Assembly (NCBI GenBank): GCA_947629145.1 | Contig: CANRCQ010000004.1 | Span: forward strand, 1-48,849 | Direction of reading: 5' to 3' | Length of the DNA stretch: 48,849 nucleotides | Source: an uncultured Clostridia bacterium | Lineage (GTDB): Bacteria > Bacillota > Clostridia > Christensenellales > UBA1242 | In this document: positions 1 through 48,849 of the stretch, piece by piece | How the letters are laid out: the number at the start of each line of letters is the position of its first letter | How positions within the stretch are numbered: position 1 is the first letter of the stretch | The notes under the pieces: generated by a model | Database searches by the model: none | What the model saw: only the letters and a program-made list of their open reading frames with translations | What the model was told of the DNA's origin: nothing | Program-made: the position numbers and the translations under genes

Positions 1-2127
1 GGGCTTGTGACAGTTGAACATGACGGAGAAAACGAACTTTTCTCCACCAACTATGCGTGTCCTGAATGTGGATGGACACTTGAAGAAATCTCTCCGCGTC
101 TATTTTCTTTCAACGCACCATATGGGGCTTGTCCAAACTGTTTGGGGCTGGGCTACACCATGGACATTGACGAAGGACTTGTGCTTAAAAATGGCGACCT
201 TTCAATCAATGAAGGCTGTTTTAACATAACCGGTTGGCGAATGGAAGAAGGCACCACGGCAAAGGCATATCTTGAAGGTGTGTGCAAAAAATATAATATA
301 AGCATGACAACACCAGTTAAAAAATTGTCCAAAGAGAAGCAAAATATTTTGCTTTATGGCTGTGATGAAAAAGTGGATATTGTTGTCAACAACGGCTCTG
401 GAAAGCATACCCTTTCCGTTAATTTTGAAGGAATTGTCAACAACCTTAGAAGAAGATATAAGGAAGCAACAAGCGAGTGGACAAAGTGGGAAATAGGGCG
501 TTTTATGAGAGAACTCACTTGCTGTGAATGTCACGGCAAACGCCTAAATGAAAGTGCGCTTGCGGTGAAAATCAACAAAAAAGATATTGTGGACTATTGC
601 GAAAACAGTATAAAAACACTTATCCCTATGTTTGAAAATTTGGAACTTTCCAAAACAAAGATGCAAATTGCAGAGCCTATTCTTAAAGAAGTGAATGCAA
701 GACTCAACTTTTTGCAGGATGTTGGGCTTGGGTATCTCACTCTCAATCGTTCGGCGGAGAGTTTGTCTGGGGGCGAAGCACAGAGAATTAGGCTTGCCAC
801 TCAAATAGGAAGCGGACTTGTGGGAGTTTTATATATTTTGGATGAACCGTCAATTGGGCTTCATCAACGCGACAATGAAAAACTTTTAAACACACTAAAA
901 CGACTTAAAGACCTTGGAAACACACTTATTGTGGTTGAACATGATGAAGACACCATAAGGGCGGCGGATTATCTTGTGGATGTTGGGCCTTATGCAGGCA
1001 TACACGGCGGCGAAATTGTTGCGCAAGGCACAGTTGAACAGGTTATGAAAAGCAAAAATTCTGTGACAGCCAAATTCTTGCGTGGGGAAGAGAAGATTGA
1101 AATTCCAAAAACTCGCAGAAAGCCAGCCGATTTTGTGCATATTATAGGCGCTAAACAGAACAATCTTAAAAATATAGATGTGGACATTCCAACTGGTGTT
1201 TTGACACTTATCACCGGTGTTTCAGGTGGCGGAAAATCCAGCCTTATCAACGGCGTTTTATATCCATATCTATCAAATCTTTTAAATGGAAGCAAGTTGG
1301 AACTTGGCAAGTTTAAAGAGATTAAAAATGCAGAAGTTTTGGACAAAGTTATCGCAATCGACCAAGCCCCAATTGGCAGAACACCGCGTTCTAACCCAGC
1401 CACTTACACAGGAGTTTTCACATCGATAAGAGAACTTTTTGCCGCAACAAATGATGCAAAAATGCGTGGATTTGGCTCTGGAAGATTTTCATTTAATGTT
1501 AAGGGCGGAAGATGTGAAGCGTGCGAAGGCGCTGGTGTGAAAGAAATTGAAATGTATTTCTTGCCAGATATAACAGTGCCTTGTGAAGTTTGCCGCGGAA
1601 AACGATATAATCGTGAAACACTTGAAGTGAAATATAAGGGCAAAACAATCAGTGATGTTTTGGATATGACTGTTGAAGAAGCGCTTAAATTTTTTGAAAA
1701 TATTCCAGCAATTAAAACAAAAATTCAGGCGCTTTATGATGTTGGACTTTCTTATATTAAACTTGGTCAGCCTGCAACGACATTGTCTGGGGGCGAAGCA
1801 CAACGCGTGAAACTTGCTGCGGAACTTTCTAGAAAAGATACCGGTAAAACCCTTTATATTTTAGACGAACCTACAACAGGCCTTCATATGTTTGATGTGA
1901 AAAAATTGATTGCAATTTTGCAAAGGCTTATTGGCAAGGGCAACAGTGTTGTTGTGATTGAGCATAATTTGGATGTGATTAAATGTGCCGATTATATTAT
2001 CGACCTTGGGCCAGAAGGCGGTGATGAAGGTGGCACAGTTGTTGCCACAGGAACACCAGAAGAGATTGCAAAAGAACCACACAGTTACACAGGACAATTT
2101 TTAAAGAAAATTTTTGAAAATAAATAA
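1..2127 (+). CDS. uvrA: Excinuclease ABC subunit A (5' end outside the window)
   Basis: ABC signatures LSGGEAQRIRLA and LSGGEAQRVKLA, Walker A TGVSGGGKSSL, zinc motif CEACEGAG..CEVCRGKRY; frame is open to the window edge and the N-terminal portion is missing. Confidence 0.97.
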   Translation, partial: GLVTVEHDGENELFSTNYACPECGWTLEEISPRLFSFNAPYGACPNCLGLGYTMDIDEGLVLKNGDLSINEGCFNITGWRMEEGTTAKAYLEGVCKKYNISMTTPVKKLSKEKQNILLYGCDEKVDIVVNNGSGKHTLSVNFEGIVNNLRRRYKEATSEWTKWEIGRFMRELTCCECHGKRLNESALAVKINKKDIVDYCENSIKTLIPMFENLELSKTKMQIAEPILKEVNARLNFLQDVGLGYLTLNRSAESLSGGEAQRIRLATQIGSGLVGVLYILDEPSIGLHQRDNEKLLNTLKRLKDLGNTLIVVEHDEDTIRAADYLVDVGPYAGIHGGEIVAQGTVEQVMKSKNSVTAKFLRGEEKIEIPKTRRKPADFVHIIGAKQNNLKNIDVDIPTGVLTLITGVSGGGKSSLINGVLYPYLSNLLNGSKLELGKFKEIKNAEVLDKVIAIDQAPIGRTPRSNPATYTGVFTSIRELFAATNDAKMRGFGSGRFSFNVKGGRCEACEGAGVKEIEMYFLPDITVPCEVCRGKRYNRETLEVKYKGKTISDVLDMTVEEALKFFENIPAIKTKIQALYDVGLSYIKLGQPATTLSGGEAQRVKLAAELSRKDTGKTLYILDEPTTGLHMFDVKKLIAILQRLIGKGNSVVVIEHNLDVIKCADYIIDLGPEGGDEGGTVVATGTPEEIAKEPHSYTGQFLKKIFENK

Positions 2128-2153
2128 AAAACAGCAAATTTTGCTGTTTTTTT
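2128..2153. terminator. Bidirectional intrinsic terminator between convergent uvrA and serS
   Basis: AAACAGCAAATTTTGCTGTTTTTTT inverted repeat with A/T tracts on both sides. Confidence 0.8.
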
Positions 2154-2160
2154 GTGATTT

Positions 2161-3447
2161 TTATTTTTTAGGCAAAACTTTTTCCATTCCGCCAAGATAT
2201 TTTTGTAATGGCTTAGGGATGGAAATAGAGCCGTCTTTTTGAAGATTGTTTTCCAAAAATGCAATCAAAATTCTTGGAGATGCAAGCACAGTGTTGTTTA
2301 AAGTGTGAAGATAATATGTGCCTTTTTCACCCTTTGCACGTATGCCAAGACGCCTTGCTTGTGCATCGCCAAGTGTGCTGCAAGAGCCAACTTCAAAATA
2401 TTTTTTCTGTCTTGGGCTCCATGCTTCAACATCACAAGACTTCACTTTCAAATCTGCCAAATCGCCACTGCAACATTCAAGTGTGCGGCATGGGATGTTT
2501 AAAGCCCTGCAAATTTCAACGGTGTATTTCCACATTTGTTCATAGAATTTCATGCTGTCTTCAGGCTTGCATATAACAATCATTTCTTGTTTTTCAAACT
2601 GATGCACGCGATAAACTCCGCGTTCTTCAATTCCGTGAGAGCCAACTTCTTTTCTAAAACATGGGCTGTAAGAAGTCATGCGAATTGGAAGGTCACTTTC
2701 CTTGATGATTTGGTCTTTAAATCTTCCAATCATGCTATGTTCACTTGTGCCGATAAGATACAAATCTTCGCCTTCAATTTTATACATCATGGCGTTCATT
2801 TCGGCAAAACTCATAACTCCATCAACAACATCGCTTCTTATCATAAATGGTGGGATGCAATAGATAAAGCCCTTGTCAATCATGTAGTCCCTTGCAAAGT
2901 TTATCATTGCACTTTCAATGCGTGCGGCATCTCCCATAAGATAATAAAAGCCGTTGCCGCTTGTCCTGCCGGCGCTTTCTTTGTCAAGCCCACAAATGCT
3001 GTCCAAAATGTCGGCATGATGTGGAATTTCATAATCAGGCACAACAGGTTCTCCAAAGCGTTCGTTTTCAACATTTTCCGTGTCATTTTTGCCAATAGGC
3101 ACGCTTTTGTCAATTATGTTTGGAATTGTCAGCATGATTTTGCGAATTTGAACTGAAAGTTCTTCTTCCTCTTTTTCAATTTCTGCAATTCTGTCGTTGT
3201 TTTTGACAACTTGTGCTTTTATTTCGTTTGCTTCATCAATCTTTTTCTCTTTCATCAAAAAGCCAATTTTGCTTGAAAGAGTGTTTCTTGCTGCGCGAAG
3301 TTCATCTCCTTCTTGTTTAAGGGCGCGCATTTTTTTATCAAGTTCTTCAACTTCGTCAACAAGTGGAAGTTTTGCATCTTGAAATTTTTTTCTTATATTT
3401 TCTTTGACAAGTTCTTTGTTTGTGCGAATAAGGTTTATATCAATCAT
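2161..3447 (-). CDS. serS: Serine--tRNA ligase
   Basis: MIDINLIRTNKELVKENI N-terminus, coiled-coil arm, class II aaRS motif YSPCFRKEVGSHG..RGVYRVHQFEKQE; ggag RBS upstream. Confidence 0.97.
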   Translation of the reverse strand: MIDINLIRTNKELVKENIRKKFQDAKLPLVDEVEELDKKMRALKQEGDELRAARNTLSSKIGFLMKEKKIDEANEIKAQVVKNNDRIAEIEKEEEELSVQIRKIMLTIPNIIDKSVPIGKNDTENVENERFGEPVVPDYEIPHHADILDSICGLDKESAGRTSGNGFYYLMGDAARIESAMINFARDYMIDKGFIYCIPPFMIRSDVVDGVMSFAEMNAMMYKIEGEDLYLIGTSEHSMIGRFKDQIIKESDLPIRMTSYSPCFRKEVGSHGIEERGVYRVHQFEKQEMIVICKPEDSMKFYEQMWKYTVEICRALNIPCRTLECCSGDLADLKVKSCDVEAWSPRQKKYFEVGSCSTLGDAQARRLGIRAKGEKGTYYLHTLNNTVLASPRILIAFLENNLQKDGSISIPKPLQKYLGGMEKVLPKK

Positions 3448-3467
3448 AAAATTCTCCGTTTAAAAAT

Positions 3468-3486
3468 AGGTGACAAATCGTCACCT
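3468..3486 (-). terminator. Hairpin with U-rich 3' flank downstream of nrdR (minus strand)
   Basis: AGGTGAC-aaatc-GTCACCT, 7-bp perfect stem followed on the minus strand by TATTTTT. Confidence 0.65.
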
Positions 3487-3503
3487 AAAATTTTAATATT
3501 TTT

Positions 3504-3947
3504 TTACATTTCGGTGATAAGTTTAATAAAGTTTGTCACATCTTTGAATTGACGATACACAGAAGCAAATCTTACATATGCAATTTCGTCAACACTTTTC
3601 AGTTTTGCCATAATCATTTCGCCAATTTCTTGTGACGAAATCTCTTGTTTCAGCGAGTTTTGAATTTGCTTTTCGATATCTTCCGCCATCTCGTCAATCT
3701 GTGCGATTGAAACAGGGCGCTTTTCACACGCTTTAATCATGCCAACTTTTATCTTTTCAATGTTGAAAGGCTGTCTGCTGCCGTCTTTTTTAACAACTAG
3801 AATTGGCACTGTTTCCACTGTTTCATATGTAGTGAAACGCTTTCCGCAATTCAAACATTCACGGCGGCGGCGAATGGAATTGCTCTCATCAGTGCTGCGA
3901 GAGTCCAAAACTTTGCTTTCTTCACAACCACAATAAACACATTTCAT
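3504..3947 (-). CDS. nrdR: Transcriptional repressor NrdR
   Basis: [17 protein letters not shown] zinc ribbon (CxxC...CxxC) plus ATP-cone domain; aaaggag RBS. Confidence 0.97.
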
Positions 3948-3971
3948 AAGTATTCTCCTTTTTACAAACTT

Positions 3972-4001
3972 ATTTTAACACAATATTTAGTGTTTGGACA
4001 A
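3972..4001 (-). promoter_or_regulatory. Predicted nrdR promoter (minus strand)
   Basis: Minus strand TTGTCC-18-TAAAAT with extended TGT before the -10. Confidence 0.6.
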
Positions 4002-4025
4002 GTGATTTTACACAATTCTTTGAAA
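3978..4025. promoter_or_regulatory. Putative tandem NrdR boxes
   Basis: Box 1 ACACAATATTTAGTGT (3978-3993) matches the palindromic NrdR consensus; weaker box 2 ACACAATTCTTTGAAA (4010-4025); 16-bp linker between them. Confidence 0.7.
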
Positions 4026-4073
4026 ATTTTAGTTTGTGGCATATTGACGGCAGTTTTTTGCATAGAATTTTGT

Positions 4074-4304
4074 GTGAAAACACTTGCTGATGCCCTTGTT
4101 GGCAGAAAATATAAAATTTGCGGATTTGACGGACAAGCCGACAAGGTTTTGTTGCGTTTTTTTGAACTTGGCTTTTTGCCAGGCGAAGAAGTGAAAATTG
4201 TGGCAACTTCGCTTCAAAAAAAAGTGTGCTTGATTGAGATAAGGGGCTATGTTTTAAGTGTTAGACGCAGTTTGCTTTCAAAAGTGCAGGTGAAGGATGC
4301 GTGA
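4074..4304 (+). CDS. feoA: FeoA-domain ferrous iron transport protein (probable GTG start)
   Basis: LADALVGRKYKICGFDG...RFFELGFLPGEEVKIVATS..VCLIEIRGYVLSVRRSLLSKVQV is FeoA-like; overlaps feoB. Confidence 0.85.
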   Translation: MKTLADALVGRKYKICGFDGQADKVLLRFFELGFLPGEEVKIVATSLQKKVCLIEIRGYVLSVRRSLLSKVQVKDA

Positions 4305-6237
4305 AGTTTTGCTTGTGGGAAATCCTAATTCTGGAAAGACCACACTGTTCAACAGTTTGACTTCTTCAAATCAGCACGTTGGAAACTGGCACGGTGTGAC
4401 TGTGGACACTGTGCAGAAAAGTTTTTCCGCATTTGGCGAAGATTTTATGCTTGTGGACACACCTGGAATTTACTCATTGACACCACTTTCTTTTGAAGAA
4501 GAAGTTGCCGTCAAAAAGATAAACGAAGGCAAAAGAAAGATAATAAACATTTGCGACCAGAACAATCTTGCAAGAAATTTGTATCTTACGTTATGCCTTT
4601 TAGAACAGGGCTTTGATGTGGTTGTGGCAATCAACGAAATTGACAAAAAGCCGATTTTCAAGGTTGACTGCAAGGCACTTTCAAACATTTTGGGAGTGTC
4701 AGTTGTGCAGATAAATGCACAGAAAAAAGTGGGTTTTGATGAACTTAAAACTGCGCTACTTTCCACAAACACTCCAAAGAAACTGGGCTATAAACTGCCA
4801 GAAAATCCAGAAGAAGCGGCAAAAGTTAGATATGACAAAATTGACGAAATCCTTTTAAAATGCAGTAAAAGAACAAAACAAGTCTATGGCAAAAGCAAAC
4901 TTGACAAAATTTTTTTGAACAAATTTTTGGCTTTTCCATGCTTTTTACTTATTTTGGCAGGCATATTTTATTTGACATTCTTCTCCCTTGGGGACTGGCT
5001 TTCAAGCGGCTTTGGAAGTCTGCTGGGGGTTTTAACAAAGCCGATTTTATCTTTGATTGACCGCTGCTTTGGGCAGGAATTTGTGTATGAACTGTTTTCG
5101 TCTGCAATCTTTGGTGGGCTTGGCACTGTTTTGTCCTTTTTGCCACAAGTGGTGCTTTTGTTTTTCTTTTTATCTATTTTGGAAGATTCAGGTTATATGT
5201 CACGTGTGGCATTTATCTTTGAAGATATTTTAGGGAGAATTGGGCTTTCAGGGAAGAGTGTTTACACGCTTTTAATGGGATTTGGCTGTTCGACAAGTGC
5301 CATCATGACGGCACGCAACATGGACGACAAACACGCAAAAATTAAAACGGCAATTTTGTGTCCATATATGAGTTGTTCGGCAAAAATTCCTATTTACACA
5401 GTAGTTGGCGGAGCATTTTTTGGTGCAAAAAACATCTTTGTGATTATGGGTTTATATTTTTTGGGAGTTGTGGTTGCAATTACAATTTCAAAAATGCTTG
5501 ACAAAACAATCCTAAAAAGTCAAAAGCAATCCTTTATTTTAGAGTTTCCACCTTATCGCACAACAAGTTTGGCGCGTGTGGGGAAAATCCTTTGGAAAAA
5601 CAGCAAGGACTTTTTAATTCGCGTTGGGTCAGTTATGCTTTCAATGAATGTGATTGTGTGGCTGCTTTCAAATTTCACCTTTTCTTTTAAGTATGTGCCG
5701 GACTGTCAAAGTGCAAGTATGCTTGAATGCATCGGCAGATTTTTAAGCCCACTTTTTGTGCCACTTGGATTTGGAAATTGGGCGGTGGTGTCGTCACTTC
5801 TTGCAGGACTTGTGGCAAAGGAAGTGGTTGTTTCGTCAATTGCAATGTTCAACGGCATTGACATAAACGCAAGCAAACTTTTGTCACTGTCGCTGCTTTC
5901 TTCGTCGAGTGTTGTCCACTTTTCTTCCAAAGCAAGTGTGCTGTCGTTTTTGTGTTTTTGCCTTTTATACACTCCATGTGTTGCGTCAATCTCCATGCTG
6001 CTTCAAGAGATAAAAACAAAGTGGACACTCCTTTCAATTTTGATACAACTTTTCTCAGCATATGTCGTTTCGTTTTTTGTGTTTAATATTGCTTTTGCAA
6101 TGGAGATTTTTGGATTTTTCAAAATTTTTGGCATAATTTTGGCAATTTTTTGTGTTTTTCTTGCATTTTTTGTTGTTTTTAAAAAAATTAAAAGAAAAAA
6201 ATGTGCAAATTGTGAAAACTGCAACAAATGTAAATAG
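4297..6237 (+). CDS. feoB: Ferrous iron transport protein B with Cys-rich C-terminal tail
   Basis: G1 GNPNSGKTTLFN, G3 DTPGIYSL, gate motifs GFGCSTSAIMTARN and CPYMSCSAKIPIY; C-terminus KKCANCENCNKCK. Confidence 0.96.
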   Translation: MREVLLVGNPNSGKTTLFNSLTSSNQHVGNWHGVTVDTVQKSFSAFGEDFMLVDTPGIYSLTPLSFEEEVAVKKINEGKRKIINICDQNNLARNLYLTLCLLEQGFDVVVAINEIDKKPIFKVDCKALSNILGVSVVQINAQKKVGFDELKTALLSTNTPKKLGYKLPENPEEAAKVRYDKIDEILLKCSKRTKQVYGKSKLDKIFLNKFLAFPCFLLILAGIFYLTFFSLGDWLSSGFGSLLGVLTKPILSLIDRCFGQEFVYELFSSAIFGGLGTVLSFLPQVVLLFFFLSILEDSGYMSRVAFIFEDILGRIGLSGKSVYTLLMGFGCSTSAIMTARNMDDKHAKIKTAILCPYMSCSAKIPIYTVVGGAFFGAKNIFVIMGLYFLGVVVAITISKMLDKTILKSQKQSFILEFPPYRTTSLARVGKILWKNSKDFLIRVGSVMLSMNVIVWLLSNFTFSFKYVPDCQSASMLECIGRFLSPLFVPLGFGNWAVVSSLLAGLVAKEVVVSSIAMFNGIDINASKLLSLSLLSSSSVVHFSSKASVLSFLCFCLLYTPCVASISMLLQEIKTKWTLLSILIQLFSAYVVSFFVFNIAFAMEIFGFFKIFGIILAIFCVFLAFFVVFKKIKRKKCANCENCNKCK

Positions 6238-6291
6238 TTTGTTCTAAGTGAGAATTTTTGTGAATAAGATAAAGTATTCCTTGGAGGTTTT

Positions 6292-7770
6292 ATGGAAAAA
6301 TTTGAACTTTATGAAGATATAAAAACGCGCACAAATGGCGATATATATGTTGGCGTGGTTGGCCCAGTGCGTGTTGGAAAGTCAACTTTTATATCTCAGT
6401 TTATGCAAAAACTTGTCATTCCAAAGATTGACAACAAAAATGCTCGTCAACGCGCCATTGACGAACTGCCACAAAGTGCAGACGGAAAAACCGTTATGAC
6501 AACTCAGCCACGTTTTGTGCCAAACGAAGCTGTTTCTGTGTGTGTTGCAGATAATGTGCAGCTCAATGTGAGAATGATTGACTGTGTGGGATATGTTGTA
6601 AGTGGGGTTATGGGTGTCACGGAAAATGACAAACCGCGCCTTGTCAAAACACCTTGGTTTGACGAAGAACTTCCTTTTGAAGAAGCGGCAGAAATCGGCA
6701 CAAAAAAAGTTATTGCCGACCACTCCACAATCGGTGTTGTGATTACAACTGACGGCAGTGTGACGGACATTGAAAGGGCAAACTATGTAGATGCAGAACA
6801 GCGTGTAATTAGTGAGATGAAAGCATCCGGAAAGCCTTTTGTCGTTGTTTTAAACTGCAAAAATCCAAATTCAAATGAAAGCAAAAAGCTTGCCACATCA
6901 CTGAGTGAAAAATACAATGCACAGGTGCTTGCAATGAATGTTGCGGACATGAAGGAAAGCGATGTTGACAAAATCTTTGAAAAGGTGCTTTTGGAGTTTC
7001 CTGTCAAATCAATCAAAGTCAGTGTTCCAAAGTGGCTTCAAGCACTTTCATTTTCAAATCCTATCATCACAGAGATTGTCACAGAAATCAAAAAATTTGC
7101 ATCCAGTGTAAGAAAAATCGGTGACGCAAGCAAGGACACCGTTGTTTTTACAGAAAGCGAAAGTTTTGACCCTATCACTTTTTCAAATATCAAAATGGGC
7201 GAAGGGGTGATTAGATTTAACATTGTGCCAAAGGAAAACCTTTTCTATCGCGTGCTTTCAAGTGAATGTGGATTTGAGATAAATGATGACTTTGAACTTG
7301 TGTCATATATCAAAAATTTGGCTGTTGCAAAAGTGGAATATGACAAACTTAAAACCGCACTTGACGAAGTTGAACAAAATGGCTATGGAATTGTTGTTCC
7401 AAAACAAAATGAGTATGTTTTGCAAGAACCAGAAGTTGTCAAACAAGGCGGAAAATTTGGAGTTAAGATAAAGGCGACTGCGCCAAGTTTGCATATCGTG
7501 AAGGTTGATGTTGAAAGTGAAGTGACCCCACTTGTTGGCAATGAAAGCCAGTGCCAAGACCTTGTGGAATATTTGCAAGCGCGCTATGAACAAGACCCAG
7601 AAGGAATTTGGGAGACAAATCTTTTAGGCAAAAGCCTTTATTCACTTGTGGATGACAACATAAACAGCAAAATTCTTGCAATGCCTGCCGATGCACAAAG
7701 GAAAATGAAGAAAACTCTTTGCCGCATCGTAAATGAAGGCAAGGGCGGAGTGCTTTGCATACTTTTGTAA
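6292..7770 (+). CDS. spoIVA: Stage IV sporulation protein A
   Basis: MEKFELYEDIKTRTNGDIYVGVVGPVRVGKSTFISQFM, typical SpoIVA N-terminus and Walker A; GGAGG RBS. Confidence 0.97.
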   Translation: MEKFELYEDIKTRTNGDIYVGVVGPVRVGKSTFISQFMQKLVIPKIDNKNARQRAIDELPQSADGKTVMTTQPRFVPNEAVSVCVADNVQLNVRMIDCVGYVVSGVMGVTENDKPRLVKTPWFDEELPFEEAAEIGTKKVIADHSTIGVVITTDGSVTDIERANYVDAEQRVISEMKASGKPFVVVLNCKNPNSNESKKLATSLSEKYNAQVLAMNVADMKESDVDKIFEKVLLEFPVKSIKVSVPKWLQALSFSNPIITEIVTEIKKFASSVRKIGDASKDTVVFTESESFDPITFSNIKMGEGVIRFNIVPKENLFYRVLSSECGFEINDDFELVSYIKNLAVAKVEYDKLKTALDEVEQNGYGIVVPKQNEYVLQEPEVVKQGGKFGVKIKATAPSLHIVKVDVESEVTPLVGNESQCQDLVEYLQARYEQDPEGIWETNLLGKSLYSLVDDNINSKILAMPADAQRKMKKTLCRIVNEGKGGVLCILL

Positions 7771-7790
7771 ACATGACACACAAATAACAT

Positions 7791-7997
7791 ATGTATTTCA
7801 ATTATCACGCAAAGCTTAAAAAACTTATAAAAGAAAATCATGCAATCGGCTTTGAATTTTTAGAAGAATATCACAAAATTTCGCCTTGTATTTTGATTTA
7901 TTTCGACTGTGAAAAGCCGCTTCCAATAAGGGAGCATAGATTTAAGGAATATCTGTTTTTGTTTGCAAAATATGACATTAAACAAATCAAAAAATAA
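7791..7997 (+). CDS. Small hypothetical protein downstream of spoIVA
   Basis: 68-aa ORF with ordinary composition; fills the gap between spoIVA and a terminator; no clear RBS. Confidence 0.6.
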   Translation: MYFNYHAKLKKLIKENHAIGFEFLEEYHKISPCILIYFDCEKPLPIREHRFKEYLFLFAKYDIKQIKK

Positions 7998-8016
7998 AGC
8001 AGTTTTAGGCTGCTTT
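7996..8016. terminator. Bidirectional terminator
   Basis: AAAGCAG-ttttagg-CTGCTTT stem between convergent genes; overlaps both stop codons. Confidence 0.7.
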
Positions 8017-8992
8017 ATTTTATTTCAATGCTATATACATTTTTGAGATGTTCGCGTGTGACAATGCTGTATTTTGCGCAGGCATTTTCAAACAAAATGT
8101 AAAGCCTGCCATCCTTTATGGCAATCTCTTCGCTCATTGCAGGGGCCCCTAGTGTTTCTTTCAAATTCTTGTCTTCCAAGACAACAAGTTTAACTTCGTT
8201 TTCATCAACAGAAATTGTCTTTTCGCTTTCTGTGTTTAAAATGTTTTCAAAAGTGAAGATATGTGAATTTGGCAGTGAGTAAGATGTTGAAAGAATGATG
8301 CTGTTTTCTGTGATAGCCATGCCTTGCACAAGGGATGGAGTTGAAAGGGCAAGATTTGGAGTTGTGCTTTCAAATCCATATTCGTTTGCAGTGTTGATTG
8401 TGTATCTAAAACTTATTGCCTTGTTTGTGCCGTTTTCAGTTTTAACAACATGGCTTTGTGGGGTGTCATACTTGCCGTCACGGTGAAATTCTCCAATCCA
8501 AAGATAGTTGTTTTCAATTGTCAAAAAGTCTGCTCCATTTGGTGCATCAAAGGTGTCGATAATATTTAAACTGTCGCCATTTTTTGCACTCAAAACTTCA
8601 CTAAAAGAAAATCTTGAAACTTTTTTATCTCCTGCAATCCACACGTTTTCGCCATTTGTTTCAATTCCGCCAGCATGACCGTTGTAGATTTCTCCGTTTT
8701 CTTTGAGTGTGATATACTTGTTTTTAGAACTGTCTTTACAGTCTACAACATACACGCGTGATGCGGACTTGTTGTTCATATAGCCACAAATTAAAAACAA
8801 GCCATTGTCTTTTTCATAACAAAGCCCTTGCGGAGTGAAGCCAACTTCTAGGCCGGGAATTGAAAACTCTTTTTGTGCGACCTTGTAAAAAGCGCTGTTG
8901 TCCACAGCAAAATACCAAAACACAGCCACAATTGTAAGCACTGCAAACAAACACGCAAAAACTGTGAGTGTAACTTTCTTTGCTTTTGTCAT
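8015..8992 (-). CDS. Membrane-anchored beta-propeller-like hypothetical protein
   Basis: Start after aaaggagaaaaatt; N-terminal TM helix, then repeated blade-like segments (PGLEVGFTPQGLCYE..LFLICGYM, YNGHAGGIETNGENVWIAGD, FLTIENNYLWIGEF). Confidence 0.65.
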   Translation of the reverse strand: MTKAKKVTLTVFACLFAVLTIVAVFWYFAVDNSAFYKVAQKEFSIPGLEVGFTPQGLCYEKDNGLFLICGYMNNKSASRVYVVDCKDSSKNKYITLKENGEIYNGHAGGIETNGENVWIAGDKKVSRFSFSEVLSAKNGDSLNIIDTFDAPNGADFLTIENNYLWIGEFHRDGKYDTPQSHVVKTENGTNKAISFRYTINTANEYGFESTTPNLALSTPSLVQGMAITENSIILSTSYSLPNSHIFTFENILNTESEKTISVDENEVKLVVLEDKNLKETLGAPAMSEEIAIKDGRLYILFENACAKYSIVTREHLKNVYSIEIK

Positions 8993-9144
8993 AATTTTTC
9001 TCCTTTCAAACAAAAGTTTATCATTTTAGCACTTTTTCGTCAAATAAAATTAGTAAAAAAATATCTAAACACATATGATATTTGTGTATTTTGTTTGCAA
9101 TTATTTGTTTTTTTTGTTAAACTATGTGTATTAAAGGGGGATTT

Positions 9145-9834
9145 ATGTCAAAACATAATTTCAAAGTTTCAACATTTTTATCTGGCTTGTTTATGATTTT
9201 AATTTCCATTGCCTTTTTAGGTGTTGGGCTTTTGTTTGTTATGCAGGTTATTCCAGCATTTTCAAGTGACGATGGGCTTAAACAACTTGGGCTTTTGTTT
9301 GCAGGAATAATTGTTATGCCGTTTATTATTTTGGTGTTGATTTTAATTGTTATAATGTTTTTCTGCTATCTTGTGCTTGGAATAATGCTTATCGTTTCTT
9401 CGTTTAAAACAGACGATGCATTCCACCGCTGGCGTGGATTTGTCATTTTCACAATTGTAATTGACTTTTTAATGATTTTGCCACTGTTTTGGATTGGTTG
9501 CGGAATAAACGGATTTGGAATGTATATTTGCATAGGAACTTCTATTGCACTTTTACTATCTGCAATTTTAAAGATTGTAGATTTGTCACTTTCAGGAAAA
9601 CGTTTAAAAAAGGTTCAACAACTTGCTGCACAAAAGGCACAGGAAACTCAAACACAAGACTCTCAAAATGTGGATTTTTCAAAACTTTCAAATGAAAATA
9701 GTGAAGGCGATGCACCAGAAATTGTTGTTGAAGAAAGCGAACTTGACAAATTGAACAAGTTGAAAGAAAATGGGCTTATCACTGACGAAGAATATGAAAA
9801 ACAAGTTAAAGAATTGAAAGGAGAAGATAAATGA
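9145..9834 (+). CDS. Multi-TM protein with C-terminal SHOCT-like domain
   Basis: About four hydrophobic helices, then LDKLNKLKENGLITDEEYEKQVKELKGE (SHOCT signature); ATGA overlap with the next gene. Confidence 0.8.
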   Translation: MSKHNFKVSTFLSGLFMILISIAFLGVGLLFVMQVIPAFSSDDGLKQLGLLFAGIIVMPFIILVLILIVIMFFCYLVLGIMLIVSSFKTDDAFHRWRGFVIFTIVIDFLMILPLFWIGCGINGFGMYICIGTSIALLLSAILKIVDLSLSGKRLKKVQQLAAQKAQETQTQDSQNVDFSKLSNENSEGDAPEIVVEESELDKLNKLKENGLITDEEYEKQVKELKGEDK

Positions 9835-10628
9835 AAAGTTTAATGTTGGCAGGCACGGAAGAAATGGTTGGGGCATTGTATATTGGGCTTATTATTGTTG
9901 GCGCTTTGCTGGGACTATTTTGTATAGTTGCCGCCATTGCTGAAATTTGGAAATGGGTGTTGGTTGCAAGATACACTCATTACAACAAAAAACAGGCTTC
10001 CGCTGGCCTTTCTGGGCATGAAGTTGCTGAAAAACTTTTGCAAGGCTTGAATATCACGGATGTGACTGTTGCAAAACGCGGATTTTTCTCTGGATTGTTT
10101 TTTGGAAACTCTTACAGTCCTTTTAAAAAGCAGATAAAACTTAGAAAAAACATATATGATGCAACTTCCATCACGGCGGTTGCCATTGCAACGCAGAAAG
10201 CTGCCCTTGCAAAGCGCGACCATGACGGCGACAAAAAAATAAAGGCAAGAAGTGTGTTTTCAACAATGGGCTATTTTGCACCTTTTGCCGTTTTGCCACT
10301 TGTTTTAATTGGTGTTGTAATCGACATTTTGGCATCACAGGGGCTTGGACTTGCAACCATCATCTTATCTTGCATAGCAGTTGTTTTCTATATTGCTTCG
10401 TTTGTTGTGCTTTGTTTAAACATTCCTATTGAAAAGAAAGCAAATGCCGATGCTGTTGAATTTATGCAAAAAACAAATCTTGTCAGCGCTGAAGAACTTG
10501 AAGATGTTAAATCACTTTATAAAACATACATGACAATGTATATTTTGGATTTCATAACTGAACTTTTATATATCTTGTGGAGACTTGTGAAACTTATTGC
10601 AAAGATTTTCAAAGTTTTCAAAAAATAA
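9831..10628 (+). CDS. YugP-family (Zn_peptidase_2-like) membrane protein lacking the HExxH motif
   Basis: ASAGLSGHEVAEKLLQGLNITDVTVAK..SPFKKQIKLRKNIYDATSITAVAIATQKAALAKR lines up with the YugP architecture, but the zinc site is replaced. Confidence 0.7.
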   Translation: MKSLMLAGTEEMVGALYIGLIIVGALLGLFCIVAAIAEIWKWVLVARYTHYNKKQASAGLSGHEVAEKLLQGLNITDVTVAKRGFFSGLFFGNSYSPFKKQIKLRKNIYDATSITAVAIATQKAALAKRDHDGDKKIKARSVFSTMGYFAPFAVLPLVLIGVVIDILASQGLGLATIILSCIAVVFYIASFVVLCLNIPIEKKANADAVEFMQKTNLVSAEELEDVKSLYKTYMTMYILDFITELLYILWRLVKLIAKIFKVFKK

Positions 10629-10642
10629 CAGGGGGAAAATAA

Positions 10643-11488
10643 ATGAAAATTGCTATCACGGCAGAAAGCACTGTTGATTTGACCAAAGAACTACTTGAAG
10701 AATTTGATATAAAAACCATCCCTTTTGCAGTTATTTTGGGGGACAAAGAATATAAGGATGGGCAGGTTACATCTGCGGATATTTTCAAATATGTCAGTGA
10801 AAACAAAATTCTTCCAAAGACATCCGCTATCAATGAAGAAGCCTACACAGAATTTTTCAACAAGCAACTTGAAACTCATGATGCAGTTGTGCATTTTTCA
10901 CTTTCATCCAAAATCTCATCCGCTTGTCAAAACGCAAAGGCAGTTGCAAGTAAAATGAAAAATGTGTATGTTGTTGACACACTTTCACTTTCAACAGGCA
11001 TTGCACTTTTGGCAATGTATGCGGCAGAACTTGCAAAACAAGGGGAAAAGCCAGATGAGATTGCAAAGAAGTGTGAAGCACGCGTTCCGTCTGTGCAAGC
11101 AAGTTTTGTGATTGAAAGACTTGACTATCTCTACAAGGGTGGAAGATGCAGCGCACTTGCATACTTTGGCGCAAACTTAATGCATATTCGTCCACAGATT
11201 TTGGTTAGAGATGGGCAGATGGGTTCTTATAAAAAATATCGCGGAAATATGGATAAGGTTGTTGCAAACTATTGCAAAGACACCCTTGAAGAATTTTCTA
11301 AGCCAGACCTTACTCGCGCCTTTATAACCTACACAGCTGCCACAGAAGGCATGGTTGCTGCGGCAAGAGAAGCGCTTGAAAAACGCGGATTTAAAAACAT
11401 ATATGAAACGCGTGCAGGTGGCACAATTTCAAGTCACTGCGGAGAGCATACTTTGGGAATTTTGTATATCAATGATGGAAATTTATAA
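10643..11488 (+). CDS. DegV family (FakB-type fatty-acid-binding) protein
   Basis: MKIAITAESTVDLTKELLEEFDIKTIPFAVILGDKEYKDG and VHFSLSSKISSACQNA are typical DegV. Confidence 0.95.
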   Translation: MKIAITAESTVDLTKELLEEFDIKTIPFAVILGDKEYKDGQVTSADIFKYVSENKILPKTSAINEEAYTEFFNKQLETHDAVVHFSLSSKISSACQNAKAVASKMKNVYVVDTLSLSTGIALLAMYAAELAKQGEKPDEIAKKCEARVPSVQASFVIERLDYLYKGGRCSALAYFGANLMHIRPQILVRDGQMGSYKKYRGNMDKVVANYCKDTLEEFSKPDLTRAFITYTAATEGMVAAAREALEKRGFKNIYETRAGGTISSHCGEHTLGILYINDGNL

Positions 11489-11596
11489 ATCATCCGCATC
11501 TTGCACAGGTGGTTCGTCTAAAACAGAAGTTCCAGTGTAAGAGCCTAGTGGGTCGTTTTTATCCACAAACTTACTTTTCTTTTTCTTCTTTTTCAT
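11483..11596 (-). CDS. 37-aa Lys-rich small protein MKKKKKKSKFVDKNDPLGSYTGTSVLDEPPVQDADDL (not in supplied ORF track)
   Basis: Minus-strand ATG to TAA read directly; low-complexity basic N-terminus and structured acidic C-terminus; overlaps the 3' end of degV by 6 nt. Confidence 0.6.
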   Translation of the reverse strand: MKKKKKKSKFVDKNDPLGSYTGTSVLDEPPVQDADDL

Positions 11597-11649
11597 GCAA
11601 CTAGTGTGTGCATTTTCTAGAAAAATTTGCGGAAATATCTAAAAAAGGC

Positions 11650-11678
11650 TTTACAAAACAAGTAGATTATGGTAAAAT
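11650..11678 (+). promoter_or_regulatory. rpoZ promoter
   Basis: TTTACA-17-TAAAAT with extended TGG. Confidence 0.65.
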
Positions 11679-11707
11679 ACAAAAAGTTTTAAGGAGATTG
11701 TGTTATT

Positions 11708-11908
11708 ATGATGAACGAACCACCTATCGATGACCTTACAAAAAAAGCAGGAAACAGATATATTTTGTCTATTGTTGCCGCAAAGCGCGCGAAGGAAATT
11801 GAAACAACTCGCCGCGCCGAACTTGCAACTGCTGACAAAAAGTCTATCAGCATTGCGCTTGACGAAATTGCAGAAGGCAAAGTTGTTCCAAGCGAAATTG
11901 AAGACTAA
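11708..11908 (+). CDS. rpoZ: DNA-directed RNA polymerase omega subunit
   Basis: MNEPPIDDLTKKAGNRYILSIVAAKRAKEIE..KKSISIALDEIAEGKV is omega-like; adjacent to priA as usual. Confidence 0.93.
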   Translation: MMNEPPIDDLTKKAGNRYILSIVAAKRAKEIETTRRAELATADKKSISIALDEIAEGKVVPSEIED

Positions 11909-11922
11909 TTGCATAAAAAAAT

Positions 11923-11951
11923 TTGATATTTCTTTAGTTTTATGCTACAAT
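11923..11951 (+). promoter_or_regulatory. priA promoter
   Basis: TTGATA-17-TACAAT with extended TGC. Confidence 0.65.
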
Positions 11952-11991
11952 TCTACTGACAAAAGTCGGTGGAATTTTTATTTTTAAGGGT

Positions 11992-14163
11992 ATGTTTGCA
12001 AAAGTTATTATAGACCAAGACGCAAAAGCGCTTGACAGGGTGTTTGAATACATAATTCCAGATGAGATGCAGGTGTGTGAAGGACAACGCGTGCTTGTGC
12101 CTTTTGGTGCGCGCATTTTGCAGGGGTTTGTGGTTGGCCTTGAAAAAGAATGTGAATATGACGAAAGCAAATTGAAAAGCATTGTGCGCTGTGTGGAAAA
12201 CTTTCCAGTAATCAAAAAAGAGATGCTTTGCCTTATGCAATACATGGCGGACAGGCTTCATCTTAAACTTGCAAGTGTTTTAAGGCTTTTTATTCCAAGT
12301 GAAATGCGCACCGACAAAGTGAAAGAACTTATTGTTCGATTTGTTGAACTTGAAGAAAATTTTGTTTTGCCGTCTGCACGTGCGAAAAAGCAACTTGAAA
12401 TAGTTTGTTTTTTGCAAGAACATGGCAAGCAAAAATTTGCGGACATTTCAAATCAATTTGGCTATGCGCCACTTAATGCACTTGTCAAAAATGGCACTGT
12501 CAAAATGAGCGAAGAGCAAGAAAACAGAGTGCCAACTTTTGATAAAGTAGAGAATGTGAAAAGAAAGTTGACACCACTTCAACAGCGCGCTGTGGACACG
12601 ATATGTGAAAACAAAACCTATCTTTTGCATGGGGTGACAGGAAGCGGCAAGACTGAAGTGTATATGACACTTATTGAAAGGGTGTTAAATGACGGAAAAA
12701 CCGCACTTATGCTTGTGCCAGAAATCTCACTCACACCACAAGTTTTGGCAAATTTCAAGGCGCGTTTTGGGGACAAGGTTGCGCTTATTCACAGTGGGCT
12801 TTCTGCCGGCGAACGTTTTGACGAATGGAAACGCATCTTCTTTGGACAGGCGCGCGTTGTTGTTGGGGCAAGGTCGGCAATTTTCTCACCTATTGAAAAT
12901 TTGGGAATTATCATTATTGACGAAGAGCATGAACAGAGTTATCTCTCCGAAAGCAATCCGCGCTATGACACCCACGATATTGCGCTTTTTAGACAAAAAT
13001 ATAACAACTGTGCACTTGTTTTGGGCAGCGCAACGCCTTCGATCGAAAGTTATGCCCACGCGATTGACGGCGATTATACTTTGGTGGAGATGCCTGTTCG
13101 TGTGAACGGCATGGAGATGCCAAAAATTGTTGTGGTTGATATGCTTATGGAGATGCGACAAGGCAACAATCAAATCTTTTCCATCCCACTTATATATGAA
13201 CTTAAAAATATTGTTGAACAGAAAAAGCAAGCCATGATTTTCATAAACAGACGAGGATTTTCGTCTTTTCAACGTTGCAGAAACTGTGGCTATGTGGCAA
13301 AATGCACAGATTGTGATGTTTCGCTTGTTTATCACAGATTTGAAAACAAACTTAAATGTCACTATTGTGGCAAGCGATTTAGGGCGCTGGATGTCTGTCC
13401 AAGTTGTGGAAGCCACGATATAAAACAGGGGGCTGTCGGCACAGAACGCGTGGTTATTGAACTTCAAAAACTTTTTCCTGGTGTGCCGATTTTCCGCATG
13501 GACAATGACACCACTTCCGTCAAAAATGGACATAGAAAAATTTTGAACGAATTTCGAGATGCAAAACCTGGCATTTTGGTCGGCACACAGATGATTGCCA
13601 AGGGGCATGATTTTGAAGATGTGCTTTTGGTTGGCATTGTGGATGCGGACCAAAGTTTATATCAAGCAGATTTTAGAAGCATTGAAAGAACTTTTCAACT
13701 TATCACACAGGTTGCAGGGCGCGCAGGGCGAAGCGCAAATCAAGGGCGTGTGATTTTGCAGACTTACAGTCCGCGTCATTATGTCTATCAATTTGCGACA
13801 AACTATGACTATAAAGGCTTTTTCCAACGCGAAGCTAATTTAAGAAAAGTGACAAAATTTCCGCCTTATGCAAGGATTGTGCGCATACTTTTCAGCCACG
13901 AAAACGAAAAGACTGTTGCGGATGATTGTAAATTGTGCTATAATAAAATTCAAAAGATAAAAGAAGATTATGGGCAGGATTTTGTCTATCTTGACGTGAT
14001 GAAAGCGCCACTCAACAAAATTAAAAACAAATTCCGCTATCAAATTATGATGCGTTTCACACTTGACAAGGCAGATGAGATTGAAAAGAAAGTGTATGAC
14101 ACGATTGATGAAAAATGCAAGTCTTCTGTGTTCTTTGAAATAAATCCAAACAATTTAAGTTAG
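11992..14163 (+). CDS. priA: Primosomal protein N' (PriA helicase)
   Basis: LLHGVTGSGKTEVYM Walker A, DEEHEQSYLSE, zinc-binding CRNCGYVAKCTDC..CHYCGKRF..CPSCG. Confidence 0.97.
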   Translation: MFAKVIIDQDAKALDRVFEYIIPDEMQVCEGQRVLVPFGARILQGFVVGLEKECEYDESKLKSIVRCVENFPVIKKEMLCLMQYMADRLHLKLASVLRLFIPSEMRTDKVKELIVRFVELEENFVLPSARAKKQLEIVCFLQEHGKQKFADISNQFGYAPLNALVKNGTVKMSEEQENRVPTFDKVENVKRKLTPLQQRAVDTICENKTYLLHGVTGSGKTEVYMTLIERVLNDGKTALMLVPEISLTPQVLANFKARFGDKVALIHSGLSAGERFDEWKRIFFGQARVVVGARSAIFSPIENLGIIIIDEEHEQSYLSESNPRYDTHDIALFRQKYNNCALVLGSATPSIESYAHAIDGDYTLVEMPVRVNGMEMPKIVVVDMLMEMRQGNNQIFSIPLIYELKNIVEQKKQAMIFINRRGFSSFQRCRNCGYVAKCTDCDVSLVYHRFENKLKCHYCGKRFRALDVCPSCGSHDIKQGAVGTERVVIELQKLFPGVPIFRMDNDTTSVKNGHRKILNEFRDAKPGILVGTQMIAKGHDFEDVLLVGIVDADQSLYQADFRSIERTFQLITQVAGRAGRSANQGRVILQTYSPRHYVYQFATNYDYKGFFQREANLRKVTKFPPYARIVRILFSHENEKTVADDCKLCYNKIQKIKEDYGQDFVYLDVMKAPLNKIKNKFRYQIMMRFTLDKADEIEKKVYDTIDEKCKSSVFFEINPNNLS

Positions 14164-14173
14164 GGGAGATTTT

Positions 14174-14485
14174 ATGAGAAAAATATATGAAATTTCAACC
14201 ACTTTTGAAAAGAAAGAAGATGCGCAAAATATTGCCGAAAAAATGTTGGATGAAAAACTTATTGCTTGTGGGCATATAAGCGAAATTGAAAGCCACTATG
14301 TTTGGCAAGGGAAAAGAGAGATTACAAAAGAATATTTACTTATCATGAAAACAAGACACAAAAAGTTGAATTTGCTTTTAAAAGCACTTAAAAACATTCA
14401 TCCATATGACTTGCCGGAAATCACTGTCAAAAGGATTGCTGCAAGCAAAGAATATGTGGGTTGGGTGAGAGAAAATACAAAATAA
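14174..14485 (+). CDS. cutA: Divalent cation tolerance protein CutA
   Basis: KLIACGHISEIESHYVWQGKREITKEYLLIMKTR..HPYDLPEI, CutA1 motifs. Confidence 0.94.
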   Translation: MRKIYEISTTFEKKEDAQNIAEKMLDEKLIACGHISEIESHYVWQGKREITKEYLLIMKTRHKKLNLLLKALKNIHPYDLPEITVKRIAASKEYVGWVRENTK

Positions 14486-14495
14486 GGAGAAAGTT

Positions 14496-14978
14496 ATGGC
14501 ATCGAGAAATATTGTGAAAATAGGCAGCGCCACTTTAAGAAAAAAGTCAAAGCCTGTTTTAAGCTTTGACGAAGATTTGGGGGCGCTTTTGGATGACATG
14601 AAAAACACCATGATTGAAAGACGTGGAGTTGGGATTTCTGCCGTTCAGGTTGGAATTTTAAGGCGCGCGATTGTGATTGAACTTGACGAAGAAGAAGATG
14701 AATTTTTGGAGATAATAAATCCAGAGATTATCAAAACGCGTGGCAGTGTTGTTGCAAGCGAAGGCTGTTTGAGTGTGCCAGGATTTTATTGTGATATTGA
14801 AAGACCAAAATATGTGAAAATCAAGGCTTTTGACCGTCACGGCAAGCCTTTTGAGTTTGAAGCGAAGGATTACATTGCTCGATGTGTTTGTCATGAGATT
14901 GACCACTTGAATGGGGTTCTTTTTGTAGATTACACAGACGAAGGAAAGGCCTACAAAAAAGAACAAGGGGTTGAGTGA
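14496..14978 (+). CDS. def: Peptide deformylase
   Basis: GVGISAVQVG, EGCLSVPGFY, CHEIDHLNGVLFVDY motifs. Confidence 0.97.
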   Translation: MASRNIVKIGSATLRKKSKPVLSFDEDLGALLDDMKNTMIERRGVGISAVQVGILRRAIVIELDEEEDEFLEIINPEIIKTRGSVVASEGCLSVPGFYCDIERPKYVKIKAFDRHGKPFEFEAKDYIARCVCHEIDHLNGVLFVDYTDEGKAYKKEQGVE

Positions 14979-15889
14979 TGAAAATTCTCTTTTTTGGAAC
15001 ACCTAATTTTGCACAAGTTGTCTTGAAGGGGCTGTTAGAAAGCAGGCACAAGGTCGTGGGGGTTGTTTGCCAGCCAGACAAGCCTTCTGGCAGGGGGAAC
15101 AAACTTAAAAGCCCAGAGATTGTGAGTTTTGCTAAAATGCACGGCGTGAATGTGTATCAATTTGAAAAACTTTCCAACCACATAGACGATTTTAAAAACA
15201 TCGACTGTGATATTTTTGTGACGGCATCTTATGGAAAGATTTTGCCAAAAGCACTTTTAGACCTTAAAATGTGCATAAATGTGCATCCGTCACTTTTGCC
15301 GAAATATCGCGGTGCAACGCCTATTCAAAGCGCGCTTTTAAACGGAGATAATCTCACCGGCGTGACGATTATGAAAACCGAAGTGGGCATGGATGATGGC
15401 GACATTTTCTTGCAACAAAAGCTTGAAATTTTGCCAGAAGACGACTACACAAGTTTGGAAGAAAAACTCTCATCTCTTGGCACACAAATGCTTTTGAAAG
15501 TTTTAGACGAAATTGAAAACAACACCTACAAAAGAACTCCACAAAACCACGCACAAGCCACCTTTGTGAAGCCGATTGCAAAAGAAGATGGGCTTTTAGA
15601 TTTTGATGAAAATGTGGACGCTCTTGTAAATAAAGTGCGTGCGTTTTGCCAAAGCCCAGTGGCATTTTTCTATGTTGGCGGCGACAGAATAAAGGTGTAT
15701 AAAGCAAAGATTGCAACGGATGTTTCATGTGGCGAAATGAAAGAGATTTTGCCAAATAAAAAGCGCTTTTTAATCTCTTGTAAAGACGGAGTTTTTGAGA
15801 TTTTAAAATGTCAAAGTGAAGGCGGCAAAGTTTTGGATGCAAGTGCGTTTTTAAATGGTTTTCGCTTTAAAGCCAGGGTGGTGGACTGA
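14975..15889 (+). CDS. fmt: Methionyl-tRNA formyltransferase
   Basis: MKILFFGTPNFAQVVL, NVHPSLLPKYRGATPIQSALLNGD; 4-nt overlap with def. Confidence 0.97.
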   Translation: MMKILFFGTPNFAQVVLKGLLESRHKVVGVVCQPDKPSGRGNKLKSPEIVSFAKMHGVNVYQFEKLSNHIDDFKNIDCDIFVTASYGKILPKALLDLKMCINVHPSLLPKYRGATPIQSALLNGDNLTGVTIMKTEVGMDDGDIFLQQKLEILPEDDYTSLEEKLSSLGTQMLLKVLDEIENNTYKRTPQNHAQATFVKPIAKEDGLLDFDENVDALVNKVRAFCQSPVAFFYVGGDRIKVYKAKIATDVSCGEMKEILPNKKRFLISCKDGVFEILKCQSEGGKVLDASAFLNGFRFKARVVD

Positions 15890-16914
15890 TGATTTTAGAT
15901 TTAGATTTTGGCGAAATTCAAAGCCTTGTTGCTTCTTTGGGCGAAGAGAAATATCGCGCAAAACAACTTTTTGATGCCATGACCCTTGCAAAAAGTTTGG
16001 ATGAAATTTCAAATCTTCCAGCAAGTTTCAAAGAGAAAATCAAAGACGATTATTTTTCATATCAAGTTGTTGCAGACCTTAAATCCGCTGATGGCACACA
16101 AAAAGTAGCGCTGAAATTTCCAGATGGGGCAATTGTGGAGAGTGTGCTTTTAAAATACAAATATGGCAACACCGTGTGCGTTTCCACGCAGGTTGGATGT
16201 CGTATGGGTTGTAAATTCTGTGCTTCAACTTTAAATGGACTTGTGCGAAATTTAACCCCTGGCGAGATTTTGCTTCAAGTTTTGCATTTTAACAAGATTT
16301 TGGGTGGCGACTTAAAAAATCGCAAGGTGACAAATGTTGTGCTTATGGGTTGTGGCGAGCCACTTGACAATTATGAAAATGTGACAAAGTTTTTGCACCT
16401 TGTGACAAGTGAAAATGGCATAAACATCTCTCAAAGGAACATTTCACTTTCGACTTGCGGCATTGTGCCAAACATATACAAACTTGCAGATGACGGCTTT
16501 TCAGTGACACTTACAATCTCTCTTCATGCACCAAATGACAGCTTGCGAAAGACAATTATGCCAATTGCAAATGCGTATAAGATAGAAGAGATTTTAAAGG
16601 CGTGCGATTATTATTTTGACAAAACCGGCAGGCGAATTTGCTTTGAATATTCGCTTATTGAAGGGGTTAATGACACAGACGACTGTATAAAAGAACTTGC
16701 GAAAATCTTAAAAGGGCGCTCGTGTCATGTGAATTTAATCCCACTTAACTCTGTCAAAGAAAAAAACTTGATAGGAGTTGCGCGAAAGAAGGCATATGTC
16801 ATTGCCGGCAAACTTGAAAAAATGGGAATTAGTGCCACGGTTAGACGCACAATGGGTGAAGATATTGAAGGCGCGTGCGGACAACTTAGAAATCGGATTG
16901 GAGATGACGTATGA
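15889..16914 (+). CDS. rlmN: 23S rRNA (adenine-C2)-methyltransferase RlmN
   Basis: Radical SAM CRMGCKFCAS, VCVSTQVGC, GEPLDNYENV, SLHAPND; C-terminal GACGQL. Confidence 0.97.
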   Translation: MILDLDFGEIQSLVASLGEEKYRAKQLFDAMTLAKSLDEISNLPASFKEKIKDDYFSYQVVADLKSADGTQKVALKFPDGAIVESVLLKYKYGNTVCVSTQVGCRMGCKFCASTLNGLVRNLTPGEILLQVLHFNKILGGDLKNRKVTNVVLMGCGEPLDNYENVTKFLHLVTSENGINISQRNISLSTCGIVPNIYKLADDGFSVTLTISLHAPNDSLRKTIMPIANAYKIEEILKACDYYFDKTGRRICFEYSLIEGVNDTDDCIKELAKILKGRSCHVNLIPLNSVKEKNLIGVARKKAYVIAGKLEKMGISATVRRTMGEDIEGACGQLRNRIGDDV

Positions 16915-17750
16915 AGGGGCTTGTTTTAAAGAAACACGCTGACCAATTTGTCGTGCTTAGTGGTGGCAAAGAAGAGTGTTTTGTGGCACGAAAAAATTTA
17001 AAAAAAGACGGCGTTTTTGTGGGCGACTATGTGGAAATTGAAGAAGGTGCAATTTGCAAGATTGAAAAAAGAAAAAACTTGCTTGTTCGCCCACCACTTG
17101 CAAACATCGACAAACTTTTGATTGTGGTTGCACCTGTTCCAAAGCCGGATTTATACACTGTGGACAAACTTTTGCTGTTTTGCAAGTTGAACGACATAAC
17201 ACCGATTTTGTGTATCAACAAAAGTGACTTAAACATAGACTTTTGCAAAGAAATTGAAAAGACCTATAAAACTATTGTGAAAACAATAATCTTTTCTTGT
17301 CTTGATGAAAGTGTTTTAAAACTAAAATCACAAATCAAAGGACTTTGCGTTTTGGCAGGGCAAAGCGCCGTTGGAAAGTCATCTATTGTAAACGCGCTTT
17401 TAAAGGAAGATGTTGCAAAGGTTGACACTTTCAGCAAGAAGATAGAACGCGGCAAACAGACCACTCGCGTTGTGCAAATTTACTCTTTGGGAAAGGACAA
17501 ATTTTTGGCGGACACGGCTGGATTTTCTAAACTTGACGAACGTCTTTTAAACCTTGATGAAAGAGAAGTAAAAAGTTATTATCCTGAGTTTTTGCCATAT
17601 GCAGGGGCTTGTAAATATCACTCATGTTTGCATTTAGATGGCAAAAATTGTGGTGTTTTTGATGCAGTGCAAAACGGAAAAATTTCAAAAACACGCTATG
17701 AAAACTATAAAAAACTTGTTTTAACACTTAAAAATTTCAAAAAATACTGA
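16911..17750 (+). CDS. rsgA: Small ribosomal subunit biogenesis GTPase RsgA
   Basis: NKSDL, GQSAVGKSSIVNAL, DTAGFSKL, Cys/His zinc motif CKYHSCLHLDGKNCGV. Confidence 0.96.
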   Translation: MKGLVLKKHADQFVVLSGGKEECFVARKNLKKDGVFVGDYVEIEEGAICKIEKRKNLLVRPPLANIDKLLIVVAPVPKPDLYTVDKLLLFCKLNDITPILCINKSDLNIDFCKEIEKTYKTIVKTIIFSCLDESVLKLKSQIKGLCVLAGQSAVGKSSIVNALLKEDVAKVDTFSKKIERGKQTTRVVQIYSLGKDKFLADTAGFSKLDERLLNLDEREVKSYYPEFLPYAGACKYHSCLHLDGKNCGVFDAVQNGKISKTRYENYKKLVLTLKNFKKY

Positions 17751-17800
17751 TTTTATTTTGAATTTTTGATTATTTTTGTTAAACTATCATAGGGGTTGTT

Positions 17801-18469
17801 ATGAAAAAAAATATAGATGTTGCGGTTTCAACCGACCCAATTGGTGACTATCAAAACATAATCGAGTATGCAAAGTCTATGCAAGGCATTGCAGACCTTT
17901 TGCATTGCGATATTATGAATGAAAATTTTGTTGGAAAAAACACCTTTGATTTCAATTTGGTTAGAAGCATAAATGCAAGAACACTGATTATGCTTGATGT
18001 TCATCTTATGCAAAAAGAGCCAAGTGAAGATATTTCAAAATACATTGAAGCCGGCGCAAACATTGTCACTGTGCATTATGAAGCATTTGACAACAAAGAA
18101 GATTTGGTGGCTGCGATGAATTTTATCAAAGCAAATCATGCCTTAGCAGGTCTTTCACTTAAACCTTCCACACCTTTTAAAGAAGTGCGCTCGTTTGCGT
18201 TCAATGCGGATTTGATTTTAATTATGGGGGTTGAACCTGGCGCAAGCGGACAAGAGATGATTGAAAGCATGATTGACAAGGTGAAAGAAGTTGACGAATT
18301 TAGGCGCGAAAACAACCTTAATTTCAAGATTGAATTTGACGGCGGAGTCAATCTTCAAACGGCAAAAAAACTTGTTGAAAATGGAGTGGACATTCTGGTG
18401 AGCGGAAGTTTTGTTTATAACAGCAAAAACCGCGCAGATGCCGTTTCAAAACTTAAAAATATAGAATAA
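17801..18469 (+). CDS. rpe: Ribulose-phosphate 3-epimerase family protein
   Basis: LHCDIMNENFVGK, MLDVHLM, GLSLKPSTP, LIMGVEPGASGQ, FDGGVN; downstream of rsgA as usual. Confidence 0.9.
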   Translation: MKKNIDVAVSTDPIGDYQNIIEYAKSMQGIADLLHCDIMNENFVGKNTFDFNLVRSINARTLIMLDVHLMQKEPSEDISKYIEAGANIVTVHYEAFDNKEDLVAAMNFIKANHALAGLSLKPSTPFKEVRSFAFNADLILIMGVEPGASGQEMIESMIDKVKEVDEFRRENNLNFKIEFDGGVNLQTAKKLVENGVDILVSGSFVYNSKNRADAVSKLKNIE

Positions 18470-18498
18470 AAAACAGCCAAATTTTGACTGTTTTTTTG
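18467..18498. terminator. Bidirectional terminator between rpe and rpmB
   Basis: AAAACAGCCAAATTTTGACTGTTTTTTT. Confidence 0.6.
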
Positions 18499-18669
18499 TT
18501 ATGCTTTTTTCGCTGTCTTAATGCATTTTGTGCAGGCCTTGACTTCTTTGCCGTCAATTTCTGCTTTTTGCAAGTTTACATTATATTTTCTTTTGGCTTT
18601 GTTGTTTGCATGGCTTCTTGTGTTGCCATCCATTTTCCCTTTGCCACAAACTTCACAAACTCTGCTCAT
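18499..18669 (-). CDS. rpmB: 50S ribosomal protein L28 (not in supplied ORF track because <60 aa)
   Basis: Translates to [56 protein letters not shown]: four-Cys L28; ggagatgaaatc RBS. Confidence 0.93.
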
Positions 18670-18824
18670 GATTTCATCTCCTTATATTCGTTATTCGCCG
18701 AAAGTATAGCATAAAAACACTTAAATTGTCAACTGTTTTTTTAACTTAGTCTTAAAAAAATTCCTTTTTGAATATAATTTATTGTGTTGTTATAAAAAAA
18801 TTTATGTTTTTAATTGTTTTTTGC

Positions 18825-18853
18825 TTGTAAAATTTTTGTAAATGTTGTAATAT
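18825..18853 (+). promoter_or_regulatory. Promoter upstream of gls24-like/fakA
   Basis: TTGTAA-17-TAATAT. Confidence 0.6.
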
Positions 18854-18891
18854 AGTATTAGCGAAATTCTATTTGCAAACGGAGGAATCCT

Positions 18892-19242
18892 TTGACTGTC
18901 GATACAAACAACTATTATGGAAACATTTCAATAAGTGACAATGCCATTCGCACTGTTGCTGGTTTTGTTGCGCTTGATTGCTATGGGGTTGTGGATTTGG
19001 TCGCAAAAGACCTTAAAGACAGCGCAAGGGAATTTTTTAGAAAAGAAAGATATTCCAAAGGCATCACTGTCAGCCACATTGACAATCGCATTTTTATTGA
19101 TATTCACTGTATTTTGAAATACGGTGTTTCTATCAGTGCCGTGGCTGAGTCGCTTAAAAAATCGGTTAAATACTCTGTCGAAAACTTCACTGGCATGATG
19201 GTTGACACAGTCAATGTTCATGTCGTTGGTGTGTGTGTATAA
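18892..19242 (+). CDS. Asp23/Gls24 family protein (YloU-like), TTG start
   Basis: GNISISDNAIRTVAGFVALDCYGVVDL..INVHVVGV-type Asp23 fold; GGAGG spaced before TTG. Confidence 0.88.
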   Translation: MTVDTNNYYGNISISDNAIRTVAGFVALDCYGVVDLVAKDLKDSAREFFRKERYSKGITVSHIDNRIFIDIHCILKYGVSISAVAESLKKSVKYSVENFTGMMVDTVNVHVVGVCV

Positions 19243-19255
19243 TTTAGGAGAAAAA

Positions 19256-20887
19256 ATGTTAAAAAGTATAAATGGGGCAACCTTCAAGAAGATGGTTTTT
19301 GCTGGTGTCAGCCTGTTAGAGCAAAATAAAGAATATATAGACTCACTTAATGTCTTTCCTGTTCCTGATGGGGACACGGGGACTAATATGTTTCTTACAA
19401 TGAAGTCTGCTGTTGGGGAGATAAACAAGTGTGTTGGCAACGACCTTTTGTCACTTTCGGAAGCATTCTCGAAAGGTGCGCTTCGTGGGGCAAGGGGCAA
19501 CAGCGGTGTTATCACTTCGCAAATTTTCAAGGGCTTTTGCTCTGTGACGAAAAACTGCAAAGAAATCACAACAAAAGACTTTGCAAAGGCCATGCAAGAA
19601 GGGGCAACAATCGCCTATAAAGCGGTTACAAAGCCAAAAGAAGGCACAATCTTGACGGTCATCCGTGTTATGGCAGAAAACGCAGTCAGCCTTGCAAAGA
19701 AACATGACGACTTTGATGTTTTCTTTAAAAAGGTTATTGACACCGGCGAAGAGATTTTAAAACAGACTCCAGAAATGTTGCCTGTTTTGAAAAAAGCAGG
19801 GGTTGTGGACAGTGGTGGACGCGGAATACTGGTTATTTTCACTGGCTTCTATCGTTTCCTTATGGGCGAAGAACTTGAATACACCTTTGAAGATGAAACA
19901 AAGCCACAGACCGTTGACGATGTTATTGCGGACATCAACAATCTTGGCGACATCGAATTTGGCTATTGCACAGAGTATATGATTATCAATATGCTTAAAA
20001 AGACAACAGAAGCCGACATTGACAAACTGCGTGCAAAACTTATGGAGATTGGCGACTCTGTCATCTGCATTGGCGATTTGTCGCTTGTGAAAGTCCATGT
20101 TCACACAAACGAACCAAACAAGGCTCTTGGCTATGCATTGGAACTTGGCGAACTTTACAACCTTAAAATTGAAAATATGCGCGAACAGAACAGAGAACTT
20201 AAGAAAAAGGCTCAATCTGTTGAAGAAACAAAGGAAATCGGCATGATTGCAGTTGCTCCTGGGGATGGACTTGCACAAATCTTCAAAGAACTGACTGTGG
20301 ATGAAATTATCGTTGGCGGCCAGACCATGAACCCAAGCGCAGAAGATATTGCCACTGCGGCAGACAAAGTTCCTGCAAGAAATGTTATTGTCTTCCCAAA
20401 CAACAAAAACATTCAACTTGCGGCTGAACAAGCAAACGAAGTTACAAGCAAAAATCTTATCATAATCCCAACAAGAAGTGTGCCAGAAGGCATCTCTGCG
20501 GCAATTACATTCAATCCAGATGCGTCTGTTGAAGAAAATCAGGCGGCTATGCTTGAAGCAATCAAAAGTGTGCGCTCTGGCAGTGTGACATATGCCGTTC
20601 GTGACACCCATGTTGACGGATTTGACCTTTCAAAAGGCGAGATTATTGGGCTTGACGACAAGGCAATTCTCTCTAAGGGCAACCTTGTTGGCGAAACAAC
20701 AGAAAAACTTATTGAAGCCATGTTTGATGACTCTGTGATGAACATCACTCTTTTCTATGGCGAAGATATTCGCGAAGACGAAGCAAATGCGTTGCAAGAA
20801 ACTTTGGCGAAGAAATATCCAGATTGTGAAGTGACCGTTGCAAATGGTGGACAACCTGTGTATTATTATTTAGTAAGTCTTGAATAA
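19256..20887 (+). CDS. fakA: DAK2/DhaL-domain kinase, FakA/YloV-like
   Basis: NVFPVPDGDTGTNMFLTM, GARGNSGVITSQIFKGF, VVDSGGRGILVIFTGF. Confidence 0.92.
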   Translation: MLKSINGATFKKMVFAGVSLLEQNKEYIDSLNVFPVPDGDTGTNMFLTMKSAVGEINKCVGNDLLSLSEAFSKGALRGARGNSGVITSQIFKGFCSVTKNCKEITTKDFAKAMQEGATIAYKAVTKPKEGTILTVIRVMAENAVSLAKKHDDFDVFFKKVIDTGEEILKQTPEMLPVLKKAGVVDSGGRGILVIFTGFYRFLMGEELEYTFEDETKPQTVDDVIADINNLGDIEFGYCTEYMIINMLKKTTEADIDKLRAKLMEIGDSVICIGDLSLVKVHVHTNEPNKALGYALELGELYNLKIENMREQNRELKKKAQSVEETKEIGMIAVAPGDGLAQIFKELTVDEIIVGGQTMNPSAEDIATAADKVPARNVIVFPNNKNIQLAAEQANEVTSKNLIIIPTRSVPEGISAAITFNPDASVEENQAAMLEAIKSVRSGSVTYAVRDTHVDGFDLSKGEIIGLDDKAILSKGNLVGETTEKLIEAMFDDSVMNITLFYGEDIREDEANALQETLAKKYPDCEVTVANGGQPVYYYLVSLE

Positions 20888-20900
20888 GACTTACTTTTTT
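20872..20900 (+). terminator. fakA terminator
   Basis: AGTAAGTCTT-gaat-AAGACTTACT, 10-bp perfect stem plus T tract; includes the stop codon. Confidence 0.85.
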
Positions 20901-20905
20901 CTTAT

Positions 20906-20935
20906 TTGACAAAATATATGCGTGTGTGATAAAAT
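20906..20935 (+). promoter_or_regulatory. Promoter for the MBL-fold gene
   Basis: TTGACA-18-TAAAAT ending 6 nt before the ATG. Confidence 0.7.
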
Positions 20936-20941
20936 GTGCAT

Positions 20942-21727
20942 ATGATTAAAGTGATAAATCTTTCGTCTGGAAGTGACGGCAATTTGACATATATAGAAAC
21001 GGAAAATTCACGCATTTTGGTGGACGATGGTCTTTCTTGCAGGGAAACGGACAGCCGTCTTTCACTTTTGGGGGTTGACGGCAAGCAGATTGATGCGATT
21101 GTCGTTTCTCACGAACACAGCGACCACATAAAGGGCGTTGATATGTTCAGTAAAAAATATGATATTCCTGTCTATGCACATGAAAATGTGTGGAAAACTT
21201 TGGACGGAAAACTAAACAAGGTTGACGAGAAAAACAGGCGAGTTTTTATCGATAAATTTGCAATAAAGGACTTGGAAATAGACCCTGTTGAACTTCCGCA
21301 TGATGTGAAATGTTATGGATTTGCGTTCAATGAAGGCGACAGAAAAGTGAGCATATTAACTGATTTAGGACATACTGATGAAAAGATTTTCAACAGTGTC
21401 AAGGGAAGTCAACTTGTGTATATCGAAGCAAATCACGACCTTAATATGCTAAGAAATTGCGAAAAATATCCGCTTTCTTTAAAGATGCGAATTGCAGGCA
21501 AAAATGGGCATCTTTCAAACGATGCATCGGCGGATTTTATTGAAAAACTTGTGACAAGTGGCACAAAACAGGTTGTTTTGGCACATTTAAGCAAAGAAAA
21601 CAACACTCCGGAACTTGCCTACAACTACATCACTTCAATCTTGCAAAACAAGGATTTGATTGAAGGACAGACTTTTAGAATAGATGTTGCACTGACGCGA
21701 CCAACAACACTCTTTAAATTAAAATAA
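20942..21727 (+). CDS. walJ: MBL-fold metallohydrolase (YycJ/WalJ-like)
   Basis: LSSGSDGNLTYIETENSRILVDDGLSCRETDSRL, SHEHSDHIKG, LTDLGHTDE, EANHDLNML. Confidence 0.9.
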   Translation: MIKVINLSSGSDGNLTYIETENSRILVDDGLSCRETDSRLSLLGVDGKQIDAIVVSHEHSDHIKGVDMFSKKYDIPVYAHENVWKTLDGKLNKVDEKNRRVFIDKFAIKDLEIDPVELPHDVKCYGFAFNEGDRKVSILTDLGHTDEKIFNSVKGSQLVYIEANHDLNMLRNCEKYPLSLKMRIAGKNGHLSNDASADFIEKLVTSGTKQVVLAHLSKENNTPELAYNYITSILQNKDLIEGQTFRIDVALTRPTTLFKLK

Positions 21728-21750
21728 GTGACTTTTAAAGTCACTTTTTA
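21726..21750. terminator. Bidirectional terminator
   Basis: AAGTGACTT-tta-AAGTCACTT, 9-bp stem plus T tract. Confidence 0.8.
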
Positions 21751-22464
21751 TTTTACAACCCAAATTTTAGAATTTTTCTTTCGCACAAAGCCATCGTTGT
21801 ATTCACTGTAAATGCCGTCACTTCCAACAATAAAACTGTCCAAAAATTCGCAGTCCCAATTTGCAAGCAAACTTTCTATGTATTTTGCTGCTTCGTGGTC
21901 ATCTTGTGAAGCACGCGCCGTTCCGCCAGGATGATTGTGAGCAACTGCCAAAAACATTGGCTTTGCAGAGCAAACAAAATCATACAGCGCAAATGTATCA
22001 ATTCCAACCGCTTTTATGTCGTTTCGTTCAAACTTTCTGTATTGGGTGACACATAAATTGTTGTCAATCGCAAAAATATATAAAATCTCAGTTTGAGATG
22101 TTGCAAGCAAAACTTCAAGTGCATCATAAAAATTTTCTTTTTGTTTTAAGTCCAGTTTGGTGTTTTTAACCTTGCTTTGCCCATAATGTTCAAAAAATTT
22201 ATGCAAAATTTTAATTTTTGCGGCACTGTTTTTGCCAAGCCCATCAATTTTTGCAAGTTCTTTTTCGTCTGCATCCAATATATTTGCAAAATTTCCAAAC
22301 TTATCTAAAAGTTTGTGTGCAAGGGGATTTGTGTCAACACGCGGCAAAACATAAAACAAAAACAACTCCACTTTTTGAACTTCGCTTAGTCCGTCAAAAC
22401 TTGTCATTGCACTGGCAGTTAGCCTTTCGCGATGACCACTGTGAATATTTTTCTCTTCTTTCAT
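21748..22464 (-). CDS. radC: RadC/JAB-domain protein
   Basis: GHRERLTAS, HhH-like KIDGLGKNSAAKI, JAMM AHNHPGGTARASQDD. Confidence 0.9.
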   Translation of the reverse strand: MKEEKNIHSGHRERLTASAMTSFDGLSEVQKVELFLFYVLPRVDTNPLAHKLLDKFGNFANILDADEKELAKIDGLGKNSAAKIKILHKFFEHYGQSKVKNTKLDLKQKENFYDALEVLLATSQTEILYIFAIDNNLCVTQYRKFERNDIKAVGIDTFALYDFVCSAKPMFLAVAHNHPGGTARASQDDHEAAKYIESLLANWDCEFLDSFIVGSDGIYSEYNDGFVRKKNSKIWVVK

Positions 22465-22468
22465 GCCA

Positions 22469-23389
22469 TTAGCCTTTGTTTTGTGAATTTAAAACCTTTT
22501 CATTTTTTTGAGCCACAAGTTTGGCAATCTCACTTATTGCAACTTTTCCAGGCTTTCTCATATCAAAATTGGATGGGTTGTCTGTAAGATTTTTGCGAAT
22601 TGATGCCATATAGCAAAGGCGAATATCTGTGTCTGTGTTGATTTTATAAACATTATGTGCCGTGGCAAGTTCGTGCAAAATGCTTTCACTTGTTCCACGC
22701 GCACCTTGAATATTTCCGCCATATTGATTGATGGATTTAACATATTTTTGTGGAACACTTGAAGCCCCATGCATAACAAGTGGGGTGGAAGGAATTGCTT
22801 TTTCAATTTCACTTAAAATGTCAAAATGGATTTTTGCCTTGCCCTTAAATTTATATGCACCATGACTTGTGCCAACGGCAACGGCAAGTGTGTCGCAGCC
22901 GGTTTTTTCAACAAAACTTTTTGCAAGTGCAGGGTCGGTGAAGCGATTTTTCTTTGCCTTGACATTGTCTTCAATTCCTGCAAGTACGCCAAGTTCGGCT
23001 TCTACAATCACACCTTTTTTATGGGCGTAGTCCACAACTTTTTTTGTCAGTTTAACATTCTCTTCATAGGCAAGGGCGCTTGCGTCAATCATCACACTTT
23101 CAAAGCCGGCGTCAATTGCCTTTTTACACACTTCAAAACTTTTTCCATGGTCTAAATGCAAAAAAAGTGGAATTTTATACTCTTTTTTCACACTTTCATA
23201 CATATTTACAACAAATTTTTCTCCAAGATAGGAAAGCGCGCCTTCACTTACACACAAAAGTGCAGGAGAATTTGTTTGCTTACAGCCTTCGCAAATTCCC
23301 CTTAAACTTTCATAATTTGAAAAGTTATAGCCGCCAATTGCATAGCCTTTTTTAAGGCAGTCATCTAAATAAAATCTTAATGTTTTCAT
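22469..23389 (-). CDS. fba: Class II fructose-bisphosphate aldolase
   Basis: LHLDHGKSFEVCKKAIDAGFESVMIDAS, VEAELGVLAG, AVAVGTSHGAYKF, VMHGASSVP. Confidence 0.94.
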   Translation of the reverse strand: MKTLRFYLDDCLKKGYAIGGYNFSNYESLRGICEGCKQTNSPALLCVSEGALSYLGEKFVVNMYESVKKEYKIPLFLHLDHGKSFEVCKKAIDAGFESVMIDASALAYEENVKLTKKVVDYAHKKGVIVEAELGVLAGIEDNVKAKKNRFTDPALAKSFVEKTGCDTLAVAVGTSHGAYKFKGKAKIHFDILSEIEKAIPSTPLVMHGASSVPQKYVKSINQYGGNIQGARGTSESILHELATAHNVYKINTDTDIRLCYMASIRKNLTDNPSNFDMRKPGKVAISEIAKLVAQKNEKVLNSQNKG

Positions 23390-23476
23390 ACATCCCTCGA
23401 TATTTTAATTTTAACACATTTTTATAATTTTTCAAACATATATTGCACTATAACAAAACTTTTTTGTGGGGTGGTT

Positions 23477-24136
23477 ATGAAAAAGAAAATTGCATTGACT
23501 TTCATGCTTTTATGCGTCTGTGGGCTTTGCTTTGGGTGCGGCAAAGGCACATCTATGTATGTTATGGACAACCTTGCGGAAGTGACAAAGGTTTATTATT
23601 TTGGGCAATGCGCTGATTTTTATGCCGTTTTAAATTCTGGAATGAGAGAGAAAGAATATTTGATTGACGGCAAATGTGGGGATTGCACAGAGTTTGCGCT
23701 TTTAAGTTTGAAAATGAATGAAGCCATTTCTGTGCCAGCCTTTTCTGTGAAAGTTAAAATTGACAGCGAAGTTTTGGAATGTGAAGTTGAACAAAACGGA
23801 ATGTATTATATGTATGACCTTGCACGTGAACTTACTGGCAACGAAAATATCGAAATAATCTATGAAAACACCACACTGTCGCTTGTAAATATGTCCAAGG
23901 ATTTTAATGTGGACTATGTGCGCGCCGTGGAAATTGCCTGTGAAAATTTGAAAGACAAAATCACACTTTTAAAGAAAGGGCAAGTTTTGAATGCGGAATG
24001 TTATCTTCGCGTTTTAGACAAAAAAGCCAACAATTTTGACGAATTTTTCTGGTGTTTTACTGTTGTAAACACAAATGACGAGAATTTTTCCATCATCATC
24101 TCCACAAAAGATGGCAAAGTGCTCGCAAAATCATAG
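23477..24136 (+). CDS. Hypothetical lipoprotein
   Basis: Signal peptide MKKKIALTFMLLCVCGLCFGCGKG with lipobox-like LCFGC; no family recognised. Confidence 0.7.
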   Translation: MKKKIALTFMLLCVCGLCFGCGKGTSMYVMDNLAEVTKVYYFGQCADFYAVLNSGMREKEYLIDGKCGDCTEFALLSLKMNEAISVPAFSVKVKIDSEVLECEVEQNGMYYMYDLARELTGNENIEIIYENTTLSLVNMSKDFNVDYVRAVEIACENLKDKITLLKKGQVLNAECYLRVLDKKANNFDEFFWCFTVVNTNDENFSIIISTKDGKVLAKS

Positions 24137-24155
24137 GCATTTTGCCTTTACATAT

Positions 24156-24185
24156 TTGACAATTTTAAAAATTATATGTTAATAT
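24156..24185 (+). promoter_or_regulatory. hflX promoter
   Basis: TTGACA-18-TAATAT, extended TGT, -10 ending 6 nt before the ATG. Confidence 0.7.
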
Positions 24186-24191
24186 ATTCAC

Positions 24192-25268
24192 ATGAAAATG
24201 CACGAAATTCAAGAAAAAGAAACTGAAAAAGCGATAATTTTCTGTCCTATTGAAAAGGACAGTGACAAAGCCTATCAATTTGCTGAGATTTCAAGGCTGT
24301 GTTTTTCTGCGCAAATGGAAGTTGTCAAGATTTTTAGCCAAGGAATAGATGCCTTCAACCGCAGAACGATTATGGGAAGCGGAAAATTGGAAGAAATAAA
24401 GGCATTTTTAAAAGAAAATCCTTGTGACACACTTGTTGTTGACTTTCAACTTACTGGGTCGCAACTTAGAAACATAAGCGAAGAACTTGGCATAAAGGTT
24501 TTGGACAGAATTTTGCTTATTATCGACATTTTTGCCTTAAATGCAAAATCAAGCGAAGGGAAAATTGAAGTTAAACTTGCGCAAAACAAATATCTTCTCA
24601 CAAGGCTTTCATCCTTGCAAGGAAGTTTTGGGCGCTTTGGGGGAAAGGGCGCAGGGATGCGTGGTCCTGGCGAAACGAAACTTGAACTTGACAGACGAAA
24701 ACTTGAAAAAGAGATAATCACTCTTGAAAAAGAAATTGAAAAAATTAAGGCAAGTCGCAGGCAAAATCGCGTTTTGAGAGAGAAAAACGGCATAAAAAGT
24801 GTTGTTTTGGGTGGATACACAAATGCTGGCAAAAGCACAATCTTCAACCTTTTGACAAGGGAAAATATCTATGCTGATGACAAACTTTTTGCCACACTTG
24901 ACACCACAAGCAGAAGGCTTTTTTTGGATGATGGGCAGTTTTGTTTGCTTACAGACACCGTTGGATTTATAAGCAAACTTCCACATGAACTTGTTGAAAG
25001 TTTCTCTTCCACACTTGAAGAAGTGCAGACGGCGGATTTGGTGCTTCATGTGGTGGATGTTGCCGATGAATTTTATGAGAAAAATATTCAAATCACAAAC
25101 GAAATCTTGGATGGGCTTGGGGCAACAAAAAATCGCATTGTCATTTTAAACAAGTGCGACAAATTAAAAAAGCCTGTTGAAATAAAACAAAATCAGATTC
25201 TCTTCTCTGCACTTGATAAGAAAAATGCAGAAAAATTGAAAAATTTTATTAAAAAAGCGCTTTATTAG
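24192..25268 (+). CDS. hflX: GTPase HflX
   Basis: GRFGGKGAGMRGPGETKLELDRR, GYTNAGKSTIFN, LTDTVGFISKLPHELVESFSSTLEE. Confidence 0.97.
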   Translation: MKMHEIQEKETEKAIIFCPIEKDSDKAYQFAEISRLCFSAQMEVVKIFSQGIDAFNRRTIMGSGKLEEIKAFLKENPCDTLVVDFQLTGSQLRNISEELGIKVLDRILLIIDIFALNAKSSEGKIEVKLAQNKYLLTRLSSLQGSFGRFGGKGAGMRGPGETKLELDRRKLEKEIITLEKEIEKIKASRRQNRVLREKNGIKSVVLGGYTNAGKSTIFNLLTRENIYADDKLFATLDTTSRRLFLDDGQFCLLTDTVGFISKLPHELVESFSSTLEEVQTADLVLHVVDVADEFYEKNIQITNEILDGLGATKNRIVILNKCDKLKKPVEIKQNQILFSALDKKNAEKLKNFIKKALY

Positions 25269-25278
25269 GCGCTTTTAT
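25253..25278. terminator. Bidirectional terminator
   Basis: AAAAGCGC-tttattag-GCGCTTTT between convergent genes. Confidence 0.75.
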
Positions 25279-25475
25279 TTATATTCTTTGAGTTTTTTAA
25301 GCAAAAAGTCAACATCCACGCCATGAACCTGTGCGGCTTCTTCCACTGTTTCCATTTGGCTTACTGGGCAAGAAACGCAGTGCATTCCAAAGCCTAAAAA
25401 CACTTCTTCAAGATTTGGATTTTGCTTTAAAACTTCGCCGATTGTCATATCTTTTGAAAGTTCTTTCTTTTTCAT
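25275..25475 (-). CDS. DUF1858 (hybrid-cluster-protein-associated redox disulfide) domain protein
   Basis: MTIGEVLKQNPNLEEVFLGFGMHCVSCPVSQMETVEEAAQVHGVDVDFLLKKL; ggagaaaaag RBS. Confidence 0.9.
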   Translation of the reverse strand: MKKKELSKDMTIGEVLKQNPNLEEVFLGFGMHCVSCPVSQMETVEEAAQVHGVDVDFLLKKLKEYK

Positions 25476-25628
25476 CTTTTTCTCCTTGTGCAATTATTTT
25501 ATCACATCTTTTTTTATTTGTCAAAGCCTTTATATCTTATTATTGTCAAAAAATGCAAAAAAAAGTCTTTATTTTGACTTTATTTCTTTTTGAACTTTGC
25601 TTTGACATATATAAAAGCAATGGGGGAT

Positions 25629-26267
25629 ATGATGGAAAATATTTCAAAAATCGTGTTACAAACAAATGGAAAAAGGGTGGGCTATGTTTTGGATGTTGCA
25701 CTTTTGGGGTTGGATAAAGTGGGCTATTATATTGTGGATGATGAAAGTGAAGGGGAGTTTCTTTTAAAAAGCGAAAACATACTTTGTGTTGCGGACAAGT
25801 TTTTGCTCGTGGATGACACATCAAAGCTTGAATTTATCTCATCTAAGCCTGCTTCAATTTTGATGAAAGAAGTGCTTGATGACAAATGTAACAGTTTGGG
25901 AATTATCAAAAAAATTGAGTTTAAAAAGGCAAAATGTGTGAAAATAATCACATCTTTATGTGAAATTTTGCCAAAATATGTGAAAACTATTGGAGAAGAT
26001 TTTGTTTTTGTTTCATCTAAACGAAGGAAGAAAACAAAGCCCACTTTTCCAAGGGCGGATGAAAATATAACAGTAAAAATTCAAAGTGTTCCACAGCGAG
26101 TTGTTATCTCTTCAAGTTTCTATATAGGCAAAATAAGCGAAGAAGATATAATGGGATTTAACAATGAAAAGATTGTTAGAAGGGGCGAAGTTATCACAAA
26201 AAATATTGTTGAAAAAGCCAAAAGGCACAACAGACTTAATCAATTATTTTTTGCATTAAAAAGATAA
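25629..26267 (+). CDS. Hypothetical protein, possibly PRC-barrel-like
   Basis: GKRVGYVLDVALLGLDKVGYYIVDDE..and a second similar segment; gggggat before ATG. Confidence 0.6.
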   Translation: MMENISKIVLQTNGKRVGYVLDVALLGLDKVGYYIVDDESEGEFLLKSENILCVADKFLLVDDTSKLEFISSKPASILMKEVLDDKCNSLGIIKKIEFKKAKCVKIITSLCEILPKYVKTIGEDFVFVSSKRRKKTKPTFPRADENITVKIQSVPQRVVISSSFYIGKISEEDIMGFNNEKIVRRGEVITKNIVEKAKRHNRLNQLFFALKR

Positions 26268-26404
26268 AAAATAGCAAAAAAATTGATTTTTTAATGTTTT
26301 TTTATTATTTTTTGTGTATTTTTTGCATTTTTTCTAAAAAAATAATCTAAAAAATAATTTTTTACTTGTATTTTGCGTGTGGAAAAATATTTGTCAAAAA
26401 AATT

Positions 26405-26431
26405 AAATAATATATTTATATTATTTTTTTT
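26405..26431. repeat. A/T-only perfect inverted repeat in an AT-rich spacer upstream of the VirB4-like gene
   Basis: AAATAATATA-TT-TATATTATTT followed by a T run. Confidence 0.7.
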
Positions 26432-26491
26432 GCTAATTTATTTGTATTTTTGATTGCGTTTGTAGTATCATATTTACAGGAGAGCAAAATC

Positions 26492-29197
26492 ATGGTTAGA
26501 GTTATCCCAAGAAAAACGAAAGTCAAAAGTGAATTTATTCGTGGTGTCACAGGCCTTGATGTTGTTTTGGCAATCATTTTTGTTGCCATTGCGATAATCT
26601 TGTTCATGTCCGTTTTTGATATTGGCGGAACTAACATCGGCCCTTGGCTTGGGGTGGCTTGGCTTATTATTGCAATTTCAATGTTTTTGAAACTTGCCGA
26701 TGACCAGCGATTTTATGTGACACTTATTTATCTTTTGAAATACTCCGTTCAAAAGAAAAAGTTTTCCAAGGGCAGTGACAAGAAAAAAAGTGACATCAGT
26801 GAGATGATTGCCTATGAAGGAATTTATCAAGACAGATTTATCAACTTTGGACAATACTATGCACAAGTTATTGAAATTCAGCCGATGTTTTTCACACTTC
26901 TCACTGAATATTATCAAGACAACGTTATTGAAAGTTTCGCAAATGCACTTAGGCGCTTAACTCCAACTCAAACCTGCTCGATTGTGAAAATTTCAAAACC
27001 TATGATTTTGGACAGATACATACACAACGAAAACGCAAAATATGATGTGCTTTATGATATGCAATATGACGGACAAATCACACAGGAAGAGATTGATGCA
27101 CGCGCACCTATTTTTGAAGAGCGTGTTTCCTTGTATGAATTTATGAACCGCCAATCCAAGATTTTTAAAGACCACTTTTATTTGGTTGTCTATGACAAGG
27201 ACATGGAAATTTTGGAAAACACCACTTCCGGCATGATAAGCGCCATGGCATCATCACTCAACCCAATCACATCACACCTTGTTCAGGGCAATGACCTTGT
27301 TGTGTTTTTGAAATCCAATCTTGGCAAAAACTTTGACGAAAGAGATTTGGAAATTGTGCCTATTGCAGAACACATAAATTGGGCGACCCCAGACAAGATT
27401 CGCTTTAATATTGCAAGATATTTTATAAATGACGAATGTTATCGTTGCTACAACTTGATTGACTATCCACTTCAAGTTGGAAACGCATGGGGCAGCCAGT
27501 TTTTCCTTTTGGACAGAACAAGGGTTGTTATGAAATTCAACCCAATTCCAAAACTTGAAAGTGAAAGACAGATTGATAAAGCCATCATGGAAATGGAAAC
27601 AAAACTTTACAAGGCAGGAAAAAGCTCGATGCAGATTGAACTTCAAACCCACGTTGACACATTGAGAGAACTTTTGGTCAGCCTTAAAAACAACAACCAA
27701 CAACTTTTCAATGTCAACACCTATGTCATTTGTGAAGATGCCGCAAAGAAAGATGTTCGCGCCATGCTTAAACAAGAAGGCTTTAAATACAGCGAACTTT
27801 TCTCACGACAAATTGATGGATTTATTTCTTCAAACGTTTCACGAAGAGACAGTGTTAAAAACAGTTTGCGCGGCATTCCAACATCTACACTTGCCGCAAC
27901 ATTCCCATTTATTTCAAACGCACTGCAAGACCCAAACGGCATTTACATAGGCGACAACGAATATCCTGTTTTTGTTGACTTCTTTAAACGTGACAGAGAA
28001 AGAGTTAACTCAAACATGATGATTATTGGAAAGTCTGGTTCTGGAAAATCCTATGCAACAAAAACGCTTTTGACAAACTTTGCTGCGGACAACTGTAAGA
28101 TTTTCATTCTTGACCCAGAAAACGAATATCAAGACTTGACAAGAAACTTGGGCGGAAAGTTTATCGATGTTGGTTCTTCAACACACGGAATTATCAATCC
28201 TTTCCACGTTATTTCTTCCCTTGAAGCCAGCGAAGAAGATGAAGACGAAGAAGAAGATGAATTTGACGAATATGGAAGGCCAATTCCAAAGAAGGAAGTT
28301 GCCGTTGCAGCCGATGACTCATTCTCTCAACACTTGCAGTTTTTGGAACAATTCTTCCGTGTTATTTTGGAAGGAATCAATCCAGACGCATTTGAAGTTT
28401 TGAACTCGCTTATCATTGATGTTTATAAGGAATTTCATATTGATTATCGAACAAGCCTTGCAAAACTTAAACCAAAGGACTATCCAACATTTGATGCACT
28501 TTATGACTTGATTTTAAGAAGAATCAAAACGGCGAAAGACGACTTTACACTAAGAAACCTTATGACTGTTGAAACCTACATCAAAAAGTTTGCAACTGGT
28601 GGGCGTAACAGCGCACTTTGGAACGGCCCAACATCCATTGAAACAAACGAAAACTTTGTTACTTTCAACTTCCAGTCACTTGTTGCAGGAAACAACCCAC
28701 AAATTACAAACGCACAGATGCTTTTGGTGTTTAGATACCTTAACAACGAAATTATCAACAACAAAGATTTCAACAAAAAATATCGCAAAAACAGAAAGAT
28801 TATTGTTGCGGTTGATGAAGCGCACATCTTCATCAATCCAAAATATCCAATTGCGCTTGACTTTATGGCACAGATGGCAAAACGTATTAGAAAATACGGT
28901 GGAATGCAGATTATCATCACACAGAACATATCCGACTTTGTGGGCAGTGAAGAAATCAGGCGTCAGTCAACGGCGGTTATTAACGCGTGCCAATATTCAC
29001 TTATCTTCTCACTTTCACCAGCGGACATCAACGACCTTGTTGCGTTGTATGAAAAGTCTGGCGGAATAAACGAAGAAGAACAAAACTCAATTGTCACTGC
29101 AAGCGTTGGACAAGCATTTTTAATCACAGGGCCAACTTCAAGAACAACTGTGCAAATCATTGCACAAGACTATGTTCTTCAACTTCATGGGGGTTGA
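26492..29197 (+). CDS. PrgI/VirB3-like-VirB4 fusion conjugation/T4SS-type ATPase
   Basis: N-terminal IPRKTKVKSEFIRGVTGLDVVLAI + two TM helices, then VirB4 core: Walker A IIGKSGSGKSYATK, ILDPENEYQDL, Walker B KIIVAVDEAHIFI, IITQNISDF; aggag RBS. Confidence 0.88.
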   Translation: MVRVIPRKTKVKSEFIRGVTGLDVVLAIIFVAIAIILFMSVFDIGGTNIGPWLGVAWLIIAISMFLKLADDQRFYVTLIYLLKYSVQKKKFSKGSDKKKSDISEMIAYEGIYQDRFINFGQYYAQVIEIQPMFFTLLTEYYQDNVIESFANALRRLTPTQTCSIVKISKPMILDRYIHNENAKYDVLYDMQYDGQITQEEIDARAPIFEERVSLYEFMNRQSKIFKDHFYLVVYDKDMEILENTTSGMISAMASSLNPITSHLVQGNDLVVFLKSNLGKNFDERDLEIVPIAEHINWATPDKIRFNIARYFINDECYRCYNLIDYPLQVGNAWGSQFFLLDRTRVVMKFNPIPKLESERQIDKAIMEMETKLYKAGKSSMQIELQTHVDTLRELLVSLKNNNQQLFNVNTYVICEDAAKKDVRAMLKQEGFKYSELFSRQIDGFISSNVSRRDSVKNSLRGIPTSTLAATFPFISNALQDPNGIYIGDNEYPVFVDFFKRDRERVNSNMMIIGKSGSGKSYATKTLLTNFAADNCKIFILDPENEYQDLTRNLGGKFIDVGSSTHGIINPFHVISSLEASEEDEDEEEDEFDEYGRPIPKKEVAVAADDSFSQHLQFLEQFFRVILEGINPDAFEVLNSLIIDVYKEFHIDYRTSLAKLKPKDYPTFDALYDLILRRIKTAKDDFTLRNLMTVETYIKKFATGGRNSALWNGPTSIETNENFVTFNFQSLVAGNNPQITNAQMLLVFRYLNNEIINNKDFNKKYRKNRKIIVAVDEAHIFINPKYPIALDFMAQMAKRIRKYGGMQIIITQNISDFVGSEEIRRQSTAVINACQYSLIFSLSPADINDLVALYEKSGGINEEEQNSIVTASVGQAFLITGPTSRTTVQIIAQDYVLQLHGG

Positions 29198-29207
29198 TTT
29201 AGAAAAT

Positions 29208-32200
29208 ATGACAAAAAGACTCAAAAACATTTTAATAGGCTGTTTCAGTGTGTTTGCCTTCTTATTTGCGGGTGTCTTTTTTGTCGGCTGCTGCGATGTA
29301 GATTACAGCAAAATCAGCCTTGTTGCTGACAAGGGGAATATAGAACTTGACGTGGGGGAATCTTCCTATGTGACAGTGAAAATTCAGGGCTATCAAAAGG
29401 GCTTTTCAAACAGGGTTAAGATAAACTCCAAAACAGACGGAAAGACGGATGTTTTCTCTGTGACGGACACCGTTTACACAAGCGATGACACCATAAGATT
29501 TACTGTCATGGGGGTTGCTGGTGGAACTGGACAACTTATTGTTCAAACTCTTGAAGGAAACAAGTCTTGCCCAATCAATGTCAGTGTCAATCAATACACA
29601 AACTATCTTTCAAGGGCAAACACAACAAACTATGTTTCAAATCAAACTGACTTTGTGCCAAATGCCGCTTGCTTTATCTTTGACGAACAAACAACAAACA
29701 GAGATTTGACCCACTACTATATTAAACCAGAACAAGATGTTGATTTCAGCACTTTGCAACTTTCACGAATTGACACAGTGCAAAATCTTGCTTACTTTGA
29801 AAATCGTTCTAATGGCAACGTGATTTACAGGGAAATTGCCGTTGTGGACAGATTTTGCCTTGAAGAAGAAAATGGAGTGAACAAACTTTACAGATGTTAT
29901 CAAAATGAAAAAGAAGAGATGAATTTAGTTGGACAATTTTATTTTCTCAGTGTTTACAATCACTCAGTAAACCCAAATCAAGACGGAATTGCAGAAAACA
30001 TTTTAAGTTGTCTAAGCCCAGTTTATGTGCTTCCAGATATTAAATTTGATGTGACTGGCGGCTATCTTGTAGATGGCAGGGTTGCTGAATTTAAAGAAAA
30101 TAAAGGTGGCACTATTACAATAGTTCCTAATAATGCCAACAAAAGAGAATATTTATTAAGAGTTGAGATGGGGGCTAACACTAAAAATGAATTCTCTCAA
30201 ATAGTGTTCTCACTTAGAAAATCGAACAACTATTCTGTTGTGGACTACTTTGATTATGAAAATCCAAATGACGAAGGGAAGGATGTTAGATACATAAAAA
30301 TTTCACAAAACTCCCAGAAAAAAGCGACAACAGAATTTTCTATGGAAGTTTACTATGACATAGCGCAACAGGCGGAAGATTCAAGTGTTAGAATAAACCT
30401 TGATTGGACAATTGAAATTAAAATTGCCCCAAGCACAATCTATGTAAACGGCACACCTGAGCCACCAACTATGACCCTTTACAACTACTATCTTTCCCCA
30501 GAATTTGGCTGGCAAGATTTGTATATAGATGTGCTTTCAAATTACAGCACTTCGCCTGATTTTGACGGAATTTACTTCAATTTTAATTCAAGTTATATAG
30601 ATATTATGTTAAACAACACTTCTATAAACAGTGTTGACAACTATAATCCAGGTGTAACTACACTTTATAAAGACTTGTCGAAACCTTTCCAAATTCGTGG
30701 AAGTGACTCTAAATCCACAACTGAAGACACGGTTGTCAGTATTTATGTTGTGAGTGATTTTGTGGAAGAAGGGCTTGAGCCGGCGGAAGTTCATTGCAAA
30801 ATTCTTGACGGCGCGGACACAATTTCTCCATACAGAAACCCACAGCCAAACTATTACTATTTGGATATAGATGGCGGAACGCAGTCTTTCTCGACTCAAA
30901 TATTTGCCAACAGGGCTTTCTCTTATTCAACCGCAAGATGCATAAGTTCTGTTGGCTATTCCACAGACAATGTAGAAGGTGTTGACCCTTCTCTCACAGA
31001 AAATTCAAGAGTTGTTGATGGGATTGCTATTGACACACATCCAGAGAACCCTTACATTCAACAAGGCGACCAATATTATATAAACTTGTCTGTGACGCCG
31101 CGACTTACTGGAATTTTTACATACACAATCACTTTGGACAACGGAATTTCAAGGAACATCACATTCAACTGCATAAGAGCGTTAAACACCACAGTTTCGC
31201 CTATGAGATTGACTGCCAGCGGAAATGAAGATGTTTCAAGATGGTCTTATGAACGCGAAGGAAACGCAACTTTTGATAATGTTTTAAATATAGAGATTTT
31301 AAACTCATCCACAAAGGATGTCATCACTTTTGGCAGCACGGCTGATATTGAAGTGACGGCAAATGTTTCTGCGGATGATGTTGCTTTTGCGCCAAATGAC
31401 AGCCAATATATTTCAGTTGCAAAAAATTCGACATTTTACAGAATTACAACCAAGGCAAACGGCAACACGCGAATTACATTCACATTGAATGGATTTATTG
31501 TTTCAAATTTTGAACCTGTGTCAAGAACTTTAACAATGTATATAGACATAAGTTCTTATTCCATTGTCCAGGAATTTTATTTGCAAAACGGAACGAATTA
31601 TGCGCTAAACAACACAGTTTATTTTGATGATACATCTGGCGGAAATTTGATTTCCAATTCAAACAGTATTGAATTTCAAGCAGTTGCAAATCGACCTGAA
31701 TCAAGCAACTTTGTTCAATATTATTTTACAGATGCTTTTGCAAAAGAAATTTGGAACAATCCAAATTTAGACATAACTATTGAAGACGGCGAAGAAGTTT
31801 CAAATCCGCGTATCGACAGAGATGGGCATTACAGTTTTAACATAACCGCGCTAAACTTTGAAGACATGATTGGCACAAGAATTGTGCAAGAACAATATAA
31901 CAAAAATTTTGTGTATTTCTATGTATTTGACCAATTTGGAAGAATAAAAGATATTGTCACAACCGAAATCACCATCACAAAAAATACGGAAGTTAGAACA
32001 TATAAACTCAGCATTTCAAGCGGACTTATGTTTTTTGCGGACACACTTACTGTGTCAGTGAGCGACCCAGATAATCCAAATGTAAAAGATGAATATAAAG
32101 TTGAGTTTACCAACAAGTTTAATATAGGGGATTGGGCGACATTCGACACAGAAACATTTACATACACAAATGTTGACCCAGCCATTCACACCACAATCTT

Positions 32201-35200
32201 AAATGCAAACATCACACAAAGATTAAATCAAAGAGAGATAACAAGAAGATTTGATGCCCAAATTGTCACAAAAAGATACCAAACTGTAAAGAGCATCAGC
32301 CTTGCTTCAAGTTTGAAAGAACTCAATTTTTCAAGTGACAACCTTGAGATTTCTTTGGGAGTTTACACAACCCCAGTTGATGCCACAAACAATGATATTC
32401 GCGCTTACTTTGTGCCAACAAAAGACAATAAATATCAAAACATGGTGTTGATTGAAAAAAGTTATCTTGGCAACGGCTATTACACACTAGACCTTTCTTG
32501 CGAAGAATTTTTGAGAAGTGTTGACGACATTTTGAATGTTGGTTGCTCACTTACTGGAATGGTGTATATATATCCAACTGAGTGGGAAAGACTTCCAAAT
32601 TACAGCCCTATTGTTTTGCCTGTTCAATTTAGAAACGGCTCTAAAGAAAATCCATATCTTCTCGAATCGGCAGACGATGTTTTGGCAATAAATTCAAGTG
32701 AAACAATGCTTAGAAGCCACTATGAGATAAGTTCTCAAATTGATATGTCATCTGTAAAAGGTGCAACTCCAATCGGCATATTAAATGGAAAACTTGTGGG
32801 CTTCAGCGGAACAATCACAGGCACAACAAGTGATGCAGCCATTACAAATCTTTCAGTTTACAAAAACGAAAATGGAAGCAACTTTGTAACAACCATTGAG
32901 GGCATAACATATGCAGGGCTTTTTGCACAGATAAACACATACAGCAAAGGCACCAAAGAAAACGCTGATCCAATATACACTGTGCTTGAAAACTTCTCTG
33001 TAAGGGGAAGTGTGGATTTGCAGTTGCAAGAAGGCGCAGTAAGTTATGTTGGGCTTGTCACGGCAATCAACCAAGGACAAATTATCAACGTCATGGCGGA
33101 AATTGAAAGGGCTTCTTCTGTGCAAGGCGGAACAATTTACTTTGGGGCGCTTGCGGCAATCAACTATGGCAGAATTACACAAAATATCAAAATTTATGAA
33201 ACATCAAATCTTGACAAAAATGATGTTGAACAAAATCCTTTCTACAAATTGCAGTCCAAAAACTTGGCTTATTACAATGCAGTCGTGGAAATTAAAGCAC
33301 AGAACATCTATGCAGGTGGCGTTGTTGGGGCATCAAGTGGGGTTATTGAAAGAATAAGTCCAAGCGAAAATTACAAACTTTATGGCTATTCTGGTTACAC
33401 TTCTTACACACTGATAACCGTGGATGGAACAGGTGAAAATATTTCAGTTGGCGGAATTGCAGGGCTTATTGCATATTTGCAAGAGAACTCTGTTATTCCA
33501 ATGCCTGAACTTGACATTCTTGAAGAAATTGAAGAAATAAATTCATGGGATGGGGCAAACTTTGCCGCATCTGTTGTTGACAATATTCTAGTTGGGGGAA
33601 TTATCACTGCAACTGGTGACAACGCGGCGGCTGGCGGAATTGTTGGAAATTCCTATATATATAGTAACACAAACACAAACTATATTTACAACAGCACAGA
33701 CAGAACATTTATTCGTGGAGTTGTTGTTGGCGCTCTTGTGGGCAAGGAAGTTCGTGGCATGGAAGGTGGACAAGGTGCGACAACGACATTTAAAAACAAC
33801 AAAATTGAAGCAGTTGATGCCCAATATAATGCGTTTGACAGTGCAAAAATTATTAAATATTCAAACGATATAACAGGACTTCCACAAAAACCAGAAAAAA
33901 CGGAAGAAATGGATGACGAAACTTACAACAAAAATCTTGAAGACTATTATAAACAAGTGGCAAAACTTGTTGCCATTGGGGAAAGTCTTGGCGGAAGTGC
34001 GGATGATGTGACGGCAGTTTCATATCTTGACAGAACTTTGATAACAGTTAAATCAACTGACGTTATCAATCCATCAGCAAACATTACAACATCAAGTTTT
34101 TATGGGGACTTTATCTTAGCACAACAAAACGGAAACGGCTTTAACATTTATGGCTGGGCATTATTTGAGCATAAAGATGTCAACATCAGTGAAATTTTAG
34201 ATGCATCTCAGGGAGCATTTAAAATGAAGATTGACGAAGCCAATGCACCAGATATGTATTTTATGTATCACTTCTCTGTTTCTGGAAGGGTTGATGGAAG
34301 CGCAGGAAAACAGGCTCAAGACGACATTGATGCCGGCGGACTTAACACATTCAATCCAAATCAAACAGACCTTTATCCATTTGTTTTGAAAAGTCAAGAA
34401 GTCAGCATTGTTGCATCAAGTTCTACAGTTTTGTCAATCGATATAAACGGCAATATTACAACAAAAACCACTGGCGATGCAACCATCACATTATCCAGCA
34501 TTTTAAACACTGCAAAAAGCAAGACGATAAGGATTCACGTTTTCAATTACTTTAATAAAGATGCAAAATCGGCAATGTTCTATGACTCTCCAGACACTTC
34601 TTCAGCTTGGCTTCAAGGACAAACAAACTTGAATATTGTTGGAAATTCTTATGCAAACATCTATTTGATTCCTTCTTATGAATATAGTGAAGAAGGTGCT
34701 GATTTTAGAATTTCATATGACGGAGTGTTAAACTTCAACAACGTCAACTACTATCTTGACCAAAATCTTGACATGACAGTTGATGTTAAAGTTAAAGAAA
34801 ACACTGATAAAGAAGATTACAGTGAAACAGAAAGATATTTTGAGTCTGCTGTGACATCTCAAACTGTCATTTTCTGGAGAATGCAAAATCCAAATCCAGG
34901 CGGCACATACGCATATGTTTTGACACCTGTGATAAGGGTTTCAATTAGAAAGGGCTTGGACAGTTTTTACAATTATTATTATTCACTTGCAGATGCAAAA
35001 TTGGAAGTAAAACCACAATATTTTGATGCGGCAACCTATCTGTCAGCAAAATATCACACAAACTCTTTGGCAACAAACGAAACATTCACTGACTTAGTGA
35101 CAGTGAAATCTTCAAACGAAAACGAATATTTGTTCTACAAAGTGTTTAAAGGCGGTGTTTTAATTCAAGACAGACTTCCTGACATAGGGGAGAAAATTCA

Positions 35201-38200
35201 ACTTACAAGTGAAGAAGATTGGAAAAAATATATCGGATATGAAGGGGAATATGAGGAAAACGACTCTTTCGATGACACAAGACTTTTTGATATAACCATC
35301 ACAAGAAGAATCGGTGCAAATGGAGAATATTTCTTTGACTACACCTTTAAAGTGAACAAAAAAAGCACTTCATTTGAAGAAGGCTCTAAAAACATCTACG
35401 GAAAATATGTTTTGAGATTTTACGCAACAGAAGGCGAAAGCGGAGTTTATGACGAAGTTGAAATTGAACTTAAAGAAACAGTCCTTAAATATGTGAGTGC
35501 AAACAACTATTCCAACGGCATAAATGCAACACAGATAGATTATATTGTTGTTCCTTCACAAAAGGGAATGTTGGAAGTGAACCTTAATCCTATTGAAGCC
35601 ACTTTTGAAACATTCAAAATCTCAAACAATGCAATAAACAATCAAACAGGCTCTGCAAACGCAACTTTTGCACTTTTATATCGCACAAGAACAAGTTTTG
35701 TTGAAGTTCCAAACTTTGGGACAATGCTTGACGGCACTTTCAGTTTCACTTATCAAGACTTTATCAATTACCTTCACTCTTTGCCGAAGACTGAAAATGC
35801 TTATCCATATCTTGGAAAGATTTATCTTTCTTACTATATTCCTGCGCTTAATGTGGAAGATGGCAGCCCAATTGCGTTTGATATTGAAGTTAAGGGAAGT
35901 GAAGAAGAACCGCTCACATGCCCTGTTGAACTTAAAATCAAACTGTTAAATTATGCAACCGTGCATTTTGCTGACAAACAGCCTGTTGGCGATGGATATT
36001 ATGTTGCAAGGGGGCTGGGCTATGACCTTCAACTTGATTATTATGGGTACAATCTTGACGAAATCAGCCTTTCAGTTGACAGCGAATACATAACACTTGT
36101 GGACAACCATGATGGAACATACAGGCTTAATGTGACAAGTGGCGGTGTGATTTATGGTGATGACGACCCAGGTTATAGGGTGACACTGACCGTGAACGCA
36201 GAACGTTCTATTGACAATCAAAAATACGTTTCTCAAAGTGAAATAACCATATATATAATGGACTATGTTTTGAATTACACCTATCAAGAAGGCATAAATG
36301 AAGATATTGTTCGTGGAATGGAAAACGGCGTTATCAGCACCGCAATCGGCAACCCTTATAAACTTGAATTTAACATACTTGACTTCATTGAATACTTTGA
36401 TGACCCAAACAACATGGAAGTTATATGGCGCGTCAATGAGTTTGTTGAAGAAATGACAAACTCTGTGACTTGGACAGTCTATGAAAACGGAAAAGAGCCT
36501 TTTGTTTTACAGAGAAATCAGTCTTCTCCAGTAAGCGATTATTACTTCTTTGATTCAACAGATTTCACAATCACTCCAAGCCGTCTTTACAACGCAGAAA
36601 GCGACATTTATCACTTCTCGGCTGGCGGATATTACACCATGAACAAGGGAAGTTACAGTGTCAGCACAAACCCAGTGACGGCAATGAGAATTTACACAGA
36701 ATTTGCATTTGATGTTCACAATCAAAGCACTCAGGACAGCCCTATTCCTGTGTATGACTTAGAAGACTTTTTGGGAATGGAAGCGGATGCTTACTACATT
36801 TTGATGAAAAATATTAACTTGCCAAGTTCTATTGACGAAACTCCGTTCACACCAATCACCACTCAAATTCGCGGACTTGACGGCAACAACAAGAGAATTA
36901 TATTCAGCGGAAACTATGTTTTTGACGGACTTGAAGATGTTGGGGTGTTCACTGAAATTGCAGATGGGGCAGTGTTTAAGAATGTCGATATTACAATAGA
37001 AGGTAGTGTCACATTCAAAATGAACACAACAAACTTTAATATTGGGCTTTTGGCAGCAACCAACAATGGAAATATAACAAACTGTCAAGTTTTGGCTGAT
37101 GTAAATGGCGGAACATTGTCGGTTGACAGTTCTGTTGTTGCAAATGGGTCGAACATAGCGGGACTTGTTGCACAAAACAGCGGCTTTATCACAAACTCTC
37201 GAACAGGAGTGAACATAAATGGAAATGTCAATATTGCCGGATTTGTGGCAAACAACACTGGGCTTATTGCAAGTTCTTACTTTATGGGCGCAACCTTAAA
37301 CAACACCACAGACCGCGACAACACCGCAGGCTTTGTCATCAACAACAGTGGACGCATTTACACATCATATGTAAGTGGCGGCCGTCAAGACAATCAAATC
37401 TATTATGGCTACTTAAATGAAGGAAAACTTAACCTTTCATCAGCCAACAATCCAAAATATCTCACATCAAGTTATGGAGTTTCTGGCTTTGTTCACACAA
37501 ACACTGGAACTATTGAAGATTGCTATTCAAACATAATGCTTACAGGAACACCTTATGCAGTCGGTTTTGTATATCAAAACTCTGGGCTTATTGAAAGAGC
37601 TTTCTCAACCTGCCTTATGGACAGTGAACAGACAATCAACTATGGTTTTGCACAATCAAATTCTGCCACTGTTGGGGGTGTAACAACCGATGGCATGGGA
37701 ATTAGGGAATGCTTCTTCTTGCAACAAGAAAAGAAGGAAAGTCAGGATGGACAGGAAGGGCAGATTGGCATCAACTATAATATAGCAGACAATCTTAAAG
37801 GTGATAATTGTCAAATCACACCGCTCACTTGCAAAGAATTTGATTTGCTTGATGAAGAAAATGGAATGGCAAATCTCTTTGAAAACTTTGCAATTGCAAG
37901 GGGAAGAGATATAAATTCTGTTTGGTTTATCAGCAACAGTGTTCTTGACGGCAGAAATGACCACTTTAACAATCAAAATTTTGTTCATAACAGACTTGAA
38001 CTTGTTGCACCAAATATTATTGCAACTTCTCAACGCGTTCTTAGCCGCATGGAAACTGTCACAGAAAATGACGTGACTTACACTTTGTATATTTACAACT
38101 ATGTTACAAAAGAAAATGCTTCGGCTTTGGGTGACGAATACAACCCTATTCTTATTGAAGATGCAGAAACTTTTGAAAACTATATTGTTCAAGAAAACAA

Positions 38201-39863
38201 TGCATCAAATGTAAACACATCTTATTACAGACTTATTTCCAATATTGATTACAGCGAATATGAAGGCAACGGCGGAACTTACAACACCAAATTTGTTGGC
38301 TATCTTGAAGGCAACTTTATGTCTGTAAGGGGTGTTGTGCTTCACAGCGCAAACGCATTGCACTCAGCAGGGCTTTTTGCTGAACTTGGCGACAGCAAGA
38401 TGTCTTCACTTCGCGGAACACTTATGAACTTCACTTTTGCACCAAGGTCTGTCAACTTTGCAAATGCAAACGCAGTTGGTGCAGTTGTTGGAAAGGTTGA
38501 TGGCGGCGCGATTATAAATGTCAATGTGGAACTTTACACCAATTACTCTAGCAACGAAGATATAAACGCAAATGCAACTGTTCAAGGCAAAAACCTTGTA
38601 GGTGGTGTTGTGGGAGTTGCCGTTGGGGATTATATTTTCAACAAAATTAGCTCGCAGTTTGGGGCAAGGGCAAGACAACAAATTATCACTGACAACAACT
38701 TTGATGAAAGTGTGTATGATTGGAGCGATTATTCGTTTGCAGGCTCGGTTGTGGGTGTGTTAAGCGGAACAGGAAATGTTTATAATATTCAAAATGACAG
38801 CCGTGTTGTTGTTGCAGGGGCAAAGGCAGGACTTTTGTTTGGAAGCATCGGCTCTGGGGTTACAGTTCAAAAAATCAGCCTTAACCTTCTTGCAGAAGAC
38901 AGTATAAATGGGTATAACTACTGCGGCTTAATCGCAGGGGAAAGCATGGGAACGGTTAAAAATGTTCAAATCCTTGGCGAAAGTGTTACATTTGAAAATG
39001 TGAGAAGGTCGCCTGTTATGCCAATTTCCTTTGGTGCGTTTGCAGGAATTGTAAACGGTGGCTCGCTTAGTGACATAACAGTTAACATTCGTGAAATTTT
39101 GCTCAGTTCAAGTACTGATGAAAACGGAATTACATATGTTGGTGGAATTGCTGGTGTTGTTATTGGACAGCACGTTTCAATGGAAAATATCACTGTAACA
39201 TCAACAAGTTTAAGGGCATATAAATATGCTGGTGGCGTGGCTGGAATTGTCGGCTATGCAAATGAAATTGTGGGCTATGGACAACTCTCTCAGGCGGCTG
39301 TCAATGCAAGTTTCAAAGGCTTTAATGTTGATGTTTCAATAAATATTGTTGGAACAAAACAAGACTTTGTTGGAATTGGTGGACTTACTGCAAAAGTTGC
39401 GCCACTTACGACTCTTGAAATTGCAGGAGTAACACAGACTGTGGGCGAAACAGAAACAACAAAGAAAAACACTGTTTCTGTGAACGCAAATGCTCATATG
39501 CTTTTGTTTGGAACAACTATTTCCGTTTATTTGGGTGGGCTTATCGGCTACAACGAAAGTGCAAACACTCACTCAATTGGCGACACGGACTCTACATTCA
39601 TAAGTTCAAACAGAATTTATATAGACGATGTTACAAAGGATTTGACTGAATATGAAGACACAACTTTTGCCGTTCAAGCAGCTGGCGGACTTACTATTAC
39701 AGGCGAAAAGACGGAAGATATAAAAGATTTGATAAATGTTGCTTCTCCAAATTGCACATATAAATGTCAGTTTGTTTACAGAAGATATTACATGGGGGCT
39801 AACACAAATTATCGACTTTATCTTTCAAACTATGGCTCTCCTCAGCCAATTCAAACAAATTAA
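29208..39863 (+). CDS. Giant (~3,551 aa) predicted surface lipoprotein with Ig-like and GLUG-like repeat modules
   Basis: Signal peptide MTKRLKNILIGCFSVFAFLFAGVFFVGCC with lipobox-like FVGC; BIG2-like segments; many xAGxVAxNxGxIxNS-type repeats; no LPxTG or C-terminal TM. Confidence 0.88.
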   Translation: MTKRLKNILIGCFSVFAFLFAGVFFVGCCDVDYSKISLVADKGNIELDVGESSYVTVKIQGYQKGFSNRVKINSKTDGKTDVFSVTDTVYTSDDTIRFTVMGVAGGTGQLIVQTLEGNKSCPINVSVNQYTNYLSRANTTNYVSNQTDFVPNAACFIFDEQTTNRDLTHYYIKPEQDVDFSTLQLSRIDTVQNLAYFENRSNGNVIYREIAVVDRFCLEEENGVNKLYRCYQNEKEEMNLVGQFYFLSVYNHSVNPNQDGIAENILSCLSPVYVLPDIKFDVTGGYLVDGRVAEFKENKGGTITIVPNNANKREYLLRVEMGANTKNEFSQIVFSLRKSNNYSVVDYFDYENPNDEGKDVRYIKISQNSQKKATTEFSMEVYYDIAQQAEDSSVRINLDWTIEIKIAPSTIYVNGTPEPPTMTLYNYYLSPEFGWQDLYIDVLSNYSTSPDFDGIYFNFNSSYIDIMLNNTSINSVDNYNPGVTTLYKDLSKPFQIRGSDSKSTTEDTVVSIYVVSDFVEEGLEPAEVHCKILDGADTISPYRNPQPNYYYLDIDGGTQSFSTQIFANRAFSYSTARCISSVGYSTDNVEGVDPSLTENSRVVDGIAIDTHPENPYIQQGDQYYINLSVTPRLTGIFTYTITLDNGISRNITFNCIRALNTTVSPMRLTASGNEDVSRWSYEREGNATFDNVLNIEILNSSTKDVITFGSTADIEVTANVSADDVAFAPNDSQYISVAKNSTFYRITTKANGNTRITFTLNGFIVSNFEPVSRTLTMYIDISSYSIVQEFYLQNGTNYALNNTVYFDDTSGGNLISNSNSIEFQAVANRPESSNFVQYYFTDAFAKEIWNNPNLDITIEDGEEVSNPRIDRDGHYSFNITALNFEDMIGTRIVQEQYNKNFVYFYVFDQFGRIKDIVTTEITITKNTEVRTYKLSISSGLMFFADTLTVSVSDPDNPNVKDEYKVEFTNKFNIGDWATFDTETFTYTNVDPAIHTTILNANITQRLNQREITRRFDAQIVTKRYQTVKSISLASSLKELNFSSDNLEISLGVYTTPVDATNNDIRAYFVPTKDNKYQNMVLIEKSYLGNGYYTLDLSCEEFLRSVDDILNVGCSLTGMVYIYPTEWERLPNYSPIVLPVQFRNGSKENPYLLESADDVLAINSSETMLRSHYEISSQIDMSSVKGATPIGILNGKLVGFSGTITGTTSDAAITNLSVYKNENGSNFVTTIEGITYAGLFAQINTYSKGTKENADPIYTVLENFSVRGSVDLQLQEGAVSYVGLVTAINQGQIINVMAEIERASSVQGGTIYFGALAAINYGRITQNIKIYETSNLDKNDVEQNPFYKLQSKNLAYYNAVVEIKAQNIYAGGVVGASSGVIERISPSENYKLYGYSGYTSYTLITVDGTGENISVGGIAGLIAYLQENSVIPMPELDILEEIEEINSWDGANFAASVVDNILVGGIITATGDNAAAGGIVGNSYIYSNTNTNYIYNSTDRTFIRGVVVGALVGKEVRGMEGGQGATTTFKNNKIEAVDAQYNAFDSAKIIKYSNDITGLPQKPEKTEEMDDETYNKNLEDYYKQVAKLVAIGESLGGSADDVTAVSYLDRTLITVKSTDVINPSANITTSSFYGDFILAQQNGNGFNIYGWALFEHKDVNISEILDASQGAFKMKIDEANAPDMYFMYHFSVSGRVDGSAGKQAQDDIDAGGLNTFNPNQTDLYPFVLKSQEVSIVASSSTVLSIDINGNITTKTTGDATITLSSILNTAKSKTIRIHVFNYFNKDAKSAMFYDSPDTSSAWLQGQTNLNIVGNSYANIYLIPSYEYSEEGADFRISYDGVLNFNNVNYYLDQNLDMTVDVKVKENTDKEDYSETERYFESAVTSQTVIFWRMQNPNPGGTYAYVLTPVIRVSIRKGLDSFYNYYYSLADAKLEVKPQYFDAATYLSAKYHTNSLATNETFTDLVTVKSSNENEYLFYKVFKGGVLIQDRLPDIGEKIQLTSEEDWKKYIGYEGEYEENDSFDDTRLFDITITRRIGANGEYFFDYTFKVNKKSTSFEEGSKNIYGKYVLRFYATEGESGVYDEVEIELKETVLKYVSANNYSNGINATQIDYIVVPSQKGMLEVNLNPIEATFETFKISNNAINNQTGSANATFALLYRTRTSFVEVPNFGTMLDGTFSFTYQDFINYLHSLPKTENAYPYLGKIYLSYYIPALNVEDGSPIAFDIEVKGSEEEPLTCPVELKIKLLNYATVHFADKQPVGDGYYVARGLGYDLQLDYYGYNLDEISLSVDSEYITLVDNHDGTYRLNVTSGGVIYGDDDPGYRVTLTVNAERSIDNQKYVSQSEITIYIMDYVLNYTYQEGINEDIVRGMENGVISTAIGNPYKLEFNILDFIEYFDDPNNMEVIWRVNEFVEEMTNSVTWTVYENGKEPFVLQRNQSSPVSDYYFFDSTDFTITPSRLYNAESDIYHFSAGGYYTMNKGSYSVSTNPVTAMRIYTEFAFDVHNQSTQDSPIPVYDLEDFLGMEADAYYILMKNINLPSSIDETPFTPITTQIRGLDGNNKRIIFSGNYVFDGLEDVGVFTEIADGAVFKNVDITIEGSVTFKMNTTNFNIGLLAATNNGNITNCQVLADVNGGTLSVDSSVVANGSNIAGLVAQNSGFITNSRTGVNINGNVNIAGFVANNTGLIASSYFMGATLNNTTDRDNTAGFVINNSGRIYTSYVSGGRQDNQIYYGYLNEGKLNLSSANNPKYLTSSYGVSGFVHTNTGTIEDCYSNIMLTGTPYAVGFVYQNSGLIERAFSTCLMDSEQTINYGFAQSNSATVGGVTTDGMGIRECFFLQQEKKESQDGQEGQIGINYNIADNLKGDNCQITPLTCKEFDLLDEENGMANLFENFAIARGRDINSVWFISNSVLDGRNDHFNNQNFVHNRLELVAPNIIATSQRVLSRMETVTENDVTYTLYIYNYVTKENASALGDEYNPILIEDAETFENYIVQENNASNVNTSYYRLISNIDYSEYEGNGGTYNTKFVGYLEGNFMSVRGVVLHSANALHSAGLFAELGDSKMSSLRGTLMNFTFAPRSVNFANANAVGAVVGKVDGGAIINVNVELYTNYSSNEDINANATVQGKNLVGGVVGVAVGDYIFNKISSQFGARARQQIITDNNFDESVYDWSDYSFAGSVVGVLSGTGNVYNIQNDSRVVVAGAKAGLLFGSIGSGVTVQKISLNLLAEDSINGYNYCGLIAGESMGTVKNVQILGESVTFENVRRSPVMPISFGAFAGIVNGGSLSDITVNIREILLSSSTDENGITYVGGIAGVVIGQHVSMENITVTSTSLRAYKYAGGVAGIVGYANEIVGYGQLSQAAVNASFKGFNVDVSINIVGTKQDFVGIGGLTAKVAPLTTLEIAGVTQTVGETETTKKNTVSVNANAHMLLFGTTISVYLGGLIGYNESANTHSIGDTDSTFISSNRIYIDDVTKDLTEYEDTTFAVQAAGGLTITGEKTEDIKDLINVASPNCTYKCQFVYRRYYMGANTNYRLYLSNYGSPQPIQTN

Positions 39864-39885
39864 AAAAACTTTGCAAATTTGTTTG
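39852..39885 (+). terminator. Possible weak terminator of the giant gene
   Basis: CAAACAAATT ... AATTTGTTTG, 10-bp perfect stem with U-rich but interrupted 3' flank. Confidence 0.4.
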
Positions 39886-39912
39886 TCTTATTGTTGTAAT
39901 TTATGTTATAAT
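39883..39912 (+). promoter_or_regulatory. rpoB promoter P1
   Basis: TTGTCT-18-TATAAT with extended TGT. Confidence 0.6.
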
Positions 39913-39952
39913 CAAATTTATGTAAAAATTTTAAATTTTTTCTTCAAAATAG

Positions 39953-39981
39953 TTGACAAGGGCTTGATTATTTGTTATAAT
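39953..39981 (+). promoter_or_regulatory. rpoB promoter P2
   Basis: TTGACA-17-TATAAT, consensus, with extended TGT. Confidence 0.8.
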
Positions 39982-40036
39982 TAAGCAGTTAATTGGCGCT
40001 ATGTTGAAAAATTTATACCATTTTTAACTTAAAATT

Positions 40037-40076
40037 AAGGAATATTGGGGCTTGCTGGCTCATATTCCTTTTTTTT
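40037..40076 (+). terminator. Terminator-like hairpin (possible attenuator) in rpoB leader
   Basis: AAGGAATAT ... ATATTCCTT 9-bp stem followed by a run of T residues, 20 nt before the rpoB start. Confidence 0.75.
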
Positions 40077-40095
40077 GAAATGTGAGGAGAAGACT

Positions 40096-43000
40096 ATGTC
40101 AGCAGAAATCATGAAAAAACAAAAATTTGGAAAAACTGAAAGATATACTTTCGCACAACTTAAGGATTACATCGACATTCCACCATTGCTTGAAATTCAA
40201 AGAAATTCTTATAATGATTTTATCGAACACGGCATCAAGGAAGTCCTTGACGAATTTTCTCCTATCGTGGACTATTCTGGAAAGGCTAAACTTTATTTCC
40301 TTGACGTTGTTATGGACAAACAACCAAAAAATTCTAAACAAGAGTGCAAAAAAAGAAGTGCAACTTATTCTATTCCACTCAATGTAAAAACTCGCTTTGT
40401 CGTTGAAGAAACTGGACAGGCCGTTGAAGACACTGTTTTCTTGGGCGACATTCCTTATATGACAGAAGACTGCTCTTTCATTTTCAATGGAGTTGAAAGA
40501 GTTGTTGTAAATCAAATTATCAAATCTCCAAATTACTATCTTCTTTTGGACAAACCACACGATTTATCAACTCTTCACGGACAAATCATTCCAAAAAGGG
40601 GAATGTATATCGAATTTGAACAGGGCGCAAATGAAGTTTTAAAAGTTGTGCTTGACAGACGTCACAAAATCACACTTGGGCTTTTCCTTAAATGCTTTGG
40701 TTACACAGCAGACGAAATTTCAAAGCTTTTTGGTGACCACAGACTTGTTAAAAATGTTCTTGAAAAAGAAACCGTTCAAACTCAGGAAGAAGCACTTATT
40801 GAATTTGCAAAGAAAACACGTCCTGCAGATGTTCCATCCGCAGAAACTACAAGAAGTTATTTAAACCTTTGGTTCTTCTCGGAACAGTGGTATAACCTTT
40901 CTCGTGTTGGAAGATACAATCTCAACAAAAAGTTCTCAATCGCACGCCGCATTGAAGGACACATTTTGGCAGAAGATGTAATCTCACCAGATGGCGAACT
41001 TCTTGCAAAGAAAGGCGAAGTTGCCACAATGGAAATTGCAAACAAGATTAAAGAAAGCGGTGTAAACGAAGTTTGGATTCAACTTACAGACCACAAGTAT
41101 CTTGTTCGTGGAAACAACAGAGTTAAACTTTCAAGTATCTTCCCTTGCAATGAAAAAGAACTTGGAATTTTGGAAGAAGTTTATTATCCTGTTCTCGCTC
41201 AAATTTTGAAGGACAACAAGACAAAGGAAAAGAGAATTCAAGCAATCAAAGATAATGCCAAAGATTTGATGGTGACAACACTCACTATGGACGATATTTT
41301 GGCAGGAATTAGTATGTATTTGGATGTTTTGGAAGGAATTTGCCACACAGACAAAATCGAACACCTTTCAAACAAGAGAATTGCCACTGTTGGCGAACTT
41401 TTCTATGACCATTTTAGAAGTGGTGTGACAAGACTTGTTGCAAATGTTAGAGAAACCTTGCAGGGAAAGGAATTTTCCGAAGTTACTCCAAGACAGATTG
41501 TCAATCCAAAAGCAATCAACAGAGCGCTTCGTGATTTCGTGGCTTCTTCTCAGCTTTCTCAACTTATGGACCAGGTTAACCCACTTTCTGGAATCACACA
41601 AAAGCGCCGTGTTTCCGCTGTTGGTCCTGGTGGAATTAGAAAGGAAAGAGCTGATGCCGAAGTTCGTGATATTCACTACACAAACTATGGGCGTATCTGC
41701 CCTATTGAAACCCCAGAAGGTCAGGCTATCGGCCTTGTAAACACACTTACAAGTTATGCAAAAGTAAACGAATATGGCTTCCTTGAAACACCTTACAGAA
41801 AAGTTGATAAGGAAACAGGAAAGGTTTCGGACAAGTGCGAATATTATATGGCGGATATCGAAGACGAAGCCTACATCGCACAAGCCACAGAACCACTTGA
41901 TGAAGAAGGAAGATTTGTCAACAAACGTGTTGTTTGCCGTCACAAAGACTATGCAATCGAAGTGCCAGCAAAACAAGTTGACCTTGTGGATGCTTCTCCA
42001 AGACAGTTTATTTCAGTTGCTACAAGTTTGATTCCATTTGTAAACTCAAACGAAGCAAACCGTGCGCTTATGGGTGCAAACATGCAACGTCAGGCAGTGC
42101 CACTTCTTAGAAGTGAAGCACCTATCGTTGGAACAGGCATGGAAGCAAAGGTTGCTCATGACTGTGGCTACACAACTCTTGCAAAATCAAACGGTGAAGT
42201 TGTGTATGTCAGTGCAGACGAAGTTCGCGTTAAAAACGAAGATGGCGAAGTTGAAATCTATCCACTTACAAAATTTGATAAGACAAACGATGAAACTTGC
42301 TTCAATCAAAAACCTTGCGTTGTAAAGGGCGAAAAAGTTAAGAAAGGTGATGTTATCATCGATGGTTATTCCACAGACAACGGCGAACTTGCACTTGGAA
42401 AAAATGTGCTTGTTGGATATATGAACTGGGAAGGATACAACTACGAAGACGCTATCTTAATCAACGAAAGACTTGTTAAAGAAGATGTTTACACTTCAAT
42501 CTGCCTTAAAGTTGAAGAACTTAAATGCAGAACAACCAAACTTGGGGATGAAATTATCACAAGAGATATTCCAAACCTTGGCGAAGATGCACTTAAAAAT
42601 CTTGACGAAAACGGAATTATCCGCATCGGTGCAGAAGTTGTTCCTGGAGATATTCTTGTTGGAAAAGTTACTCCAAAGGGTGAAACAGAACTTTCACCAG
42701 AAGAAAGACTTCTTCGTGCTATTTTCGGCGAAAAGGCAAGAGAAGTTCGTGACACTTCACTTCGTGTTCAACACGGCAAGGGTGGGGTTGTCGTTGATGT
42801 TCAGGTGTTCAGCAGAAAAAATAAAGACGAATTAGAACCTGGTGTAAATGAACTTGTTAAAGTGTTCATTGCTCAAAAGAGAAAACTCTCTGTCGGCGAC
42901 AAGATGGCTGGCCGTTATGGAAACAAAGGCTGTATTTCAATTGTTATGCCAGAAGCAGATATGCCATTTATGGCAAACGGACGTCCACTTGACATCATCT

Positions 43001-43812
43001 TAAACCCACTTGGCGTTCCTTCTCGTATGAATTTGGGACAAGTTTTGGAAGTTCACCTTGGACTTGTTGCCGGAAGCCTTGGCTGGAAGGTTGCAACTCC
43101 AAACTTTGATGGTGCGGATGCAGAAAAGATACAACAGCTTCTTAAAGAAAACAATTTCCCAGAAGATGGAAAAGTTCAACTTTATGACGGAAGAACAGGC
43201 GAACCTTTTGAAAACAAAACTACAATCGGCATAAAGTATATGCTTAAACTTAACCACATGGTTGACAGCAAAATTCATGCTCGTTCAATCGGCCCATATT
43301 CACTTATCACTCAGCAACCACTCGGCGGAAAAGCCTTGTTTGGTGGCCAGAGATTTGGTGAAATGGAAGTGTGGGCGCTTGAAGCCTATGGTGCAAGCCA
43401 CGTTCTTCAAGAAATGCTTACTGTCAAATCCGATGACGTTGTTGGAAGAGTTAAAACTTTTGAAAGCATCGTGAAAGGACTTCCTATTGCAGAACCTGGA
43501 ATCCCAGAATCATTCAAAGTTTTGGTTAAGGAACTGCAAGCACTTGCACTTGACGTCAAGATTTTGACAGAAAATGACGAAGAAATCGAACTTCCAGAAC
43601 TTTCTCAAGACGAACAAGACAAAGTTAATATCGAAAACGATGTTGAAAAGGATTTGAACAAAGTTACTCTTGATATTGACGACATGATTAACGAAAGTGA
43701 AACGGAAGACGATGATAAAACCGAAATCCAAAAAGAAATCGAAGAAGAAACAGAAATGCCTGCAAACTTGGATGAAATGAATCTGTTTGACGACTTTGGA
43801 GATTTCGAGTAA
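40096..43812 (+). CDS. rpoB: DNA-directed RNA polymerase beta subunit
   Basis: Full RpoB motifs: [78 protein letters not shown]. Confidence 0.98.
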
Positions 43813-43879
43813 TGGCGAAAACTGCGCTTTAAACTCGGCTTGCTGGCGTAAGCACTCGTGGTGACGCTTGTTTTCGCCA
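43813..43879. repeat. Inverted repeat 1 in rpoB-rpoC spacer
   Basis: TGGCGAAAAC (43813-43822) and GTTTTCGCCA (43870-43879), 10-bp perfect arms. Confidence 0.8.
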
Positions 43880-43894
43880 CCTTCGCGCCAAACG

Positions 43895-43921
43895 AAAATC
43901 GCAGCAGTGCTTGGCGATTTT
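43895..43921. repeat. Inverted repeat 2 in rpoB-rpoC spacer
   Basis: AAAATCGC-agcagtgcttg-GCGATTTT, 8-bp perfect arms. Confidence 0.75.
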
Positions 43922-43960
43922 GCGCGACTACTGTGGATACTGTTAGATGTGAAAGTGGGG

Positions 43961-43989
43961 TGTTGAGAGATGTTTCGTTTTGCTCAACA
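43961..43989. repeat. Inverted repeat 3 in rpoB-rpoC spacer
   Basis: TGTTGAG-agatgtttcgttttg-CTCAACA, 7-bp perfect arms. Confidence 0.7.
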
Positions 43990-44028
43990 TGGCGAAAGAG
44001 AATGCTTGACATGATGAAAAATCCAATT

Positions 44029-44084
44029 CGTCATTCTGAGCCGAAGGCGAAGAATCTAGATCCTTCGTTGCACTCAGGATGACG
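44029..44084. repeat. REP/MITE-like imperfect palindrome
   Basis: CGTCATTCTGAGccgaaggCGAAGAATCTAGATCCTTCGttgcaCTCAGGATGACG: outer 12-bp arms with one mismatch and an inner 20-bp near-palindrome. Confidence 0.85.
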
Positions 44085-44140
44085 GAAGAAAAAAGATGTT
44101 TTACACAAAAAGTGTTCAACATAAAAACTTAGATGGGCTT

Positions 44141-44157
44141 GCCAACAAGGGGTTGGC
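44141..44157 (+). repeat. Small hairpin upstream of rpoC
   Basis: GCCAAC-aaggg-GTTGGC; no U tract follows. Confidence 0.6.
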
Positions 44158-44200
44158 GAAAGTGATGTGAAATTATTACAGCGTTTTAAGGGGAGAAGGT

Positions 44201-47200
44201 ATGTTTGAATTAAACAACTTTGAAAAAATCAAAATAGGAATTGCAAGTCCTGAAAAAATTAGAGAGTGGTCTCATGGTGAAGTGACAAAACCTGAAACCA
44301 TAAACTATCGCACGCAAAAACCTGAAAAAGATGGGCTTTTCTGCGAAAAGATTTTTGGACCAAAGAAAGACTGGGAATGCCACTGCGGAAAATACAAACG
44401 CATTCGCTATCGCGGTGTTGTCTGCGACAAATGTGGGGTTGAAGTCACAAGAAGCAAGGTGCGCCGTGAAAGAATGGGGCATATTGAACTTGCCGCACCT
44501 GTCACACACCTTTGGTATTTCCGTTCAGTTCCATCTCGCATTGGGACTTTACTTGACCTTACTCCAAAAACTTTGGAACAAGTTGTTTATTATATCAACT
44601 ACATTGTCACAGACCCTAAAAACACTGACCTTGAATACAAACAAATTTTAAATGACAGAGAATATCGCGAAGCTGTTGAAAAATATGGCTATGGTTCTTT
44701 TGATGCTGGAATGGGCGCAGAAGCAATCAAAATTTTGCTTTCTCACATCGACCTTGACAAAGAAAGCGAAGCATTAAAAGAAGAAATCAAAAGTTCTAAG
44801 GGTCAAAGAAAAATCAAGGCTGCAAAGAAACTTGACGTTGTTGAAAGTTTTAGAAAAAGTGGAAACAATCCAACTTGGATGGTTTTGGACGTTATTCCAG
44901 TTCTTCCACCAGACCTTCGTCCTATGGTTCCATTGGATGGGGGCAGATATGCAACTTCCGACCTTAACGACCTTTATCGCCGTGTTATCAACAGAAACAA
45001 CCGTTTGAAAAAACTTATGGAACTTGGTGCGCCAGACGTTATTATAAGAAACGAAAAACGTATGCTTCAAGAAGCAGTTGACAACCTTATCGACAACGGA
45101 AAACGCGGCAAACCTGTTCAAGGCTCAAAGCAAAGAGATTTGAAATCACTCACCGCTATGCTTGGCGGAAAACAAGGGCGTTTCCGTCAAAACCTTTTGG
45201 GAAAACGTGTTGACTATTCCGGCCGTTCAGTTATCGTTGTTGGGCCAGAACTTAAAATGTATCAATGCGGACTTCCAAAAGAGATGGCTTTGGAACTTTT
45301 CAAACCATTTATTATCAATCGTTTGATGGATATGAATCAATCCAACAATATCAAAAGTGCAAAGCGCATGATTGAACGCGAAAAACCTATCGTTTGGGAC
45401 GTTCTTGCGGATGTCATCAAAGACCATCCAGTGCTTTTGAACCGTGCGCCAACACTTCACAGACTTTCAGTTCAAGCGTTTGAACCTGTGCTTGTTGAAG
45501 GAAAGGCAATCAAACTTCACCCATCTGTCTGCGCTGCGTTCAATGCCGACTTCGATGGTGACCAAATGCCTGTTCATATTCCACTTTCAATCGATGCAAG
45601 AACAGAAGCGCGCACACTTATGCTTGCTTCAAATAATATATTAAAACTTTCAGATGGCGAACCTATTGTAACTCCTGCACAGGACGTTGTTTTGGGATGC
45701 TATTATCTTACTCTTATAAGACCAGGCGCTAAGGGCGAAGGCAGTATATTTGCTTCTAGAAACGAAGTTATTTATGCTTATCAAACTAAAAACCTTGACC
45801 TTCAAGCCGAAATTCAAGTTAGAATGACAAAAGAAGTTGACGGAAAAACTTATTCAAAGAGAATTACAACTTCTGTGGGAAGAATTTTGTTCAACAACAT
45901 CATTCCACAAAACTTGGGTTATGTTGACCGTTCTAATCCAGACAACATCTGCGAACTTGAAATCAACAAACCAGTTAAGAAGGGCGACCTTAAAAAGATT
46001 GTTGCTGATTGCTATGATAAGTTTGACACAACGGAATGTTCTAAACTTGTTGACAGACTTAAAGATTTGGGATATAAATACTCAACTTTGGCTTCAGTTT
46101 CTGTTAATATCTATGATATTGAAGCACCAGAAGAAAAAGCCGAAATCATGAAAGAAGCCGAAGCAAAAGCACTTGAAAATGAAAAGATGCTTCGCCGCGG
46201 ACTTATCACACTTGATGAAAAGATAAATGAAAATGTTGCTGTTTGGAACGAAGCCACAAACGAAGTTCAAAATGCAGTTGTTAAACATCTTGACACTTTC
46301 AACCCATTCAGCCTTATGGTTGTTTCAGGCGCTCGTGGTAACAACACTCAGCTTAACATGGATGTCGGCATGATTGGAATTAAAGCAACTGCTTCTGGTC
46401 AAAAGAACGACACTCCAATTAAATCTTCGTTTAAACAAGGCTTGACACCTATCGAATACTTCATCAACTCTCGTGGTTCAAGAAAAGGTTTGTCCGACAC
46501 CGCACTTAAAACAGCGGACTCTGGTTATCTTACTCGTCGTTTGGTTGATATTGCACAAGACGTTGTTGTTACAACAGAAGACTGCTTTGAAGATGCTGGC
46601 GAAAAGGTTAAGGGTGTTACTGTAACAGACCTTGTTGTTGATGGATTTGTTCAAGAAACTCTTGCTGAAAGAATATATGGCAGAGTTGCCGTTGAAGACA
46701 TTGTAAATCCAAAGACAAAAGAAGTTATCGTTCCTGCAAACACAATGATTTCAAAACAACAAGCCGCTGCAATCACAGATGCTGGAATCAAGGAAGTTCA
46801 AATTCGTTCACTTATCACTTGCCGTTGCAAACACGGAGTTTGCGCAAAGTGCTATGGAAGAAACTTGGCTGGAAAAGATATGGTCACTCTTGGCGAAGCA
46901 GTTGGAATTATCGCTGCACAATCCATCGGTGAACCTGGCACACAGCTTACAATGAGAACCTTCCACACTGGTGGTTCTGCCGTTGCTGCCGATATCACAC
47001 AAGGTTTGCCTCGTGTTGAAGAAATCTTTGAAGCGCGCCGTCCTAAGGGTGAATGTCTTTTGAGTGAAGTTGCCGGAAAGATAAAGATTAAAGAAGATGT
47101 TAAAAACTACTATATCACAATTGTTACTGGCGAAGGCGACATTGACTATGAAGTTAGAAAACCTGCCGTTTTGAAGGTTAAAGATGGCGAAACAGTTGAA

Positions 47201-47725
47201 CCTGGAACGCAACTTACTGCTGGGGCAATCAATCCAAGCGACCTTCTTGTCACAAAAGGACTTAAAGGTTTGCAACAATATCTTTTAAGCGAAGTTATTT
47301 CCGTTTATCGCGGACAAGATGTTAAGGTTAATGACAAACACATTGAAATTATCATTAGACAGATGCTTAAAAAGGTTAAGATTGAAGATAGCGGTGACAC
47401 AAATCTTCTTTCTGGAGAAGTTGTGGATGTTTCTAGATGCGAAGAAGAAAATGAAAGAGTTCTTCGTGCCGGTGGACGTCCTGCCATTGCAAGAAGAATC
47501 TTGCTTGGAATTACAAAGGCTTCACTTTCAACAGAATCATTCCTTTCTGCTTCGTCATTCCAAGAAACTTCAAGAGTGCTTACTGATGCTGCTCTTAAAG
47601 GCAAAGTGGACAACCTTATGGGTATCAAGGAAAATGTTATCATTGGAAAACTTATTCCTGCAGGAACTGGTCTTAAAAAATATCGCACAGTTGTTCCTGT
47701 TAAGGTTGAAGAAGACATTGGATAA
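44201..47725 (+). CDS. rpoC: DNA-directed RNA polymerase beta' subunit
   Basis: [23 protein letters not shown] zinc finger, NADFDGDQM catalytic motif, C-terminal [17 protein letters not shown]. Confidence 0.98.
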
Positions 47726-47748
47726 AAAGGCTTTTTCAGCCTTTTTTT
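47724..47748 (+). terminator. rpoC terminator
   Basis: AAAAAGGCT-ttttc-AGCCTTTTT, 9-bp stem plus T tract. Confidence 0.85.
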
Positions 47749-47776
47749 CTTGTGAGAAAAAATAAAAGGAGTTGTT

Positions 47777-48784
47777 ATGGAAAAGGGTTTTGATGCGCTT
47801 TTTAATGAAACATATGATTATGATATTGACACTTTGAGCGATGTCAAGTCTTTTCCTAGCGACCAAAATGACCTTGCAATATTAAAAGCACTTTACAAAT
47901 GCCAACAGTGGGTGTTTCAGGGGATGCTTAAAGATATTCTCAGCAAAAGGCCGGAACTTTCCAAAATTGACACCAGAATTGCTTGCATTAAAAAGGCAAA
48001 CAAACTTGCATTGGCAGGCATAAAAGCGCAACTTGTTGAACTTGCCGAAAAGCCAAATCTAAATGCACTTGCTTTTTATGTCAGTGCGGATGAAAAGAAA
48101 AATTGGAGCGAAAAAATACAAAAACTTGTGAGTGAAATCGAAAAGAAAAAGGTGAAAACTCCGGAAGAGTGGGAAGTGGTCGCGTGCGCACATATTCATG
48201 ACAAGGTTCAACTTCCATATGGCAAAGACGAATCCTTTATGGACATTGAAAGTGTTGGAATAAGCGCGATTTTTGAATACAACAACTATCTTGAAGCCTT
48301 TGAGAAAAACAGCAACACTTGGAAAGAATTTTGGCTGAAATGTCGATTATATCATTCAACCTTTTTAAACACCGAATATGGGAAAGCTTTGCAAAAGGCT
48401 CAACTTGGCTATTATGCACGTTTCTTTACTTCCAAAGAAAGAAACAACAGCGATTTGTCAGGTTATTTGCGTTCTTCTCAGGGAATAAATACAGGGGCAG
48501 TCCCAAAAAATGTGCTTAAACAATACAGCGAATGCTTTTTCTCAAGGGACAGCATTGCGAGATATTTGTGTAAACAGTTTAAAACAGAAAAAGATAAAAG
48601 CGCAGAGAAAGAATATATGTTTGCACACGCACTTTTAAACTGCTCTAAACCTGGCTTTAAAAGATTGGGCAAGATAATGCTTTATGATGTTGCAAAAAAA
48701 CCACTTGCAAAAGGCAAAATTGAAACAGATAACATGAAAAAACCAACTCAATTTTTCAACATTGGGCTTGACGTTCACACTTAA
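47777..48784 (+). CDS. Hypothetical protein (alpha-helical, no family recognised)
   Basis: 335-aa ORF with good RBS (aaaggag) and charged, helix-rich composition. Confidence 0.75.
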   Translation: MEKGFDALFNETYDYDIDTLSDVKSFPSDQNDLAILKALYKCQQWVFQGMLKDILSKRPELSKIDTRIACIKKANKLALAGIKAQLVELAEKPNLNALAFYVSADEKKNWSEKIQKLVSEIEKKKVKTPEEWEVVACAHIHDKVQLPYGKDESFMDIESVGISAIFEYNNYLEAFEKNSNTWKEFWLKCRLYHSTFLNTEYGKALQKAQLGYYARFFTSKERNNSDLSGYLRSSQGINTGAVPKNVLKQYSECFFSRDSIARYLCKQFKTEKDKSAEKEYMFAHALLNCSKPGFKRLGKIMLYDVAKKPLAKGKIETDNMKKPTQFFNIGLDVHT

Positions 48785-48803
48785 ATAAAATCGTGCAAAT
48801 AGA

Positions 48804-48833
48804 TTGACATAAAGCGCGTTTTAATGATAAAAT
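48804..48833 (+). promoter_or_regulatory. Promoter for a gene beyond the window
   Basis: TTGACA-18-TAAAAT with extended TGA. Confidence 0.5.
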
Positions 48834-48849
48834 AATTTAGAAATTGACG

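What the first reader, a model, noticed from the sequence alone, without database searches (positions are those of the whole stretch)
26492..39863. Solitary VirB3/VirB4-type ATPase paired with one giant lipoprotein: candidate uncharacterised surface/secretion system
Seen: a VirB4-type ATPase gene (Walker A GKSGSGKS, Walker B VAVDEAHIF) is followed after only 10 nt by a ~10.7-kb gene encoding a lipobox-bearing surface protein. Neither neighbour belongs to a known conjugative element: housekeeping genes flank both sides (hflX/DUF1858 and rpoBC), and no relaxase, VirD4/TcpA, VirB6, NlpC/P60 hydrolase, integrase or att-like repeats are visible. Established: VirB4 ATPases normally act within multi-protein T4SS. 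Inference: a domesticated T4SS motor may have been retained on the chromosome with a giant adhesin-like partner, possibly for export, cell-cell contact or DNA handling.
Basis: partly seen in the sequence, partly recalled or inferred. Interest (0 to 1): 0.72.

Follow-up and report, generated by a model that had tools for sequence, protein, structure and literature searches.

The report
Family-wide domesticated type IV secretion system
The ATPase and its giant surface neighbour are not a stand-alone pair: the ATPase is one scattered part of a DNA/protein-transfer machine (a type IV secretion system) that a whole family of tiny-genome gut Clostridia keeps on its chromosome, mostly without the relaxase needed for ordinary conjugation, and in this genus it is always encoded beside a 3,550-residue lipid-anchored rod that looks built to touch other cells.

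Summary
In detail: a VirB4-type ATPase (26492-29197) is followed after 10 nt by a 3,551-residue lipoprotein gene (29208-39863), with hflX upstream and rpoB downstream. "Solitary" is wrong. The same genome encodes, on other contigs among housekeeping genes, a VirD4/TraG coupling protein, a VirB6-like channel protein and a two-TM pilin candidate, all nearest to mycoplasma-ICE or clostridial conjugation families. VirB4 is in 138/147 and VirD4 in 141/147 genomes of the family (42/42 genera), usually single-copy, under purifying selection. In other genera the parts are clustered; in the window's genus they are dispersed. A MobL relaxase is found in only 28/147 and not here. True ICEs with a divergent paralogous set, relaxase and integrase exist in a few relatives and branch apart. 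The giant lipoprotein sits beside VirB4 only in this genus, where VirB4-giant-rpoB is fixed in 13/13 testable relatives; it is modelled as Ig-like domains plus beta-helix. Best reading: a domesticated, relaxase-less T4SS with a genus-specific adhesive rod, parallel to the Patescibacteria T4SS. The substrate is unknown: contact-dependent protein delivery is favoured, DNA exchange and DNA uptake remain live rivals.

The parts
26492..29197 (+). VirB4-type T4SS ATPase with two-TM (VirB3-like) N-terminus, nearest NCBIfam NF045975 (Mbov_0397 type)
26528..26701 (+). hydrophobic two-TM N-terminal stretch of the ATPase (residues 13-70), VirB3-like position
   Evidence: hydropathy; VirB3 identity is inference
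28028..28051 (+). Walker A GKSGSGKS (residues 513-520)
28802..28825 (+). Walker B IVAVDEAH (residues 771-778)
29208..39863 (+). giant lipoprotein, 3,551 aa: signal helix with lipobox, Ig-like chain, GLUG-like beta-helix modules; beside VirB4 only in this genus
29208..29297 (+). signal sequence and lipobox-like motif (MTKRLKNILIGCFSVFAFLFAGVFFVGC); a lipobox-like motif is present in all 21 genus loci read
39953..39981 (+). perfect TTGACA-17-TATAAT promoter-like site between the giant gene and rpoB: suggests rpoB is transcribed separately

Best explanation
The ATPase is the VirB4 motor of a chromosomal, largely vertically kept, relaxase-less type IV secretion system close to the mycoplasma-ICE kind (VirD4 coupling protein, VirB6-like channel, VirB2-like pilin, VirB3/B4 ATPase). 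It is a core machine of a family of ~1-Mb-genome uncultured gut Clostridia. In the window's genus its genes are scattered among housekeeping genes, and virB4 shares a tight, probably co-transcribed unit with a genus-specific giant lipoprotein that acts as a long adhesive rod. Proposed mechanism: the lipid-anchored Ig-like/beta-helix rod holds a neighbouring cell at the surface; VirD4 selects a cytoplasmic substrate; the VirB4-driven VirB6 channel passes it out, most likely a protein effector. Shown: presence, co-conservation, intactness and purifying selection of the parts; absence here of the relaxase types tested and of a PilB/ComGA/VirB11-type motor; rod-like predicted fold. Inferred: assembly into one machine, co-transcription, adhesion, substrate and direction. 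Identity as a domesticated T4SS is about 0.9 likely; contact-dependent protein delivery as its job about 0.4. The confidence given is for the statement as a whole.
For: VirB4 in 138/147 and VirD4 in 141/147 family genomes, 42/42 genera each. Own genome: VirD4 G000:C13:19398-21443, VirB6 G000:C5:30121-32073, pilin G000:C3:23445-23720. VirB6 passes NF045848 (107 vs 90 bits) and NF045889 (72.9 vs 70); VirD4 passes NF045973 (277 vs 250). In other genera the four parts are neighbours. The VirB4 tree separates core copies, structured by genus, from ICE copies that are nearly identical between two genera. VirB4 and VirD4 distances correlate, Spearman 0.65, Mantel p 2e-4, 16 genomes. dN/dS of virB4 is 0.022/0.591, like hflX. 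MobL relaxase in only 28/147, none here. No full-length PilB/ComGA/VirB11 ATPase seen in 24 genomes. VirB4-giant-rpoB order fixed in 13/13 genus genomes; lipobox N-terminus conserved; predicted signal helix, Ig chain and beta-helix. Precedents: relaxase-less conserved T4SS of Patescibacteria (PMC12102498); surface lipoprotein CDS14 needed for mycoplasma ICE transfer, probably through cell contact (PMC6030558).
Against: No substrate is known. Relaxase absence was tested only with PF03432, PF18555 and one ICE relaxase; other MOB types were not searched, and the own genome is 89% complete. No VirB1 hydrolase or VirB8 was identified, although these cells encode at least one peptidoglycan amidase. 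VirB4 and the pilin score just under their NCBIfam cut-offs (581 vs 590; 36 vs 40). The giant gene is not beside VirB4 outside the genus and has no detectable homology to the surface proteins found beside the T4SS in other genera. G118 (100% complete) has no VirB6 match. The GLUG assignment is weak by sequence, and fold-search hits have low TM-scores.
Confidence: 0.6

Rival explanations
1. The machine still moves DNA between cells: it exchanges chromosomal DNA between siblings, as in mycoplasma chromosomal transfer, or serves as a resident helper for small mobilizable elements that bring their own MobL relaxase.
For: VirD4 is retained, as conjugation needs. Several genomes with only the core VirB4 and VirD4 carry a lone MobL-type relaxase (G080, G118, G131, G315, G010, G017). 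The closest named machines are conjugative, and mycoplasma ICEs also move chromosomal DNA (PMC12857230).
Against: Most genomes of the family, including the own one, show no MobL relaxase (119/147 without). Lone relaxase elements could use a visiting ICE instead. No oriT was looked for.
Confidence: 0.25
2. It is a DNA-uptake machine like Helicobacter ComB or archaeal Ced: the T4SS brings DNA to ComEC in cells that have no competence pilus.
For: ComEC in 24/24 genomes including own; no PilB/ComGA-type pilus motor, the best own hit being SpoIIIAA; in the own genome the pilin gene lies next to a comF-like gene; comF also lies near T4SS genes in the ABY1 class of Patescibacteria (PMC12102498); M. 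hyopneumoniae has dprA directly before the same gene set.
Against: VirD4 is conserved in 141/147, whereas ComB lacks VirD4 (PMC12857230). ComEC is common (10 of 14 control genomes over cut-off). The direct pilin-comF adjacency was not seen in the other genus loci read.
Confidence: 0.15
3. The VirB4 and giant gene are remnants of a degraded ICE that happen to persist.
For: Related true ICEs occur in the same genus and carry the same gene types.
Against: Present in all 42 genera sampled, open reading frames, strong purifying selection, conserved synteny with rpoB, and a separate branch from the ICE copies.
Confidence: 0.03
4. One reading: VirB4 and the giant lipoprotein form a self-contained two-protein export or adhesion system independent of other T4SS parts.
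For: Tight linkage and co-conservation of the pair in the genus; the other T4SS genes are not nearby.
Against: VirB6, VirD4 and pilin of the same type are present in the same genomes and are linked to VirB4 in sister genera. The giant has its own lipoprotein signal, so it should not need VirB4 for export.
Confidence: 0.04

Closest known systems
Mycoplasma ICE T4SS (ICEA/ICEB; Mbov_0395 pilin-like, Mbov_0396 TM, Mbov_0397 ATPase, CDS5 VirD4, CDS14 lipoprotein)
   Same: Same core parts, with best or near-best family matches to these models; pilin-VirB6-VirB4 gene order in clustered genera; a surface lipoprotein accompanies the channel; reduced genomes.
   Different: Not on a mobile element; no relaxase or integrase with it; dispersed in this genus; conserved as core genes of a family; the lipoprotein is 3,551 aa with no detected homology to Mbov_0399; VirB4 and pilin score just below the family cut-offs.
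Patescibacteria (Saccharibacteria) T4SS (PMC12102498, PMC12857230)
   Same: Lineage-wide chromosomal monoderm T4SS, mostly without relaxase, VirB2-like pilins, coupling protein often distant from virB4, very small genomes; essential for epibiotic growth in Saccharibacteria.
   Different: Different VirB4 lineage: the Patescibacteria row falls outside the family/mycoplasma group in the tree. No type IV pilus motor found here. No epibiotic lifestyle shown.
Mesomycoplasma hyopneumoniae chromosomal cluster eno-dprA-Mbov_0395-0396-0397-0399-rpsT (NZ_LR214993)
   Same: Pilin, VirB6, VirB4 and a large protein in one unit between housekeeping genes, with a large gene directly after VirB4.
   Different: VirB4 about 30% identical; the large downstream protein shows no profile similarity to the tested part of the giant.
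Helicobacter pylori ComB / archaeal Ced DNA-import systems
   Same: Domesticated chromosomal T4SS with VirB4 motor; ComEC present in these genomes.
   Different: ComB lacks VirD4, which is conserved here.
Streptococcus suis 89K T4SS (SspA-1 secretion, reviewed in PMC12857230)
   Same: Gram-positive T4SS with VirD4 and VirB4 reported to export a protein.
   Different: Lies on an 89K island; substrate known there and unknown here.

Membership tests
Mbov_0397-type VirB4 (NF045975) | score at or above the curated cut-off of 590 bits | tested here: not met
   581.1 bits over nearly the whole model, 9 bits short; called 'nearest to', not a member
Mbov_0396 / MMCAP2_0566 VirB6-like families (NF045889, NF045848) | score above curated cut-offs (own-genome VirB6-like protein) | tested here: met
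   72.9 vs 70 and 107.4 vs 90 bits
Mbov_0395 pilin-like family (NF045849) | score above cut-off | tested here: not met
   36 vs 40 bits; PF18895 T4SS_pilin 21.2 vs 26.6; two TM helices
CD1115-type VirD4 (NF045973) / PF02534 | score above cut-off (own-genome VirD4) | tested here: met
   277 vs 250 and 179 vs 20 bits
Type IV secretion system | VirB4 ATPase plus VirB6-like channel protein in the same genome | tested here: met
Type IV secretion system | coupling protein VirD4 | tested here: met
Type IV secretion system | assembled, substrate-translocating complex | not testable with these tools
   needs biochemistry
Integrative conjugative element | relaxase | tested here: not met
   no PF03432, PF18555 or ICE-relaxase homologue in own genome; other MOB families not searched
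Integrative conjugative element | integrase or element boundaries next to the T4SS gene | tested here: not met
   flanked by hflX and rpoB; order conserved in 13/13 genus genomes
Patescibacteria T4SS | VirB4 inside the Patescibacteria clade | tested here: not met
   only one Patescibacteria row, on a long branch
Patescibacteria T4SS | lineage-wide, chromosomal, mostly relaxase-less | tested here: met
ComB DNA-uptake system | no VirD4 | tested here: not met
   VirD4 in 141/147
Effector-secreting T4SS | identified protein substrate | not testable with these tools
   hypervariable genes after VirB4 in other genera are untested candidates
GLUG/IgA1-protease-like surface proteins | GLUG motif (PF07581) above cut-off | tested here: inconclusive
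   5/17 orthologues match at E 0.0038 or weaker, the window copy does not; the model matches IgA1 protease structures, E 1.9e-4; no HExxH protease motif

The most novel reading that the evidence does not exclude
A second monoderm lineage, unrelated to Patescibacteria, has made a relaxase-less T4SS a core organelle in step with genome reduction, and uses it with giant adhesive rods to live on, or exchange material with, other gut bacteria (an epibiont- or predator-like lifestyle within Clostridia).
Probability: 0.25. Interest if true: 0.9.

Novelty: new variant of a known kind. Interest (0 to 1): 0.68.

Why it matters
A type IV secretion system kept by nearly every member of a bacterial family, without the relaxase that would make it an ordinary conjugation system, is known among monoderms mainly from Patescibacteria. 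A second, phylogenetically separate case in small-genome gut Clostridia would let one ask what reduced-genome bacteria use such machines for. The genus-level VirB4-giant lipoprotein linkage names a concrete candidate for the cell-contact part.

Tried and rejected
Degraded-ICE remnant: rejected by conservation and selection. Giant lipoprotein as homologue of the giant surface protein beside VirD4/pilin in other genera (c35), of the lipoprotein between pilin and VirB6 (c46), or of Mbov_0399: no profile similarity beyond signal sequences. Giant as an IgA1-type protease: no HExxH motif. Gene after VirB4 in other genera as one conserved family: it is hypervariable and matches nothing. PF00437 hits as pilus or VirB11 motors: the own best hit is SpoIIIAA, and the RecD2 P-loop gives another scrap. 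Rfam: nothing in the window. No tRNA in the window. Phage and plasmid collections: closest are Spiroplasma and mycoplasma plasmid records at 26-30% identity. Literature searches found no paper describing a T4SS as a core feature of this group; the library holds open-access papers only.

Full report
OBSERVATION. The ATPase gene runs 26492-29197 (901 aa) with intact Walker A and B motifs and a two-TM N-terminus. It matches NCBIfam NF045975 (Mbov_0397 mycoplasma ICE ATPase) end to end at 581 bits against a cut-off of 590 and the solved VirB4 4ag5/4ag6. The next gene starts at ATG 29208, 10 nt after the VirB4 stop, and encodes 3,551 aa to 39863. It has one hydrophobic stretch, at the N-terminus, ending in a lipobox-like FFVGC, no LPxTG and no HExxH. 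hflX lies upstream and rpoB downstream. No promoter-like site falls in the 10-nt gap, and rpoB has its own perfect promoter-like site, so a two-gene unit is likely but not shown.

NOT SOLITARY. The genome (947 kb, 57 contigs, 89% complete) has one VirB4 but also a VirD4/TraG coupling protein on C13, a VirB6-like protein on C5 and a two-TM pilin candidate on C3. Each sits among housekeeping genes: by reading, cardiolipin synthase-like and uvrC-like genes; by family search, recD2 and comF-like genes. VirD4 and VirB6 pass curated cut-offs; the pilin and VirB4 fall just short. In G034 (100% complete, 8 contigs) VirB4, VirD4 and pilin lie at about 37, 112 and 122 kb of one contig and three VirB6 genes on another, so the dispersal is not a product of the own assembly.

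FAMILY-WIDE CORE. VirB4 is found in 138/147 family genomes (101/106 good ones) and VirD4 in 141/147 (104/106), both in 42/42 genera. Genome sizes in the family are mostly 0.8-1.4 Mb, against 1.3-4.2 Mb for the genomes of other families listed in the order, where VirB4 matches are sporadic. In many other genera the order is VirD4, pilin, VirB6, VirB4, then a variable large gene. A tree of 43 VirB4 proteins keeps the genus together and separates it from the ICE copies, two of which differ by under 1% between genera g1 and g27. VirB4 and VirD4 distances correlate (Spearman 0.65, Mantel p 2e-4, 16 genomes). virB4 evolves like hflX (dN 0.022, dS 0.591 against relative L060; hflX 0.015 and 0.764), and the giant faster but still under constraint (0.23 and 1.14).

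NO RELAXASE HERE. PF03432 gave no match over cut-off in 24 genomes. A MobL-type relaxase from a relative's ICE was found in 10 of those 24, and MobL in 28/147 of the family, never in the own genome. G363 shows what a true ICE of this kind looks like: MobL relaxase, VirD4, a 1,490-aa Ig-like surface protein, pilin, VirB6, VirB4 and a tyrosine-integrase-like gene (by reading), ending next to the core virD4. Six genomes have lone relaxases with only the core VirB4 and VirD4, which keeps a mobilisation-helper role open. Other relaxase classes were not searched.

THE GIANT. In every genus locus read it directly follows VirB4, with gaps of 8-193 nt where the start could be placed, and carries a lipobox-like N-terminus. 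VirB4-giant-rpoB order holds in 13/13 genomes whose contigs reach rpoB. Outside the genus the gene after VirB4 is different and hypervariable. AlphaFold models from 17-18 sequence alignments give a signal helix plus a chain of beta-sandwich domains for residues 1-1184 (pLDDT 82, pTM 0.43), and beta-helix plus sandwich modules for the last 1,188 residues (pLDDT 74; the last 100 residues unreliable). The nearest PDB folds are S-layer, contactin and cadherin Ig-like chains, and IgA1 proteases, at low TM-scores. It resembles a rod-like adhesin; adhesion is inference. A different giant Ig-like protein with a C-terminal membrane anchor sits near VirD4 or the pilin in other genera and in some genus members, so a long surface protein is a recurring companion of this T4SS.

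FUNCTION. ComEC is present in 24/24 genomes but no pilus or VirB11-type motor was found, which permits a DNA-uptake role. Retention of VirD4 in nearly all genomes argues for selected export. I favour contact-dependent delivery of a protein substrate (about 0.4), then DNA exchange or mobilisation (0.25), then uptake (0.15).

KNOWN RELATIVES. The parts are closest to mycoplasma ICE proteins. In M. agalactiae a surface lipoprotein (CDS14) is essential for transfer and can act from the recipient side (PMC6030558). In Patescibacteria a relaxase-less chromosomal T4SS is lineage-wide (PMC12102498), and it is essential for epibiotic growth in Saccharibacteria (PMC12857230). The VirB4 here groups with family ICEs, a Lachnospiraceae copy and, on long branches, mycoplasmas, apart from the Patescibacteria row, so this looks like a parallel case. 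M. hyopneumoniae has a pilin-VirB6-VirB4-large gene unit between housekeeping genes.

LIMITS. These are uncultured organisms known from draft MAGs. No formal family name was established; record titles say Clostridia, Christensenella and others. The giant was not searched for family-wide. VirB6 was missing in one complete relative (G118). Assembly of the parts into one machine rests on co-conservation, not on experiment.

Noticed in passing
L149 and L150 (G363:C1:56000-95800); also L106, L083, L151: A mobile ICE with MobL relaxase, VirD4, 1,490-aa Ig-like surface protein, pilin, VirB6, VirB4 and an integrase-like gene; in G363 it ends beside the core virD4, and copies in two genera are nearly identical.
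   Followed up: partly
G118:C10, G080:C1, G131:C8, G315:C7, G017:C7, G010:C5: Lone MobL-type relaxase genes in genomes that have only the core VirB4 and VirD4: possible mobilizable elements using the resident machine.
   Followed up: no
L215, L219 and matches in G059, G100, G346, G406: Three tandem VirB6-like genes in six genus members, one in others; the reason for the multiplication is unknown.
   Followed up: no
L071, L072, L076, L077, L102: Very large VirB6-like proteins (about 1,800-2,900 aa) on one or both sides of VirB4 in genera g22, g33, g38 and g39.
   Followed up: no
gene after VirB4 in L068, L073, L087, L093, L094, L100, L104 and others: Hypervariable 600-1,900 aa cytosolic-looking proteins without family matches at a fixed position after VirB4; candidate substrates.
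   Followed up: partly
L222, L223, L224, L140, L141, L146, L218: Giant Ig-like surface protein (about 2,100-2,860 aa in the longer copies) with C-terminal membrane anchor near VirD4 or the pilin in several genera.
   Followed up: partly
L259 (NZ_LR214993.1 55711-71354): Mesomycoplasma hyopneumoniae unit dprA-Mbov_0395-0396-0397-0399 between eno and rpsT, a possible further domesticated T4SS.
   Followed up: no
L214:9323-10735 (G000:C3): Pilin candidate gene next to a comF-like gene in the own genome; comF is also reported near T4SS genes in ABY1 Patescibacteria.
   Followed up: partly
L098: In genus g16 the T4SS cluster also lies a few kb upstream of rpoB, as VirB4-giant does in the window's genus; possibly an ancestral location.
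   Followed up: no
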